From assembly GCF_015277775.1 (NCBI RefSeq), contig NZ_CP063849.1, positions 8,943,501 to 9,007,500 on the forward strand: a stretch of 64,000 nucleotides of DNA, written 5' to 3'. A program made the translations under genes and the position numbers. The notes beneath the pieces were generated by a model. The model did not search any database. It saw only the letters and a program-made list of their open reading frames with translations, and was not told the origin of the DNA. Shown piece after piece: positions 1 through 64,000 of the stretch (the first letter of the stretch is position 1; each line of letters starts with the position of its first letter). Origin of the DNA: Paludibaculum fermentans (GTDB lineage: Bacteria; Acidobacteriota; Terriglobia; Bryobacterales; Bryobacteraceae).

Positions 1-2347
<2,347 letters not shown>

Positions 2348-2487
2348 AGTTAAGTCAAAGGATTGCCCGCGTCATGGCCGGGCGCCCCACGCACTCCGGC
2401 CGATCATCAGTATTCTCCCATGACAGGCTGGAGGGATGCCCGTCGCAGGGCGGGCCGGGAAGTTCCTCAATGCTTGACTAATTGGTG

Positions 2488-3360
2488 CTAATTTGCGTCC
2501 GAAGCCGTGACCCGGAATTTCAATGTGAGCGGCTTGCCCGGCTCCAACGTATACCCGGTGACCGTCTCGGTCCGCCCCGGGAACGATGCCCCCACGAACC
2601 CGTAGGGACGCAGGCACCACTGATAGGGCGTACCGGTGTTCTTTGGATCCGGGGTGATCCGCAACCCCGCCCGCTTGCCTTCATACAGCGCCGAGAGTTC
2701 GGCCCAGGCGTGCGGAACCAGATCCTCGTCACTCGTCACGGCGCCGGTGTCGGCCAGGACGGCGGTTTGCTCCCGCGGGGCGAAGCGGGCGCTGAGGCCG
2801 CCGTAGCTCTTGCCCTTCTCCGCAGACCCTCTCAAGGTCACCGCCTCCCCTGTCGCCTCCAGCTTCAATTCGACCTCGAACTCGCGCTTGGCGCCCTTGG
2901 ACGGATAAGCCGTCAGCTTCACCGTCTCCCTGACGATCTTGTGGTCACCGGCATACCAACCGTTCTCTACAGACAAGGTGGCGGTCTTCTTCGCCGCCGG
3001 CGGCGTGACCCACTTTTCGAAGCGGTTCTGCAGATTGGGGAACATCCAGCCGTCCAGCTTCTGGCCGCCCGTTTCCACCATCGGCCACGCCCAGAAGACG
3101 CCCCGGTGATGGTAGTGGTCCTTCGGGAAATCGTCCAGCATCGACACGCCGGCCGGAGTCAGCACGGGAAAGATGTAGCAGCAGCGGCGGCGGTTCTCCG
3201 GCGCGCCCTCCTTCAGTTGCGGACCGTAGTTGTACACCAGCGCGGTCTTGCCGTTCTCCAGCAGTTCCACCCGCCCATCCTTGTGGTCCTTCCACTCCAG
3301 CGGGCCCGCCGCCATCAGCGGTAGCGCGGCGCATAGCGCCAACAGGGCGGTCCTAGTCAT
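2488..3360 (-). CDS. DUF6807 (PmoA-like) family secreted protein
   Basis: A 290-residue protein with an N-terminal signal peptide (TALLALCAALPLMAAG). The signature DHYHHRGVFWAW and a later PYGFVGASFPGR match the DUF6807 family, sometimes annotated PmoA, which is abundant near sugar-degradation genes in Acidobacteria and Planctomycetes. The biochemical role is not established, and the name PmoA should not be read as methane monooxygenase. Its start overlaps the end of the enolase-superfamily gene by 8 bases on the same strand, so the two are probably co-transcribed and translationally coupled. The shared job is likely catabolism of a sugar acid or glycan, which is an inference. Confidence 0.78.
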   Translation of the reverse strand: MTRTALLALCAALPLMAAGPLEWKDHKDGRVELLENGKTALVYNYGPQLKEGAPENRRRCCYIFPVLTPAGVSMLDDFPKDHYHHRGVFWAWPMVETGGQKLDGWMFPNLQNRFEKWVTPPAAKKTATLSVENGWYAGDHKIVRETVKLTAYPSKGAKREFEVELKLEATGEAVTLRGSAEKGKSYGGLSARFAPREQTAVLADTGAVTSDEDLVPHAWAELSALYEGKRAGLRITPDPKNTGTPYQWCLRPYGFVGASFPGRTETVTGYTLEPGKPLTLKFRVTASDAN

Positions 3361-4534
3361 GAGCAGCCTTCCTCACTTTTTCCTCATCCACCTCGACACC
3401 CAGGCCCGGCCCCGTTGGCGTCCGCAAGGCTCCGCCTTTGAGCTGGAACGGCGATTTCAGGAACGATCCGGCGAGATACTGAAGCCCGTTCAGCGCCGCA
3501 GGGTACTTCAGGCCATAGGCGGCATAGAGCGCCAGGGCTGCGGCCAGGGCGACATCGGGGTCGGTCAGCCCGCTGCCCAGGAACATCAGCTTGTTCTGTT
3601 CGAGGTACTCCACCTGGCGCCGGGCATCGAATAGCCCTGCCGTGCGCGCCGGTTTCATGGCGACACCGTCCAGCAGGCCCAGCTTGTGGAACTCTTCGAG
3701 ATCCGTCACCGACACGACGCCTTCATCCAGGATGATCGGCAGCGCACCCTGGCGCTTCGCAGCCGCAAACCCGCTCAACCGGTTGGCGGCCACCGGCTGC
3801 TCCAGCACGTTCACCCCTGCATCCTTCAGTTTCGGAATGACGGTAAGCGCGGTGTCGGTATCGTAGCCGCCATTGGCATCTGCCCAAAGGAAGCAGTGTG
3901 GCGCAAACCGCCGCACCGCGCGGGCGAGTTCCACGTCGAATTTCGGATCCGGAGCCACCTTGATATTGAAGTGCTGGTAGCCGCGCTGCCGGCCCTCGGC
4001 CAGGACGGTTTCGGCCTCGGCGATCGACTTGGTGTTGACGGTCCAGCTCAGCACCACCTTGGGCAGCGGCTTCCGCCCCCAAAGTTCGGGCAGGCTCTTG
4101 CCCGCCAGCTTGCCCGCGATGTCATGTAGGGCGAGGTCGATGCCCGCCTTGGCGATGGGCATGCCGGTGGAGAACGACGGCGCAATGGCTTTGTTCATCA
4201 CGGCGTGCGCCCCCGCCAGGTCAGTGGGGTTCTTTCCGATCAGGGCTGGTGCCAGGTATCCGCGCAGCGCCGTGGTCACCGATTCCAGCGTCTCGTAGCT
4301 CCAGGTGGGCAGGGGTACGCTCTGCCCCCAGCCGAACGTGCCGTCCTCGCAGGTGACCTTGACGAATGCCGTCTGCCGCTCGGGCTTGGTGAAGAACTTG
4401 AAGTACCCATTGACCGGGTACCGTACCGGGAAAACTTCGATCGACCGGATGCCGGGCGCCGATGCTGCAGCGAGGCTGGCCAGGGGCAGGGAACCAGCGA
4501 AGACGCGTCTGGTCATCATGGGCATTTCTATCAT
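3353..4534 (-). CDS. Mandelate racemase/muconate lactonising enzyme family protein (enolase superfamily), exported
   Basis: A 393-residue enolase-superfamily enzyme with a twin-arginine-like leader (MTRRVFAGSLPLASLAAASA), so it probably acts outside the cytoplasm. Metal ligands can be placed at D219 (ADANGGYD), E245 (LEQPV) and D270 (LDEGV). K294 (MKPARTAG) matches the second-half catalytic lysine. The usual KxK pair on strand two reads N190-I-K192, so the first lysine is replaced by asparagine. Such enzymes abstract the alpha-proton of a carboxylate and epimerise, dehydrate or cycloisomerise it; the substrate cannot be read from sequence. A shorter start at 4519 or 4516 would also keep the leader. 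It overlaps the DUF6807 gene downstream and lies 55 bases from the divergent phosphodiesterase. Confidence 0.8.
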   Translation of the reverse strand: MIEMPMMTRRVFAGSLPLASLAAASAPGIRSIEVFPVRYPVNGYFKFFTKPERQTAFVKVTCEDGTFGWGQSVPLPTWSYETLESVTTALRGYLAPALIGKNPTDLAGAHAVMNKAIAPSFSTGMPIAKAGIDLALHDIAGKLAGKSLPELWGRKPLPKVVLSWTVNTKSIAEAETVLAEGRQRGYQHFNIKVAPDPKFDVELARAVRRFAPHCFLWADANGGYDTDTALTVIPKLKDAGVNVLEQPVAANRLSGFAAAKRQGALPIILDEGVVSVTDLEEFHKLGLLDGVAMKPARTAGLFDARRQVEYLEQNKLMFLGSGLTDPDVALAAALALYAAYGLKYPAALNGLQYLAGSFLKSPFQLKGGALRTPTGPGLGVEVDEEKVRKAAHD

Positions 4535-4589
4535 ATCCAGGACTAGTAGATCTTTTTTGGATTCCCGAGAAGGGCGGGATAATGGGGCG

Positions 4590-5777
4590 ATGCCTCGCTT
4601 CGCGCTCTGTACGCTGCTGCTGTTTGGGAGTCTGCTGAAGGCTGCACCGCCGGTGCTGGTGATCGCCTTGGATGGGTTCCGCTGGGACTACGCCGAGCGG
4701 GAGAAGGCTCCGAATCTACTGGAGTTGAAGAGGCAGGGCGCGGCCGTCGAAAGCCTCATCCCCGCTTTCCCGTCCACCACCTTTCCGAACTTCTATGCCA
4801 TGGCGACGGGCCTCTATCCGGAGCACCACAACGTGGTCGGGATGATGTTCCGCGACCGGGCTCAGCAGAAGAACTTCCAGTATTGGCGGAACTCCAGTGA
4901 GGGCGCCTGGTACGGCGGCACGCCCATCTGGCTGCTGGCCGAGCAGCAGGGCGTTAAGACAGCCACCTTCTTCTGGCCTGGCACGGACGCTGGGATCCAG
5001 GGCCGGAATCCAAGCTACTTCATGAAGTATGACGGGCGGATCCCGAACGAAGCCCGCGTGAAGCAGGTGCTGGAATGGCTGCGGCTGCCGGAGGCCCAGC
5101 GGCCCGGCTTGGTCATGGCCTACTTCTCCGATGTGGACGGCAAGGGCCACGCCACCGGACCGGACTCTCCGGAGACGAAGGCCGCCATCGGGGCACTCGA
5201 CAAACTCACCGGCGACCTGGTGCGGGCTGCTCGGGCCATCCATCCCGGCATAAACATCGTGGTGCTATCGGACCACGGCATGACCGCCGTGCTGGACCAC
5301 TTAAACCTGACCAGCCGGGCCGATTTCAAAGGCTGCATCGCGGCCAATGAGGCCCCGATGACCATGCTCTATTGCGACGATCCGGAGCGGGTCCGCGCTG
5401 AGCTGGTGAAGAACGCGCCGGAGGTGGACGTCTATCGACGGTCAGAGGTCCCGGCCCATCTGCACTACCGTGACAATCCGCGGATCGGCGATCTTGTGAT
5501 CATTCCCAGGACGCCCATCATTATCGAGATCGTGCCGCCAGGGGACACGGACTCCAAAGTGATTCCGCAGTTGAAGGGCATGCACGGCTACGATCCCGAG
5601 AAGAATCGCGACATGCGCGGCATCCTCATCGGGTTAGGCCCGGCGTTCCAGGTTGGCAAGACGGCTCCGGCCGCCCGGACAGTGGATGTCTTCCCGCTGT
5701 TGTGCGAGTTGCTGGGGCTGAAGCCGCCCTCCCCTTTGGATGGCGACCTCAGCCGGGTGCAGCCTCTGTTCCGTTAG
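4590..5777 (+). CDS. ENPP-type nucleotide pyrophosphatase/phosphodiesterase (alkaline phosphatase superfamily)
   Basis: A 395-residue exported enzyme. The open frame runs further upstream, but the ATG at 4590 gives a clean signal peptide (MPRFALCTLLLFGSLLKAA) and is preferred. Metal-site and nucleophile motifs are in the usual order: D28 (VIALDGFRWDY), T64 in the nucleophile motif PSTTFPN, D183 and H187 (DVDGKGHATGP), D228-H229 (VVLSDHGM), and a late histidine in MHGYDPEK. Family members hydrolyse nucleotide pyrophosphates or phosphodiesters with two zinc ions, usually in the periplasm. It is divergent from the enolase-superfamily gene and convergent with the deoxyhypusine-synthase-like gene (15-base gap). 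Confidence 0.88.
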   Translation: MPRFALCTLLLFGSLLKAAPPVLVIALDGFRWDYAEREKAPNLLELKRQGAAVESLIPAFPSTTFPNFYAMATGLYPEHHNVVGMMFRDRAQQKNFQYWRNSSEGAWYGGTPIWLLAEQQGVKTATFFWPGTDAGIQGRNPSYFMKYDGRIPNEARVKQVLEWLRLPEAQRPGLVMAYFSDVDGKGHATGPDSPETKAAIGALDKLTGDLVRAARAIHPGINIVVLSDHGMTAVLDHLNLTSRADFKGCIAANEAPMTMLYCDDPERVRAELVKNAPEVDVYRRSEVPAHLHYRDNPRIGDLVIIPRTPIIIEIVPPGDTDSKVIPQLKGMHGYDPEKNRDMRGILIGLGPAFQVGKTAPAARTVDVFPLLCELLGLKPPSPLDGDLSRVQPLFR

Positions 5778-5792
5778 GCGGCGCGCCCGCCC

Positions 5793-7043
5793 CTACGCCA
5801 GCGGGTAGTCCAGCGTCTCAGCCAGCCACTCACGGTTCTCTTTGACGGCACTCACCAGCTTCTTCAGTAGTTCAGAGCGCTTCTCGAACAGCCGGTAGCC
5901 GTCGCGCGGCCGCAGGTACCCTTTCGCCTTGGGATGCTTCTCGAACAGCGTCTCCTCTCCGAGTTCATCCCTCAACCGCTCGTAGCGTGCCCGGTTGTCC
6001 AGCAGCGCCTTGACCAGGAACGGCAGCAGCATGGAGTAGTCGGCCTGCATGCTCTCGGTCGTCTGCTGGTAGACGTTGCGGTCGACCTTGCCCCACGTCA
6101 CCGCTTCGGCCGGGAAGCAGGACGACAGCGACCCGTCCGTCACCGGCGAGCTGACAATCTGGACGTCGAAGTGATACCCGCGGACATCGGGCAGGCCCAG
6201 CACCTGGCCCAAGGCCGGTTCGGGTTGGAGATTGAAGTTCTTGGGGACCCCGCCGCCCAGTACGAAAGTCGCCAGCGCCTTCGTGTCGCTCTCAAACAGG
6301 CCCCAGTAGTGGTAGGCGCAGCTCTCGAACACTTCAGCGTGGATATCCAGCTCGAAATCGTAGTTGTCGAGCAGGCCCGCCTGCTTCATGGCCCACAGCT
6401 TCATTGAGTTGAGGAAGACACTGCCGTCGCCGGGGGCGCCCACGAAAAACGGGATCGCCATCTTGTGGCAGACGGCCAGCATGCCCGGTTCGACGCCATT
6501 CCGCTGTTCCAGGCTGGCAAAGCGCCGGCCCAGCAGGTAGCGCAGCTCCGTGCCGGTCATCTTCTTCTGGAACTCGGGCTCGCGCAGCAGGGCGGTCAGA
6601 TAGCGGTCCTGGTCCAGCAGCACGTCCTCGTCGAAGGCCATGTCGGTGACGCGGATCGTATGCTCGTCGCGCAGGGCGCCGTCGTCTCCAAAGATTGGCA
6701 CCTCATGCACGGGATCGCGGCGGCCGTCCAGGCTGCGGTGGCCGTCGTGATAACACATCGCGTCCGTGCCGCTCAGATAGGCAATCCAGCCGGTCTCGAG
6801 CAGCGGGATCAGCCAGGTCTGGTGCTGGCCGGAGACGGTGATGGGGCCCGCAATCGCCATGGTGAGCGGGCAGCCCATGCCGATGGCGGTATCCAGGATG
6901 GAGTAAATTCGGCGGAAGTAGGCGCCGCCGAAGGCGGGCAGGCAATGCTGGATCAACTCATGCAGGCTCTGGACTTCGTCCACGCGCTTGGTGCGCACGA
7001 CACGCCGGTTCTGCTGACAGGGGGACTCGGTGGAATGGGACAT
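5793..7043 (-). CDS. Deoxyhypusine synthase-like protein
   Basis: A 416-residue cytoplasmic protein of the deoxyhypusine synthase fold. The segment AEAVTWGKV places K319 at the position of the active-site lysine that carries the aminobutyl group in eukaryotic and archaeal enzymes. Glycine-rich NAD-site segments such as AIAGPITVSG and FVLGGGVPKNF are present. Bacteria lack the canonical eIF5A substrate, and some bacterial homologues instead make polyamines such as homospermidine, so the acceptor here is open. No polyamine genes are next to it. The start at 7043 precedes SLHELIQHCLPAFGG; a start slightly downstream is possible. Confidence 0.82.
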   Translation of the reverse strand: MSHSTESPCQQNRRVVRTKRVDEVQSLHELIQHCLPAFGGAYFRRIYSILDTAIGMGCPLTMAIAGPITVSGQHQTWLIPLLETGWIAYLSGTDAMCYHDGHRSLDGRRDPVHEVPIFGDDGALRDEHTIRVTDMAFDEDVLLDQDRYLTALLREPEFQKKMTGTELRYLLGRRFASLEQRNGVEPGMLAVCHKMAIPFFVGAPGDGSVFLNSMKLWAMKQAGLLDNYDFELDIHAEVFESCAYHYWGLFESDTKALATFVLGGGVPKNFNLQPEPALGQVLGLPDVRGYHFDVQIVSSPVTDGSLSSCFPAEAVTWGKVDRNVYQQTTESMQADYSMLLPFLVKALLDNRARYERLRDELGEETLFEKHPKAKGYLRPRDGYRLFEKRSELLKKLVSAVKENREWLAETLDYPLA

Positions 7044-7170
7044 TTCGATGGGTACAATTTGACGCTAACACGCCGGGCAGGCCCCGGCGCAATGCGAAAC
7101 TGGTGCTCTTTCCGGGGATTGGAGTGAAGGGGGCGGCCCTGTCGGAAGCCGCCCCCGCCATGGACTGTGA

Positions 7171-7491
7171 TCAGTCCGGGCTCGATACTTTCATGAGGAT
7201 CAGGCCCGCCACGATCAGCAGGGCCGCCGCGGCGCGCAGCGCGCTCAACTGTTCGCCCAGCAGGACGATGCCGGCCACGAATGCGCCGGCTGTGCCGATT
7301 CCGGCCCAAACCGCGTAAGCCGTGCTCAGCGGCAGGGTCTTCATGGAAACCGCCAGCAGCCCGAAGCTGGCCAGCATGGTGACGAAGGTGGCGATGGTGG
7401 GAGTGAGTCTGGTGAAGCCCTGGGACTGCTTCATGAATGAGGCCCAGGCGATCTCGAGCAGACCAGCGAGGAAGAGTGTAATCCAGGCCAT
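7171..7491 (-). CDS. gdx: SMR-family guanidinium exporter (Gdx/SugE type)
   Basis: A 106-residue, four-helix inner-membrane protein. The open frame continues upstream to 7542, but that extension lies over two RNA hairpins. The ATG at 7491 has a strong AGGAGG Shine-Dalgarno site 6 bases away and gives the standard start MAWITLFLAGLLEIAWA. The essential glutamate is E14 (GLLEIAW). TAYAVWAGIGTAGAF and LLGEQLSALR fit the Gdx/SugE subgroup, which swaps guanidinium for protons, rather than the EmrE-like multidrug subgroup. A probable guanidine-II riboswitch in its leader agrees with guanidinium as the substrate. Confidence 0.9.
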   Translation of the reverse strand: MAWITLFLAGLLEIAWASFMKQSQGFTRLTPTIATFVTMLASFGLLAVSMKTLPLSTAYAVWAGIGTAGAFVAGIVLLGEQLSALRAAAALLIVAGLILMKVSSPD

Positions 7492-7497
7492 GGCGGC

Positions 7498-7559
7498 CCT
7501 CCTTTTCAAGGGCCGGGCCGTCCCGGACATGATCTCCCCCACTCGTGGGGGCGGAGGAC
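7498..7559 (-). promoter_or_regulatory. Probable guanidine-II (mini-ykkC) riboswitch in the gdx leader
   Basis: On the minus strand the leader holds two hairpins. P1 (7551-7536) is a five-pair C/G stem closing on an ACGA loop, with one bulged U on the 3' side. P2 (7526-7513) is a perfect five-pair stem, CCGGG-ACGG-CCCGG. ACGR loops in two adjacent hairpins are the defining feature of guanidine-II riboswitches. The spacer is 9 bases. The Shine-Dalgarno site follows P2 directly, and a UCCUCC just 5' of P1 (about 7558-7553) could pair with it. Guanidine would be expected to switch on translation of the exporter. The identification is by eye; P1 is slightly irregular. Confidence 0.8.
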
Positions 7560-7630
7560 GTTGCCTCGCTACTCCTATCTTGACCGCTCCCCCGGCTGCC
7601 CGGCAAGTCCCGGGCTGGAACGGCGCGCCA

Positions 7631-7663
7631 AAAACAAAACCCGGCCCCCTTGCGGGGGCCGGG
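7631..7663 (-). terminator. Rho-independent terminator after the OmpA-family gene
   Basis: A perfect 10-base-pair GC stem (7640-7649 with 7654-7663) and a 4-base loop, followed on the minus strand by TTTTGTTTT (7639-7631). It sits 31 bases after the stop of the OmpA-family gene and separates that transcript from the gdx leader. The plus-strand side also has T residues (TTGTTGTTTT), so it may act weakly in both directions. Confidence 0.85.
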
Positions 7664-7693
7664 CTTGTTGTTTTGAGGGAGAGACGGACCAGC

Positions 7694-9568
7694 TTATTTC
7701 GGGCAGCCGAGCCGCTTCAATTCCTTCGGAGTCACCGTCTTGGCGCCCTTGAAGGAGCTGGGCAGCTTGGTTCCCTTGGGCACCAGCCAGACTTCCACTC
7801 GGCGATTCTGATCGGCGGTGGAGGCCATCGAACCCGGACGCTCTTTCGAGGCCGAGCGGGCGGAAGTGCCGCACAGGGCGGGCTGCATATCGGCGACCTG
7901 CTCGGTGCCGACCCAATCGACCTTCACCCGGCTGGGATCCACATTGGCGCAGGTGCCGGTGCCGCCGGTGAGGACGGCGAGGGCGTTCAGCGCGCGCTGC
8001 TGATCGAGCTTGGAAGGTACCTTGGTCTTGGAGGCTTCGTCGTTGTCGATGTGGCCGACGAGGACGATTTCGTAGTCCGGATCTGCCGCCTTCGGAGCGA
8101 GCTCTTCCAGCAGGACGCGCTTGCCGCAGTTGTTCACGCGGCTGCCGCCCTTGGAGAAGATCACGTCGGAGAAGCGGATGGACTGAGGCGTGTAGTCCAC
8201 CTTCAGCGTGCCCGTCGAAGTGGCGGACATGCCGCGATCGTCGGTCACCTTGCCGGTGATGGTGACGGTCTTGGACTGGAACTTGCCACCCTGGTCGAAA
8301 CGGACCGACTTCGAGTCAAACGAGGTGGTCGCCGACGTCGGATTCGCGACGGTGCCTTCCGTGACGGTCCACTGGAAGCTCACGGTCGAGCAGGCGGAGC
8401 CTGTGGCGGTAGCGGCCAGTGCGGCGGACTGCCCATACTCGATGGCGGCCGGATTGACCGAGATGCTGCTGATGGTCGGAGCCGTGTACTCCTGAACGTT
8501 CAACGAAAGAGTGTTGGCCTTGGAGGTTCTGGCGGCGAGACCCTCGGAATTCGGGGCATCGGCCTGGAGTTCCACCATGTAGCTGCCCGGCTTGTCCGGG
8601 GTGAAGGTCAGCTCGGCGCTGTTGCTGCCGGCGGGCTGCCCGTTGACGGTCCACTTGTAGGTGATGGCGCGACCCGCGGGATCGCTCACATTCGAGCGGA
8701 CCGTGATGGCTCGGCCCTGGCACAAGGTGCCGGAACCGGCGGAGAGCGTACCTGCATTCAGAGCTGCCAGGGGCTGCGGCGGGGCCGGCGGGGCCGGCGG
8801 CGGGGGCGGCGCAGACTTCTTGCCAATGTAATACGTGATGCCGGCGGTGGTCTGCACGCCATTCAGCATGCTGCCACGAGGAATGTAGACGCCGGTGGGG
8901 GAGGAGTCGGGCAGCTTGAAGGTCGGGTTCTTGGTGTACAAACCACGAACGTCAAACCGCAGACCAATCCGGTCTGTCAGGTGGAACTTCAGTCCGCCGC
9001 CATAGTTCATGGCCGGCTGAATGTTGTTGCCGGTGTTCTGTGCGCCGAAGGCCTGGTTCGATACGAAGTTGCCCTGCGCCTTGCCGGTATCGGTGGGCGT
9101 GATGTTCAGGGCGGAGAGTCCGACTGTCAGGAACGGACGGAACCTGGAGCCGCGGGGCGTCCAATAAACAACAGGGTTCAAAGAGTACTGATAGATGCGG
9201 TTACCGAAGCCATAATTGGGCAAGCCCGGCTGATTCGGCTTCAAAAACGTGAAGTTGTTCGTGCTGTATGTGAAAGCCTGCTCCAGGCCCACATACCGCC
9301 AAAAGTTCTCGGTTACTCTGGCGCCAGCTGCGCCTCCGTTGACCAGCTTTGTTCCAAGGCCCTTGTCGACCTGCTGGAAAAAGCTGCCTCCAAGGAACCC
9401 ATTGAGTTCCACAAAATCAGGGCGCTCATCGCCCTCAGCGGCCGCTTTCTTCTTGTCCGCCGTGGCCTGCTGGGCGCCGGCCGACGTACAAAGTGCCATC
9501 GCCAAACCGGCCGCGACCAGAGCCCGCGACCATGATCGATTGCTGGGACTGAGTGTCGTAAGTTTCAT
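7694..9568 (-). CDS. OmpA-family outer-membrane protein with PKD-like middle domains
   Basis: A 624-residue exported protein. Residues 1-33 form a signal peptide ending near TSAGAQQ. Residues 50-250 look like a small beta-barrel (repeated aromatic-ended strands, GLRFDVRGLYTK, AGITYYIGK). Residues 253-268 are a proline-rich linker. Residues 280-470 hold one or two immunoglobulin/PKD-like domains (TYKWTVNG, SYMVELQAD, SFQWTVTEG). The C-terminal part (IRFSDVIFSKGG, IVLVGHIDN, QNRRVEVWL) is an OmpA-like peptidoglycan-binding domain with an insertion. It probably anchors the outer membrane to the wall. A terminator follows at 7663-7631. Confidence 0.86.
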   Translation of the reverse strand: MKLTTLSPSNRSWSRALVAAGLAMALCTSAGAQQATADKKKAAAEGDERPDFVELNGFLGGSFFQQVDKGLGTKLVNGGAAGARVTENFWRYVGLEQAFTYSTNNFTFLKPNQPGLPNYGFGNRIYQYSLNPVVYWTPRGSRFRPFLTVGLSALNITPTDTGKAQGNFVSNQAFGAQNTGNNIQPAMNYGGGLKFHLTDRIGLRFDVRGLYTKNPTFKLPDSSPTGVYIPRGSMLNGVQTTAGITYYIGKKSAPPPPPAPPAPPQPLAALNAGTLSAGSGTLCQGRAITVRSNVSDPAGRAITYKWTVNGQPAGSNSAELTFTPDKPGSYMVELQADAPNSEGLAARTSKANTLSLNVQEYTAPTISSISVNPAAIEYGQSAALAATATGSACSTVSFQWTVTEGTVANPTSATTSFDSKSVRFDQGGKFQSKTVTITGKVTDDRGMSATSTGTLKVDYTPQSIRFSDVIFSKGGSRVNNCGKRVLLEELAPKAADPDYEIVLVGHIDNDEASKTKVPSKLDQQRALNALAVLTGGTGTCANVDPSRVKVDWVGTEQVADMQPALCGTSARSASKERPGSMASTADQNRRVEVWLVPKGTKLPSSFKGAKTVTPKELKRLGCPK

Positions 9569-9600
9569 ATTCAGGGCTTCACCTGCCTTTAATTATTATG

Positions 9601-11565
9601 CTACCGATCGACTGAAAGGTCTAGATAAAACATTCCCAGATCGGGAGTTAGCCCCAACAGCCGGTCCTTTTGACCCCATGCGAAAGTGAGCTTTTGGATG
9701 CTCGCTTCCACGATTTCCGCCTGCGCCAAAGACTGCCAAAGCCGGCCTCCGTTCACCGATCGGAAGACCCGGCCAAACTGTGATGCATAGACCTCATCGG
9801 CGTGATCCGGCCTCACCGCCAGCGAACTTACCGTCCCTGGCTGCAGCCCGTTCTCGCGCCGCTGCCAGGTCTTGCCGCCATCCTCGGAAACGTATAACCC
9901 CTGGGCCGTAGCCACCAGCGCGGCTCCTCTGGGGCCGCCGGCCAGGGCTATGTCGTAGATGAGGCTCACGGGGAAAAGGATGTTCATAACTTTCCATGAA
10001 CTACCTGAATCTTCAGACAGATACATGGCAAACGTGGTCCGCGCGGCAATGCGCCTCGGTGCGGCCGGCGACGTGTAGAGGGCCTGGACGTTGTGCGTGA
10101 TGTTGACGGTGGTGAGGCGCACCGGTTGCCAGGTCTGCCCGGCGTCGGCGCTGCGCAGCAGGCCGCGGTCCGTGCCCGCGTAGACCAGCGCCTTTTCGGG
10201 TTTGTCTCCCGGGACGCAGGCCAGTGCGAACAACCGGGCCTCGTCGGACCCCAGCCGCAATTCCGTCCACGTCTTGCCGCCGTCTCGCGACCGCAGAGCC
10301 CGGCTCTCGTTGCCGGCGAACAACAGCTTTTCCTCTCCGGGGCAGCCCGCCAACCGCGTAATGTGGTTATCCCGCAGTACCGTAGAATTGGCCGAAAGAT
10401 TCCAGGATTCCCCGCCATTCCTGCTGGAGAATATCCCGCCGCCGTCGCCATCCTGGATGACATTGGTATAGAGCGACCCATCCGCCGCGGCCACGCTGAT
10501 GAGCCGGCGGCTGACAAACCCGTGGTTGATCGATTTGACGGTCTGTCCGCCATCCTCGCTCAGCCACAGGCCCGTCCCCTCGGCGGCGATGTAGAGGCGG
10601 TCCGGATCGCGCGGATCGAACGTCATGGCCAGGATGTGCAATTGATTCAATTGCTTGAAACTGGTTCCGCCGTTCACTGACTTCAGCAGTCCCAGCGTCG
10701 TGCCGGCATAGATGACCCGGCTGTCGCCCGGACGAATGCGGATCACGTGGGTGCGGCGGTGGCTCGAGGGGATGCCCGGGAACTTGGTCCAGTCGGTCCC
10801 GGCGGCTTCACTGCGATAGATGCCGCTGCAGGCGCTGGCCAGAATCTGCTTCGGGTCCGCTGGATCTATCACAATCGAAAAGACATCGGAGTCGTCGATC
10901 ATGCCCTCGTGGATCGAATTCCAGCTCTTGCCGCCGTCGGTCGACTTCCAGGGCAGGTGAGTCGTCCCGGCGTAAATAATGTCGCCGTCGACCGGATCGA
11001 TCGCGACGGCGGTGACACCGCGCATTTCGTGGTTGTAGGGCGCCGAGAGCCGCTTCCAGGTCCGGCCCGAATCCGTACTTCCCCAGACGCCATCGCGGGT
11101 GCCGGCGACTACCCGCCTTGGATCCTTGGCCCAGATAGCCATGGACTGCACGGAATTGCCTTCCAAGCCCCGGCCCATCTTCCAGGTGGAGCCCGCGTCC
11201 TCGCTATACCAGACTCCGGCGTACGGAGACTGCTCTACATACAGCCCGGCAATGTAGAGTTTCGGGTCGGCCGGGCTGATCGCCAAGGTGGTGACCGTGC
11301 CCAGGAAATGGCGTGGGAAGCCGAGGCGCGACCAGTGGGCGCCGCCGTCTTTGGATCGAAAAATCAGTGAGTTGCGCGCTCCGGCGAGCAGAGTGCCGGG
11401 CGCATTGGAATCCACCGTAATGGCTGTGGCGCTGCCGCCCCAAGGACCGGTTGGCTGCCATCCCGGCAACGACTGGGCCGCGGGCGGAACCGGGTCCACC
11501 AGGGGCGCACTTTGGGCTTCCAGCGGAGCCAACGCCGCCAGGATTAAACCGAACAGAATGATCAT
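9601..11565 (-). CDS. Secreted Asp-box (VPS10/BNR-like) beta-propeller protein
   Basis: A 654-residue exported protein starting at the ATG at 11565, which opens a signal peptide (MIILFGLILAALAPLEA). At least twelve Asp-box motifs of the S-x-D/N-x-G-x-x-W type run through it, including SKDGGAHW, SEDAGSTW, STDSGRTW, STDGGKSW, SRDGGKTW, SADAGQTW and SEDGGKTW. This gives a multi-bladed propeller like sortilin/VPS10 or photosystem assembly-factor proteins. No sialidase catalytic set is visible, so it is more likely a binding or structural protein. It begins 28 bases after glpD on the same strand, so it is probably the third gene of the glycerol operon; how it relates to glycerol use is unclear. 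Confidence 0.82.
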   Translation of the reverse strand: MIILFGLILAALAPLEAQSAPLVDPVPPAAQSLPGWQPTGPWGGSATAITVDSNAPGTLLAGARNSLIFRSKDGGAHWSRLGFPRHFLGTVTTLAISPADPKLYIAGLYVEQSPYAGVWYSEDAGSTWKMGRGLEGNSVQSMAIWAKDPRRVVAGTRDGVWGSTDSGRTWKRLSAPYNHEMRGVTAVAIDPVDGDIIYAGTTHLPWKSTDGGKSWNSIHEGMIDDSDVFSIVIDPADPKQILASACSGIYRSEAAGTDWTKFPGIPSSHRRTHVIRIRPGDSRVIYAGTTLGLLKSVNGGTSFKQLNQLHILAMTFDPRDPDRLYIAAEGTGLWLSEDGGQTVKSINHGFVSRRLISVAAADGSLYTNVIQDGDGGGIFSSRNGGESWNLSANSTVLRDNHITRLAGCPGEEKLLFAGNESRALRSRDGGKTWTELRLGSDEARLFALACVPGDKPEKALVYAGTDRGLLRSADAGQTWQPVRLTTVNITHNVQALYTSPAAPRRIAARTTFAMYLSEDSGSSWKVMNILFPVSLIYDIALAGGPRGAALVATAQGLYVSEDGGKTWQRRENGLQPGTVSSLAVRPDHADEVYASQFGRVFRSVNGGRLWQSLAQAEIVEASIQKLTFAWGQKDRLLGLTPDLGMFYLDLSVDR

Positions 11566-11593
11566 TGAGCCTGTAAGTTCAGGGTAACAAAGA

Positions 11594-13156
11594 TCACTCC
11601 GGCAGATACCGTTTCGCCATCCGTGTGAATTCGTCCAGTTGAGCAGCCTGCCAGACTCCATCGAACCCAAACTCGCCGGCCATAAGTTCCGCCACGCGGG
11701 GCGCCATCTCCAGCGCGGCCCGGGCGTTCAGCAGAAGCGCGCGCGTCCGGCGAGCCAGGATATCCTCAACTGTGCGGGCCATCTCCCACCGGGCGGCCCA
11801 GATGACCTCGGATTCCAGGTAGGGCAGATCTGCGTGCAGGCGAGCGCCACGGTCCGGGTGGTTCCGCGCCATCTCCTGGATCGGGATCGCGTCCGAACCA
11901 TAGACCTGGAGGTGCCCGAACTTCGACGCGTAGTGGTGGTAGCCGTGGATGCGCAGCCGCCGCGTGACGCAGGGCCGGTCGTCCAAGCCGGCCAGGACGA
12001 TGGCCTGATCCACGCAATCCTCGGCCATGTGGCGGTAGGTGGTCCACTTGCCCCCGGCGATGGTGAGCAGACCGCTGGGATCGATATGGATGGAGTGATC
12101 GCGCGACAGCGATGCCGTGGAGCCGCCCCCGGCTGCTTTCACGAGCGGCCGGATGCCTGCCCAAGAGCTCAGGATGTCCGAGCGCGACGGCGGTTTGTCC
12201 AGATACAGGGCCGAGGTTTCCAGGATGAACTGGATCTCCTGCTCCATCGGCACAGGCTCCAGGGATACCTGGCTGATGGCCGTATCTGTCGTGCCCACCA
12301 GGGTGTGGCCATGCCACGGAATCGCGAACATCACGCGCCCGTCGCTGGTGTGCGGCACCATGATGGCGCTGTCGCCCTTGAGGAACGAGGCATCGAACAC
12401 CAGGTGGATCCCCTGGCTGGGCGCGACCATCGGGGCCACGGATTCGTCGGCCATGCGGCGTACTCCGTCACTGAAGCAGCCCGTGGCGTTGATTACCACC
12501 CGCGCCTCGATTTCGAAGCCGGCTCCCGTCTCCTCGTCCCGGACGAGCGCCCCGCGGACCATGCCGTCGGCGGTCTTCAGCAGCCCCTGGGCGGAACAGT
12601 AGTTCACCATGGCGGCGCCCTGCTCGGTCGCGGTCATGGCCAGGTGGATGAGCAGGCGCGAGTCGTCGAACTGGCCGTCAAAGTAGACCACGCCGCCGCG
12701 CAGGCCATCCTGTTTCAGGGTAGGCAGCCGCTGCAGCGTCTCCTCCTTGGAGAGGTTCTTCGAGGCGCCGAAGCCGTACTTGCCTGCGAGGAGGTCGTAG
12801 AGCCGCAGGCCCACGCCGTAGAAGGGCGACTCCCACCATTCGTAGTTGGGGACGACAAACGCCAGGTCGCCCACGAGGTGCGGGGCGTTCTCCCTGAGGA
12901 TGCCGCGCTCCTTGAGCGCCTCCATCACCAGGGCTACGTTGCCCTGTTCCAGGTAGCGGACGCCGCCGTGGACCAGCTTGGTGGACCGGCTGGACGTGCC
13001 CTTGCCGAAGTCGTGCTGCTCGATGAGGGCCACCTGGAAACCGCGGGCGGCCGCATCCAACGCACAGCCGACGCCGGTGGCGCCGCCACCGATCACCAGT
13101 AGATCCCAGGGGCCGGAATGCGCCCTTAGCCGTTCGAGTTGCTCCGCTCTGTTCAT
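11594..13156 (-). CDS. glpD: Aerobic glycerol-3-phosphate dehydrogenase
   Basis: A 520-residue FAD-dependent membrane-associated enzyme that oxidises glycerol 3-phosphate to dihydroxyacetone phosphate and feeds electrons to quinone. The dinucleotide-binding motif [10 protein letters not shown] lies near the N-terminus, and the family segments [18 protein letters not shown] and VGTTDT are present. The C-terminal DAO_C region is intact. The start at 13156 is fixed by an ATGA overlap with the glpK stop, so the two are translationally coupled; the longer upstream frame would run into glpK coding sequence. The Asp-box propeller gene follows. Confidence 0.95.
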
Positions 13157-14643
13157 GCTTCCTCCCAATGCCGGGCGCGGGCCACGGCCCTGGTCCATTT
13201 CGCCCGCATTTCCGCCGCCTGCTCCTTCGCCATGGACGGCACGAAGCGGCGGTCTTCCTTCCACTGGCTGGCAATGACGCCGCGGCTGCCGTAGACACCG
13301 GTCGCGAGCCCGGCCAGGTAGGCCGCGCCCAGAGCGGTGGTCTCGGTCACCTGGGGCCGGATGACCGGCACACCCAGCAGATCGGCCTGGAACTGCAGCA
13401 GCAGGTTGTTCTTGGAAGCGCCGCCGTCGACGCGCAGCTCTTCGAGCCTGATTCCGGAATCAGCTTCCATGGCGGAGACCAGGTCGGCCACCTGGAAGGC
13501 GATGGACTCCAGCGCGGCGCGCGCGATGTGGGCGCTGGTGACGCCGCGGGTCAGGCCGAGCATGGCTCCGCGGGCATAGGCATCCCAGTGCGGCGCACCC
13601 AGGCCGGCGAAGGCCGGCACCAGGTAGACCCCACCGTTATCCGGAACGCTGGCGGCCAGTTCCTCGATCTCGGGCGCGGTGCGAATGATCTTCAGCCCGT
13701 CGCGCAGCCACTGCACCACGGCTCCGCCGATGAAGACGCTGCCTTCCAGGGCGTACTCCGTGGCTCCGCCGGTGTTCCAGGCGACGGTTGTCAGCAGCCG
13801 GTTTGTGGAAGCGACCGGAGTCGTGCCGGTCTGCATCAGCATGAAGCAACCGGTGCCGTAGGTGTTCTTCGTCACGCCGGGCGTGAAGCACGCCTGTCCG
13901 AAGAGCGCCGCCTGTTGATCGCCGGCGACACCCGCCACCATGATGTGGCCGGGCATGTTCTCGTGCGACGTGGCTCCGAAGCTGCCGCTGGACGGCCGAA
14001 CCACCGGCAATACAGCCCTCGGCACACCCAGGATTCGCAGGAGTTCGTCGTCCCATTCGCCGGTGCGGATGTTGTAGAGCATCGTGCGCGAGGCGTTGCT
14101 GGGATCGGTGGCGTGCACGGCGCCGCGCGTCAGGTTCCAGATGAGCCAGGTGTCGACGGTGCCGAAGGCGAGTTCGCCTGCTTCGGCCCGCTGCCGGGCG
14201 CCTGGCACGTTGTCGAGAATCCAGCGGAGCTTGGTGCCTGAGAAGTAAGGGTCGAGCAGCAGGCCGCTGCGGGCCTGGACTTCCGGTTCCACGCCATCGC
14301 GCCGGAGTTGATCGCAGAAGCCGGCCGTCCGCCGGTCCTGCCAGACGATGGCGTTGTAGACCGGTTCGCCGGTCTTGCGGTCCCACACCAGCGTGGTCTC
14401 GCGCTGATTCGTGATGCCGATGGCGGCGACGGCGTCGGGGGCGATGCGGGCCGAAGCCAGTGCCTCGACCGTGACGCTGAGCTGCGACGACCAGATCTCG
14501 CCGGGGTCGTGCTCGACCCAGCCCGCTTGCGGGTAGATCTGGGTGAATTCCTTCTGGGCGACGTTCACGATGCCGCCTTGTTCGTCGAAGATGATTGCGC
14601 GGCTCGACGTGGTGCCTTGGTCCAGTGCCAGCAGGTATGCCAT
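13153..14643 (-). CDS. glpK: Glycerol kinase
   Basis: A 496-residue FGGY-family kinase that phosphorylates glycerol with ATP. The N-terminal [17 protein letters not shown] is the phosphate-loop signature and fixes the start at 14643. [23 protein letters not shown] and the C-terminal VDGGASKNN with [12 protein letters not shown] are the FGGY and glycerol-kinase segments. It is the first gene of the operon with glpD (ATGA overlap) and the propeller gene. It is divergent from the histidine-phosphatase gene, with 95 bases between starts that must carry both promoters. No glycerol facilitator gene is adjacent. Confidence 0.96.
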
Positions 14644-14738
14644 GGTTGCTTGTTCTCTCCGAAACAGGATGCCCAGCGTGGTGGTTGCGGGCCTCGAGTC
14701 TGACGGCCTGCCCACGGCCATGAGAATATCAGAAGTCT

Positions 14739-15323
14739 ATGTCCAAACCCCTTGAGATCTGGCTCATTCGCCACGGTGAAACCGCGTGGTCGCTCACGGG
14801 CCAACACAGCGGCCGTTACGATCTGCCCCTCACGCCGCATGGCGAAGACGAAGCCCGCGCCACGGCCGCCGCCTTACAGGGCGTGGTGTTCGACCAGGTG
14901 ATCTGCAGCCCGCTGCAGCGCGCCACGCGCACCTGTGAACTCACGGGCTACCTGGCCCAGGCGCGCATCGAGCCCGACGCCGCCGAGTGGGACTACGGGG
15001 ACTGCACCGGCTTCACGCAGGATCAACTGGCGGAGAAGTATCCCGGCTGGACGATCTGGCGCGGACCCGTGCCGAATGGCGAATCCATCGAGCAGATCTC
15101 GGCCCGGGCGCGGCGGGTGATCGATGGAATCAAGGCCGAAGGCGGACGCGTGGCGGTGTTCGCGCACGGGCACTTCCTGCGGATCTTTACGACGCAGTAT
15201 CTGGGGCTGGAGCCGGAACGCGGGCGGCACTTTGCCCTGGCCACAGCGGCGGTGTGCATTTTGGGGGCGGAACAGGGAGAGCCCGCGATTGTTGCCTGGA
15301 ACCGGAAAGGGCGGGTGGGGTAG
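14739..15323 (+). CDS. Histidine phosphatase family protein (phosphoglycerate-mutase-like)
   Basis: A 194-residue cytoplasmic protein. IRHGETAWSLTGQHSG carries the RHGE phospho-histidine motif, and VAVFAHGHFLRIF holds the second active-site histidine. The short length and the pattern LPLTPHGEDEARATA fit broad phosphatases of this superfamily (CobC/GpmB-like) rather than glycolytic mutase. The substrate is not predictable; hydrolysis of a small phosphomonoester is the likely reaction. It is divergent from glpK. Confidence 0.88.
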   Translation: MSKPLEIWLIRHGETAWSLTGQHSGRYDLPLTPHGEDEARATAAALQGVVFDQVICSPLQRATRTCELTGYLAQARIEPDAAEWDYGDCTGFTQDQLAEKYPGWTIWRGPVPNGESIEQISARARRVIDGIKAEGGRVAVFAHGHFLRIFTTQYLGLEPERGRHFALATAAVCILGAEQGEPAIVAWNRKGRVG

Positions 15324-15366
15324 GGCGGGCGCTACAACAACGGCGCGGTTTGCGGGGTTTCCACGG

Positions 15367-15384
15367 GCGGGGCTTAAGCCCCGC
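15367..15384. terminator. Perfect GC palindrome between convergent genes, possible bidirectional terminator
   Basis: An 18-base perfect palindrome (gcggggctt/aagccccgc) sits between the convergent ends of the histidine-phosphatase gene and the aldo/keto reductase gene. It has no strong T-tract on either side, so termination is plausible but not certain. Confidence 0.4.
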
Positions 15385-15436
15385 GCAAGATAAATCTCGC
15401 CCCACAACGAGAAGCTCGCCCCACAAAAAGGGGCTG

Positions 15437-16333
15437 TCAGGCGTTCAGCGCCCGGTTCATGCGGGCAATGGCTTCGTCGATCTCCGCTGGAGACTTGAAG
15501 CCGATTGTCATGGCGTCGACCGCCCCGCTCCGGATCACCTTCTGCATGGCGGCTTCGCGGTCGTCCGGATTGGTAAACCGGCCTTCGCCGATGAGCTTCA
15601 TGCCCAGGACACCGGTGCCCTGGTTGTGGACTTCGGCAACGTGGGTGAAGACTTCATCCACGTCGCCCAGGTCGTCGGTGTCGCGCGTCTGGAGCGAGTC
15701 CATCTTTACGCCGTTGTGGTTGACACGCATCAGCGCGACATCCAGCCACTTGTTGCCGGGGAAGGCGCGCAGGGGCAGCAGGCCGTGGCACGACGCACCG
15801 TGCGCCACGATGACCTTCTTCTGCTTGACCTCGGAGAAGGCGTCGCGCAACCGCTCGTGATCCGCGCTCCAGGTGGCCGAGCGGACACAGTGTAGAAGCA
15901 GGATGTCGACGTACTCCGACTTGAGCTCACGGCGGAAGCGGTCGATGGTCTCCTTGGGATCTTCGGGCGTGTTCAGGCGGAACTTGGTCATCAGCCGGTA
16001 GGAGTCGCGCGGGATCCCTTGCAGGGCGATGCCGAGCATCTCGGGCATGCCTCGATAGGCGTCGGCTGTCTCAAAGAAGCGGATGCCGCTGTCATAGGCG
16101 TACCGGACGAGCCTGGTGAACTGCTCCTGGCCCAGTTCGCGCTGGACGCGTCCGCTGAACGTGCCAGTGCCGAAGGCGAGCCGGGAGACCTTGACGCCTG
16201 AGTTGCCGAGCGTCACGAGGTCGGACGCGGCGCGCCTGGTGGGGGCAGCGGTCAGGTTCAGGCCGCCGACGGCGGCAGTGCCTGCGGCGATCACCGCGGT
16301 TTTCAGAAAGTTGCGACGGTTGCAGAGCGCCAT
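15437..16333 (-). CDS. Aldo/keto reductase family oxidoreductase with twin-arginine leader
   Basis: A 298-residue enzyme starting at the ATG at 16333, which has an AGGAGG site 8 bases upstream. The leader NRRNFLKTAVIAAGTAAVGG is a twin-arginine export signal. The mature part is an aldo/keto reductase barrel: LVTLGNSGVKVSRLAFGTG at the start, D and Y in FETADAYRG, K in MTKFRL and H in LLLHCV. It probably reduces or oxidises a sugar or aldehyde with NAD(P). Exported members of this family are common in Acidobacteria and Planctomycetes. The substrate is not known. Confidence 0.88.
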   Translation of the reverse strand: MALCNRRNFLKTAVIAAGTAAVGGLNLTAAPTRRAASDLVTLGNSGVKVSRLAFGTGTFSGRVQRELGQEQFTRLVRYAYDSGIRFFETADAYRGMPEMLGIALQGIPRDSYRLMTKFRLNTPEDPKETIDRFRRELKSEYVDILLLHCVRSATWSADHERLRDAFSEVKQKKVIVAHGASCHGLLPLRAFPGNKWLDVALMRVNHNGVKMDSLQTRDTDDLGDVDEVFTHVAEVHNQGTGVLGMKLIGEGRFTNPDDREAAMQKVIRSGAVDAMTIGFKSPAEIDEAIARMNRALNA

Positions 16334-16562
16334 AGGATCAGCCTCCTCGTGGATTACTGGAAACAGTATCACAACTGTACGGTAAAAACCGCCCCCTGGA
16401 CGTTCTCCTGGCCGCGCAGGCGGGGCTCCCCTGTCGTTATAAGGAGTTAGGATTTCAAGGATCTGGTCCGGGCGAGTTGTCCGGAAAGGCGCGGCCGGGT
16501 GGGGCGCCGGAGTAGTTGGCTTCGTTTCGCGCAGTGCCGGTGATGGGCCGGCGGTGCTGTCT

Positions 16563-17273
16563 CTATTGCCGGGACTCCATGTACCTCAGGATGGGCATGC
16601 CGTCTTCTGCCGCAGCCAGATCGGCTTCGTTTTGTTCGGCCTCATGGGTCTCGAACTCGGCGAGTGCGTCCTGATTGATTTCAATGACATGATCGATGCC
16701 TTTGGTGAGGCGCGCCTGCACCAGTCGCGCTTCGCTGTAGTTGTCGACGTTGAAGAAGTCCCCTGTGTTTTTGGTGAGGCGCGTGATTTCGGCGAGGGGG
16801 GCGCCTTCGGTGATGCCCTGGACGACGGCGGCGTGCTGCTGGAGGAGGGCGACGCGCTCGGTCTGAAGTTTGCTGAGTTCTTTCATGGCGCGATAGAGAC
16901 CGCGCTCCAGGTCGCGGCGGTAGCGAGCGTAGCGTTCGAGTTTGGCGGCGTAGGGGTCGGATTCGGCCAATGGGTTCGTTTCGGCGAGGATGAGGCTCTC
17001 GAAGGTTTCGATGCGGCGGAGGTTCCAGGTGTGGGTGAGGATGCGATGGAAGATCTCTTCTTCGAAGCAGTCGGCGGGGCGGGTTCTGAGGCGTAGGGCG
17101 GCTTCGAGCTCAGTGAACTCGGCGCGGTCTTCGAATGTGATGTTGAGGTGCCGGGCGGTGAGGCCATGGCGGCGGGCGTTCTGGGCTGAGCGGGCTTTGC
17201 CGTCGAAGGAGACGGGGCCGGTGGACAACTGGGCATTGGCCTGGTTGGCGAGGACCTGAGCAGCGGATGACAT
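16563..17273 (-). CDS. Hypothetical protein with STGP/HGLTA motif
   Basis: A 236-residue, mostly helical, charged protein. The start at 17273 follows an AAGGAG site by about 10 bases. The N-terminal pattern ANQANAQLSTGPVSFDGKARSAQNARRHGLTA belongs to a family of short proteins found in many copies in Acidobacteria and Planctomycetes genomes and often linked to repeat-rich spacers; its N-terminus resembles a DNA-binding AT-hook-like or basic helix, but no function is established. The rest is probably coiled-coil. It lies next to a gene-poor spacer of about 660 bases. Confidence 0.68.
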   Translation of the reverse strand: MSSAAQVLANQANAQLSTGPVSFDGKARSAQNARRHGLTARHLNITFEDRAEFTELEAALRLRTRPADCFEEEIFHRILTHTWNLRRIETFESLILAETNPLAESDPYAAKLERYARYRRDLERGLYRAMKELSKLQTERVALLQQHAAVVQGITEGAPLAEITRLTKNTGDFFNVDNYSEARLVQARLTKGIDHVIEINQDALAEFETHEAEQNEADLAAAEDGMPILRYMESRQ

Positions 17274-17932
17274 TTTTGAAAAACTCCTTTGTAAATAGAA
17301 ATGGCCGGCATGGAAGCCGGCGCGATTCCAGGGTAAAGGGTGGGTCAAGGGGTAAGGCGGGCTTCGGAGGATGGGTTTGTTGAATCCAAAGGAAATAAAG
17401 GTCTGATTCCGCGGTGACTGAAGAAAGCTTCATGCGGGAATTGGGGGAGAAGTGGGGTGAGGCGGGTGTAGGTGTGAGGAGTCGCTGCCGCTTTTGCGGC
17501 TTCTGACTGGCACGGAGGGCTTAGTTTTGGAGCCTGATCGTTCCCAGAGCAGCCAGTTTAGGGGAAACTGACGTCTCAGTATGGGTTGCTCCTGCTTATT
17601 GTGGACGGGTTTGTGTCTTTATGAGATGTCCTGAGGGATTCGGATTCGTGCGCGGGTGGCGCAGCACGAGGGAGTGCATTGGGGGGAGTGGTGAGAGGTG
17701 CCGCCCTTTCTCCCCGCCTTTGCCAAGGCGGAGCAAGGCGCATCGTTCATGTTTCTCCCGAATGGGATATCAATTTGTTAAGACGTGACCAGGCAGGACG
17801 GAAAAGCAAGATGCGCGCCGAGCAATCGTGGACTGTGGCGCATTGGATGCGGAAAAAAACACGCATAGACGTCGTAAGTAAGGTGATATTTTGCTTCCAA
17901 TGCGCGTGCAACAGTCGTACATTGGATGCTGT
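17274..17932. other. Gene-poor spacer upstream of the lipase-like gene
   Basis: About 660 bases with no convincing gene on either strand. Short frames on the minus strand (around 17747-18112) overlap one another and show no recognisable domain or ribosome site. The right end holds a set of CATTGGA-core repeats listed separately. The rest shows nothing I can name. Confidence 0.5.
17838..17929. repeat. CATTGGA-core repeat cluster, possible operator
   Basis: The 10-mer cattggatgc occurs twice in direct orientation (17841-17850 and 17920-17929). A perfect 10-base inverted repeat pairs gcgcattgga (17838-17847) with tccaatgcgc (17896-17905). The last copy ends 3 bases before the ATG at 17933. Three copies of one core just before a start codon suggest a binding site for a regulator or an RNA structure; no regulator gene is adjacent. 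Confidence 0.4.
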
Positions 17933-19508
17933 ATGAAGAGGAATTCGTGTTCTCTGCGTGCTGTCTTTCTTGCGGCTGCCTGGCTGCTGGCTGCGCCGAT
18001 GCTTCGAGCGGATCCGCCATGGTATGACGTGAGTATTGGTTTTGATTTCATTGGGCGGATCTGGCGATAGATGCGACGGTTGGTGCATGGCCCGCTGCTC
18101 CACATTCACCATGGACGGCTACAACGGTCGTGTCCTCACCAATGTGCCGAACTTCGTTGATTCGAATGGGTTCATCCGGACAGACAAGAAGGCAGCCTTG
18201 GTGAGTGCTGGCGTAGTGCCCGCCGTGGCGAGTTTGAAGATCATAGCGTCAATTCCAGCGGCGCCTGCCTTGAATGCCACCCAGACATCGTTCACCATAT
18301 CCCTGAACGGCAAGGCGACTAAGACGATCACTTTTCCTTACCTTCCTTTGCATATCACGTGGGGACTCGATCTGGACTTCCCCATCGAAGCCGTCAAGTT
18401 TCCGGAGTTCAAACAGCCACAGGGTGCCAATGGTACGTTACAGCCGCCTGACCCGGTACTCAACGTGATCACTGTCACTCATCAAGGTGGTCCAGATGAC
18501 GTCCCCGCAGAATGCGGCGATCATGATTCGTGCGGTGTCTGGGCCACGCTAAAGTTCGACGTAGTGGCTCCTACCGTGCTGATTCATGGAATGACCAGCA
18601 GTCGGAAGTGGTACTACCAGAGGAACTTCACGCAGTCTTTCCAGGCGGCCGGTAAGCCGTTTGTGGTGTTGCCACTAGGCCGGAAGGAGTCGCTCGGCGA
18701 TGCCCGGATCAATACAATGGCCACAGCAATTGCACCCACACTTCGCACAGTGGCGGATGCATTTGGCGCCGATAGCGTGAATTTGGTGGGCCACAGCAAG
18801 GGTGGGTTATACGGACGGCGACTCGCCGCGATGGCGGCTGCATCCGACAGCGGGTTGCCGTCGATTTTCTCCCTGACTTCCATCGATAGCCCTCACGAGG
18901 GCTCTCCGATGGCCGATTGCGTGGTCGCTTTTGATGCAGACCTGCCAAATCAGCTCTGGGCGGCTGGCGTATGGCTGGATGTGTTCGTATACAAACTGAC
19001 CCACTTGCGGCAGAAGCAGGAAGCGTATAGCGATCTCTCAGTGAACGAACAGCTACTATATAACGCAGCTCACGGTCTTCCTGGGGATGTCTTACGCTAC
19101 AACGATGATTCCGGACAGGAGGTCGTCAGGAACGTTATCGCCTATGAAGCGATCGCTTCCGATGCGATGAACCCGCAGACCAATACCATAGAGTGGACTG
19201 GCTATGTGAATGCGATGGTAGCTGCGAGGATGGATAGGATTTTCCAGCGGGTCAAGAAGATCAATTTTCAATCCACAGGCTCGACGATTACTGGTGCCAA
19301 TGTTGAGCGGCCCACAGTTCGAGTGAAGAATGATCTAGCCGTCCCCGTCTCAAGCCAACAGCTGTCGTCAGGAATTCCCTCTGGCTTCCTGCCACTGCCT
19401 TTGGATCAGATTCTCTTTCATAACCACAGCACTGTGAACAGCAGCGATGTTGGCTCCATCGTTTCACAACGCCTGACAGTCGAAAGGCAGGCGAAGCTAA
19501 AGCGATGA
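17933..19508 (+). CDS. Lipase-like alpha/beta hydrolase, secreted; apparent frameshift near 18056
   Basis: The first frame, from the ATG at 17933, encodes a good signal peptide (RAVFLAAAWLLAAPMLRA) and the mature start DPPWYDVSIGFDFIG, then stops at 18070. The main frame, open from 18036 to 19508, lacks a leader. Skipping one base at about 18056 joins them as DFIG-GSGDRCDGWCMARC and gives a protein of about 524 residues. The main part has the lipase hallmarks: oxyanion-loop LIHGMTSSRKWYY, nucleophile elbow VGHSKGGLYGR and a later SIDSPHEGSPM. It may be a real mutation, a sequencing error, or an independent start (for example at 18111). Its stop overlaps the next start (ATGA), so it is coupled to the paralogue pair. 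Confidence 0.65.
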
Positions 19509-20287
19509 TCGACCGAGTGCGGGCGCTTAAACTAATTCTCCTTGTGCAGGTCCTTGCCTCCGCCAAGGACCCGAAGTTGTACAAGTTGCGGTTTCGCGAA
19601 GGTGCGGAGAACTGTGCTGTTGTACGAATCCCGGATTTGTGGGTCTACAGCCCACAGCGATGGCCCCGCCCGCTCTCTCCCGGGCAACGGGAACTGCGCA
19701 AGAACCCATCGGCGCCAGAACCCGGCTTTCTTGTTCGCTGGAATGGGGAATATGGAGGTGCTCCAGATAACTACAGCGAAAATGTCTTTCGATTTGAGTG
19801 GAGCGGACCTGAGCCCACATTCTTCTCCACTTCGGCAGACCACTGGCTGACGGCGTCGCGAGTTGAGACAACTTGGTGGGGCAACACTCGTGCCCCATCC
19901 TTCGGTGGTGACCCTCCAGAGGTAGTCATTGAGGGCAAGTCCTTCGAGCGGACCGGAAAGCACTGGACAGGAACTCCGAGCGACGCAATCCTGGCGCCCG
20001 ACAAGCGATGGCTTGTGCTACAGAGTAGCGACGGGAGGATTGTTCGCCGAACGCTTTTCGGCGAGGGCCCGGACCGTCCATTAGACGGGCGAGTTCATAT
20101 CGATGTCTATCACGTGCCGACCGGCAAGAGAAAGATTCGACTCGAGATAAACCAAACCGGAGGCCAAGGCCTGATTACGTTTTTAGCAGATACTGCAATT
20201 TATGAAGGTCGATACTTGTTCCTCCGTGTTGACCCTCGGCCGCAGCAGACGCATTTTCTAGTCTGTAAACTACCGACCGAGCCATAG
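19505..20287 (+). CDS. Secreted hypothetical protein, first tandem paralogue
   Basis: A 260-residue protein with a signal peptide (LKLILLVQVLASA) and mature start KDPKLYKLRFREGAENC. I do not recognise a family. The sequence is beta-rich with many tryptophan and tyrosine residues, for example VFRFEWSG and FLRVDPRPQ, and has conserved cysteines (ENCAVVRIPD, FLVCKLP). The following gene is a clear tandem duplicate: well over half of the positions match by eye, with long identical blocks such as KLYKLRFREGAENCAVVRIPD. It starts inside the stop of the lipase-like gene (ATGA), so the lipase and this protein are translated together. Confidence 0.7.
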   Translation: MIDRVRALKLILLVQVLASAKDPKLYKLRFREGAENCAVVRIPDLWVYSPQRWPRPLSPGQRELRKNPSAPEPGFLVRWNGEYGGAPDNYSENVFRFEWSGPEPTFFSTSADHWLTASRVETTWWGNTRAPSFGGDPPEVVIEGKSFERTGKHWTGTPSDAILAPDKRWLVLQSSDGRIVRRTLFGEGPDRPLDGRVHIDVYHVPTGKRKIRLEINQTGGQGLITFLADTAIYEGRYLFLRVDPRPQQTHFLVCKLPTEP

Positions 20288-20320
20288 CTCAGAGACGCTT
20301 CAACTGGCAGGATTCAAGGG

Positions 20321-21103
20321 ATGTGCTACCAAATAACAGTCCTCAGCCTAGGGATGATGATGTGCGGCAATGCCTTCGCCAAAGAGCCGAAGCTGTATAA
20401 GCTGCGATTTCGGGAAGGCGCGGAGAATTGTGCGGTGGTGCGAATCCCCGATCCATGGCAGTACAGGCCTGAACGAATACCCAAAGAACCCTTGGAGGGC
20501 CGATGGGAGTTGCGCAAGGACGCAACAGCGCCCTCGCCCGGCTACCTTCTTCGTTGGAATGGGGAGCTTGGGTATGTGCCGGACAACTACAGCGACAATG
20601 TTTTTCGATTCGAGTGGACTAGCGACAAGCCTGTGTTCTTCCCCGTCGCGCCGGAGAGGTGGGCCGCGGCATCGAAGATGAAGATGTCATGGTGGGGTAA
20701 CAAGGGCACCCACGTCATAGGTGGCGACGATCCTACGGTGACCGTGGAAGGGCGATCGTTCGAACGAACGGGCAAGCACTGGAACCAGAGCTATAGTGAT
20801 GCAATCCTGACCTCCGACAAGAAGTGGCTTGTTTTGCAGAGTACTGACGGAAAAATCGTAAACCGAACCCTCTTCGGAGAAGGACCAGGCCTGCCTTTGG
20901 ATGGACCGATCCACGTCGACGTTTATCGGATGCGGACGGGCAAGCGGTATATCCGATTGGAAATGGATCAATCGGAGCGCCAGGACCTATCGTATTTTTT
21001 GAACAACACCCACATCTACGAAGATCGGTATTTATTTCTTCGCGTCGATCCGCGCGGAAAGCAAATGTACTACCTTGTCTGTAAACTACCGGCCGAGCCA
21101 TAG
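20321..21103 (+). CDS. Secreted hypothetical protein, second tandem paralogue
   Basis: A 260-residue protein with a short leader ending near MMCGNAFA and mature start KEPKLYKLRFREGAENC. It is the tandem copy of the preceding gene, with shared blocks DNVFRFEW, SFERTGKHW, WLVLQS, RTLFGEG and the C-terminal VCKLP-x-EP. The leaders and the middle loop (residues 45-65) have diverged most. The 33-base gap suggests one transcript with the lipase-like gene. Function unknown; a periplasmic or surface role is inferred from the leader. Confidence 0.7.
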   Translation: MCYQITVLSLGMMMCGNAFAKEPKLYKLRFREGAENCAVVRIPDPWQYRPERIPKEPLEGRWELRKDATAPSPGYLLRWNGELGYVPDNYSDNVFRFEWTSDKPVFFPVAPERWAAASKMKMSWWGNKGTHVIGGDDPTVTVEGRSFERTGKHWNQSYSDAILTSDKKWLVLQSTDGKIVNRTLFGEGPGLPLDGPIHVDVYRMRTGKRYIRLEMDQSERQDLSYFLNNTHIYEDRYLFLRVDPRGKQMYYLVCKLPAEP

Positions 21104-21219
21104 TCCGGAAAGATCGTCGGGCTGTGCAGGATTCCAAGCGGCTGGCGGATGATGAAGTCTGAGGGCCGGAGATTGCATGCTCAACGATGTCTGCCGGCCA
21201 GGGGTAACTTCAGTGGCCT

Positions 21220-22134
21220 TCAGCAGATGTCAATCGGTTGACGGCCTGCGATCGCGCATTGAATCTTGTCTCTCAGTATTCCCGGCCAGCACCCCTCAAA
21301 CTCGGATTTCACTAAAGACTGGTGGTCGGCCTCAATCCATGCGAATTCCTTGGCGAATTGCTTGAAGGCGAAAGTGAACGAGACCAGGCAGGGTGTTCGG
21401 TGGTTGAGTTCTTCCATGCAACTGAGTAGGATGTTGTTCAGCCAAGCGAGCCCGGATTGGCCGACGCCACCTGGCTGCTCGTAGCAATTGTGAGTCATCA
21501 ATACTTCAAGATGGATGATTCGCGCCCTCAGGAGCGGACGAAGATCTGCCGTGGCGGGGAAAAGAACTTCCTGGTTCTCCCGGCAGTAGAGAAAGATTAG
21601 GCCATATTGGAGGATCTCCATGGCGGCAAAGAGTGGGGTCTGATTTCCGCCGCACCTTCTGCCTGGGCTGAGCGCCTTCAGCTCGATGAAGTCGTACTCG
21701 GTGTCGGAATGCCGGTGTACGAGGTCAATGCTTCGTTTGGCCTCGTGTCCATCCGTGAGCCCAGATGAAAGGGGAACCTGATTTACCCAGTCGCTGTCCA
21801 TCAGGCGTGCAATCGCCCGCTCGATCCGAACTTCAAGACTGCCGTTGCCTGGGTCCAGCTTCAGGTTCTTTTTGAAGCGCCACATCTGGCCTCCCCGCAC
21901 AGGCGTGCCCGCTTGGGTCAGGGCCGATCGATTCTCGCTGATCCTCGACAGAAGCCGGCGAACCAGTTCTGCCCCGTCAAGCTGAGGCTTCTCCCTGCAC
22001 AACTTTCCGTAGGCACTCCTATTGGCGTACGAAAGGTTGATCGGGCTGAGGCCGAAGAAATCGTCAATTACCTGGTCGAGGGCGGTGACAATCCCTTTGT
22101 TGACTGGAGTGGTCAGTGGTATGGGCGTGTTCAT
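21220..22134 (-). CDS. Putative PD-(D/E)XK nuclease-fold protein
   Basis: A 304-residue protein without leader or membrane segment. No family name is certain, but the core resembles a PD-(D/E)XK fold: E106 in LEVRIERAIAR, D137 in RSIDLVHRH, E151-x-K153 in YDFIELKAL, and a following helix with Q176-Y177 (AMEILQYGLIF). These are the order and spacing of the catalytic residues in that superfamily. The C-terminal half (190-304) has no recognisable motif. It stands alone, with no methyltransferase or helicase next to it, so it may be a solitary nuclease, a remnant of a defence locus, or a non-nucleolytic relative. Confidence 0.5.
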   Translation of the reverse strand: MNTPIPLTTPVNKGIVTALDQVIDDFFGLSPINLSYANRSAYGKLCREKPQLDGAELVRRLLSRISENRSALTQAGTPVRGGQMWRFKKNLKLDPGNGSLEVRIERAIARLMDSDWVNQVPLSSGLTDGHEAKRSIDLVHRHSDTEYDFIELKALSPGRRCGGNQTPLFAAMEILQYGLIFLYCRENQEVLFPATADLRPLLRARIIHLEVLMTHNCYEQPGGVGQSGLAWLNNILLSCMEELNHRTPCLVSFTFAFKQFAKEFAWIEADHQSLVKSEFEGCWPGILRDKIQCAIAGRQPIDIC

Positions 22135-22311
22135 TCCTGAGTTCCGAAGTGCGACCCTGATCGTTGCGTGGGCGCATGATTCCCGCAGTCGGCCCGCTTC
22201 TGGAGGAGGTTTGCCGGCTGCAGTACGCAGTATCCCGCGCGAAGCGATGAACGTGTACTTCGGTCGATACCTACGGCGAGGACAACGCCGTCAGTCCTCC
22301 CGGTAGGTGAA

Positions 22312-22364
22312 AGGCGCCACTCGATATTGAGCTCGTTCCGGAAGCCTATTCTGGAGTGGCGCCT
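22312..22364. repeat. 11-base inverted repeat before the end of the Gfo/Idh/MocA gene
   Basis: aggcgccactc (22312-22322) pairs perfectly with gagtggcgcct (22354-22364), with 31 bases between them. It lies just past the 3' end of the minus-strand oxidoreductase gene, so it could be a transcription stop or an mRNA-stabilising stem; no T-tract follows. Confidence 0.4.
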
Positions 22365-22375
22365 CGCGAACCCGC

Positions 22376-23797
22376 TTACCCGAACTTCACCAGATCCCAG
22401 GGCTTCCTGTATGGCCGGAAGAGGTACTTCCCGGCTTCCGGGGCTCCCGGGAAACTGAACGTCTTCGCATCCCAGTTCAGCTTGCGTCCGGTCCAGTAGG
22501 CGACGTTGCCCATACACGCCACGGCCGTGGCTCGGACGCCCACTTCGATGTTCGCCGCCGGCTCTTTCCTGGCGCGCACGCAGTCCACAAAGTTCTTGGT
22601 GTGGAGCGGGGTCGGCTCGTCTTCGTTCATCTTGAACTTCTCGATGCGGGGTTTCCATTCCGCTCCGCGGGCAAAGCGCTTGCCGGGTTCCGGCGGAACG
22701 GGCTCGGGGTAGAGCTCCATGCCCAGGCGGTCGACGAACAACGCGGCCTCCGTGCCGTAGAACGCCATGCCGTGCGGACGGTCTTCCGGGCCGCGCATGC
22801 CGTAGTACTTCATCCCCGGTGTGCGGCCGCCCAGGCCATGCCCGTTGTAGTTGCAGCACTCATAGGACAGGATAAACGACGGGTATTCATAGGTCGCCGT
22901 CTGCATGTCCAGGATGTCGCCGGCCAGCTTCTGGTTGAAGCGCAGGGCGGAAGAGACTACATTCTTCGGAGTGTCGACGCCCATGATCTGGTGGACGGAA
23001 TCGAAGCGGTGATTGCCGTAGTCGCTGATGATGCCGTTCGTGTAGTCCATGTACGACCGGTAGTTCAGGCGGTTCTGGTTGTAGGCGACCTTGGGGGCCG
23101 GTCCCAGCCACATATCCCAGTTCAGATCCGAGGGCGGGTCGCTGTCCGGTACGGGGGGATTGCCCCAGAACGTGCTCATGTAGTTCCACACGCGCACGAA
23201 GTGGACCTCGCCGATTTTTCCGCTGGCGATGATCTTCGCGGCTTCGGCGATGTGATCGGCCGAACGGTGCTGCGTGCCGATCTGCACAATGCGTTTCGTG
23301 CGGCGCACGGTGTCCACCATCGTCTTCGCTTCGGCGAGCCGGTACATGACCGGCTTCTCGAGGTAGACGTCCTTGCCGGCCTCGCAGGCCAGCATCATCA
23401 TCGGGGCATGCCACGGATCCGGGGTGCCGATGATGACGGCGTCGATCTCCTTGTCGGCCAGCATGGCGCGGAAGTCGCTGTACGTCTTTGCCTGCGGGGC
23501 CCACTGTTTGGCGCGGTCCACGCGGCTGCCGTAGACATCGCAGAGGCCGGCGATGTCGACATTGCGCGGTTCCTTCAGGCGCGGATCGAGATTTCCGTCG
23601 TGATAGTTGTCCGGAGCCACCGCCTGGATGTCGACCGGTGTTCCGCGCATCAGCCGGGCATCGAATGTGCCGCGGCCTCCACAGCCGATCAGCCCGACGC
23701 GGAGCCGGTCGTTGGCGCCCAGTACGGCCTGGCGCGATACGGCGGTCCAGGCGGCGGCGCCCGCTCCCACGCGGTTCAGGAAGTCTCTTCTTTGCAT
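22376..23797 (-). CDS. Gfo/Idh/MocA family oxidoreductase with twin-arginine leader
   Basis: A 473-residue protein. The start at 23797 gives the leader MQRRDFLNRVGAGAAAWTAV, a twin-arginine signal, so it is probably exported already folded with its cofactor. The Rossmann motif VGLIGCGGRGTFDARL is followed by AGKDVYLEKPVMYRLAEAK, which carries the conserved EKP lysine. These enzymes oxidise or reduce sugars, inositols and related compounds with NAD(P). Large leader-bearing members are typical of Planctomycetes and Acidobacteria. No partner gene is adjacent. Confidence 0.88.
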   Translation of the reverse strand: MQRRDFLNRVGAGAAAWTAVSRQAVLGANDRLRVGLIGCGGRGTFDARLMRGTPVDIQAVAPDNYHDGNLDPRLKEPRNVDIAGLCDVYGSRVDRAKQWAPQAKTYSDFRAMLADKEIDAVIIGTPDPWHAPMMMLACEAGKDVYLEKPVMYRLAEAKTMVDTVRRTKRIVQIGTQHRSADHIAEAAKIIASGKIGEVHFVRVWNYMSTFWGNPPVPDSDPPSDLNWDMWLGPAPKVAYNQNRLNYRSYMDYTNGIISDYGNHRFDSVHQIMGVDTPKNVVSSALRFNQKLAGDILDMQTATYEYPSFILSYECCNYNGHGLGGRTPGMKYYGMRGPEDRPHGMAFYGTEAALFVDRLGMELYPEPVPPEPGKRFARGAEWKPRIEKFKMNEDEPTPLHTKNFVDCVRARKEPAANIEVGVRATAVACMGNVAYWTGRKLNWDAKTFSFPGAPEAGKYLFRPYRKPWDLVKFG

Positions 23798-24052
23798 GCG
23801 CGGAATCTCACTTTCTGACTGGCTGCGCGGAATCATTCCGCCCAGCGCCCACTCAGACGGGTGGGAGTAGTGAGGACTTGTCGACGAAAAGAGCGAACCA
23901 CTCCAACCCGGCTGCCTGCCTGTTTACTGCAAATCGGCTGCAGCATGGGGACCCTCTCCGCCCAGGCAGTGTGGTGGAGGGCTGCGTCCCACGCTGCCGG
24001 AATCGTATATTCCCAGGGGAGGGAAGTCAACCTGTGGGGGGGGAGTTGTCAA

Positions 24053-24095
24053 CGTAAAGTCGAAATGTCCTATTCTCCGTAAAGTAGAAATGTCC
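24053..24095. repeat. Tandem pair of an 18-base sequence, possible insertion-sequence end
   Basis: cgtaaagtcgaaatgtcc (24053-24070) and cgtaaagtagaaatgtcc (24078-24095) differ at one base and are 25 bases apart. Closely spaced repeats with the core AAAGTAGAAATGTCC are reminiscent of the multiple terminal repeats of IS21-like elements. No transposase gene remains, so this would be a remnant end. Identification is by resemblance only. Confidence 0.35.
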
Positions 24096-24416
24096 GGTTT
24101 TGGCCGGGCGGGAGAAGGGTGCGTGGTTGGCCGGGCGGGCCGGTGCAGCGGGGATACGCGGTATGGGCGGAGCCTGCTTCCGGGATCCGGGATTGGCGGT
24201 TGGGTGGGTCTTGGCGGACGCTCAGGTGTCCGTGGCCGGCTCTCTTGAAGACGCGCGAGTAGCCCGTCGCTTGCGCTTCGGGAGTGGGTGGGCGGGCTGC
24301 CTCGCTTTGGCTGCCCGCTGGGGAAGGTGGGCTCCGTTGAAGAGGCTCGGACGGCCGGGGCCAGCTCTGTTGAGGCCGCGCGGGTGGAGGGTCGCGCTAC
24401 AGCACTGAGTGGGGCC

Positions 24417-24677
24417 TTTCGGTGGCTCCTCCGCTCACTCACGTTCGCGGCTCAATTTGCGGCCGGCTGGGGCAGGGGGGGCAGTTGAAGACGTGGGCTT
24501 GTCCGTGGCCCGCTCGATTGAAAGTCACCCCTCCATTGAAGACGCGCTGGCGAAGGGTCGTGAGACTGCCGGTGTGGGGCATTTCGGTGGCTATCCGCTC
24601 ATTTACATTCGCGGCTCCGTTTGCGGCCGGCTGGGGCAGGGGGCAGTTGAAGACGTGGGCTTGTCCGTGGCCCGCTC
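24417..24677. repeat. Imperfect 95-99-base direct repeat
   Basis: Copy one (24417-24515) and copy two (24582-24677) both run from tttcggtggct through gcggccggctggggcagg and gcagttgaagacgtgggc to cgctc, with a few differences and small length changes. The unit is GC-rich and not in a gene. It looks like a duplicated spacer element. Confidence 0.7.
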
Positions 24678-24962
24678 CTTGCCAGTCGCGGTTCGCAGCG
24701 CGGTGGGGAGGACTCCCTTCCGGTCGGCGTTGGTTGCGGTTTCCCGGGGCTTGGCGGGCTTCGATGATCGTCGGGCCAGTGAGGTTTGACGCGCTTCCGG
24801 GGGGCCGACCTTGGGGGGCGACCGCCGACCTGGGGGTCCGCCCTCCTGGAGTTTCAGAAGCAAGGATTTTTGTTTGATCTCGCGGGCTGGCGGGCAGGGG
24901 ACTGCTCCAAAAATGCACACGGGGACTACCCACTCGTGGCCTAAGTGTGATTTGCTGTCGTC

Positions 24963-26012
24963 ATGACACGCAGAGATGTTCTGGCCCTGGCCGGTTCGCT
25001 TCCCGGATTTCTCTCCTCCACCGCCGCGTCCGCGCAGACTTCTGCAGGCCGCCGCATGGGCGGAACGCCGACTGCTTTTCTTGCCCATGTCCGTGCGGCG
25101 CGCGAAGGCGGCGGTCCGTTCGACATCGTGGAGCACTGTCACCAAATGGGCCTGGCCGGCGTGCAGACGAATCCGCCCTCAATGGATCCGGAGGCGATCC
25201 GCAAGTTCCGTGAGCGGCTTGAGTCGTACCGGATGCACCTCGTTACGGATCCGCGCTTGCCCAAGGACGCCAGCGAGGTGGCTGCTTTCGACGCGCAGGT
25301 GAAAGCCCATAAGGAAGCCGGCGCGGTCGCCTTCCATGCCGCTCTCACCGGACGGCGCTACGACGACTTCACCGCTTTCGAGCCGTGGAAGGAGATGTTC
25401 CTCGACCGCCAGCGCCAGGTACAACTCGCCGAACCGGTGCTGCGCAAGTACAAGGTCCCGCTCGGCCTGGAGAACCACAAAGGCTACCGTTCCGCTGAGC
25501 AGGCCGCCTGGCTGAAGCGACTGGGCAGCGAGTGGGTGGGCGTCTGTCTCGACTTCGGCAACAACCTCTCGCTTTGCGAGGATCCCCTCGACACGGCCCG
25601 CACGCTCGCGCCATACACCGTCTACGCTCACATCAAGGACATGGCGATGGAGGAGTACGAAGACGGCTTCCTGCTCTCCGAGGTTCCGTTCGGAGAGGGC
25701 CTCGTTGATCTGCCGCAGATCATCGCGATCCTCCGCAAGAAGGATCCGAACATGATCTTCAACCTCGAAATGATCACCCGGGATCCGCTGAAGATTCCGG
25801 TCTTCACTCCAAAGTATTGGGCCACCTTCGACGATTCCTACAGCCCGCTGCCGGGCCGGGACCTGGCCAAGGTCCTCGATCTCGTTCACAAGCACAAGCC
25901 GAAGCAGCCGCTGCCGCGCACCGCCGGCCTGAGCGTGGCGCAGCAATTGAAGCTGGAAGACGAGCTCAACCAGAAGTGCGCGACGTACGCGCGCGAGCAT
26001 CTGGCCCTGTAG
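24963..26012 (+). CDS. Sugar phosphate isomerase/epimerase-like TIM-barrel protein, exported
   Basis: A 349-residue protein of the xylose-isomerase-like barrel family with a twin-arginine-type leader (MTRRDVLALAGSLPGFLSSTAASA). Metal-site segments are recognisable: E in LGLENHKGY, D in VCLDFGNN with following H in VYAHIKDMA, and a late E in FNLEMITRD. Such proteins isomerise or epimerise sugars or polyols with a divalent metal; the substrate here is unknown. The start is the first ATG after the repeat-rich spacer. Confidence 0.83.
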   Translation: MTRRDVLALAGSLPGFLSSTAASAQTSAGRRMGGTPTAFLAHVRAAREGGGPFDIVEHCHQMGLAGVQTNPPSMDPEAIRKFRERLESYRMHLVTDPRLPKDASEVAAFDAQVKAHKEAGAVAFHAALTGRRYDDFTAFEPWKEMFLDRQRQVQLAEPVLRKYKVPLGLENHKGYRSAEQAAWLKRLGSEWVGVCLDFGNNLSLCEDPLDTARTLAPYTVYAHIKDMAMEEYEDGFLLSEVPFGEGLVDLPQIIAILRKKDPNMIFNLEMITRDPLKIPVFTPKYWATFDDSYSPLPGRDLAKVLDLVHKHKPKQPLPRTAGLSVAQQLKLEDELNQKCATYAREHLAL

Positions 26013-26095
26013 CCCGGTTCCGGCGCCGACGCCGCTTCGGTTCAAAGCTGCTCATGCGGGCCGGCTGCGTCAGGTCTGGATGTTAACCTACGCCC

Positions 26096-26560
26096 ATGCA
26101 CCGCGACGAACTTCTGGCGAGCCCGCTCGCCTTCATGCCTCCGGCCCGCCTTCTCGACGGACTGACCGCTGAGGACGCCGCCCGGACGATCCCTGGAGTC
26201 CAACATTCCATCGTCGAGATCCTGGCGCACATGGTGTACTGGCAGGCCTGGTTCCTGAATCGCTGCCAGGGGGTGGCCGCGCCCATGGCCGCGCACGCGG
26301 CGGAGGGGTGGCCCGAGGTTACCGCGGCCGATTGGGATCCGTTGCGCGCGCAGTTCCTCAGCGGACTGCAGCGCGCCGTCGAACTACCGGAGGACGGCCG
26401 CGTTACGCCGCCGATCGAGTTTCCACCGCTGGCCGAGTACACCTTCAACGATGCGATCACACACATTGCCCAGCACAATGCCCATCATCTTGGACAAATT
26501 GTCATTCTGCGGCAGGTGATGAACCTCTGGCCGCCGCCCGAGGGCAGCTACACCTGGTAG
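26096..26560 (+). CDS. DinB family protein
   Basis: A 154-residue four-helix protein. EILAHMVYWQAWF carries the first metal-ligand histidine and ITHIAQHNAHHLGQI the H-x-x-x-H pair typical of the DinB/YfiT superfamily. Members bind a metal and include thiol transferases and damage-inducible proteins; the reaction here is not predictable. It is convergent with the minus-strand epimerase-like gene. Confidence 0.82.
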   Translation: MHRDELLASPLAFMPPARLLDGLTAEDAARTIPGVQHSIVEILAHMVYWQAWFLNRCQGVAAPMAAHAAEGWPEVTAADWDPLRAQFLSGLQRAVELPEDGRVTPPIEFPPLAEYTFNDAITHIAQHNAHHLGQIVILRQVMNLWPPPEGSYTW

Positions 26561-26617
26561 AAGGAGCCGCTGCCGTCCCACGCTGACAGGCGAGACGAGG
26601 GGCGAGCCCCCAAGCCG

Positions 26618-27517
26618 CTACACCTGGGCAATTACCTTCAGCAGCCCGCCCAGCGAAATCTCCGTGGCCCGGGCCTTGCCCTCCGGAGTCCGCCAGTGCG
26701 TTTCCAGCGTGTAGGACCCCTGGTAGCGGTCTTTTCGTAGCGCCCGGATCTGGCCGAGGTTGTCGAACTCGCCTGTGCCCACCGCCGCCCACTCCACGGT
26801 CCCATCGGCCTTGTGGCGCCAGTCGCGCAGGTGCACATGGAAGATCCGTGCCGGATCCAGCTTCGGATACCCGTCCTTCAGTGGAGCTTCTCCGCACGAG
26901 GCGGCGTTGTTCGGATCCCAGGCGAGGCCCAGGTTGTCGTTCGAGACAGCCTTCAGCAGCCGGGCCGAGTCGGCGCCCGTCTGTACATAGCCACCCTTCA
27001 GGTTTTCGACGGCTAACCGGAACCCGCGTTTCTTCGCGTGCGTGGCGGCTTCTTTCAGCAGTTCGTAGCTGCGGGGATAGGCGGCGGTATCGCCGGTGCT
27101 GCCGTCTTTGGGGACGAAGGCGAAGATCCGCAGCAGTTTCGTGCCGAGGATGTCGGCGCGATCCATGGCCGAATCCAGCAGCGCCCATTCTTTGTCGAGC
27201 GCAGCTGCGGTGGGGATGTCGGCGCGGAAGAAGGCCGTGTCGACGATGGAGGTCCGCATCTTGGCGGCGTCAAAGATGCCGCGGATCTCGCGCACCTTTT
27301 CGACAGGCTGCGACGTGTTGTACTTGCCCCACACCGACCGTACTTCGGCCCAATGGAGATTGAACCGCGCCAGGAACTCGGCGGCGGTTTTCGGCTCTTC
27401 GTCGATCTCGTCGGTGGTGATGCCGAGCTTGATTTCGTCGAGAGGCAGGGCACGCAGCAAGCCGCCAAGGGCAGCGGTCAACGCGGCGCGCCGGGTGAGT
27501 GGGAGCAGGCCAGTCAT
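26618..27517 (-). CDS. Sugar phosphate isomerase/epimerase-like TIM-barrel protein
   Basis: A 299-residue protein with a leader-like start (LTRRAALTAALGGLLRA) followed by a xylose-isomerase-like barrel: KLGITTDEI at strand one, E in LAVENLKGGYV, D in LAWDPNNA, H in IFHVHLRDW and a final E in YTLETHWR. It is a second, divergent member of the family found at 24963-26012. It is convergent with dinB and divergent from the sigma-factor gene. The substrate is unknown, probably a sugar or a keto-acid relative. Confidence 0.82.
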   Translation of the reverse strand: MTGLLPLTRRAALTAALGGLLRALPLDEIKLGITTDEIDEEPKTAAEFLARFNLHWAEVRSVWGKYNTSQPVEKVREIRGIFDAAKMRTSIVDTAFFRADIPTAAALDKEWALLDSAMDRADILGTKLLRIFAFVPKDGSTGDTAAYPRSYELLKEAATHAKKRGFRLAVENLKGGYVQTGADSARLLKAVSNDNLGLAWDPNNAASCGEAPLKDGYPKLDPARIFHVHLRDWRHKADGTVEWAAVGTGEFDNLGQIRALRKDRYQGSYTLETHWRTPEGKARATEISLGGLLKVIAQV

Positions 27518-27687
27518 GCCAAACAGTATGTCATCACTGGCTGCCAGGTCCCGGTGAGTTTGGTGCTCAACCAGGTGCTGACAGCGTTCAGGGATGCGGC
27601 GTCGCTGTAGCGAACAGCCTCCCTACGAAATGGACACATTTCCGATGTAAGCTTTTTGCGTCCCCCGAGACTACCTGTTTGAACGCG

Positions 27688-28245
27688 ATGAACAGCATTG
27701 CCCAGACAGTCGGGACGGCAAGCATGGATGATCTCCAAAAAGTGACCTTCCTGCGATTGATGGAGGACTACTCCGCGGCGTTGGCGCGTCTTGCGGGTGC
27801 TTACCTGCCGCAGCCCGAAGACCGGGAAGACCTGCTCCAGGAGATTGCCGCCGCCGTCTGGACGGCCATTCCCCGGTTCAAAGGCGAGGCGAGTGAGCGC
27901 ACCTGGCTGTACCGGATCGCGCACAATACCGCGATTACGGTTGCCGCCAAGGTCCGCCGCCGCGGCCGGGTCGAAACCGCCTTTGAGGTCGCCGGCGAAC
28001 CGGTGGGCGCCGGTGCCGCGGGTGACGAGCGCCTGATCCGGCAGCAGCAGCAGGACTGGCTTACTGCGGCCATCCGCGAGTTGCCGGTGGTCGACCGGCA
28101 GGTCCTGGTCCTGCACCTCGAAGGCCTCCGCTACTCGGAGATCCACGAGGTGACCGGCCTAGGGGAAGGCGCGATTGGGGTCCGGCTGACGCGGATCCGG
28201 GAACGACTGGGCCATGCGATTCGCCGAAAGGAGAGTGAACTGTGA
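27688..28245 (+). CDS. ECF-type RNA polymerase sigma factor
   Basis: A 185-residue sigma-70 family protein (174 residues if the ATG at 27724 is used). Region 2 is YLPQPEDREDLLQEIAAAVW followed by FKGEASERTWLYRIAHNTA. Region 4 (LPVVDRQVLVLHLEGLRYSEIHEVTG and GAIGVRLTRIRERL) is a helix-turn-helix. No upstream extension with a domain is present. The stop overlaps the GTG start of the membrane protein that follows (GTGA), which probably acts as its partner or inhibitor. Targets are unknown. Confidence 0.9.
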   Translation: MNSIAQTVGTASMDDLQKVTFLRLMEDYSAALARLAGAYLPQPEDREDLLQEIAAAVWTAIPRFKGEASERTWLYRIAHNTAITVAAKVRRRGRVETAFEVAGEPVGAGAAGDERLIRQQQQDWLTAAIRELPVVDRQVLVLHLEGLRYSEIHEVTGLGEGAIGVRLTRIRERLGHAIRRKESEL

Positions 28246-28841
28246 ACCACGAACATGACCTGCTGAGTGACCTGTGGAACAGTTCGGCTCCGGTTCCGAT
28301 GAAAAAAGGAGACGAAATGCTTCACCTGGCAATCGAACGAACCAGGGCGCTAGACCGGCAGATTGCCGGGCGCAACTCACTCGAATGCGCGGCTGCCCTG
28401 TTGATTACCGCATTCTTCGGCTGGGCCGCCCTGCGCGCGCCGAGCCCCCTGGAACAACTGGGCCTGGCCATTGTTTCGCTGAGCGGGCTTTGGATCATCT
28501 ATTACGTCCGGCACCACGGCCGGGGGCCGAGCCCCGTGGATGCGGGGCTCGACCTGTCTGCTTATCGCAAGGTGCTGCTGGAGAACTATAGCCGGCAGAT
28601 CCGCCTCCTCCAGACCGTGCAGTTCTGGTACCTGGGGCCGCTCTATGCCGGGCTGCTGATTGCCAATGCCGGCGCTGCGTTGCGGTTGACCAGGGAAGGC
28701 CGCGGCGTCCTTGGCCCCGTGCTCACCGTCACACTGGTAACCCTCGTCTTCGCCGCGATTCTGTTGCTGAACCAGCGTGTGGGCGTCGGGCGGCTGAGAA
28801 GTGCCAGGAAGGAACTGGTTGAACTCACCGGCGGAGAGTGA
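28242..28841 (+). CDS. Four-helix membrane protein coupled to the sigma factor, possible anti-sigma protein
   Basis: A 199-residue protein starting at a GTG that overlaps the sigma stop; an AAGGAG site is correctly spaced. A soluble N-terminal part (about 45 residues) precedes two helix pairs: CAAALLITAFFGWAAL and LGLAIVSLSGLWIIYYV, then FWYLGPLYAGLLIANAGAA and VLTVTLVTLVFAAILLL. No zinc-binding HxxxCxxC anti-sigma motif is visible. Its position and coupling suggest that it holds or senses for the sigma factor, which is an inference. Confidence 0.78.
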   Translation: MNHEHDLLSDLWNSSAPVPMKKGDEMLHLAIERTRALDRQIAGRNSLECAAALLITAFFGWAALRAPSPLEQLGLAIVSLSGLWIIYYVRHHGRGPSPVDAGLDLSAYRKVLLENYSRQIRLLQTVQFWYLGPLYAGLLIANAGAALRLTREGRGVLGPVLTVTLVTLVFAAILLLNQRVGVGRLRSARKELVELTGGE

Positions 28842-28967
28842 GACAACACGCGCGGGGCACGGCTTGCCGCTGGCCGCCGGATTCACCAGCGTGTGGAGGA
28901 ATCAGCGAGAGAATTGCCCGGATCGCAGGGGGCGATTGTGAGATCCAGTCTCCCCCTGCAAGTGGCC

Positions 28968-29426
28968 TCAGTCCTCATCTTCCTCATCATCCTCCACGTC
29001 ATCTTCGTCGTCCTCGTCTTTGTCGTCGTCATCCTCCTCCACTTCCAGATCTTCCTCGTCGTACACCTCTCGCTCCTCGTCGTCCTCCTCCTCCAGATCG
29101 GCCTCGGGAGGAGGCAGGAACGTGGGCGCCCATTTCTCGTCCCACTCCTGCTGCGTCACTCCTCGGGCTGCTTCGGGGAGATTCGCAGCCGCGCCCGCGG
29201 CACCGCCACCCGCCAGCGCCTCCGCGGCCTGCATCAGCCGGTCGCCTCGGGCGGCCTCGGAACAGGTTCCGGCGGAGCCTTTGAGTAGCTCGATGGCCGA
29301 CGCGCGTCCCGGCGCATCCAGGGTGTTCACGACGGAGTTGAACGCAAACAGCAGCCCTTCCACGGACTCGTCAGGCAGCCGCGTCATGAGGTCGGCCAAG
29401 TTTTGAAGGATTCCGGCGGGGTTCAC
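28968..29426 (-). CDS. Hypothetical protein with extremely acidic C-terminal tail
   Basis: A 152-residue protein from a GTG start at 29426 (no good ribosome site seen). Residues 1-100 are ordinary and helical (ILQNLADLMTRLPDESVEGL, WDEKWAPTFL). Residues 109-152 are almost entirely aspartate and glutamate. Such tails occur in chaperones of basic proteins and in metal- or nucleic-acid-mimic proteins, but no function can be assigned. The repetitive GAN codons could also have expanded by slippage. The first 100 residues keep a coding pattern, so I take it as a real gene with moderate confidence. Confidence 0.55.
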   Translation of the reverse strand: MNPAGILQNLADLMTRLPDESVEGLLFAFNSVVNTLDAPGRASAIELLKGSAGTCSEAARGDRLMQAAEALAGGGAAGAAANLPEAARGVTQQEWDEKWAPTFLPPPEADLEEEDDEEREVYDEEDLEVEEDDDDKDEDDEDDVEDDEEDED

Positions 29427-29579
29427 AGAAGGAGTTTATAGCATGATTCCGCCGGTTCAGCACTGGCTGCGCTTCGACCGGCGCCTTCACCGGCGGGCCG
29501 TCCTCCTCTCTCTCTGCCTAGTGTCCTGTTGCGACGCCCCACATACCGACCGATTGATTCGCTTCTCAGGACAAGCCCG

Positions 29580-30764
29580 CTACCGCAGCGTCACGTCGAA
29601 CTCGTAGAATCCCTGATTGGAAGCGAACCGCTTTCCCTTGCGGCCGTTCACCGTGAACCAGACGCGCCCTTTCTCCGATTTGGAGATCAGCGCACCGGCC
29701 GGTTGGTCAGGCGACACCAGCGCGTCGTTGCGGGGGCCGGCGACACCATCCGGGCCTCCGCAGCCGGCTGAGGGATTGTCCAGGTCCCAACACGCATTGC
29801 CCCTGGTGTTCGTTATGACTGCCTGTAGCTTTTGGGGATTGGGGATGCCGGCACCCCACTCCAGGTGAGCTGGAAGGACGACGTGATACTGGCCCGGACC
29901 GTGTTCCTCCACCATCGCCTCGGGCGGAGTGCAGAGATTCCGTCCGCTGAGGCAAGTAGTGGGGCTGAAGGTGATCTCCGAATTGACGACGGTAATCTCG
30001 GACGACACTTGCGGTTCATCGGGTTTGAACTTCCAGCCGAGAATGTCGTGATTCTCCCAGCCTTCGCCGGTGGACGCGGTGAAACCGATAAACGCCCGCC
30101 CTTGCGCATCCACGACGGTGGACAGATCCACCGGTACGCGCAGTTCCGGCTCGCCGTCGTCCAGGTAGACCAGCAGCATCGGCGGTTTGTAGCGGATGCG
30201 GGCGAGGTGGGGGCGCCCGTCCTTGAGCCGGATCTTCAGCCTGGTGCCGGTCCCCAGGCGATTGGGCGGCCAGCGCATCTTGCCCACCTGGCCGTTGGTG
30301 CACACGGCGATGTAGTTGTCGGATGGGTCCAGCCCGTCCCTGTTCCGGTGCGTATCGAAGAAGACTGCGATGCTGTGTGGAATGCCGGGTTGCGAGCGGT
30401 CCTGCCGTCCGTCGCCCAGTGCGAAGCCGCGAGCCGAGCCTCGGCCCGCGAGCGCCTCCGGCCCGTTGTTTTGGAGCACGAAGGCGAAACCATCCGCGCC
30501 GTTGCCCAACCCGCCCTGCTGCGTCAGTTGAAACTGGAACACCATCTCGAAGCCGGCCGCGATTGGCTGGCGCTCAGCGAACCAGGCGGCGCCGGCCGTC
30601 TGCGGAAGGGCAGGTGTCAGGCGGATGCGGTTCTGCCACACTTCGGCGTCACCCACGAGTTGGAGCTTGAACCCCTCCTGCCCCCGCACCATGACCATGG
30701 CTGCAGCGGCCGCCAGTACTGCCGCGACACACCGCGAAGGAAACCGATCCATGAGGTTGAGCAT
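29580..30764 (-). CDS. Secreted L-type (legume-type) lectin domain protein
   Basis: A 394-residue protein from the ATG at 30764 (30752 is an alternative). A leader (RCVAAVLAAAAAMVMVRG) precedes an L-type lectin-like domain (residues 30-240): GNGADGFAFVLQNNGP is the diagnostic metal-site region, followed by SIAVFFDTHRNRD and HLARIRYKPPMLLVYLDDG, with GFTASTGEGWENHDILGW at the end of the domain. Such domains bind carbohydrate with calcium and manganese. The C-terminal 130 residues form a separate beta domain with paired cysteines. It is divergent from the symporter gene, so binding of glycans before uptake is a possible role. Confidence 0.82.
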   Translation of the reverse strand: MLNLMDRFPSRCVAAVLAAAAAMVMVRGQEGFKLQLVGDAEVWQNRIRLTPALPQTAGAAWFAERQPIAAGFEMVFQFQLTQQGGLGNGADGFAFVLQNNGPEALAGRGSARGFALGDGRQDRSQPGIPHSIAVFFDTHRNRDGLDPSDNYIAVCTNGQVGKMRWPPNRLGTGTRLKIRLKDGRPHLARIRYKPPMLLVYLDDGEPELRVPVDLSTVVDAQGRAFIGFTASTGEGWENHDILGWKFKPDEPQVSSEITVVNSEITFSPTTCLSGRNLCTPPEAMVEEHGPGQYHVVLPAHLEWGAGIPNPQKLQAVITNTRGNACWDLDNPSAGCGGPDGVAGPRNDALVSPDQPAGALISKSEKGRVWFTVNGRKGKRFASNQGFYEFDVTLR

Positions 30765-30976
30765 ATCGCGCGAGCAGCCCCTGACTCGTCGACGGCGCAA
30801 TCCGTCATCGCGCCCCAGCAAGGGATCCCACAGGGAAATGCAGGCCGCTGCATGGTTCACGCCATGCTTGCAGCGAGGCCTGGATGATTTTCCTCTACGG
30901 CCACCCACAAACTCCCTGCTTCGCGAATACAATTGTAAGGACCCAGAACTAAAAAACGCAGAGGGGCGCTTCAATA

Positions 30977-32533
30977 GTGATTGGCATCATCGATACCGTA
31001 GTCATCGTTCTCAGCCTGGTCCTCGTAGTGGGCGCGGTGCTGCGGGCAGCCGGTAAGAAACAGACCGACGCCGAGTATTTCCTGGCTGGCCGCGATTTGC
31101 GCTGGCCGTTTGTCGGCATGTCGCTGCTGGCTTCAAACATCTCGGCGGAGCATGTCGTCGGCCTGGCAGGAGACGGCTACCGCGTCGGCCTGGTCACCGG
31201 CGGCTATGAGTGGATGGCCGCCTGGTGCCTCATCATCCTCGCGTCCCTGTTCACTCCGCTCTACCTGCGCCGCCGGATCTACACCATTCCCGAGTTCCTC
31301 GAGCACCGCTTCGGCTGGGGCCTACGCGCCTTCCTCTCGGGCAACCTGCTGCTGATGAACGTGCTCACCAAGAACGCCATCGACCTCTGGGCCGGCTCGC
31401 TCCTGCTCCATCTCCTCTTTGGCTGGAACCAGACCGGGGTGATGGTCGCCCTGTCCATCCTGACAGCCCTCTACACCATGAAAGGCGGCCTGCGCGCCGT
31501 GGTCTATGCGGACATGGTGCAGGGCACGTGGCTCATCATCAGCGGCATCGTCCTCACCATCGTCGGACTGGTGGCGGTGGGCGGTTGGAGCGGCCTGACG
31601 GCTCGCGTCGATCCCGCGCTGCTCCACATGGTGAAGCCGCTCGATTCTGAACTGCCCATCACGGGGTTCCTGATTGGGAACCTGTTCGGCGGCATGTTTT
31701 ATTGGTGCATGGACCAGACGAACGTCCAGCGCGTCCTGGGGGCGCGCTCAGTGGACGACGGCCAGAAGGGCGCCATCTTCGCCGGCTTTCTCAAACTGCT
31801 CATCCCGTTCATTCTGGTGCTGCCCGGTGTCATCGCGCACGCCCTCTATCCGAACTTGGCCCGGGCTGACATGGCTTATCCCCGCATGGTCAGCGACCTC
31901 CTGCCCGTTGGCTTGCGCGGAGTCGTACTGGCCGGGCTCATCGCGATCCTGATGTCTTCCATGAGCGCCTGCTACAACGCCAGCGCCACCCTGGTGGTCC
32001 GCGACTTCTTCATGCGCTGGAAGCCGGGCCTCAGCGACGAGCAGCAGGTCGCCATCGGGCGGAAGATCACCGTGCTGATGGCCCTGTTGGGCGTGCTGGC
32101 GGCGCCCCTGGTGGGCCGCTCCGTCACGATCTGGAACTACCTCCAGATGCTCTCCGCTTATCTGGGTGTGCCGTTAGGCGCGGTCGTCTTCATGGGCCTG
32201 CTGTGGAAACGCGGGAACACCGCCGGAGCCATTGCCGGCGGAACGACCGGGTTTGCGCTGGGCCTGTTCCTGATGATGGACCAGACGCTCGGCTGGGGCC
32301 TGGTCGCGCACCCCTATCTCACCTCGTTCCTGCACCGGTCGATCCTGGTGTGGGTGCTGGCCGCGGTCACCATGGTGGTGGTCAGTCTCATGACCGCGCC
32401 GCCGGCCCAGAGCAAGGTGGAGGGCAATGTGTTTGGATCCGCCCCGGCACAGACAACGGCAGGGACGGGCTATCGCCTCTGGGCCGTAGGGCTCTTCATG
32501 TGCACGCTGGTCCTGTGGTGGGCGTTCCGGTAA
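30977..32533 (+). CDS. Sodium:solute symporter (SSS family)
   Basis: A 518-residue inner-membrane protein starting at a GTG. It has about 13 membrane segments and family features such as AEYFLAGRDLRWPFVGMSLLASNISAEHVVGLAGDGYRVG near the N-terminus and VLAGLIAILMSSMSACYNASATL, the conserved sodium-site helix. The sequence is closest in look to sugar (SGLT-like) members. It probably imports a sugar, fitting the many glycosidases in the window; the exact substrate is unknown. No second transporter gene is adjacent. Confidence 0.9.
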   Translation: MIGIIDTVVIVLSLVLVVGAVLRAAGKKQTDAEYFLAGRDLRWPFVGMSLLASNISAEHVVGLAGDGYRVGLVTGGYEWMAAWCLIILASLFTPLYLRRRIYTIPEFLEHRFGWGLRAFLSGNLLLMNVLTKNAIDLWAGSLLLHLLFGWNQTGVMVALSILTALYTMKGGLRAVVYADMVQGTWLIISGIVLTIVGLVAVGGWSGLTARVDPALLHMVKPLDSELPITGFLIGNLFGGMFYWCMDQTNVQRVLGARSVDDGQKGAIFAGFLKLLIPFILVLPGVIAHALYPNLARADMAYPRMVSDLLPVGLRGVVLAGLIAILMSSMSACYNASATLVVRDFFMRWKPGLSDEQQVAIGRKITVLMALLGVLAAPLVGRSVTIWNYLQMLSAYLGVPLGAVVFMGLLWKRGNTAGAIAGGTTGFALGLFLMMDQTLGWGLVAHPYLTSFLHRSILVWVLAAVTMVVVSLMTAPPAQSKVEGNVFGSAPAQTTAGTGYRLWAVGLFMCTLVLWWAFR

Positions 32534-32652
32534 GCTTGAAAGGCCGCGCTTCCGGTGGAGTTCGGACGGGAATCGGCGTTCGATGAGCAGGTAAATCCGC
32601 GGAATAAACGGCGCCTATTGCGCGAACGATATAATCCCGTGAGGAGAGAATA

Positions 32653-33342
32653 TTGCCGGAAGAAAAATCGCCCGGAGGTTCCACCATTCGCCGATACTCC
32701 AGCGGTGAATGGGCTCACCCCCAGACTGGCCAGCCTGGGGATTCCTCGCTTCAATTTGCGGCGGCCCGCGACGAAGCCTATCAGGCCCTGCTCGGTGAAC
32801 CGCGGCACATTGACCTCGAAGCCATCCCGCTGGTTCCTCGCATTGATGTCCACACGTATGTTCGCTCCAGCCCACAGGGAGAAGTGGTGGCTCTGGTGAC
32901 CAGCGGCATGAGCGATCTGCCCATGCACGTTCCGCCGGCGGCCGGCGAGGACGCACCCCGCCGCGTCGAGTTGATCTTTTACTGCGCGGAGCCAAGTCAG
33001 GAGTACATCGACACGCTGCGTTGGGTCGGCCGCTTCCTTCACGACCGGAAGACCTGGCTGAGCTACGGCCACACGATGCCCAACGGCAACCCACCGGCTC
33101 CGTTTTGGGGCAGCCAAGTCCTGGACACGCTGCTGTTCATGCCCACGATCGTCCGCCGCGACCAGGCGCTTCCCGAAAAGTTGGTTCTGTCCGGCGACCC
33201 CGTGCACTTCCTTTGGGTGGTCCCGCTCTCCACCCCCGAATGCAATCTGAAGCTGGAGCACGGCTTCGGCGCCATCCTCGACTTATTCCAGGCGAACCGC
33301 CATCCCCACGTATTCAACCCCTCGCGCAAGAGCTACGTGTAG
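32653..33342 (+). CDS. Suppressor-of-fused (SUFU) domain protein
   Basis: A 229-residue cytoplasmic protein starting at a TTG that is preceded by a GAGGAGA site. HIDLEAIPLVPRIDVHTYVRSS, ELIFYCAEPSQEYIDTLRWVGRF and LLFMPTIVRRDQALPEKL, with VHFLWVVPLSTPECNLKLEHG, follow the pattern of bacterial SUFU domains. In bacteria these domains are mostly linked to toxin-immunity or unknown interaction roles, not to hedgehog signalling. No toxin gene is adjacent. It stands alone. Confidence 0.72.
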   Translation: MPEEKSPGGSTIRRYSSGEWAHPQTGQPGDSSLQFAAARDEAYQALLGEPRHIDLEAIPLVPRIDVHTYVRSSPQGEVVALVTSGMSDLPMHVPPAAGEDAPRRVELIFYCAEPSQEYIDTLRWVGRFLHDRKTWLSYGHTMPNGNPPAPFWGSQVLDTLLFMPTIVRRDQALPEKLVLSGDPVHFLWVVPLSTPECNLKLEHGFGAILDLFQANRHPHVFNPSRKSYV

Positions 33343-33486
33343 CGGACAGCCCGCCCGCCCGCGTGGTTCCTGGTTGTCGCTGCTCAGTCCTGCTGCCCCT
33401 CCGGGCCCCAAGGGGCGCACCGGAAGGCAACGGCAATCCCGGAATGTGACTAGTTCGGCCTCACTGGCCCGCTGCCCTACCCTCGC

Positions 33487-35016
33487 TCACGTGCCCGCAA
33501 TTTCGACCCAGTGAATCGTCACGGCCGCCTGCGCCTGCACGTCGATCACGACCCGGCCCGCTACGCCGCCCGGCATCGTCCAGGTCATGAATCCGCGCTC
33601 CGGACCAGGCTTCACCCCCATCTCCGCACCTGCCGCACTGCACTCCTGCCCGTTGACCCGCACGGCGCCCAACCCGCCTCCCTCCAGTTCCATCCTGACC
33701 CGTGCGCGCTGCAAGGCCGGCCCACAGTGCACCCGGAACGCCGCCCACTGCCCGGCCGCCAGCTTCTGCGGCAGTTGCGTGGGCGAAGGCTCGCCCGGAG
33801 CCGACGTATCCGCATAGGTCACGACATGCCGCCGCGCCTTGCCCGCCAGCGTCTGCAGCCGCCCGCATTCGTGCAGCAGGGCGGGGTAGTTCTCCGCGTC
33901 CGGCATCTGCGTCTGCGAATCCATGTAGTTGAACAGGTACACCCTGTCTGCTCCGCGTTCCAAGAGGGAGGCCGCGGCGCCCCGCACCGTCTCGATTGAA
34001 TTCATCGGAATCGGCCGGTAGGCAGGATAGGGGCGCAGCAGCAGTTCCAGCCCGGCCGCCAGGGTCACCCGGTCTCCAGCCAGGCGCCGCCACAACTCCA
34101 CCGGCATGTCCGTTTCGGCGCTCGCCCAGAACGGCGTGAAGACCAGCAGATCGATCAGCCCTTCGCGGGCCCACAGGGCTCCATCCAGCCCCAGGTCGAT
34201 CGCAGTCTGCGGACGCGATGGGACCCGCGCGCCTAACCCGATCTTGTGGCCCCTCCGCTTCGCCCAACTGTCCGCCAGCCGCCTCGTCTTTCGAACGAAC
34301 TCCGTCAGCAGCCGGCCGCCCTCTGTCTCCCGCCCCGGGCTGAAGTGGAAGCCGAACCGCATCCAGTCGAGTTCCAGGCCATCCACGTCGTACCGTTCCA
34401 GATACTCCTCCACCAGCCGGAAATGGTACGCCCGAACCTCCTCGTGCGCGAAGTCGAACGCGCGGTCGCGCCAGTCTACGGCTCTCCAGGGCAGCCGCCG
34501 GAACTGCGGATTCTGCCGCCAGAAGGTGCTGTGCATGTAGCTGTCCGGGTCGTCGACGTTATGCAGGTCGTTCATGCGCATCGAAATCCAGGGCGACAGC
34601 CCCCGCCTCCGCGCGCGTTCAATCCACACGGCATAGGGATCGATGCCCTGCTGCGCCAGCGACCATGCCGTGTGCACCCACTTCCGTGCATTCACCCGCC
34701 CCTCGCCCGTAGTGGACCGGAACAGCGGTTGATCGTCAGGGCCGTCCGGATCATAGCCCTTCCAAATGGGGTCCCAAACCTTGCTCGCAAAACTGGTCCG
34801 CTGCGAGTTGCCGCTGAGCACGAGCTCACGGACCTGTGTCTCCGCATACTGATCGACGAACGCGGCCACTGACTCCTTCGTATGCGTCTGGCCCGCTCGT
34901 GTGAAGAACCAGTGGCTATTGTCTTCATTCAGGCACAACGCAGTGCCCCGAGCCGCGCTGAGCGGCTGGGCGCTCGCCACCGACCCCACCGTCTGCACAA
35001 ACTGCCGTCGATTCAT
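33487..35016 (-). CDS. Exported family 10-like glycosyl hydrolase (GHL10-type barrel)
   Basis: A 509-residue protein from the ATG at 35016, which gives a leader (MNRRQFVQTVGSVASAQPLSA). The central barrel contains GLSPWISMRMNDLH, VRAYHFRLVEEYLERYDVDGLELDWMRFGF and, later, GADRVYLFNYMDS, the pattern of family 10-like glycosyl hydrolases in which the DGLELDWMR segment holds catalytic or ligand acids. The last 150 residues form a beta-sandwich of binding type (VRVNGQECSAAG, WVEIAG). The longer upstream frame is out of context. A role in polysaccharide breakdown is inferred. Confidence 0.75.
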   Translation of the reverse strand: MNRRQFVQTVGSVASAQPLSAARGTALCLNEDNSHWFFTRAGQTHTKESVAAFVDQYAETQVRELVLSGNSQRTSFASKVWDPIWKGYDPDGPDDQPLFRSTTGEGRVNARKWVHTAWSLAQQGIDPYAVWIERARRRGLSPWISMRMNDLHNVDDPDSYMHSTFWRQNPQFRRLPWRAVDWRDRAFDFAHEEVRAYHFRLVEEYLERYDVDGLELDWMRFGFHFSPGRETEGGRLLTEFVRKTRRLADSWAKRRGHKIGLGARVPSRPQTAIDLGLDGALWAREGLIDLLVFTPFWASAETDMPVELWRRLAGDRVTLAAGLELLLRPYPAYRPIPMNSIETVRGAAASLLERGADRVYLFNYMDSQTQMPDAENYPALLHECGRLQTLAGKARRHVVTYADTSAPGEPSPTQLPQKLAAGQWAAFRVHCGPALQRARVRMELEGGGLGAVRVNGQECSAAGAEMGVKPGPERGFMTWTMPGGVAGRVVIDVQAQAAVTIHWVEIAGT

Positions 35017-35202
35017 ACCGACCAGCTTAGTCGATAGGCCCCTGCCCTCAGAATCGCTGCCGGCATGGAGGGCGTCGCCCACGGCGAGGCTCCAGCGGTG
35101 GCGGTGCCGCGACGTGTCACGTCCCCCACCACGCCCAACAGGGCAGGCAGTCCACCCATCTAAAATGAAGTACCCGGAGCCCCGGAGGTCCTCACCGGAT
35201 CC

Positions 35203-36906
35203 ATGCTGAAACGTCGTATCATTCTCCCGGCCGTCCTGATGGCGGCCTCCCTCCTGCCTGCCGCCCAAGACAATCCGCCGGGCGCGCCGCCCGCCCTGGA
35301 ACTGACTCTACGGCCCGCCGCACCGGACACAGCGGGAATCATCCCCTCCGTTGACGTGACGCTGGTCTTTCCCGTGTTTGCCACGGTCGAACTGGCCTTC
35401 CTTCCGAACAACGTCGAGACGGTGGCGCGGACCATCACGCTCGTCACGGCCCGCGATGCAGCCGGACCCCTGCCGCTGCGGGTCACGGACGATCCGGAGT
35501 CCGCGGAGGGCCCCGCCAGGCACTGGTCGGCCGGACGCCCGGTCCAGGGTCCCGTGACCTTGCGCTACCGCGCGCCCATCTCGAACCGGCCGGCGCCTCG
35601 CGGAGCCGCTCCCCCTCTCGAATTACGCTCCGATACCGGAGCATTCTCCGGAGCCGGCGCGAGCTTTCTCCTTCTGCCGCGGAGCGCCGCGCCCGACCGT
35701 CTCCGCCTGCACTGGGATCTATCAGCAATGCCTGCCGGCGCGCGTGGTGTTTCGAGCCTGGGCTCCGGCGACCGGACCGTCCTCCTGGAAGATGCGATAG
35801 GCCGGCTGAAGTCGACCTTCTTCCTGGCCGGGCGGCTCCAACTCTTTCCCGAACAGCCACCCGAGCGCGGCTTCTTCTCCGCCTGGCACGGAACTCCGCC
35901 GATGGACCTCGCCCGCCTGATGGCCTCCGAACAGAAGCTGTATGCCTTCTACGAGAAATTCTTCAGCCGCCCGGCGGAGTCGCCGTACGGGGTCTTCCTG
36001 CGCGAAAACCCCGTGAATCCCGGCGGCGGGATGGGGCTCACCGACTCGTTTATTGCAACCTTCGGGCCGAAGGTCACCGCGGAGGATCTGACCATCACGC
36101 TGGCCCACGAGATGCTACACACCTTCGCCGGAGGACTGGATCAGCCGGCCGGGTTGGAAGGCTCCTGGTTCTCCGAGGGGCTGGCGGTGCACTACGCCCG
36201 GCTGTTGGCTTTGCGCGCCGGCCAGATCACGCCTGCCGAATTCCTGCACGACCTCAACTCGACTGCGGGCCGCTACTACACGAATGCGTTCCTGGGCACG
36301 CCGAACTCGGAGATCCCGAAGCGGTTCTGGGCGGATACAAGAATCCGGGTGTTGCCGTACGACCGCGGCTCGTTGTACTTTGCGGTGCTCGACACGCAGT
36401 TGCGGGCGGCGTCCCATGCGCAGACTGGTTTGGACGAACTGTTGATGCAATTCCTCGCACGGCGCAAGCGGGCGCTGCCGCTGGACGAAACCGCGTGGTG
36501 CTCGCTGCTGGAACAGGCATTGGGCACGCCGGGGCCCGAGTCCTACCGGGCGATGTTGGCGGGCGCGCTGCAGCTCCCGGAGTCCGGTGCCTTCGGGCCG
36601 CAGTTTGAACGCACCACCACGCGGCTGCGCCGCTACGAGTTGGGCTTCGCGCCCGAGGTGCTCATTGAGCCGCGGCGTGTGGTGCGCGGGCTCAAGGAGG
36701 ATTCGGCGGCCGCGCGCGCCGGCCTGCGGAATGGGGATGAGATCACGAGGCCGGTCCCCCAGGATGTGGTGCAGGCGCAGCAGGAAGCCACCCTGACTCT
36801 GCACGTGAGCAGGGCGGGGCAGTCGCTCGTCATCACCTATCTGCCGCGCGGCGAGGAAGTGGACGCGTGGCAGTGGCGCATGGCCGGTGGCCCTCCGCGC
36901 CGGTGA
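35203..36906 (+). CDS. M61-like metallopeptidase with C-terminal PDZ-like domain, exported
   Basis: A 567-residue protein with a signal peptide (ILPAVLMAASLLPAAQ). The zinc site is H302-E303-x-x-H306 (AHEMLH) with the third ligand E325 (WFSEGLAVHY), as in M61 glycyl aminopeptidases. The segment RVVRGLKEDSAAARAGLRNGDEI near residue 495 is PDZ-like, which is a normal companion in this family. The N-terminal part is a beta domain. It probably trims peptides in the periplasm. It is divergent from the GHL10-like gene with about 190 bases between starts. Confidence 0.82.
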   Translation: MLKRRIILPAVLMAASLLPAAQDNPPGAPPALELTLRPAAPDTAGIIPSVDVTLVFPVFATVELAFLPNNVETVARTITLVTARDAAGPLPLRVTDDPESAEGPARHWSAGRPVQGPVTLRYRAPISNRPAPRGAAPPLELRSDTGAFSGAGASFLLLPRSAAPDRLRLHWDLSAMPAGARGVSSLGSGDRTVLLEDAIGRLKSTFFLAGRLQLFPEQPPERGFFSAWHGTPPMDLARLMASEQKLYAFYEKFFSRPAESPYGVFLRENPVNPGGGMGLTDSFIATFGPKVTAEDLTITLAHEMLHTFAGGLDQPAGLEGSWFSEGLAVHYARLLALRAGQITPAEFLHDLNSTAGRYYTNAFLGTPNSEIPKRFWADTRIRVLPYDRGSLYFAVLDTQLRAASHAQTGLDELLMQFLARRKRALPLDETAWCSLLEQALGTPGPESYRAMLAGALQLPESGAFGPQFERTTTRLRRYELGFAPEVLIEPRRVVRGLKEDSAAARAGLRNGDEITRPVPQDVVQAQQEATLTLHVSRAGQSLVITYLPRGEEVDAWQWRMAGGPPRR

Positions 36907-36991
36907 ACTCCGATATGCTGGCTCCGTGCTCTTGGCTGCGCACGCAGGCCGTGCGGCACAGCATGTTCTCCGTGAGATTGGGCATCATTTT

Positions 36992-38455
36992 ATGTCGGCT
37001 GGAACTCGCACAACGGATGGAATCTTTCGCCGGTCTTCCCGTGGGTCGACGGGCCTCGCGTTCATATTGCTCACCCTGAGCCTGGCTGCGGCCTGCCCAG
37101 TCTGGGGCGCCGTGCGCGGCCGGTTGAAAGTCTCAGCGAACCACCACTACCTTCAGTACGAGGACGGCACGCCCTTCTTCTACCTGGGCGACACCGCGTG
37201 GGAACTGATGCACCGCCTGGATCGCGAAGCGGTCGACCGCTATCTCGAGAACCGCGCCCGCAAGGGGTTCACCGTGATCCAGGCCGTGGTCCTGGCCCAG
37301 ATCGGCGGTTTGACTGAACCCAATGCCTACGGCGACCTGCCCCTCAACGGCAAGGATCCGGCCCAGCCCAACGAGGCTTATTTCCGGCACGTGGACTATA
37401 TCGTCAGCAAGGCGGAATCTCTTGGCCTGTTCGTCGGCATGCTGCCCACCTGGGGTTCGTATTGGAATCTCACGCCAGGCAACACCGGCCACATTTTCAA
37501 TGTCGAGAATGCCCGGACCTATGGCCGCTTCCTGGGCCGCCGTTATAAGGACAAACCGATCATCTGGATCCTTGGCGGCGACCGCACCATCACCAGTGAG
37601 GAGGAACGCGCCGTGATGAATGCGATGGCGGCCGGCCTGGAGGAGGGTGACGGGAAGACGCACCTCAAGACCTTCCATCCTTCGGGGCCGGGCCAGTCCT
37701 CCAACCACCTGCACAACGCGCCGTGGCTCGACTTCAACATGTACCAGTCCTCTCATGGCGCGCAGGATCACGACAACGGCCTGTACGCGGAACACGACTA
37801 CGCCCTGCAGCCGCCCAAGCCGACCCTGGACGGGGAACCCCGTTATGAGCAGATGCCTGTCGGCTTCTACTTTCAGAACTACAGCCGCCACATTCGCTTC
37901 GACGACTACGATGCCCGCCAGGCGGCCTACTGGTCGCTGTTTGCAGGCGCCTGCGGCCACACTTACGGCAACAACAACATCTGGCCCATGTGGCAACCGG
38001 GCCGCGCTCCAGCCATCTTCTCCGACATCCCCTGGTATGAGGCTCTCGACCACCCCGGCGCCTTCCAGATGACCTTCGTGCGCCGCCTGTTCGATTCGCG
38101 GCCTTTCCAGACGCTGGAACCTTATCCCGCCATCGTCAAGTCCGGACCAGCGACAGGAGGAGCCAAGGTCCGTGCGCTGCGAGCCGCCAACGGATCGTTC
38201 GCCTTCATCTACTCCCCGCGCGGCGAAAGCTTCACAGTCGACAAGAACGCCATCCAGGCCAAGCGGGTGCGGGAGATCTGGTACGACCCCCGCTACGGAG
38301 TCGCCCGCCAAATTCACATCTCCGACAATTGGGGCTACCAGACCTACACGCCGCCCACGTCGGGGCGTGGGAACGATTGGATCCTGATCCTGGAAGACGA
38401 AGCCGCACAGTTTCCCCTTCCGGGCACCTCAGCGCCGGCTCCGGCCGCCAGGTGA
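36992..38455 (+). CDS. DUF4038/apiosidase-like glycoside hydrolase (GH140-like), secreted
   Basis: A 487-residue protein. The frame is open from 36887, but the ATG at 36992 gives a leader (GLAFILLTLSLAAACPVWG). HYLQYEDGTPFFYLGDTAWELMHRLDREAVDRYLENRARKGFTVIQ is the DUF4038 barrel entrance; GGDRTITS and GNNNIWPMW belong to the same barrel. The C-terminal region from about residue 390 (KVRALRAANGSFAFIYSPRGESF) is the usual collagen-binding-like companion domain. GH140 members remove apiose from rhamnogalacturonan-II. With GH78 and GH92 nearby, a role in plant or microbial polysaccharide breakdown is likely. Confidence 0.85.
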   Translation: MSAGTRTTDGIFRRSSRGSTGLAFILLTLSLAAACPVWGAVRGRLKVSANHHYLQYEDGTPFFYLGDTAWELMHRLDREAVDRYLENRARKGFTVIQAVVLAQIGGLTEPNAYGDLPLNGKDPAQPNEAYFRHVDYIVSKAESLGLFVGMLPTWGSYWNLTPGNTGHIFNVENARTYGRFLGRRYKDKPIIWILGGDRTITSEEERAVMNAMAAGLEEGDGKTHLKTFHPSGPGQSSNHLHNAPWLDFNMYQSSHGAQDHDNGLYAEHDYALQPPKPTLDGEPRYEQMPVGFYFQNYSRHIRFDDYDARQAAYWSLFAGACGHTYGNNNIWPMWQPGRAPAIFSDIPWYEALDHPGAFQMTFVRRLFDSRPFQTLEPYPAIVKSGPATGGAKVRALRAANGSFAFIYSPRGESFTVDKNAIQAKRVREIWYDPRYGVARQIHISDNWGYQTYTPPTSGRGNDWILILEDEAAQFPLPGTSAPAPAAR

Positions 38456-38616
38456 ATGGGAGCCGGCCGCCAGCAAACGTGGACGCCGGGAATAGTGCGG
38501 TGCCTCCGGTAGCCAATGGATTGGCCCCCGGGACGGGCTCATTTACAGCCACGAGCCCCGCAAGCGTATCCTCCATCAGTTTGCTCTTGACGTCCCGGAC
38601 AGTATCCAGGAACCCG

Positions 38617-39675
38617 CTAAATCTGCGCTCGTCTCGGCGGCACCAGCGGCGCCGGCAGAGGCACCAGGTAGCCATCCAGCCGGGTTGTCGGCGTGCTCTT
38701 CCACCTCCAGTAGGCGTTATCCTGCGTGATATCCTCAGTGGCCCCGGCCAGCGTACGCCGCCACAGCGACGACTCCGCGTAATTCGTCGAAGCGTGCACG
38801 AAATAGCCGCCCGCGGACATCGCCATGTTCCCCACGCTGGAATCCACCCAATCCGAGACGACCAAGTGGAAATGAAGTGGTTGTACATTCCTCCGGGCCA
38901 GCATTGCGTTGGCGTGGTCGAAACAGATCTCCATGCCGAAGCGGTACCCGCCCACTTCAGGGCACTGCTTGTACGAACCAGGGATGAACGCGAGGTCCTC
39001 AGGGGAGCAGCCGATGGCCTCTCCGAAGTCGGTCTGCTTGTCGTACTTCGCAATACGCCGCCCGCCCAGCAGCATGTAGGCGGCATTCTTGGCAAGTCGC
39101 GGAGTTTTGGTGTTGTCTCCTAAGGTGGTTCTGATGTCCCGCAGCGAGGGCACTGGGTTGACGCCCGCATTGTATCCGGCTCCGTGCCAGTCCAGGAGAT
39201 CCCAGTCTGCTGGTGTTCGCTGACCGGGTATTTTCACGATGTACGCGCGTGTCTTCTGTATCGCCCTGGCGCGCCGGTCATTGGGTGAAGTCTTCGCCAG
39301 CGTCCTTTGCCCGGTCGCCGGATCGAACTTGAGGTCAAAGCCCGGGGCTCGAACCAACTGCTTCCTGTAAAACACCGTGCCTGGCACCATCAGGATCTGG
39401 GGATACTTGCGGCTCAGTCCCAATAGTTTGCTCTCGACGTCGATCCTTTCGAGTTCCGACATGGGAAACCGTTCCGTATCCGGGGACGTGAAGAAGTACT
39501 CAGGAGCCAGGAAAATCCCCTTGAACGGCAATGCCGTTGTCAGTTCCGCGGCGCTGTCCCTGATCCACTTGTTGACGGTCGTCAGCTTTACATCGATGCC
39601 AAGCAGCCGCGATTCGAGCGACCTTTCCCAGCGATTGTCGTAAGACCAAAGCGCAATCACAATGTTCTCCGGCAT
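38617..39675 (-). CDS. Nitrilase-superfamily (carbon-nitrogen hydrolase) like protein
   Basis: A 352-residue cytoplasmic protein. The catalytic triad of the nitrilase fold can be placed at E59 (LAPEYFF), K210 or K213 (AKYDKQTDF) and C251 (GMEICFDHAN). The spacing and surrounding segments are unusual, with a long insertion between residues 100 and 200 that has no counterpart in common amidases. Reaction with an amide or nitrile is implied, but substrate and pathway are unknown. It is divergent from proC with about 215 bases between starts. Confidence 0.68.
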   Translation of the reverse strand: MPENIVIALWSYDNRWERSLESRLLGIDVKLTTVNKWIRDSAAELTTALPFKGIFLAPEYFFTSPDTERFPMSELERIDVESKLLGLSRKYPQILMVPGTVFYRKQLVRAPGFDLKFDPATGQRTLAKTSPNDRRARAIQKTRAYIVKIPGQRTPADWDLLDWHGAGYNAGVNPVPSLRDIRTTLGDNTKTPRLAKNAAYMLLGGRRIAKYDKQTDFGEAIGCSPEDLAFIPGSYKQCPEVGGYRFGMEICFDHANAMLARRNVQPLHFHLVVSDWVDSSVGNMAMSAGGYFVHASTNYAESSLWRRTLAGATEDITQDNAYWRWKSTPTTRLDGYLVPLPAPLVPPRRAQI

Positions 39676-39891
39676 GATGTTCCTTTCGAGCAGAGCCTCG
39701 CACGCGAGGTTACTATTATGCGCAGATAACCCAGCGGGGCTTTCACCGATCTGTGGGATTCCCTACAGTCCGGCCGCGCACGAAGGCGATCACTGGGTGC
39801 GCCACCACATTGCCCCAGCCCGCATCCGGCTGTCTCCCGGCCACAGCATCCTGCGGAACCACTCTCCCTCTGGGACAATGAACAACACCAC

Positions 39892-40695
39892 ATGACACTA
39901 GGATTCCTAGGAACAGGCGCCATCACGGAAGCCATCGTCACCGGCCTCAGCATGCCCGGAGGACCCGCCCAGCCCATCCGGCTATCGCCCCGCAACCCCT
40001 CCATTGCCGCCGGACTGGCCGCCCGCTTTGAGAACGTCACCGTCTGCGCGTCCAATCAGGCCGTACTCGATACCTGCGACACCATCATCCTCGCCGTGCG
40101 GCCCCAGATCACACCCAAAGTCCTCTCCGAGCTGCACTTCGCCCCTACCCACACCGTCATCAGTCTCGTGGCCGGCTTCTCCGCGGTCCGCATCGCCGGG
40201 CTCGTCGCGCCCTCTGCCGCCATCTCCCGGGCCATCCCGCTACCCTCGGTCGCCCAAAGGCGCAGCCCCATCGCCGTCTATCCGCCGCAGAGCGTGGCCG
40301 CCAGCCTGTTCGCCCCCTTGGGCCAGGTCTTCGGAATTGAAACCGAGGCGCACCTCAATGCCCTCAGTACGGCCACCTCCACCATGGCGGCGTACTTCGG
40401 TTTCATGGGGCAGATCTCATCGTGGGTCGCCGCGAAGGGCATTCCGGAACAACAGGCGCGGCAATACATTGCTCAACTGTTCGCCGGCCTGGCTGGCACG
40501 GGCCTGGAGGAGTCGGGTCAATCACCCGCGGATCTGGCCGCGGCTCACTCCACACCAGGCGGACTGAACGAGCAGCTCCTCCGCCATCTCACCGATCATG
40601 GAGTCTTCCAAACCCTCACTGATGCGCTGGACGCCGTGCATCGCAGGGCCTCCGGCATGCAACCTCTCCCGGCTACTTCGCCGAAATCGGAGTAG
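39892..40695 (+). CDS. proC: Pyrroline-5-carboxylate reductase
   Basis: A 267-residue NAD(P)-dependent enzyme that makes proline from pyrroline-5-carboxylate. The nucleotide-binding start is TLGFLGTGAITEAIV, followed by ILAVRPQ and VISLVAGFS. The C-terminal helical domain includes SPADLAAAHSTPGGLNEQLL, the conserved substrate-site region. Its last 23 bases overlap the end of the convergent GH92 gene. No other proline genes are adjacent. Confidence 0.9.
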   Translation: MTLGFLGTGAITEAIVTGLSMPGGPAQPIRLSPRNPSIAAGLAARFENVTVCASNQAVLDTCDTIILAVRPQITPKVLSELHFAPTHTVISLVAGFSAVRIAGLVAPSAAISRAIPLPSVAQRRSPIAVYPPQSVAASLFAPLGQVFGIETEAHLNALSTATSTMAAYFGFMGQISSWVAAKGIPEQQARQYIAQLFAGLAGTGLEESGQSPADLAAAHSTPGGLNEQLLRHLTDHGVFQTLTDALDAVHRRASGMQPLPATSPKSE

Positions 40696-42895
40696 CCTGC
40701 CAGGCACTGCCCCAGCGCGACGGCTTCGGCCCCATCTCGAACGCCAGCGTGGCTCCCGCCTGGATCTGCTCCCATGTGATCAGCGGATCGTTCAACGGCT
40801 TCCCGTCGAGCATCGCCGACTGAATGTACATGTTCGCCGCCGACACATTCCTGGCGACCACGCGAAACGTCTTCCCGTTCTGCAGCCGGATGCTCATCTG
40901 GCTGTACATCGGACTGCCGATCATGAACTCGCCGCTCGCCGGATTCACCGGGTAGAAACCCATCGCCGAGAACAGCAGCCACGCCGACATCTGCCCGCAA
41001 TCGTCATCCCCATCCAGGCCGCCCTCATCGAAGCCATACTCGGCGGCCGCAAGCTCACGCACCTTGGCCTGCGTCTTCCACGGCTGCCCGGCGAAATCGT
41101 ATAGGTACGCATAATGATGGCTGGGCTCGTTGCTGTGCACATTGTGGCCGCCGCTGAAGTGCGCGTCGAGCTTCTTTCCATAGGCCTCCCGCCCGCCCAT
41201 CAGTTGGACCAGGCCCGCCTGATCGTGCAGCGGCGACCACGTATACGCCCACGCATCGCCTTCCGTCCAACCCGCCTCCGAGCGGTTCCCCTGCGTATCC
41301 GCCGGTCCGCCGATCGGAGCCCACCGGCCATCCGAAGTCTTCCCGTTCATCAGCCCCAGCGCGGGGTTGAACAGGTTCCGGTCATTCAACGAGCGCCGCA
41401 GAAAGAAGCGGTAATCCTCTTCCTTCCCCAGCGCCTTCGCCACCTGCGCCACACACCAGTCGTCGTAGCTGTCCTCCAGCGTCCGCGACGCCGCCTCATC
41501 GGTCTTGTCGGTCGGAATATAGCCGAGCTGTTTGTAATAGGTCAGCCCCGCCCGCGCCTCATACGGAGTGCCCTCTTCCCGGTCCAGCCAGCGCCGCGTC
41601 GTATCTCCGTCCGGCGGTGTCATGGCGTCTTTGTAAACAGCCTTCCACGCCAGTTCCCGATCGAAGCCCTTGAACCCCTTGCGAAGCGCCTCCGCCACCA
41701 GCGAATCCGCATGCGTCCCGATCATGATGTTCGTATAGGAAGGGTTTGGCCACTTCGGCATCCAGCCGCCCTCCTGGAAGTTCTGCAGCAGGGCCGTGAT
41801 CATTCCATCGATCCGCTCCGCCGCGAACAGCGTCAGCATCGGGCTCTCCGCGCGGAACGTGTCCCACATCGAGAAAGCGGTGTAGCTCTCACCCTGGTGC
41901 GCCTGGTCGTCGAACGCGCTGTAATAGCGGCCATACTCGGAAAACACCCGCGGGTACAGCAGCGTGTGATAGAGCGCGGTGTAGAGCCGCGTCTTCTCGC
42001 GATCAGTCGCACCCTCCACCTGCAGGCGGTTCAGCTTCTCCGCCCACGCGGCGTGCAGCCGCCCGCGCACCGCCTCGAAATTCCATTGCGGGATCTCGCG
42101 CCGCAGATTCTCCCGCGCCTGCTCGACGCTCAGGAACGACGTCCCCACGCGGACCTCCACCAGTTCCCCCGGACGAAACTCGGCGTACGCGCCCCGGCTC
42201 GCTGAGGCGTCCTGCTTGTCCAGCCCATATGTCTCCGCCTTCAACGGAGCCTGCCGGAATTGCACGGCAAAATACCCCTTGAAGTTCGGCAGTTTGTGCG
42301 GACCCAGGTGCGCATCCATCCGGTGCGGGTTGAAGCCCGTGATCTCATGTGTGGTGGGATCCACCGCGGCAAAACCGGCGACACCCGGCCTCGACGTCTC
42401 CACTAGCACGCGAGCCGTACCGCTCTCCGGAAACCGGAACCGGAAGATCGCGCAGCGCTCCGTAGCCGTCAGCTCGGCGCGAATCGTCTTGCCGTCCGCG
42501 GTACGTAGCGAGACGGCATAGTAATCCGGCTGAGCCGTTTCGTCGCTATGCGAGAATGGGAGCCCGCGCGCCTCCGCGGCAGTCTGTAGCGCCCCGGTCT
42601 GCGGCATCAACGTGATGTACCCGTAGTCGCCCATCCAGATGGCGGGCTGATGGGTGCCGATGAAGCCGGTGATCGTCGGATCGCCGTACTCATAGGACGT
42701 AATGCTGATCTTGTTCTGCCGCGTCTGGGGCGTCCAGTTCGTCATGGCGAACGGCGGCGAGACAAACGGCATCGTCCCGCCGTAGCCGATCTTGCTCTTC
42801 GCCGTGCCGATAAGGGGATTCACGAAAGTGAGCGGCTCGCGCTCAGCGCCAAAAAGAGCGGGCGCAACCAGGAGGCAGACCACAGGGAAACGCAT
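40673..42895 (-). CDS. GH92 family alpha-mannosidase, secreted
   Basis: A 740-residue enzyme from the ATG at 42895, with a leader (MRFPVVCLLVAPALFGA). The signature of GH92 exo-alpha-mannosidases is complete: GYGGTMPFVSPPFAMTNWTPQT near the start, AFSMWDTFRAESPM, NPSYTNIMIGTHADSL, EGDAWAYTWSP, NEPSHHYAYLYDFAG and GDDDCGQMSAWLLFSAMGFYPVNP, the acidic catalytic site. These calcium-dependent enzymes remove alpha-linked mannose from glycans. The end overlaps proC by 23 bases. Confidence 0.93.
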   Translation of the reverse strand: MRFPVVCLLVAPALFGAEREPLTFVNPLIGTAKSKIGYGGTMPFVSPPFAMTNWTPQTRQNKISITSYEYGDPTITGFIGTHQPAIWMGDYGYITLMPQTGALQTAAEARGLPFSHSDETAQPDYYAVSLRTADGKTIRAELTATERCAIFRFRFPESGTARVLVETSRPGVAGFAAVDPTTHEITGFNPHRMDAHLGPHKLPNFKGYFAVQFRQAPLKAETYGLDKQDASASRGAYAEFRPGELVEVRVGTSFLSVEQARENLRREIPQWNFEAVRGRLHAAWAEKLNRLQVEGATDREKTRLYTALYHTLLYPRVFSEYGRYYSAFDDQAHQGESYTAFSMWDTFRAESPMLTLFAAERIDGMITALLQNFQEGGWMPKWPNPSYTNIMIGTHADSLVAEALRKGFKGFDRELAWKAVYKDAMTPPDGDTTRRWLDREEGTPYEARAGLTYYKQLGYIPTDKTDEAASRTLEDSYDDWCVAQVAKALGKEEDYRFFLRRSLNDRNLFNPALGLMNGKTSDGRWAPIGGPADTQGNRSEAGWTEGDAWAYTWSPLHDQAGLVQLMGGREAYGKKLDAHFSGGHNVHSNEPSHHYAYLYDFAGQPWKTQAKVRELAAAEYGFDEGGLDGDDDCGQMSAWLLFSAMGFYPVNPASGEFMIGSPMYSQMSIRLQNGKTFRVVARNVSAANMYIQSAMLDGKPLNDPLITWEQIQAGATLAFEMGPKPSRWGSAWQATPISAK

Positions 42896-43138
42896 GGATA
42901 ACCATAAATACTCTATCCAACTGGGCTCCTCCGGTCCCGGCAAGGGCTACACGAGGAGTGGCTGCACCGGCCGCGGCATGATTCATAGATGCGGTCTGTA
43001 GCAGGATCGCCCGCATACGCTGCCGCGCGAAATCAAACGCCAGGCCCGCTCCTCAGCTTTCCCTTTCGGCCATTTCCTGATATGAATTGGTCCGTCGCTC
43101 CGTCGACCGCGGACCGGCGTTGGCGAGTGGAGGTTGCA

Positions 43139-46100
43139 TTGATCAAGAAGTATCTATCCATGGTCTGCGGGCCGGCGAGACGCCTGGCCATCCTGACGAG
43201 CGTCCTGCTCTGCTGTGCCTGGGCCGCCAACGCGGCCTCCATCATCCAGAATCTGCAGGTGGAATACCGGCCCACGCCGCTGGGCATCGATGTGGCGCAG
43301 CCGCGCTTCAGTTGGCAGATGGCCACCACGGCCGGCGAGCGTGGCGCAGCCCAGGTGGCTTACCAGCTTGAGGTCAAGGATCCTAAGGGCCAACTCGTTT
43401 GGGACACGAAAAAGGTCGACGCCCCGGCTTCGCTGGGAATCCAGTATGGGGGCAGTCCGCTGAAGGCAGCGACCCGCTATTCCTGGACCATCACGGTCTG
43501 GAACCAGGCCGGCGCTAAACTTCTCGGAGCCTCCTGGTTCGAGACCGGCGTGATGGATCCGGCGCCGAACGCCCCCGCCTGGGGCGGCGCCCAATGGATC
43601 GGTGGCCGCAATGAGGATCTGGTGCTCTACGCGCCCTACCTCACGATCTTCGACCTGAAGTACGCACTGACCATCGCGCCGGGCAGCACGCGCGCCAGCT
43701 TCGTGTATGGAGCCAACGACTCGCGCCTGATGGATAAGAACAAGAACATCTATCAGCTCGCCAACGGGAAGGACGAGAGCTACATCAAACTGGAGCTCGA
43801 CATCGCGGCCGTGGACGGCTCACCCGGCGGCAAGGCGAAGCTGAATGTCTACCGGGCGGGTTACAAGGACACCGATACCCCCTCGAAACCGCTGAAGACC
43901 TTCGAGTTGGCCGCCGACCTGATCAACAGCGCCAACAAGAACGCTGAGCACGCCATTGAGTTCCGCAGCGCCTTTGGGCAGATCACCATCTCGATCGATG
44001 GCCAGGGCAACATTACTGGAGCTTCGGCGCCGGCGGCCCCGGCCGGTCCCCCGCAGGGCGGGCCTGGCGGACGCGGCGGTCCCGCGAATGCCGTGAACCT
44101 CAACCCCATGGGCGTGGGCGGCAATTTCCTTCCCTTCGGCATGCTGTGCGACATCGGCTTCTCAGTGGAGCCCGGCCAGAACGCCACGTTCCGCGACGTG
44201 ACGGTGCGCAACAACCGCGCACCCAACAACATCCTGTTCCACGAAGACCTGGCTGGTGCCACGTACCAGGGAATCTTCGCCGGACCCGGCTTCTCCGTGG
44301 CCAACGGCCGCTACGTGCTGGCCGGTGGGGCCAAGGGTGTCTTCCTGGTGAAAGATCCCAGCCGGAACTCGATGCCCATGCTGCGCACCACCTTCAAGAC
44401 CCCGGCCAAGCCCATTGCCGGCGCCCGCCTCTACGTCACGGCGCGCGGCATCTATGAGGTCTTCCTGAACGGCAAACGCGTCGGCGACGACTACTACAAT
44501 CCCGGCCTGACGCAATACAACATCACCCACCTCTACCAAGCCTACGACGTAACCAGCCTGGTCAAGGCCGGCGGCAACGCCCTGGGCGCGATGCTCGGTG
44601 AAGGCTGGTGGAGCGGCCTGTTGAGCTTCGGCAACATCTGGAACCACTTCGGCGACCGGCAGTCGCTGCTCGCCAAGCTCGTGGTGACATACAAGGACGG
44701 CACCTCCGATACCATCACCAGCAACGGAAAAACCTGGAAGTACTTCGGCGGCGGGCCGGTGGTCTACAGCAGCCTGGATTTCGGCGAGATCCTCGACTCC
44801 ACGCGTGACGCGGCGGTCGATGGCTGGACCACCGCCGCCTACAACGACAGCAATTGGAAAGCCGCGGCCGTGGTTCCGCTAGAGGGCACCGCCTTCTCAG
44901 GCATGGAGCAGGGCCGGATGGGCGCGCCCGGCACTCCTTTTCAGTTCGACAAGCTCGCGCTGGTCGGCCAGATCGGCAACAACGCCGGCGTCTTCCGGAC
45001 TCTCACGGCGAAGAGCGTGAAGGAGGTCCGGCCCGGCGTCTACGTCTACAACATGGGCCAGAACATGGTGGGTGTGCCGAAGATCACCATCGCCAATGGG
45101 CACGCGGGCGGCAGGCTCACGCTGCGCTACTCCGAAATGCTCTACCCGGATTTGAAAGAGTCTGGGCAGAACGTTGGCATGCTGATGACGGAGAACTACC
45201 GCGCCGCCCTCAACCAGGATGTCTACACGATGAAGGCCGGCAGCCAGGTCTTCCAGCCGAAGTTCACCTCGCACGGTTACCAGTACATCGAGATCACCGG
45301 CATCGGCAAGCCGCTGCCGCTGGAAGCGGTGCAGGGTGTGGCGATCAGTTCTGTCAGGGAGCTGACCGCCGACTACAAGACCTCCAGCGAGAAGGTGAAC
45401 CGCCTGTGGTCGAACCTCGTCTGGTCGAATGTTGACAACTTCCTCACGATCCCCACAGACTGCCCGCAGCGCAACGAGCGCATGGGCTGGTCCGGCGACA
45501 TCAACGTCTTCTCTCGCACGGCCACCTATGTTTCGAATGCTGACCAGTTCCTGACGCGCCACATGTACGCCATGCGCGACACGCAGTCGGCGGCGGGCCG
45601 CTTCACCGATGTCGCGCCTGTGGGCGGCGGCTTCGGCGGAGTGCTGTGGGGCAGCGCCGGCATCGTTGTGCCCTGGGAGTCCTACCTCCAGTACAAGGAC
45701 ACGGGCCTGCTGGCCCAGCACTACCCGGCCATGGCCGCGTATATCGATTACCTGGAAACCACCATCGATCCGAAGACTGGCATTAGCTCCGATGGCCAGT
45801 TGGGCGACTGGCTGGGCCCGCAGAACAACGCGCTGGGCGCTCCATTCCTGTCCACCGCTTATCATGCCTACGACCTCGGAATCATGGCGCAGATCGCCGA
45901 AATCCTCGGAAAGCCGGCCGATGCGGCGAAATACCGGGCCATGTACGAGAAGCGCAAGGCGTTCTTCAATGCCACGTTTGTGAACGCTGAGAAGAAGACG
46001 CTGGGTACGGTGGGCGGACGGGGCGCCTTCGGACCTCCTGGCCGGCCCCCTGCGCCCATGGAGTTCAAGGTCGCCGACACGCAGACCTCCTACGCAGTGG

Positions 46101-46810
46101 GCCTGGCGATGGGACTCTTCAACGCCGAAAACACCCCCCACATGGCGAAAAACCTCGCCGACAGCGTGGCCCGCGAGAACAGGGACGATGGCGGCGTGGT
46201 GCGTCCGCCTAATTCGCTGATGACCGGGTTCATCGGCACCTCGTGGATCAATAAGGCGCTCTCCGACAACGGCCTGGGCGAACTGTCCTATCGCCTGCTG
46301 CACAACAACCAGTACCCCTCGTGGCTCTACGCCATCGACCAGGGCGCCACCTCCATCTGGGAGCGGCTCAACGGCTATACGGTGGAGAACGGCTTCGGCG
46401 GCAACAATAGCATGAACTCGTTCAACCACTACTCGTTCGGCGCCGTGGGCCAGTGGATGATGGCCTACTCGCTGGGCATCCAGCGCGGCGAACCGGGCTT
46501 CCAGAAGTTCATCCTGCAGCCGGAGCCCGATCCGACAGGCATCATGACTTCGGCGGAAGGCTACTACGATTCGATGTACGGCCGCATCCGCAGCGCCTGG
46601 AAGGTGCAGGGCACAACCCTCACCTACAAGGCGACTGTTCCGGCCAACGCGACAGCGACGTTATACCTGCCGGCGAGCGACGCCTCGGCCGTGAAGGAAG
46701 GCGGGCAGCCGGCCGGTTCCTCCAAAGGGATCACCTTCCAGAAGTTCGAGAACGGCAAGGCCGTTTATCTGCTGCAGTCCGGCAGCTACGAATTCATGGC
46801 GAACCGTTGA
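43139..46810 (+). CDS. GH78 alpha-L-rhamnosidase, secreted
   Basis: A 1223-residue enzyme. The open frame begins at 42989, but a TTG at 43139 has a GTGGAGG site 5 bases upstream and leads into a signal peptide (RRLAILTSVLLCCAWAANA), so it is preferred. An N-terminal fibronectin-like domain (LQVEYRPTPLGIDVAQPRFSW) precedes the rhamnosidase beta domains and the (alpha/alpha)6 barrel with DCPQRNERMGWSGDINVFSRTA, which holds the catalytic acids. A glycine/proline-rich stretch at about residues 298-325 is an unusual linker inside the beta-domain region. It releases alpha-linked rhamnose and is convergent with the efflux outer-membrane gene (15-base gap). Confidence 0.93.
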   Translation: MIKKYLSMVCGPARRLAILTSVLLCCAWAANAASIIQNLQVEYRPTPLGIDVAQPRFSWQMATTAGERGAAQVAYQLEVKDPKGQLVWDTKKVDAPASLGIQYGGSPLKAATRYSWTITVWNQAGAKLLGASWFETGVMDPAPNAPAWGGAQWIGGRNEDLVLYAPYLTIFDLKYALTIAPGSTRASFVYGANDSRLMDKNKNIYQLANGKDESYIKLELDIAAVDGSPGGKAKLNVYRAGYKDTDTPSKPLKTFELAADLINSANKNAEHAIEFRSAFGQITISIDGQGNITGASAPAAPAGPPQGGPGGRGGPANAVNLNPMGVGGNFLPFGMLCDIGFSVEPGQNATFRDVTVRNNRAPNNILFHEDLAGATYQGIFAGPGFSVANGRYVLAGGAKGVFLVKDPSRNSMPMLRTTFKTPAKPIAGARLYVTARGIYEVFLNGKRVGDDYYNPGLTQYNITHLYQAYDVTSLVKAGGNALGAMLGEGWWSGLLSFGNIWNHFGDRQSLLAKLVVTYKDGTSDTITSNGKTWKYFGGGPVVYSSLDFGEILDSTRDAAVDGWTTAAYNDSNWKAAAVVPLEGTAFSGMEQGRMGAPGTPFQFDKLALVGQIGNNAGVFRTLTAKSVKEVRPGVYVYNMGQNMVGVPKITIANGHAGGRLTLRYSEMLYPDLKESGQNVGMLMTENYRAALNQDVYTMKAGSQVFQPKFTSHGYQYIEITGIGKPLPLEAVQGVAISSVRELTADYKTSSEKVNRLWSNLVWSNVDNFLTIPTDCPQRNERMGWSGDINVFSRTATYVSNADQFLTRHMYAMRDTQSAAGRFTDVAPVGGGFGGVLWGSAGIVVPWESYLQYKDTGLLAQHYPAMAAYIDYLETTIDPKTGISSDGQLGDWLGPQNNALGAPFLSTAYHAYDLGIMAQIAEILGKPADAAKYRAMYEKRKAFFNATFVNAEKKTLGTVGGRGAFGPPGRPPAPMEFKVADTQTSYAVGLAMGLFNAENTPHMAKNLADSVARENRDDGGVVRPPNSLMTGFIGTSWINKALSDNGLGELSYRLLHNNQYPSWLYAIDQGATSIWERLNGYTVENGFGGNNSMNSFNHYSFGAVGQWMMAYSLGIQRGEPGFQKFILQPEPDPTGIMTSAEGYYDSMYGRIRSAWKVQGTTLTYKATVPANATATLYLPASDASAVKEGGQPAGSSKGITFQKFENGKAVYLLQSGSYEFMANR

Positions 46811-46825
46811 CGGGAAGAGGCGCGG

Positions 46826-48235
46826 TTAAGCGCCTCCACCCATCGCCTTGTACAAAGCCACCTGGTTGGCGAGCTGCGCCAGCCGCAGGCTCACCAGCCC
46901 CTGCTGGCCTTGATAGAGCGTGCGCTGCGCCACCAGCACCGTGAGGTAGCTGTCCATGCCCGCCTGGTAGCGGACGCCGGCGATGCGGTAAGTCTGCTCC
47001 AGGCTGGTCACCAGGATCTTCTGCGCCACCAGTTGCGACCGTAGGCTGTCGCGCTGGCTCAGCGCATCGCTCACTTCGCGGAACGCGGTCTGGATCGCCT
47101 TGTCATACTCCGCGACGGCAAGCGCCCGATCCGTCTCCGCCACCTTCACGGTCGATTTGCGTGCTCCGGAATCGAAGATCGGCAGCGAGATCTGCGGCGC
47201 AAAGTTCCACGTGCCGGCACCGGCATTGAACAGCTTCGTGAGGTCGCTGCTCATCGAGCCGCCGCCGGCGGTGAGCGAAATGCGCGGGAAGTAAGCAGCG
47301 CGCGCCGCCCCGATGCTGGCGTGGGCGGCTTTCAACTGGTGTTCGGCCATCAGGATGTCCGGACGTTGCAGCAGCACCTCGGAAGGCAGTTCCGCCGCAA
47401 TCTCCTTCATGGCGCTGCCGGGACCCAGTTCCGACGGCTGCAGGCCGGGCGGGACAGGCGCGCCTACCAGAAGGGCGAGCGCATGCCCGTCCAACTCCAC
47501 CTGGCCCGAATACCGGGCGATGTCGACCCGCGCGGCCTCCACCTGGCTTTGCGCCTGGAACAGATCGAGGTCCGAGCCCATGCCGCTGTCGCGGATCTGC
47601 CGGATCAGGTCGTAGCTGGCCTGCTGCGCCTCCAGCGTCGATCGCGCCAGCCGCAGGTTTTCCTGATCGGCGGCCAACGCCAGGTAGGTGCCCGCCACTC
47701 CGGCCACCAGCGCGATCTGTGTCGCCGAGCGCGCCTGCTGCGTGGCCAGGAACTGCTCCAGGGCGGCTGCTTTCAGGCTGCGGATCCGCCCGAAGAGATC
47801 CAGTTCCCACGACGCAGCGCCCAGGTTTAACGTGTACTGCTGGATGGTGACCGCCTGGCCGACGTTAATCCCCGCCACCGACATGTCTTTCGGAAGCCGG
47901 TAGAGGCTGCCGCTGGCCGAGGCCGCGACGGTCGGGCGCTGCTGCGCGCTCTGAATTCGGTAGAGCGCTTCGGCCCGCTCAATATTGAGCGCTGCCATCT
48001 TTAAATCGCGGTTGTTGGCGAGTGCGGTCTCGATGACGGTCTGAAGTCTCGAATCCGGGAAGAACGCCCGCCATGGAATATCCGCGGCCTGTGAAGCGCC
48101 GGCGGGCACCGGCTCCGCTGCCTGCGCGTGAGGCAAGGCAGCGGGCACCGGCGACGGCGGCCGTTCATACGGGCGGTTGTGCACGCAGCCGCCCAGCGCA
48201 ACGGCCAGGGATACAAGAAGAATGCGGCGGTCCAT
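46826..48235 (-). CDS. RND efflux outer-membrane lipoprotein (TolC/NodT type)
   Basis: A 469-residue protein starting at the ATG at 48235 (GGAGG about 8 bases upstream). A lipobox (VALGGC) makes it a lipoprotein. The repeated pattern of two long coiled-coil halves, for example FPDSRLQTVIETALANNRDLKMAALNIERAEALYRIQSAQQRP and TLEAQQASYDLIRQIRDSGMGSDLDLFQAQSQVEAAR, is that of OprM/NodT outer-membrane channels. It is the last gene of the efflux set; its start lies next to the stop of the pump gene. Confidence 0.93.
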   Translation of the reverse strand: MDRRILLVSLAVALGGCVHNRPYERPPSPVPAALPHAQAAEPVPAGASQAADIPWRAFFPDSRLQTVIETALANNRDLKMAALNIERAEALYRIQSAQQRPTVAASASGSLYRLPKDMSVAGINVGQAVTIQQYTLNLGAASWELDLFGRIRSLKAAALEQFLATQQARSATQIALVAGVAGTYLALAADQENLRLARSTLEAQQASYDLIRQIRDSGMGSDLDLFQAQSQVEAARVDIARYSGQVELDGHALALLVGAPVPPGLQPSELGPGSAMKEIAAELPSEVLLQRPDILMAEHQLKAAHASIGAARAAYFPRISLTAGGGSMSSDLTKLFNAGAGTWNFAPQISLPIFDSGARKSTVKVAETDRALAVAEYDKAIQTAFREVSDALSQRDSLRSQLVAQKILVTSLEQTYRIAGVRYQAGMDSYLTVLVAQRTLYQGQQGLVSLRLAQLANQVALYKAMGGGA

Positions 48236-48236
48236 G

Positions 48237-51200
48237 TTATTGGCCCTCCCCGGAAGGTGCCGTACCGGGCTCAACCGGAGCGGCTGTGCGCTTGCTGAAG
48301 AGCTGCACGATCATCACGAAGAACAGGGGGATGAAGAAGATCGCCAGGAAGGTGGCGGTGATCATGCCGCCCAGGACGCTGGTGCCGATGGCCTGCTGTG
48401 CGCCGGCGCCGGCGCCCTTGGCGATCGCCAGCGGCAGAACGCCGAAACCGAAGGCGAGCGAGGTCATGACAATCGGCCGCAGGCGGAGCTTGGCGGCCTG
48501 CAGTGTGGCCTCCAGCAGACCCTCACCCTCTTCCAGCCGGATCTTGGCGAATTGCACGATCAGGATCGCGTTCTTGGTAGTCAGTCCGAGGACCGTCAGC
48601 AGTCCGATCTGGAAGTAGACGTCGTTGGGCAGGTTGCGCCACGACGATGCGGCCACACCGCCAATGACGCCCAGCGGCAGGGCTAGCATGATGGCGATCG
48701 GGACCGACCAGCTTTCATAGAGTGCCGCCAGGACCAGGAAGATCACCAGGATCGAGAACGAATACAGCAGCCCGGTCTGCGCTTGGCCCATGCGCTCCTG
48801 GTAGGAGAGTCCGGTCCAGTCGTATCCGATGCCCTTGGGTAGCTTGGCGACGATCTCTTCCATCGCCTGCATGGCCTCGCCGGAGCTCCGGCCGGGCGCG
48901 GGCTCGCCCAGGAAGTTCAGGGCGGGGAAGCTGTTGTACCGCTCCAACCGCGGCGAACTGTAGGTCCAGCGGCCCGATGCCAAAGCGTTGACAGGCACCA
49001 TGGTGCCTTTGCTGCCGCGCACATAGAGGCGCTCCAGGTCGCTGGGCAGCATGCGATAAGGCGCGTCCGATTGAACGTAAACGCGCTTCACGCGCCCGCC
49101 CTGGATGAAGTCGTTCACATAGGCGCTGCCGAACGCCGCCGAGATCGTGCTGTGGATGCTCGAGATGGGCACGCCCCACGTGCCGGCCTTCTCCCAGTCG
49201 ATCTCGCTGCGGTACTCGGGCACATCGTCCAGGCCGTTGGGCCGTACGCGCACCAGGCGTGGATCCTGCGCCGCCAGTTGCAGCAGTTGCCTACGGGCGC
49301 CCATCAGGGCGTCGTGCCCCAGGCCGCCCCGATCCTGCAACATGAAGTCGAAACCGTTGGCCTGGCCAAGCTCGATCACCGCGGGGGGAGGAAATGCGAA
49401 GGCTACAGCCGTGCGCATGCCCGCGAAGGCCATCATCGCCTTGCCCGCGACCTCCTTCGCCCGCAGCCCGGGCTTGTCGCGCAGCTTCCAGTCTTTCAGC
49501 ATGATGAACGCGAAGCCCTGGTTTTGCCCGCGCCCGGAAGCGCTGTACCCGGAGACCGTCATGCACGATTCGACGGCCTCCTTCTGGTCCTCCAGGAAGT
49601 GCCTCCGCAGTTTGTCCATCACCCCGTCGGTCTGTTCCCGCGTGGAGCCGGGCGGCAGTTGCACCATCGCCATCAGGATCCCCTGGTCCTCATCAGGCAG
49701 GTAGGCCGTCGGCATGCGCCGGAAGAGGAAGCCCATGGCCACGACAATCACCACGAAGGCGAGCAGCGAGATGGCGCGGGCGCCCAGGATGCGGCCCACC
49801 AGCGACTGGTACTTGTCCCGCAGGTAGTTGAAGGCCCGGTCGAACGCCAGGAAGAACGGGCGCAGCAGGCGGAAGCCGCTCTCCGCCGCCTCATGGCCTT
49901 TGGCGACAGGCTGCAGCAGCGAGGCGCACAGCACCGGCGTCAGCACCAGGGCGACGATCACTGAGAGCAGCATCGAGGCGATCACCGTGACGGAGAACTG
50001 GCGGTAGATGATTCCTGTCGCGCCGGGGAAGAACATCATCGGAGCGAAGACCGCCGAGAGCACAAAGCCGATGCCGACGAGAGCGCCGGTGATCTCCTCC
50101 ATCGACTTCATGGTGGCTTCCCAGGGCGGCAGGCCTTCCTCACTCATCACACGCTCCACGTTCTCCACCACGACGATGGCGTCGTCCACCAGCAGGCCGA
50201 TGGCCAGCACCATGGCGAACATCGTCAGCATGTTGATGGAGAAGCCCAGGGCGCCCAGGACTCCGAAGGTCCCCAGGATCACGACCGGCACGGCGATGGT
50301 GGGCACCAGCGTCGCGCGCATGTTGCCCAGGAAGAGATACATGATCAGGAACACCAGCACGATGGCTTCGATGAGGGTCCTCACCACTTCCCCAATGGCG
50401 ACCCGGACGAACGGGGTCGTGTCGTAGGGATAGACGACCTTCATCCCGGGCGGGAAGTACTTCGAGAGCTCCTCCATCTTGGCCTTCACCCGGGCGGCTG
50501 TATCCAAGGCGTTCGCGCCGGGCTCCTGGCGGATGGGCAGGGCGGCCGAGGGCCGGCCGTTGAACGACGCCTTCACATCGTAAGACTCGGTCCCCAGTTC
50601 CGTCCGCGCGATGTCCCTCACCCGGACAATCGAGCCGTCCGGATTGTTCCGCAGGGGAATCGCTGCGAACTCCTCAGGCGTCTTCAGCAGGGACTGCACC
50701 AGGATCGACGCGTTCAGCCGCTGGCCCGGGATCGCCGGAATGCCGCCGAACTGGCCGGCGGACACCTGGACGTTGTAGGTGCGGATGCCCGCCACTACGT
50801 CGTCGGAGGTCATGTTGAACTGGGTGAGCTTGTCTGGATCCAGCCAGACGCGCATGGCGTATTGAGACCCGAAAGGCTCCACTTCGCCGACGCCCGGCAC
50901 GCGGGCCAGCGACGGCTGGATCTGCGAAATCGCGTAGTCGTTCAGGTCGTTATAGTCCAGCGACGAGTTCTCTGAGATCAGGCCCACCAGCATCAGGTAG
51001 TTGCGCGTGGACTTGCTCACCGTGATGCCCTGGCGCTGCACCACTTCGGGCAGCATGGGCATGGCCAGTTGCAGCTTGTTCTGCACCTTCGACCAGGCCA
51101 GGTCGGGATCGGTACCCGGCGCGAAGGTCAGTTCCAGCGAGGCGCTGCCCGACGAGTCGCTGGTGGCGGAGATGTACAGCATCTTGTCGAGGCCGGTCAT

Positions 51201-51404
51201 CTTCTGCTCGATGATCTGCACCACGCTGTCTTCCACGGTCTTGGCCGTGGCTCCGGGGTAGACGGCCCGCACGGAGATGGACGGCGGAGCGATGGGCGGG
51301 TATTGCGAGATGGGCAGGTTGTAGATCGCCAGGACGCCCGCCAGCATCATGGCGATGGCGATCACCCAGGCGAAGACGGGACGATGCAGGAAAAACCTAG
51401 ACAT
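48237..51404 (-). CDS. RND efflux pump, HAE1 family
   Basis: A 1055-residue inner-membrane transporter. The true start is the ATG at 51404 (MSRFFLHRPVFAWVIAIAMMLAG); the frame continues upstream through the adaptor gene. It has twelve membrane helices and two large periplasmic loops, with the proton-relay helix GLLVDDAIVVVENVERVM and the conserved C-terminal half (NAILIVQFAKIR). HAE1-type pumps expel hydrophobic compounds and antibiotics. The start overlaps the adaptor gene's end by 8 bases, so adaptor and pump are translated together. Confidence 0.95.
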   Translation of the reverse strand: MSRFFLHRPVFAWVIAIAMMLAGVLAIYNLPISQYPPIAPPSISVRAVYPGATAKTVEDSVVQIIEQKMTGLDKMLYISATSDSSGSASLELTFAPGTDPDLAWSKVQNKLQLAMPMLPEVVQRQGITVSKSTRNYLMLVGLISENSSLDYNDLNDYAISQIQPSLARVPGVGEVEPFGSQYAMRVWLDPDKLTQFNMTSDDVVAGIRTYNVQVSAGQFGGIPAIPGQRLNASILVQSLLKTPEEFAAIPLRNNPDGSIVRVRDIARTELGTESYDVKASFNGRPSAALPIRQEPGANALDTAARVKAKMEELSKYFPPGMKVVYPYDTTPFVRVAIGEVVRTLIEAIVLVFLIMYLFLGNMRATLVPTIAVPVVILGTFGVLGALGFSINMLTMFAMVLAIGLLVDDAIVVVENVERVMSEEGLPPWEATMKSMEEITGALVGIGFVLSAVFAPMMFFPGATGIIYRQFSVTVIASMLLSVIVALVLTPVLCASLLQPVAKGHEAAESGFRLLRPFFLAFDRAFNYLRDKYQSLVGRILGARAISLLAFVVIVVAMGFLFRRMPTAYLPDEDQGILMAMVQLPPGSTREQTDGVMDKLRRHFLEDQKEAVESCMTVSGYSASGRGQNQGFAFIMLKDWKLRDKPGLRAKEVAGKAMMAFAGMRTAVAFAFPPPAVIELGQANGFDFMLQDRGGLGHDALMGARRQLLQLAAQDPRLVRVRPNGLDDVPEYRSEIDWEKAGTWGVPISSIHSTISAAFGSAYVNDFIQGGRVKRVYVQSDAPYRMLPSDLERLYVRGSKGTMVPVNALASGRWTYSSPRLERYNSFPALNFLGEPAPGRSSGEAMQAMEEIVAKLPKGIGYDWTGLSYQERMGQAQTGLLYSFSILVIFLVLAALYESWSVPIAIMLALPLGVIGGVAASSWRNLPNDVYFQIGLLTVLGLTTKNAILIVQFAKIRLEEGEGLLEATLQAAKLRLRPIVMTSLAFGFGVLPLAIAKGAGAGAQQAIGTSVLGGMITATFLAIFFIPLFFVMIVQLFSKRTAAPVEPGTAPSGEGQ

Positions 51405-52716
51405 GGCTTTTCCCTTTGGTCTCCGGTTGGGGCGCCGGAACCACGCGCACCCGGTCGCCCGGGCGCACTTTCTGGAGCCCCTCGACGATGATCCGGTCCC
51501 CGGCCTCCAGGCCGCTGGTGACCAGCCATTTGTCCCCGATGGCCCGGTCCAGCTCCAGGGTCCGTTGTTCCACCTTGTCGTCTTTCCCGACGATCCAGGC
51601 GTACGGCAGGCCTTTGGTGTCGCGCGCGACGCCCTGCTGCGGAGCAAGCAGCGCCTGCTGGTTGATGCCTTCCTGCACGAGGGCCCGCACAAACATGCCG
51701 GGCAGCAGCACATTGTTCGGATTCGGGAACACCAGGCGCAGCGTAATGGAGCCCGTGGTCGGGTCAACTGTCACGTCGCGGAACTGCAGCGTGCCGTCGT
51801 AGGGGTAGATCGACTTGTCCTCCAGGCTGAGCTTCACCTTGCGCTGAAACGAACTGTCCGGCTTGAGCTGTCCGCTCTTCAGCCGGCTGCGCAGCCGCAG
51901 CAGCTCCGCGTTGGACTGGACCACATCCACATAAATGGGGTCGAGCTGCTGGATCACCGCCAGCGGCGTGAGCTGATAGGCCGCCGCCAGCGCGCCGACA
52001 GTAATGTTCGAGATGCCGATGCGGCCGGAAATCGGCGCATGGATCGGGGTGTACGAGAGATTGATGCGGGCGCTGTCCAGCGCGGCGCGGTTGATCTCGA
52101 CCGAAGCCTTGCGGGCGGCCAGGTTCGCCTCGGCCTGGCGCAGCGCGGCGCCGGCGTCGTCCGCATCCTGCTGGGCGGCGGCGCGCGTGGCGGCAAGCGT
52201 CTTGAGCCGTTCGGCCCGCGAGCGGAGCGCCGGCAGGTTGGCCTCCGCCGTCACCAGCTCGGCTTCCGCCGTGGTCAGGGCCGCCTTGGCCTGCGCCAGC
52301 GCGGCCTGGTAAGGGGCCGGATCAATCTGGTACAGCAGGTCGCCGGCCTTCACATTGGATCCCTCCTGGAACTGCCGGCTTTGAATCAGCCCATTTACCT
52401 GCGGCCGGATCTCCGCTACCAGGTAGGCGGAGGTGCGGCCCGGTAACTCGGTGGTCAGCGTCACCGGCTCCTGTTCGAGGGTCACGGTGGCCACTTCAGG
52501 CAGGCCGGGCGCGGGTGGTCCTTCCGCTTTGGTCTTGCAGCCGGAGAGAACAAGTGCCGTCAGAAGGAGCCCAATGCCGGCCAGCCGCTTCGGCACCGTG
52601 CCGAAGTGCCGGAGAGGTCCGGAAGGGAGGGGGAAGTGATTTCGTCGAAACCTGGCCTGGGAAATTCGTGTCTGATTCCCAACGCCGAAGACTGCCTGCG
52701 CATCTCGCGTTTCCAT
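51397..52716 (-). CDS. RND efflux periplasmic adaptor (membrane fusion protein)
   Basis: A 439-residue lipoprotein starting at the ATG at 52716 (GAGAGGG a few bases upstream). The lipobox is VLSGC. The HlyD/AcrA pattern follows: LPGRTSAYLVAEIRPQVNGLIQSRQFQEGSNVKAGDLLYQIDP, a coiled-coil hairpin around residues 110-190, then TPIHAPISGRIG, and a beta-barrel region to the end. It links the pump to the outer-membrane channel. It is the first of the three efflux genes, 118 bases after the stop of the sigma-54 activator gene on the same strand. Confidence 0.94.
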   Translation of the reverse strand: METRDAQAVFGVGNQTRISQARFRRNHFPLPSGPLRHFGTVPKRLAGIGLLLTALVLSGCKTKAEGPPAPGLPEVATVTLEQEPVTLTTELPGRTSAYLVAEIRPQVNGLIQSRQFQEGSNVKAGDLLYQIDPAPYQAALAQAKAALTTAEAELVTAEANLPALRSRAERLKTLAATRAAAQQDADDAGAALRQAEANLAARKASVEINRAALDSARINLSYTPIHAPISGRIGISNITVGALAAAYQLTPLAVIQQLDPIYVDVVQSNAELLRLRSRLKSGQLKPDSSFQRKVKLSLEDKSIYPYDGTLQFRDVTVDPTTGSITLRLVFPNPNNVLLPGMFVRALVQEGINQQALLAPQQGVARDTKGLPYAWIVGKDDKVEQRTLELDRAIGDKWLVTSGLEAGDRIIVEGLQKVRPGDRVRVVPAPQPETKGKSHV

Positions 52717-52834
52717 GTCACCCTCTCTCAAGGCAAACGAGCAGCCAGAGTCGGGGACCTGGATTGAGCGGCTTCCGGGCAGTGCGTCTGCCGGCCTTTC
52801 GGCACCTTCGGCACTTGCCCGGCATCTGCCGGAA

Positions 52835-54865
52835 TCAGCTGTATTCGCGTTCGATACTTAACTTCTTCATGCGGGATTGCAAAGTGGTGCGCCGGAGACC
52901 CAGCAGCGCCGCGGCGCCATGCGGCCCGGCGACTTTCCCTCGAGCCTCGCGCAGGGCGCGCAGAATGCGGTCGCGCTCAGCGGTCTCTGCCAGCCGCGAA
53001 GTCCTGGGCGAGGGCGCGGTTTTCGAGAGCTCCGGTAGGGTGACAACGAGGACGCGGCCAGGGCTCAGGATAACAGAGCGTTCGATCACGTTCTGAAGCT
53101 CTCGAATGTTGCCGGGCCAGTCATAATTCGTCAGGGCATCGATGGTGGACGACGGGATGGAGTCGATAGGACGGTTCATGCGCGTCGCGTATTTCTGCGT
53201 GAAGTAGCGGATGAGCAAGGGGATATCTTCCCTGCGTTCCCGCAATGGGGGCACCGTCAGGGGGAAGACATGCAACCGGTAATAGAGGTCGCTACGAAAC
53301 TTGCCTTCCTCGACCATTTTCTTCAGGCCGCGGTTGGTGGCGGCGATGAAGCGGACGTTTACCTGGATGGTGCGGTTGCCGCCCAGGCGCTCGAGCTCCT
53401 GCTCCTGGATGGCCCGCAGCAGTTTCGACTGCAACTCCAGGGGAATCTCTCCGACTTCGTCAAGAAACAGCGTGCCCTGGTGAGCCAGTTCAAAGCGGCC
53501 GATCTTCTGGGCGAACGCGCCGGTAAACGAGCCCTTTTCGTGTCCGAAGAGTTCGCTCTCCAGCAACGTCGCCGGAATCGCCGCACAATTCACCTTGATG
53601 AACGACCGTTTCGACCGGGCGCTGAGGTCGTGCAGCGCCCGGGCCACCAGCTCCTTGCCGGTGCCCGTCTCGCCTTCAATTAGTACCGTTGCGTCCGTGG
53701 GTGCGACCACCTGAATACCGCTCAACACGGCCTGAAACGCCGGCCCTTCGCCGATCATGCTGCCGACATTCTGGTCGAAGCGGATCTCGTCTTCCAGGTA
53801 CAGCTTCTCGGTGGCCAGTTTGTCTTTCAATTCCGAGAGCTCCCGGTAAGCCAGGGCGTTTTCCGTCGCAATGGCAATCTGCCGAGCCACTTGGACGAGC
53901 AGGTCGACTTCGTCCGGAGTGAATGGCTGACCGCCGCGGCGCGCCAGGTCGAGCACCCCGGAGATGCCGTTGGTACCCACCAGCGGGATGGAGCAACTGG
54001 ACCGGAAGCCCAGGTGACGGTATTTGCGGTACACCGGAGCGGTGTAGCGGTCGTGCTCGTCTCCGCTCAGCACGACGGGTTTGCCCGTGGCAATCGCTTC
54101 GCCGGCCGGCATGCCCTGCGGACTCACCGACATCTCCTCCGGCTCAAAGCGCATGCCCGCTGGAGAATGCAGCGCCGTGATGTGGATGTGGCCGGACGGC
54201 TTCTCAATCAGCGCCATCAGGACGAAATCGTGCGCGACGACGCTGCTGAGCTGGGTGGAGATCGCCGAAAACAGCTCCTCCATCGGCAGTTTCGAGACCA
54301 GGGAATTGGTGATTTCGAACAGGACACGCATGCGGTCGCGCTCGTGCAACAGAGCCTGGCGCGTGAGATAACCCTCTACGGAGACAGCGAGTTCCGCCGC
54401 GACACGCTGGAGAAACTGCAGTGCGCGCGGGTCCGGTTGAAACGGCGCATCGAAGCCGAAGCCGAGTATGCCCAGGCGGCGCTCGCCATTGGAGAGGGGC
54501 ACCAGGACCATGGCGTGGATCCCCTCGTCCAGGGCCTCCTGGATGACGTCGTCCCAGCGCGTCTCCAGGTCCAGCAGCGAAAGCACCACGGGCTGCTGCT
54601 CGCGCCAGACATGGGCGCCGGGGTCGTCTCCGTTCGGGTCGAAGACGCGTGGGCGGTCCTTGTAAGGCCGGTTGGCGCTGATGGCGTGCAGCCGCAGTTG
54701 ATCCTTGATGGGATCGTGCAGGACCAGGGCGAGGAAATCGAAGGAGACCACCCGGCGCAGCGAGGCCGCCAGGGAGTTGCAGACCGTCTCGAGATCGGCG
54801 TGCCCGGCGACGACTTGGGACAGGTCGAAGAGCGCTCGGTAGATTTCGGAATCCGGGATCTCCAT
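52835..54865 (-). CDS. Sigma-54-dependent transcriptional activator with two GAF domains (FhlA-like)
   Basis: A 676-residue protein from the ATG at 54865; the longer frame covers a divergent gene. Two GAF-type domains occupy about residues 15-170 and 180-335, then a coiled linker. The AAA+ domain has Walker A (EGETGTGKE), the GSFTGA form of the sigma-54 contact loop, and Walker B (TLFLDEVGE). A Fis-type helix-turn-helix closes the protein ([18 protein letters not shown]). It opens sigma-54 promoters when the GAF part binds its signal. Being just upstream of the efflux genes on the same strand, it probably controls them. Confidence 0.92.
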
Positions 54866-55046
54866 ATCCAGAATCGTAGCAGCAGGTGCCGAAATCGGCA
54901 ATTGACGTTGGCATTTGTCTGGATTCGGCATTCTGGACCTGTTAGCCGTGGCGGCTGCTGCCGGGCAGTAGAGGTGGAGGCACTTCGGACTCCACTCGTC
55001 CTGCTGGTCCCCAACGTGCATCCACCCGGGGTGAGGCGCAAGGTCC

Positions 55047-55319
55047 ATGTTCCGTATCAGCACGGTTAAAGCGTCATCGCACACCACCATCATGGTGGAC
55101 GGCCAGCTCATGAGCGATAGCGTCGAGACAGTGGAAAGCTGCTGCGACGAGGAGATCTCCACGGGCAAGCCGGTCGAGCTGCTGCTGCGCGACCTGACGA
55201 CCATCGACCAGGCCGGACGCGCGCTGCTGTGCCGGTTGTCGAGGAAGGGCGTGCGCCTGCTCGCGAATGGCGTGTACACCTCCTATCTCGTGGAGGCCTT
55301 GAATCCGGGCAAACACTAA
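55047..55319 (+). CDS. STAS-like domain protein
   Basis: A 90-residue cytoplasmic protein. [45 protein letters not shown] and [18 protein letters not shown] follow the beta-alpha pattern of STAS/anti-anti-sigma-like domains; the usual phospho-serine position is not clearly conserved (TTIDQAG). It is divergent from the sigma-54 activator and 14 bases upstream of the TetR gene on the same strand, so it is probably co-transcribed with it. Role unknown. Confidence 0.7.
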
Positions 55320-55333
55320 CCCTCTGAAGCGCT

Positions 55334-55975
55334 ATGCCGGATACTCCCATCCCCTGCCAGTTCACAAGCTCAGTGCCGGAGCCACCACTGGCCCGGCGGC
55401 GCAGCCGGCGGTTGACGGGCGCGATCCGCCGGGAACAGGTGCTGCGGATTGCCGCCGGCCTCTTTACCAGCACCGGGCTGCATGGGACCACCACCCAGGC
55501 GCTGGCCGACGCGGCCGGCGTATCGGAGCCGGTGCTGTATCTCCACTTCCATAGCAAGGAGTCGCTGTTCCGCGAGGCGGTCGAGTTCAATATCCAGAAG
55601 AGGCTGCGGACCCTGGAGGACCGTCTGGCCGTGATCGATGCCGCTGACCGCAGGTCCGGAATCGAGCGCATGGCCGAGGCCACGGTGCTGGTTTGTGTCT
55701 GCGGGCCCGCTCACGCGGCCCTGCTGAACTGGGCGCTGCTGGAGTCGCCCAGCTACGCTATCAGCCTCTACCGAGGTGAGATGAGCGCGGTGGAGGAGAT
55801 GTGGAGCCGCGGGCTGCGGCGCTGGCGAGGCGTCCGAATGGCGGGTGAGTTTGTGCCGCGTGCCGTGGAGATGTGCCTGGCCTACGGGCTCTGGCTGGCG
55901 GCCTGTGGGCATACCGCGGAGAGCGCCGCTCCGCTGGCCAGGAGGTTCACCATCGGATTGGCCGCCAGGCGCTGA
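55334..55975 (+). CDS. TetR/AcrR family transcriptional regulator
   Basis: A 213-residue repressor-type protein. RREQVLRIAAGLFTSTGLHGTTTQALADAAGVSEPVLYLHFHSKESLF (residues 37-85) is the TetR helix-turn-helix domain. The C-terminal ligand domain is helical without a clear ligand clue. It forms a unit with the STAS-like gene and faces the sigma-54 activator and RND genes, so control of efflux is a possible role. Its stop is directly adjacent to the end of the convergent small membrane protein gene. Confidence 0.88.
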   Translation: MPDTPIPCQFTSSVPEPPLARRRSRRLTGAIRREQVLRIAAGLFTSTGLHGTTTQALADAAGVSEPVLYLHFHSKESLFREAVEFNIQKRLRTLEDRLAVIDAADRRSGIERMAEATVLVCVCGPAHAALLNWALLESPSYAISLYRGEMSAVEEMWSRGLRRWRGVRMAGEFVPRAVEMCLAYGLWLAACGHTAESAAPLARRFTIGLAARR

Positions 55976-56098
55976 CTACTTCGAAGCCAGATAGGGCAAC
56001 AGCGCGAAGATCAGCCAGGGGACGATGGTCAGCAGCAGAAAGATCACGTCGGGTAACTGACGCCTGTACCTGCCACGAAACTCAGTCCACGAAGTCAT
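55976..56098 (-). CDS. Small membrane protein of 40 residues
   Basis: A short frame from the ATG at 56098, with GAGGAA about 9 bases upstream. It starts MTSWTEFRGRYRRQ, has one membrane helix (PDVIFLLLTIVPWLIFALLPYLA) with basic residues before it, and ends SK. The single hydrophobic segment with positive N-terminal side is typical of small inner-membrane proteins. It is too short to identify and could be spurious. It is convergent with the TetR gene. Confidence 0.5.
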   Translation of the reverse strand: MTSWTEFRGRYRRQLPDVIFLLLTIVPWLIFALLPYLASK

Positions 56099-56538
56099 AG
56101 CCTGGTTCCTCGCTCTGCGGTTCGAATCGATCTTTCGAGAGCATGTTGCGGGCCGTCGCCTGCCGCCGCCAGCCGGCCCTTTTGGGAGGAGGAGGGCCTG
56201 TGTGGCTGGCGGCGGCGGATTCAAGCGGGACCCCTGATGCCCGCCTGCGGGAGACAATCCCCGTCTCGAACTGATCCCAATCCCGGAAGGGCTACCCCAG
56301 CCGTTCCGGTGGCGGTCTGCCTTCAGTAGAAGCAACTGGCGGGCCAAACTGCTTCGTTGCTCGCTGCCTCTGCTGTCTGGCCTGGCAGCGATTGCAGAAA
56401 GATGGCTGCCTGGTGGAAAGGCGGCTATTCCGGAGTCGCCGGTCCGCTGTATGCTGTCTGTGGGACGGAGCCGGGCCCGCGCTCCGGTGGGGTCCCGCGC
56501 CGGGGTATTGCCCGGCTCGACGCGTTCCTGGAGGCTTC

Positions 56539-58125
56539 ATGGATTCGAAAGTGATGGTGGCTCTGTTGCTGGCCACGGTGAGTCTGGCCGCGGCGCCCAT
56601 GCCTCGTCTGGCAAAGGACAAGGGCGGCTTCCAGTTCCTGGTGGACGACAAGCCGTTCCTGATTCTCGGCATCCAGACCGGGAATTCCAGCGGTTTCCCC
56701 AAGGAGTTGGAGAAGACCTGGCCGCTGGCCAAACGGATCCATGTGAATACGGTGGAGATCCCCATCCAGTGGCAGGCGGTGGAACCGGTGGAAGGCCGCT
56801 TCGATTTCGCCATCGTGGACGGACTGGTGGCCGGCGCGCGGGCGAACGGGTTGCGGCTCATCCTGGCCTGGTTCGGCGGTTTCAAGAACGGCGCGATGCA
56901 CTTTGCTCCGGCGTGGGTGAAGGAGAACGTCCAGAAGTACCCCCGGATGATCGACCAGACCGGCAGCCCCATCCGTGCGCTGGCGACCCACGTAGAGGCC
57001 ACGCAGGCGGCGGACGCTCGGGGCTTCGCGGCCTTCATGCGGCATTTGAAAGAGATCGACGGCGAGCAGCACACCGTGATCGCCGTGCAGGTGGAAAACG
57101 AAGCCGGTGTGTTGGGGACGGATCGCGATCACTCCGAGAGCGCGAACAAGCTCTTCGCGCAGGCTGCGCCGGCTGAGGCGATCAAGGCGTTAGGGAAGAC
57201 GGGCAGCGGTACGTGGAATGAAGTGTTCGGGGCCTATGGCAGCGAAACCTTCGCCGCCTACTATCAGGCGAAGTATCTGCAGCGGGTGGCCGAGGCAGGC
57301 AAGCGCGAGTTCCCACTGCCGATGTTCCTGAACGTCTGGAGCGACATCCAGGACGGTTTCTACGAGCCGGGCTTCTCGCATCCCAGCGGAGGAGCCACGA
57401 CGCGCATGCTGCCCCTCTACAAAGCGTTGGTGCCGTCGATCGACTGGATCTCGCCGGACATCTACAAGCAGAGCTATGTGCAGTACGTCGAGGAAGCGAC
57501 GCCCTACAGCCGGCCGGACAATCCTCTGCTGATTCCCGAGACGGGCCGGGATCTGGGCTTCTGCCGGCGCATGTTCTACGCGTTGGGCGACCTGAAGGGC
57601 ATCGGCGTCTCGGTGTTTGGTGTGGAAGGTTCGGCGGAAGGCGACACGGGGGCGGTCCCCGAAAACCTGCGCGATCTGTCGGCGACCTATCGTGTGGTGG
57701 CGGCAGCCACTCCGCTGCTGGCGGAGGCGAAGAAGTACGGACAATTGCGGTCGTTTGTGGAAGAGACAGGCATTGCCACGCTGGTGGGCGATTTCGGGGC
57801 CTATGAGTCGATGGCGCAGTTCGGACCGTCGCATTGGGGCTATGGCGGAGCGCGCGCGGCGGGCACGCCGAAGACGACCGGGCGGGTGCTGATCGGGCAG
57901 GTGGGTCCGGAAGAATTCGTGATCGCCGGCTTCGACACGACCGTGAACTTCCGGCCGAAGTTCGGGTCAGCCGCGCCGCGGGCCGATTTCGTGAGTGCCG
58001 AGGAAGGCGCCTATGAGAATGGCGTGTGGAAAGCGCGACGGCAGTTGAGCGGCGATGAGATCTTCTTCGGGTTGAGGCTGCCGGGAGCGGGGACCGTGGT
58101 GCGGGTGAAGCTGATGAAGTATTAA
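56539..58125 (+). CDS. GH35/GH42-like beta-galactosidase family protein, secreted (DUF5597-type)
   Basis: A 528-residue protein from the ATG at 56539, with GGAGG 4-5 bases upstream and a leader (MVALLLATVSLAAAPM). The barrel has VNTVEIPIQWQAVEPVEGRFDF, the acid/base-type VIAVQVENEAGV (N-E), and PLLIPETGRD, in which E is the likely nucleophile, as in GH35/GH42. The C-terminal part (GRVLIGQVGPEEFVIAGFDTTVNF) is the beta domain found in DUF5597-containing relatives. Likely substrate is a beta-galactoside or related sugar; the exact specificity is unknown. Confidence 0.85.
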   Translation: MDSKVMVALLLATVSLAAAPMPRLAKDKGGFQFLVDDKPFLILGIQTGNSSGFPKELEKTWPLAKRIHVNTVEIPIQWQAVEPVEGRFDFAIVDGLVAGARANGLRLILAWFGGFKNGAMHFAPAWVKENVQKYPRMIDQTGSPIRALATHVEATQAADARGFAAFMRHLKEIDGEQHTVIAVQVENEAGVLGTDRDHSESANKLFAQAAPAEAIKALGKTGSGTWNEVFGAYGSETFAAYYQAKYLQRVAEAGKREFPLPMFLNVWSDIQDGFYEPGFSHPSGGATTRMLPLYKALVPSIDWISPDIYKQSYVQYVEEATPYSRPDNPLLIPETGRDLGFCRRMFYALGDLKGIGVSVFGVEGSAEGDTGAVPENLRDLSATYRVVAAATPLLAEAKKYGQLRSFVEETGIATLVGDFGAYESMAQFGPSHWGYGGARAAGTPKTTGRVLIGQVGPEEFVIAGFDTTVNFRPKFGSAAPRADFVSAEEGAYENGVWKARRQLSGDEIFFGLRLPGAGTVVRVKLMKY

Positions 58126-58639
58126 GAGTGGCGCGGTGAGCCGTCGCCAAACGTAGTTAACCTTCACGGACCGTGCTCTTTGGTCCTTGGTTCATTTGGT
58201 CGAGGCGTCGGGACCCGGCTCGCCTAGTCGGTGCTCCAATTTACGGATTGCCTGAACTTGCCGCGGGGTGAGCTTGCCTTCCTCCTCCAGGCGACGACCG
58301 ATGGAGCACGCCCGCTAGTGCGCCTCGGGTGTTTGGATCCGAAGCAGCGAGGCCACCACGTCTCATACTTAGTCGGCCCGATCCGGCTCCTGGTCCGAGG
58401 TTGGGCCGTCCAGGATGTCCCCGGCCCTACGGCGGCCTCCCTTAGGGGACCTGTCCACTGCGAATCGTCGTCACCGACCTGGGGCGATCGTCGATTGCCA
58501 GAAAGATTTGACCAGGGCATAACTCCTGTGAAATGATGATTTTCCGAGCAGATATCCCTCGGCCGTTGTTGGTCGCTGGGCCGAAGGTATAGTTTGCGAG
58601 GCGTCGACAGCCTCGATGCCAATTCGGAGACCGCCGGAA
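58126..58639. other. Spacer of about 510 bases between the glycosidase and the methyltransferase
   Basis: No convincing gene. A 40-codon minus-strand frame (58314-58192) reads GRRLEEEGKLTPRQVQAIRKLEHRLGE and then stops, without a start codon and with a TAG directly in front; it looks like the end of a decayed gene. The rest shows frames on both strands without domains. It marks the left border of the methyltransferase cluster. Confidence 0.45.
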
Positions 58640-59671
58640 ATGCCTGTGAGTGACGCGAATGAAAGCACTGTAAGGGCGATCGACCTGTTCGCCGGGGTTG
58701 GCGGAAGCAGCTGCGGCGCGAAGGCGGCGGGCGTGTGCGTGGTCGCGGCCATCGACGCCTGGGAACTGGCTGGAAAAGCGTACAAGGACAACAACCCCGA
58801 TACGGAGGTTTACACGTCATTCTGCGAGGATGTCGATCCAGCCAGCATCGAAAGGCAGTTCGGCCGGATCGAACTGCTCCTGGCCTCTCCCGAATGTACA
58901 AGTCATACTTGCGCCAAAGGGGCGGCCGAACGTTCCGAGAAGAGCCGTGGAACAGCATTCCAGGTAGTCCGCTTCGCAGAGGCGCTAACGCCCAGGTGGA
59001 TTGTGATCGAAAACGTGATTCACATGAGGGCTTGGACACGGTATCAGCAACTCATCGATTCGCTGGAGGCGTTGGACTACCGGTGCTTGCCACAGGTGCT
59101 CAACTCCGCCGACTTCGGAGTCCCTCAATCGCGGCGACGGCTGTTCATCGTGTGTGAACGCGGTCAGAAGCCGCCGGAAATTCGCCTGCCCGACGGCATG
59201 GTGCATGTTCCCGTCCGTAGCGTCATTGACACGAACGGGACGTACAAGTACAATCCGCTTCGGGCTGATGGTAGAGCGGCGCCTACTTTGGAGAGGGCGG
59301 ATCGTGCGATCGCGAACGTTGGCACGCGCGACCCCTTCTTGATCGTCTACTACGGCAGTGACGGTTCTGGAGGGTGGCAACCGGTCTCAGTCCCCCTTCG
59401 TACCATCACCACATTGGATCGCTTCGCCTACGTCCGGCGCCGCGATGGCATGCATGAGATGCGAATGTTGCAGGTTCCTGAGCTGCAGCTCGCGATGGGG
59501 TTTCCCAAGGACTATATTTTGGCGCGTGGGACGCGGCGGGACAGGATCAAGCTCCTGGGCAACGCCGTCTGCCCGCCCGTGATGGAACATGTCGTCCGGA
59601 CGTTAGTCAAGTCATCGCCACGTCGCGAAATGGTGTCGGCGGCAGGAGGGGGATCGGATGCCGGACTATAG
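58640..59671 (+). CDS. DNA (cytosine-5-)-methyltransferase
   Basis: A 343-residue enzyme that transfers a methyl group from S-adenosylmethionine to carbon 5 of cytosine in DNA. Motif I is DLFAGVGGSSCG (residues 15-26). Motif IV is SPECTSHT with catalytic C86, a variant of the usual PC motif. Motif VI is ENV (124-126), motif VIII QSRRRLFIV (163-171) and motif X LLGNAVCPPV. The target-recognition region between VIII and IX is short (about 100 residues). The ATG at 58640 is chosen over 58616 because motif I normally lies near the N-terminus. It overlaps the GHKL gene by 14 bases and heads a tight gene cluster. Confidence 0.93.
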   Translation: MPVSDANESTVRAIDLFAGVGGSSCGAKAAGVCVVAAIDAWELAGKAYKDNNPDTEVYTSFCEDVDPASIERQFGRIELLLASPECTSHTCAKGAAERSEKSRGTAFQVVRFAEALTPRWIVIENVIHMRAWTRYQQLIDSLEALDYRCLPQVLNSADFGVPQSRRRLFIVCERGQKPPEIRLPDGMVHVPVRSVIDTNGTYKYNPLRADGRAAPTLERADRAIANVGTRDPFLIVYYGSDGSGGWQPVSVPLRTITTLDRFAYVRRRDGMHEMRMLQVPELQLAMGFPKDYILARGTRRDRIKLLGNAVCPPVMEHVVRTLVKSSPRREMVSAAGGGSDAGL

Positions 59672-61760
59672 AGCGGTTCGCCAGGCATTCAAGCCTCGAG
59701 CACGCATGTTGCTGCTGCTGGGCGACCAGTTGATCCGCGACCCAGGCATCGCAGTCTTCGAGCTCGTAAAGAACGCTTACGACGCAGACTCTCCAGATTG
59801 CAGCATCAAGATGACGAAGGTGTCTGACAAGATTGCCGGGCGAATTGTGGTGGAGGACTCGGGCACCGGGATGGACCTCGACACAGTAACGAAGGTCTGG
59901 CTGGAGCCGGGAACTGACTATCGCATGAAACAGCGGGAGGACGGCTTCCGAACCCCCGGATTTCACAGAGCTCCTTTGGGCGAGAAGGGCATTGGTCGCT
60001 TCGCCGCGCACAAACTCGGTCTCAGGGTGCGGTTGACGACAAGGAAGAAAGGACAGCCCGAAGTTCACGCCGACATCGATTGGCAGCAATTCGAGCAAAA
60101 GACATATCTCTCCGACATCCCCGTATCAGTAACTGAAAGGAAGCCCGAGGTGTTCACCGGTGCCCGGACGGGAACGCGCATTGAGATCATGCGCCTTCGG
60201 AACGATTGGACGCGCGGGATGGTGCGGGATGTTAGCCGCGCGGTCACTTCGATATGTTCCCCTTTTCAGACATCAGACGAATTTAGACCACAGCTGATCA
60301 TGACCACGCACGACGAGGCGGCTTGGCTCCACGGCCTTCTGACCATCGAAGATGTCCGCGACTACGCATTGTTTCACGCATCCGGACGCATTGACGCCGA
60401 CACATTTTCCTACCAGTACGAGTTCACTCCTCTTCCAGCCATGGTCGAGCGAGTGCAGTCACGCACCCGCGATGACGGGAAAGCTAGACTACAATCGAGG
60501 CAGGGCCGCGAGACAAAGCTGCTGGATCTGCGCCAGCATTCCATCGGGCCCGTCGAAATCCAGCTATCTATTTTTGATCGCGAGCCACAGATACTTGCAC
60601 TTGGGGTCACCGACAAGAAGGGGCTGAAAGACTTCCTGGACAACGTCGGTGGGGTCCGTGTCTATCGGGATGGCATTCGGGTTTACAACTATGGCGAGCC
60701 CGGGGATGATTGGCTGGGGCTTGGCGGACGGCGCGTCAATATCCCCACTGGTCGCATTAGCAACAACTTGGTGATCGGCGCGGTCTCTCTCGATCTTTCC
60801 CAGAGTCGTGATCTGGTGGAGAAGACAAATCGGGAGGGGTTTGTTGACACGCCAGCCTACTCTCTTTTCCGCGACGCCGTGTTGCGCTCCATCGAGCAGA
60901 TCGAAGCGGAGCGTAACCAGGACAAGGCACGCATCAGGCAGGCGTATTCCAAGGGCAAGTTTCGGGAGCCCGTTCTCGCCGACCTCTCGGCGGTGCGGGA
61001 GGTGGTCGAGCGAAAGAACCTCAAGGAGATCACTCCCTATCTGGACCGAATTGAGAGTGATTTTACCGCCATTCGAGACCGATTTCTCACGTCGGCAAGC
61101 GCCGGGCTAAGCTTGACCATCGTTATCCATGAGGTCGAGAAGGGCATCGCGAACCTGGAAAAGGCGGCAAAGGAGTTCGGCGCGGCACCTCAAGTGACCT
61201 CAATGGCCCGTCATCTGGCCGAACTCGTGGAAGGGCTCGGAGCGCTGGCGCGCCGGTCGGGTGAATCGCGTGAGAAGGCCACGGCCCTAGTGAGGGCGGC
61301 GCTCTTCAACACGGAGTTGCGGCTTGAAGGCCACTCGATAGCGGTGACGCGCAATCTGCGGGAGGACTTTGAGGCCAAGTGCAGCAAACGATTACTCGTT
61401 GCAACGCTCATGAACTTAATTGACAACTCCATCTGGTGGCTCGACAACAAATGGGGGCCGCGCAGCAAGGCCGGCGTGAAGAAGATCTACATTGGCACGA
61501 GCGACGATTTCGGTGAGGGGCCGGCGATTGTGGTCGCGGACAACGGTCCGGGCTTCAGCGATCCTCCGGAGTTCCTAGTCGAGCCGTTCATGTCTCGCAA
61601 GCCTGACGGCATGGGTCTCGGTCTGCACTTGGCAGATCAGGTTATGAAGGTCCAAGGCGGGAAACTCTTGTTCCCAGATGCCGACGATGTGACCCTTCCC
61701 GCCGATTTCGACGGTGCCATCGTCGCTTTGGCCTTCGGAGGTGCGAAGTGGTCGGCCTGA
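59658..61760 (+). CDS. Large protein with two GHKL-type ATPase modules and a histidine-kinase-like H-box
   Basis: A 700-residue soluble protein. The N-terminal module is Hsp90/MORC/MutL-like: E35 and N39 (FELVKNAYDAD), D67 (DSGTGMD) and GEKGIGRFAA (108-117). The middle (190-440) resembles the transducer region of such ATPases. Residues 445-510 are a coiled coil with H491-E492 (TIVIHEVEKGI), like a dimerisation H-box. The C-terminal module is kinase-like: N586/N590 (LMNLIDNSI), DNGPGF (628-633) and GMGLGL (651-656). So one chain carries two nucleotide sites and a likely phospho-acceptor. It overlaps the methyltransferase (14 bases, AGGAGG before the start) and the receiver gene (13 bases). The closest known relatives are MutL/MORC-type ATPases in restriction clusters; the exact role is open. 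Confidence 0.88.
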   Translation: MPDYRAVRQAFKPRARMLLLLGDQLIRDPGIAVFELVKNAYDADSPDCSIKMTKVSDKIAGRIVVEDSGTGMDLDTVTKVWLEPGTDYRMKQREDGFRTPGFHRAPLGEKGIGRFAAHKLGLRVRLTTRKKGQPEVHADIDWQQFEQKTYLSDIPVSVTERKPEVFTGARTGTRIEIMRLRNDWTRGMVRDVSRAVTSICSPFQTSDEFRPQLIMTTHDEAAWLHGLLTIEDVRDYALFHASGRIDADTFSYQYEFTPLPAMVERVQSRTRDDGKARLQSRQGRETKLLDLRQHSIGPVEIQLSIFDREPQILALGVTDKKGLKDFLDNVGGVRVYRDGIRVYNYGEPGDDWLGLGGRRVNIPTGRISNNLVIGAVSLDLSQSRDLVEKTNREGFVDTPAYSLFRDAVLRSIEQIEAERNQDKARIRQAYSKGKFREPVLADLSAVREVVERKNLKEITPYLDRIESDFTAIRDRFLTSASAGLSLTIVIHEVEKGIANLEKAAKEFGAAPQVTSMARHLAELVEGLGALARRSGESREKATALVRAALFNTELRLEGHSIAVTRNLREDFEAKCSKRLLVATLMNLIDNSIWWLDNKWGPRSKAGVKKIYIGTSDDFGEGPAIVVADNGPGFSDPPEFLVEPFMSRKPDGMGLGLHLADQVMKVQGGKLLFPDADDVTLPADFDGAIVALAFGGAKWSA

Positions 61761-63082
61761 ATTCCGCACGAGTGCTGATCCTGGACGACGTCGAGGCGGA
61801 GGTGCTTGACCTCGTCAGGGTGCTATGGAAGATCGGAGTGGCTCCGCTCTACGTCGATCCTGCATCGTTGGAATCTGGGGTGCCTCGCGAACCCCTGTCC
61901 GGCATCCGCCTGGCTTTTCTGGACATGGATATCGTCGGCGCGGGCGCCGATCCGAAGTCCAAGGTGGCCGCGCTGGCGAACTGTATTCGTCGGGTCATTC
62001 ATAAGGACAATGGGCCTTACGTTGCCGTCGCGTGGACTAAGCACCCCGAGCTTGTTGACGATCTCGACAGTTATATTTTCCCGATGGCTGACGTTGCGCG
62101 TCCGTCAGTCTTCCTTAGGATTGATAAAGAGGAATGCAAGGACATCGGCACGCTCTCCACAAGAATTGACGCTGAACTTCAGAATCGCGGCCCAGTCAGA
62201 ATGCTGCAGGTTTGGGAAGAAGCCTCGGTCGCAGCTGGAAGCGAAGTAGTTGGCGAACTCGCGACCATCGCCTCGGGGAATGAGGACGCGCCTGAGAAAT
62301 GGCGTGAGGGCTGGAACAACACAATGCTCCGGCTCATGTACGGCTGTGGGAAGGAGTTCGCCGGCGAGTCCGGCATGACGGACGGGCCGACAGCATTCAA
62401 AGCGTTCTGTCACTCGCTGATTCCACTCCACGGAGACAAACTGGAAGGCCGCGTAGCGGTTCCGGCCCCGGCTCTTGGAAACATCACGAACGAGATCCTC
62501 TCAAACGCCGCGAAAGCAGACTGCGAAACAGAGGCAAAGGCGCGGATCAACTCGATGCTGCACTGCTCGTTCGATGGTTTGGGCATCCCACAATCGGGAG
62601 GTGTCTACCTGATGAGTTCCGCTGCCTTGTCCCCGCTGTTTCCCGATATCGCGACGATGATTGCTCCACTGCTCTCCAAGGGTAAAACCAGCGAGGAAGA
62701 GTTCAAGAAGCAAGTGGAGTCGGTCGCGGCCGACGTGGTCCCGGTTGCAGTTGAGACAAGCCCCTCATGTGATCACGCACAGGGTAACTTGATCGTCGCT
62801 CGGCTCGTTGGCGGTTTCTTGGTGCCCATTGAAACTGTAAAGAAGTTCAAGAGTACACTGCCTCAATCCATTTGGAAGATTGCGCCGTTCTGGATCTCCG
62901 TCAATGGCGGCGAGAAGGCAACGTATTCGTTGCTGGTTAACTGTCTCCTTGTCAGCAGTTGTTCCCTTGAGGCGCTCAAGAAAGAGACGGCGATGTTCCG
63001 TATCCGAAGCCAGGCGTTCGCAACCCTGCAGGCCTGTTTTGGCAGTCACGCTTCGCGTCCGGGCATGCTGCTCTTGCGATAG
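61748..63082 (+). CDS. Receiver-domain protein, partner of the GHKL ATPase
   Basis: A 444-residue protein from a GTG start with GGAGG 7 bases upstream. Residues 5-130 look like a response-regulator receiver: D13-D14 (VLILDDVEAEV), likely phospho-acceptor D59 (AFLDMDIVG), T97 (VAVAWTKHP) and K127 (FLRIDKEE). The rest has no recognisable DNA-binding or enzyme motif; it is helical with conserved-looking segments GDKLEGRVAVPAPALG and KIAPFWISVNGGEKAT. Overlap with the kinase-like gene suggests a matched pair that signals by phosphotransfer. Its output is unknown. The vsr gene follows 19 bases later. Confidence 0.8.
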   Translation: MVGLNSARVLILDDVEAEVLDLVRVLWKIGVAPLYVDPASLESGVPREPLSGIRLAFLDMDIVGAGADPKSKVAALANCIRRVIHKDNGPYVAVAWTKHPELVDDLDSYIFPMADVARPSVFLRIDKEECKDIGTLSTRIDAELQNRGPVRMLQVWEEASVAAGSEVVGELATIASGNEDAPEKWREGWNNTMLRLMYGCGKEFAGESGMTDGPTAFKAFCHSLIPLHGDKLEGRVAVPAPALGNITNEILSNAAKADCETEAKARINSMLHCSFDGLGIPQSGGVYLMSSAALSPLFPDIATMIAPLLSKGKTSEEEFKKQVESVAADVVPVAVETSPSCDHAQGNLIVARLVGGFLVPIETVKKFKSTLPQSIWKIAPFWISVNGGEKATYSLLVNCLLVSSCSLEALKKETAMFRIRSQAFATLQACFGSHASRPGMLLLR

Positions 63083-63101
63083 CGGAAGTCTATGGAAGTC
63101 T

Positions 63102-63542
63102 ATGGATGTTTTCTCCAAAGACAAGCGTTCGGAGGTGATGGCAAAGATCCGGGGAAGAGGAAATCGATCAACGGAGCGCCGAATGGCGGCGCTGTTGCGT
63201 GCGAAAAGGATATCCGGCTGGCAAATGCATCGGGAGGATCTCCCTGGCACGCCGGACTTCTACTTTCCTAATCTTCACTTGGCGCTGTTCATCGATGGAT
63301 GCTTCTGGCACCAATGCCCAAGGTGCTCCAAGCTCCCCGCACAAAACGCCGTGTTTTGGGCCGAGAAGCTATCGAAGAACGTCCGACGGGACAGGCGGAC
63401 ACGTCGGGCATTGAACCGCGCCGGGATACGCGTCTGGCGTCTTTGGGAACATGACCTGGAGCGGAATACGCCTCGTTGCGAGACAGTTGTGTCTAGAATC
63501 GCATCGCTCGTTCTGTCGGCCAAACGAAGCCCATGCGGTTGA
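63102..63542 (+). CDS. vsr: Very short patch repair (Vsr) type endonuclease
   Basis: A 146-residue nuclease. MDVFSKDKRSEVMAKIRGRGNRSTERRM, P51-D52 (GTPDFYFP, the catalytic aspartate), F64-I-D-G-C-F-W-H70 with C72 and C75 (the zinc site) and VWRLWEHDL are the Vsr pattern. Vsr nicks DNA beside T:G mismatches that arise from deamination of 5-methylcytosine, so it normally partners a 5-methylcytosine enzyme, as here. In some clusters Vsr-like enzymes serve as the restriction nuclease. A 10-base duplication (gaagtctatg twice) lies directly before the start. Confidence 0.93.
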   Translation: MDVFSKDKRSEVMAKIRGRGNRSTERRMAALLRAKRISGWQMHREDLPGTPDFYFPNLHLALFIDGCFWHQCPRCSKLPAQNAVFWAEKLSKNVRRDRRTRRALNRAGIRVWRLWEHDLERNTPRCETVVSRIASLVLSAKRSPCG

Positions 63543-63875
63543 AGGTCGGAGCGGGGACATAGATGGGACGCTCCCGTTTCCGGAGCCACTGACGTCGGGA
63601 CGTCCTGGATGTCCCCGGCCGAATGATGGTAGCGTCCGAGGAATCCCCGAGCTAACGACCCACCGCACGAGTCGCATGACGGAAGTAAGGCGAGATTTGC
63701 TCTCTTGTCAATGTGGAGCGGAGAGTCACTTTAGCCTCACCATCAACGCAGTCACCTGGCACTGCGGACTAAGCGGACCGTGCGGCGCGCCGGAAATTAC
63801 GGCGACAGCTGACGTTTAATCCGAGAAAGCATTGCCGTGCCCTACCGCAAGAATCAATTCAGCCGATAGAACCTC
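63543..63875. other. Spacer after vsr with an inverted repeat
   Basis: About 330 bases. A 9-base inverted repeat (cggggacat at 63552-63560, atgtccccg at 63609-63617) follows the vsr stop and may end its transcript, though there is no T-tract. A short cysteine-containing frame (63676-63819) is listed separately. Confidence 0.4.
63676..63819 (+). CDS. Possible small cysteine-rich protein (47 residues)
   Basis: A short frame from an ATG at 63676: MTEVRRDLLSCQCGAESHFSL, then WHCGLSGPCGAPE. Two cysteine pairs with a histidine could make a small metal-binding site, but there is no good ribosome site and no recognisable family. It may be spurious. Confidence 0.3.
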   Translation: MTEVRRDLLSCQCGAESHFSLTINAVTWHCGLSGPCGAPEITATADV

Positions 63876-64000
63876 ATGGCCCGCCACCATTCCAATAAAC
63901 TCTCCATTCCACGCGATTTCCCAGATGCATTCTATCGAAGCGTCCATGCAACTGTGACTCCAAAGCTTGGAAATCAGTCGGATCATCAGACCAATTTCCT
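63876..64000 (+). CDS. Unidentified gene, cut by the right edge
   Basis: An ATG at 63876 opens a frame that runs to the window end (41 codons visible, starting MARHHSNKLSIPRDFPDAFY). There is no signal peptide. Too little is seen to identify it. It follows the vsr gene on the same strand and may be another member of the cluster, possibly the missing effector. Confidence 0.45.
   Translation, partial: MARHHSNKLSIPRDFPDAFYRSVHATVTPKLGNQSDHQTNF

Follow-up and report, generated by a model that had tools for sequence, protein, structure and literature searches.

The locus lies in Paludibaculum fermentans (GTDB lineage Acidobacteriota; Terriglobia; Bryobacterales; Bryobacteraceae; assembly GCF_015277775.1), within a 64,000-nt stretch of contig NZ_CP063849.1 (positions 8,943,501 to 9,007,500, forward strand) that is called the window here. 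Four forward-strand genes encode a 351-residue C5-cytosine DNA methyltransferase (MTase; 58616..59671 in the open reading frame list), a 700-residue double-GHKL histidine-kinase-like protein (HK; 59658..61760), a 444-residue response-regulator-like protein with a GTG start (RR; 61748..63082, assigned from its AF2 model and its adjacency to HK), and a 146-residue Vsr mismatch endonuclease with an ATG start (63102..63542). The MTase and HK frames overlap by 14 bp and the HK and RR frames by 13 bp, and a gap of 19 bp (63083-63101) separates RR from Vsr. An earlier note on this DNA had described the same four packed genes, with the same overlaps and gap, as methyltransferase, dual GHKL protein, receiver protein, and Vsr, and both the reading frame coordinates and the domain searches agree with it. 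Its cluster start at 58616 holds; however, the cluster ends at 63542 rather than 64000, and 63543-64000 is flank.

The MTase matched PF00145 in the Pfam search (E 5e-40) and TIGR00675 in NCBIfam at 110.8 bits, which is over the cut-off, and Vsr matched PF03852 (E 1e-17) and TIGR00632 (104 bits versus a cut-off of 97.85). At E <=0.001, the cassette MTase and Vsr are the only C5 MTase and the only Vsr found in the whole 9.53-Mb genome. All four genes sit between two copies of a 30-nt direct repeat on the forward strand (left, 58397..58426; right, 63591..63620), which match at 26/30 positions (87% identity) with a spacing of 5194, whereas the best of 300 shuffles reached 22/30. Exact copies of the 16-nt core of the repeat occur at those two sites only in the 9.53-Mb genome. 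The four-gene cassette is probably mobile, and we infer that it moved by means of the repeats. At 61 other loci with an HK-RR pair, the best flank match was about that of the cross-locus control; the repeat is therefore a property of the window locus, and direct repeats were rejected as a general feature of HK-RR loci. Searches of the four cassette proteins with Pfam, NCBIfam, and PADLOC recognized no classical restriction enzyme inside the repeats, and apart from Vsr, a cognate restriction endonuclease was hinted at only where the ATPase region of HK partly matched restriction-enzyme models. A plain restriction-modification (R-M) operon was thus rejected. DISARM was also considered, as the best PADLOC match of the MTase was DrmMII (PDLC02654, 336 bits). 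It was rejected because its methyltransferase type alone is present, with no PADLOC match to DrmA, DrmB, or DrmC among the other three cassette proteins.

In HK, Pfam recognized HATPase_c_3 (PF13589) at residues 31-154 (E 1e-17) and HATPase_c (PF02518) at residues 579-671 (E 3e-12). The N-terminal, MORC/MutL-like GHKL module (59748..60119, forward strand) keeps N39, D67, G69, G71, K110, G111, and G113 in 97/97 aligned rows, and the C-terminal, kinase-type module (61392..61670, forward strand) keeps N586, D589, N590, D628, G630, G632, G653, and G655 in all 97. The solved sequence relatives of the C-terminal module are histidine kinases or sensor proteins, which bears out the earlier description of two GHKL modules with a kinase-like second one. 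The candidate phospho-accepting residue, His491 (codon at 61128..61130, forward strand), is His in 97/97 aligned HKs. Judging from its conservation, the block at residues 391-394 (R392 and G394 in 97/97 rows, N391 in 90/97) could fit a transducer region.

RR matched no Pfam model at E <=1 and no NCBIfam model at E <=0.1, and PADLOC gave one weak match (E 0.05). The AF2 model of the full-length protein was obtained with a pLDDT of 93.6 and a pTM of 0.87. Its receiver domain (residues 1-145, boundary set by eye from the model; 61748..62182, forward strand) was supported by Foldseek receiver matches and by conserved residues, as the earlier note had proposed. The RR alignment contained the window protein and 79 of 81 nonredundant RRs, with L082 (contig end) and L066 left out; a second alignment also omitted L072 (long insert) and L064 (contig end). 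The candidate phospho-acceptor Asp59 (codon at 61922..61924, forward strand) is invariant in 80/80 aligned RRs, D13 and K127 are each kept in 79/80, and position 97 is T or S in 73/80. PHROGs and Pfam searches of the aligned RRs gave nothing useful. HK and RR together contain all the residues of a two-component relay, namely, the phospho-His, the ATP-binding boxes, the phospho-Asp, the acidic pair, the Thr/Ser, and the Lys. The relay residues are intact, and phosphotransfer between the two proteins is predicted from them.

The C-terminal RR domain (residues 256-444; 62513..63079, forward strand) was modeled separately by AF2 with a pLDDT of 95.3 and a pTM of 0.89 and is predicted to have a MazF/PemK-like fold. 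In Foldseek, 28 of its best 35 PDB matches were titled MazF and one was unrelated; the other six we take to be MazF-family proteins. The top match alone had an E value of <0.001, and the MazF matches had a query-TM of 0.32-0.41 and an rmsd of 5-10. In the full-length search, MazF 5cr2_B appeared at rank 48, and FixJ, StyR, RcsB, and PorX, which have DNA-binding or enzymatic outputs, were also matched at low TM. At the sequence level, hhalign of the RR family against MazF/PemK gave a probability of 0.1%, a PDB sequence search with the C-domain profile gave no match at E <=10, and PF02452 matched 0/80 aligned RRs. Filing RR as a MazF toxin was therefore rejected: the likeness lies in the predicted fold, while the conserved residues are other than those of MazF/PemK and the domain is carried on a receiver protein. 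The family signature is Cys341-Asp342 (codons at 62768..62773, forward strand), with C341 in 80/80 and D342 in 79/80 aligned RRs. The catalytic residues of MazF are Arg and Thr. No conserved Arg or Thr was seen at the corresponding positions of the RR domain, which were matched by topology alone, so that ribonuclease activity is unsupported. The high-confidence prediction of a MazF-like domain with an invariant Cys and without a recognizable MazF active site is new, as are the findings given here on the intact relay residues, on the joint variation of HK and RR with restriction enzymes that differ by locus, and on the flanking repeats. Pfam recognized no nuclease domain in HK or RR and no DNA-binding domain in RR or the 80 aligned RRs, except for one weak TetR_C match.

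Next, we examined the relatives of the pair at 80 loci in genome contigs. RR directly followed HK in 72 of the 76 loci that extend 900 bp or more downstream. Six of the 80 loci are listed with no RR next to HK; two of these, L048 and L051, end near or at a contig edge and are outside the count, and the four misses were L065, L066, L067, and L119. The last is broken into several frames, and for L066 and L067, which overlap and make the loci partly nonindependent, the longest HK was used instead of the matched HK; RR pieces follow the matched HK in L067 and none do in L066. Among the 47 loci flanked by 6 kb or more on each side, a C5 MTase lay within 6 kb in 45 and Vsr was near 28. Given this recurrence of RR and MTase across loci and the single MTase and Vsr of the genome, the co-location in the cassette is not due to chance. 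The association that the earlier note proposed to look for in other genomes is thus found, and homologues of HK are not confined to stand-alone kinases. The MTase gene was directly upstream of HK-RR on the same strand in 34/80 loci and convergent to it in 14/80, the latter indicating that the genes do not as a rule share one promoter. The gene order of the window, MTase-HK-RR-Vsr, was also seen in L046, L057, L069, L078, L091, L114, L118, and L125, the last of which is a viral contig; L028 keeps it too, except that an additional gene precedes Vsr. HK-RR pairs of this kind are spread over genomes from many phyla and occur on plasmids and viral contigs as well; some lie close to genes for phage tail, terminase, and replication functions, and some on conjugative plasmids.

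Pairwise identities of HK and RR were strongly correlated across loci (r=0.89), and those of HK with MTase (r=0.18) and Vsr (r=0.23) were weakly correlated, yet the HK-MTase value was above 1000/1000 permutations. The constant unit is HK-RR, and Vsr and the restriction enzymes are variable. These data bear on the idea of a repair device, in which very-short-patch repair by Vsr would be assisted by the MutL-like module of HK and tuned to methylation by the relay. The HK N terminus does resemble mutL models in NCBIfam (E 0.006-0.03), Vsr is near the 28 loci given above, and an HhH-GPD glycosylase was tagged in six loci, of which five had no Vsr in the DNA examined. However, Vsr was missing near 19/47 loci, 18 of which were also without a glycosylase tag, HK and Vsr identities are only weakly coupled, and the MazF-fold output would be left unexplained. 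We regard the repair device as highly improbable.

The restriction partners also varied by locus and included Z1 with MORC-like proteins and the EcoRII, MvaI/BcnI, and AspBHI types, where a restriction-enzyme tag denotes a match anywhere in the locus. The neighbor labels MORC and AIPR were assigned by hand, and the MORC seed was scanned (HATPase_c_3). The five tagged types were absent from 29/47 loci. At 45 loci with an MTase and without a restriction-enzyme tag, 128 neighbors were listed and 94 scanned; the 34 omitted by hand were mostly short, with one long protein (1337 aa, L046) and three scanned earlier. Among the first 25 of 129 Pfam families were N6_Mtase (6), Eco57I (5), HNH, HNH_2, and ResIII (2 each), and XhoI (1), and among the first 25 of 450 PADLOC families were mad2 (7) and type I methyltransferases (up to 6). 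A single conserved restriction enzyme beside HK-RR was not found among the families listed for these 94 of 128 neighbors. MTase and restriction enzyme are exchanged while HK and RR vary together.

HK-RR might itself be the restriction arm, with the MTase protecting the host and HK-RR attacking unmarked DNA without need of a classical enzyme. The content of the unit between the repeats, the 29 loci without tagged types, and the lack of a shared endonuclease family among those listed are consistent with this arrangement, as are matches of HK residues 34-188 to the BbrUII/HgiDII restriction-enzyme model NF050001 (75 bits) and of residues 21-142 to the PADLOC REase_II model (44 bits). However, these matches span the ATPase part only, and the former is far under its cut-off of 550. 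Pfam recognized no nuclease domain in either protein, other loci have restriction enzymes beside HK-RR, and enzymes of novel families or beyond the DNA examined would be missed. A restriction arm of this kind therefore appears improbable.

We compared the cassette with known systems. Detocs, an anti-phage system similar to two-component systems, has an effector linked to a receiver and in this respect resembles HK-RR; to our knowledge, its sensor and effector domains are other than those of HK-RR, and it has no methyltransferase. HEF_HK/Response_reg_2 pairs linked to R-M systems were described by Bellieny-Rabelo et al. (2021, PMC8011034), and a phosphorelay serving R-M systems was already suggested there. 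In the parts of that paper used here, these pairs consist of a kinase with HATPase_c_3, a DHp-like region, and HATPase_c and an adjacent receiver protein, at loci with a C5 MTase and with Vsr mostly just downstream of the receiver gene; no further known domain is reported for the Response_reg_2 proteins. The window has the same HATPase_c_3, conserved His, and HATPase_c architecture, and here too HK and RR are adjacent and lie close to a C5 MTase and Vsr. Most of the earlier interpretation is accordingly in print in that paper, and the association itself is not new. However, PF19191 did not match the window HK at E <=1, and PF19192 matched neither the window RR (E <=1) nor any protein of its genome (E <=10) nor any of the 80 aligned RRs (E <=0.01). 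Filing the window pair under PF19191/PF19192 was thus rejected.

Two PF19192 loci (L214 and L215) were found, each with an HK matching PF19191, an MTase, and Vsr, and the L214 RR has, by eye, a hydrophobic stretch ending in QPVCD, like the CD signature of the window family. In L216, HK matches PF19191 at 25.9 bits (cut-off, 24.1) and RR matches the window RR-family profile, C-domain included (E 2e-8). When hhalign was used to compare the RR family directly with the PF19192 RR of L214, the probability was 9% and only the receiver region was covered, so that the bridging pair in L216 and the common motif carry the link to PF19192. These sequence comparisons suggest that the window HK-RR is a divergent sister lineage of HEF_HK/Response_reg_2 and the cassette a divergent version of the gene set published in 2021.

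Pfam recognized a GHKL ATPase at the N terminus of HK, as in paraMORCs, whose R-M operons likewise encode methylases and nucleases of the Vsr type (Iyer, Abhiman and Aravind 2008, PMC2292703). In the window, this ATPase is fused to a histidine-kinase core with a receiver partner, an arrangement absent from sections 5 and 6 of that paper. HEPN domains fused to paraMORCs have been described in R-M loci (PMC3710099). CapK is a GHKL kinase activated by ssDNA, the related VapKSC activates a VapC-like RNase, and 88/443 capKS pairs lie immediately 3' of a predicted R-M system (EMBO J 2026, PMC13373217). The HEPN fusions and these kinase systems are published precedents for the reading favored below. 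In the parts of that paper used here, both systems are described near immune operons, respond to DNA damage, and share with the window a GHKL kinase and substrate near R-M genes; they differ in phosphorylating a serine of a STAS protein, and the likeness is not claimed as homology.

Building on the computed gene set, the conserved relay residues, the joint variation of HK and RR, the swapping of MTase and restriction enzyme between loci, and the flanking repeats, we tentatively favor, at close to even confidence, a DNA-sensing phosphorelay with a predicted MazF-fold output that serves exchangeable 5mC restriction systems in a horizontally moving, defense-type cassette. The MTase would mark self DNA with 5-methylcytosine, and Vsr would mend the T:G mismatches left by its deamination. 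The N-terminal ATPase of HK would sense the state of DNA, the signal presumably being foreign, unmodified, or broken DNA. The kinase-type module would then phosphorylate His491, from which the phosphate would pass to Asp59 of RR and release or reshape the MazF-fold domain. Nucleic acid or some other component of the cell would be the direct target of this possibly toxic domain. HK-RR would be a transferable partner common to different 5mC R-M systems, most likely as a cell-arresting or backup second line of defense. A defense role is suggested by context alone, namely, R-M neighbors, viral contigs with phage genes, and conjugative plasmids.

Alternatively, the phosphorelay may only regulate the attached R-M or repair genes, with RR altering the expression, activity, or stability of the MTase or restriction enzyme and being itself nontoxic. 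This is the view of Bellieny-Rabelo et al. (PMC8011034) in the parts used here. The earlier note held it as well. The close MTase linkage (45/47, with the MTase gene immediately before HK-RR and codirectional in 34/80) and the exchangeable R-M partners suit a general controller, and a MazF-like barrel without recognizable active-site residues could be a binding module for RNA, DNA, or protein that has no cleaving function. DNA-binding response regulators were also among the low-TM full-length matches. However, apart from the weak TetR_C match, Pfam sees no DNA-binding domain in the RRs, the C-domain alone matches MazF, the convergent MTase genes in 14/80 loci speak against a common promoter as the general case, and the window has no recognized classical restriction enzyme inside the repeats to be controlled. 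We consider pure regulation possible but rather unlikely. The earlier claim of phosphorelay control thus stands as to the intact relay residues and the conserved association and not as to a regulatory output, and that interpretation as a whole is partly supported.

The boldest reading, which we consider unlikely, is a methylation-gated suicide relay, in which the MTase would set the self mark, the MORC-like clamp of HK would read unmarked or damaged DNA, and the phosphate signal would activate a MazF fold with a new Cys-Asp site. If so, a restriction-like system would have HK-RR as its effector and need no restriction enzyme, and the same output would be expected of the published HEF_HK/Response_reg_2 family. 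The 2021 description, in the parts used here, left the output of the receiver protein open (PMC8011034), and the MazF-like domain with its invariant Cys provides a testable one. If RR phosphorylation stops growth or protects from phage, R-M systems would have a signaling-driven second line comparable to CapK and VapKSC.

The CD motif was also sought with a loose pattern, which was left out of the counts. Several distant HKs have short partners that lack the C-terminal domain. The RR C-domain profile was found in 9/396 genomes, always beside an HK.

The open reading frames of the cassette lay where the earlier note had placed them, and their coordinates agreed in the overlaps and the gap as well. 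A C5-cytosine methyltransferase gene (MTase, 58616-59671) overlaps by 14 bases the gene of a 700-residue double-GHKL histidine-kinase-like protein (HK, 59658-61760), which overlaps by 13 bases that of a 444-residue receiver protein (RR, 61748-63082), and 19 bases separate the latter from a Vsr endonuclease gene (63102-63542). Pfam supported the domains claimed from the sequence, with PF00145 in the MTase, HATPase_c_3 and HATPase_c for the two GHKL modules of HK, and Vsr in the endonuclease; RR was without any Pfam match. The N-terminus of HK partially matched the NCBIfam BbrUII/HgiDII model (75 bits vs a cut-off of 550) and PADLOC REase_II (44 bits), in both cases in the ATPase region, and the top PADLOC match of the MTase was a DISARM methyltransferase model (336 bits). 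At E values up to 0.001, the genome yielded no second C5 MTase or Vsr.

The four genes are bracketed by a 30-nt direct repeat (58397-58426 and 63591-63620, 26/30 identical). The two copies are the only exact matches of its 16-nt core in the 9.53-Mb genome, and the best match stayed below 26/30 when the two flanks were shuffled 300 times. In 61 other loci, no comparable flanking repeat exceeded the control level. G401, a comparison genome of the same genus, retains collinear flanks consisting of the gene upstream (78% over 1.7 kb) and a block downstream (85% over 7.7 kb); they are 5.8 kb apart vs 17.6 kb in P. fermentans. In a second such genome, G397, homology (86% over 2.1 kb) ends at 58130, and the 9.7 kb compared downstream contained just two matches, of 71 and 42 columns. 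The two comparisons thus indicate that the cassette sits in a region varying within the genus, extending from 58121 to about 11.8 kb past the window end. The upstream neighbor, a 577-codon ORF (56392-58125), has two further homologues in its own genome (E < 1e-50). Related pairs were found near phage tail genes (L126, L134, and L139), near terminase and replication genes (L131), and on conjugative plasmids.

A wider search supported the recurrence of MTase, receiver, and, in many loci, Vsr genes near HK. A profile built from eight HKs matched at least 588 stretches in the genome_contigs collection, at least 517 of them relatives; the record titles of the 80 kept name many bacterial phyla. RR directly followed HK in 72 of 76 loci, and among the 47 loci having 6 kb on both sides, a C5 MTase lay within 6 kb in 45 and a Vsr within 7 kb in 28. 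In 18 of the 47, at least one of five restriction-enzyme types was tagged at some place in the locus. The HK search of viral_contigs gave 39 of 88, with a family RR after HK in 15/38. Within the phylum, HK was present in 18 of 396 genomes (E up to 1e-20) and followed by a family RR in 8 of the 18, the remaining HKs being distant and having other partners. In the genus, this HK occurred in one of nine genomes, and one other genome had distant HKs only. HK was also found in 98 plasmid records, seven of them at 40 to 42% identity over 98 to 99% of HK, and RR relatives on plasmids (E up to 0.01) were confined to those seven. In L066 and L067, several HK and RR copies or pieces lie in tandem on one chromosome labelled uncultured Cenarchaeum sp. 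Distant HKs on viral contigs (L140 to L143, L146, L148, L155, L158, and L162) share their loci with relatives of N6-type methyltransferases and, in some cases, an HNH gene; their partners have about 209 to 225 residues and lack the C-terminal domain, and they apparently form a sister system.

The cassette is real and conserved, and most of it had been described by 2021; it is a divergent variant. Neither window protein matched the Pfam models of that kinase/receiver pair (PF19191, HEF_HK; PF19192, Response_reg_2), and PF19192 matched none of the 80 aligned RRs. Two of the 396 genomes of the phylum contain PF19192 proteins; in both PF19192 loci examined (L214 and L215), HK matches PF19191, and our own profiles also found Vsr and MTase. 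In a bridging pair from a genome of the genus (L216, 5476-9839), HK scores barely above the PF19191 cut-off, and RR fits the RR profile of the window family (E = 2e-8) over the receiver and C-terminal region, including an SPACD motif. When the RR family and the L214 RR were compared directly by profile, the match was weak (9%) and confined to the receiver. The cassette is probably a divergent sister lineage of the HEF_HK/Response_reg_2 pairs. Bellieny-Rabelo et al. 2021 (PMC8011034) described such kinase/receiver pairs in association with R-M systems and detected no additional domain of known type in the receiver proteins; Iyer et al. 2008 (PMC2292703) described the paraMORC ATPases. Among the titles listed in a literature search with little coverage of subscription papers, no later experimental study of this pair appeared.

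Pairwise identities of HK and RR were strongly correlated (r = 0.89, n = 83 non-redundant members; 0/1000 permutations reached the value), but those of HK were weakly correlated with MTase (r = 0.18, n = 69; 0/1000) and Vsr (r = 0.23, n = 42; 1/1000). HK and RR therefore vary as one unit. MTase and Vsr vary largely independently of it, apart from a weak residual link. The pairs have exchangeable neighbors, among them Z1-domain proteins accompanied by a MORC-like ATPase (HATPase_c_3), restriction enzymes of the EcoRII, MvaI/BcnI, and AspBHI types, HNH proteins, and HhH-GPD glycosylases. In the closest relative (L045, HK 84% identical), from a metagenome-assembled genome labelled Candidatus Solibacter, the pair lies next to genes for a MORC-like ATPase, Z1, and DUF4420, and the 13 kb of this locus yielded no MTase. 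AspBHI-type enzymes were tagged in L056, L058, L079, L083, L089, L097, and L110, and the one scanned contains RE_AspBHI_N and Mrr_cat. AspBHI itself is modification-dependent. The presence of enzymes of this type in loci of a 5mC methyltransferase system raises the question of how self-cutting is avoided. In L027, L033, L049, L052, and L106, an HhH-GPD glycosylase was tagged near the pair and no Vsr was found in the available DNA; the glycosylase possibly takes over the job of Vsr.

The output domain of RR was examined by structure prediction. Full-length RR, modelled by AF2 on 80 sequences (pLDDT 93.6, pTM 0.87), retrieved mostly receiver proteins in Foldseek, including low-TM matches to response regulators that bind DNA or are enzymes, with MazF 5cr2_B at rank 48 and, in BFVD, a PemK-like protein ranking 29th (probability 0.38). 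The C-terminal 189 residues (256 to 444) were then modelled alone (pLDDT 95.3, pTM 0.89). Among their best 35 PDB matches, 28 are titled MazF, six (1ne8, 4of1, 7bye, 5xe3, 7bxy, and 4hke) we take from their fitting titles to be MazF-family toxins, and the remaining one, from phage T4 and at rank 33, is unrelated; lower ranks are mixed. E was below 0.001 for rank 1 only, and TM was 0.32 to 0.41 normalized to the query and 0.51 to 0.65 to the target. The strands and helices follow the order of those in MazF, with a helical insertion behind strand 1. The likeness to MazF/PemK lies in the predicted fold, whereas sequence methods detected no relation. Conserved residues are Cys341 (80/80), Asp342 (79), Gly284, Arg437, and Gly439 (78 each), Asn268 (77), and Gln345 (67), among which the MazF active site is not recognizable. 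A profile of the domain found it in 9 of the 396 genomes, each time adjoining an HK detected by independent search, which makes it, in this sample, a dedicated component of such pairs. By a loose pattern, similar stretches ending in xCD occur in proteins that partner certain more remote HKs (L033, L035, L037, L038, L039, L151, and L157). They are missing from the 209- to 225-residue partners and likewise from partners at a number of other loci, of which some carry a C5 MTase (L040, L043, L044, L153, and L156). Relative to the 2021 description, this predicted output domain appears to be what is new, and with it the function becomes testable.

The relay residues are conserved. His491 and the motif residues of the N-terminal (N39, D67, G69, G71, K110, G111, and G113) and C-terminal (N586, D589, N590, D628, G630, G632, G653, and G655) GHKL modules are invariant in 97 HKs (that of the window and 96 paired relatives). 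Asp59 is invariant in 80 RRs, in which Asp13 and Lys127 are conserved in 79/80 each, Thr/Ser97 in 73/80, and Asp14 in 72/80. Solved sequence relatives of HK are histidine kinases and sensor proteins, and they match its C-terminal part only. Together with the co-variation of the pair and the predicted MazF-fold domain dedicated to it, the invariant residues fit a relay that would run from DNA state through HK to a direct-acting output of RR rather than to a promoter; its signal, toxicity, and defence role we infer. Since no classical restriction enzyme was recognized between the direct repeats, a bolder reading would assign HK-RR the role of effector arm in a system gated by methylation, but restriction enzymes adjoin other pairs, which argues against this as the rule. 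The relay has published parallels. CapK is a GHKL kinase that responds to ssDNA by activation; 88 of 443 capKS pairs follow a predicted R-M system downstream, and there is a VapC-linked variant (PMC13373217); VcSduA is a GHKL-ATPase/nuclease defence protein of the kind formerly annotated paraMORC3 (PMC12137116); and fusions of paraMORCs to HEPN domains are described from R-M loci (PMC3710099).
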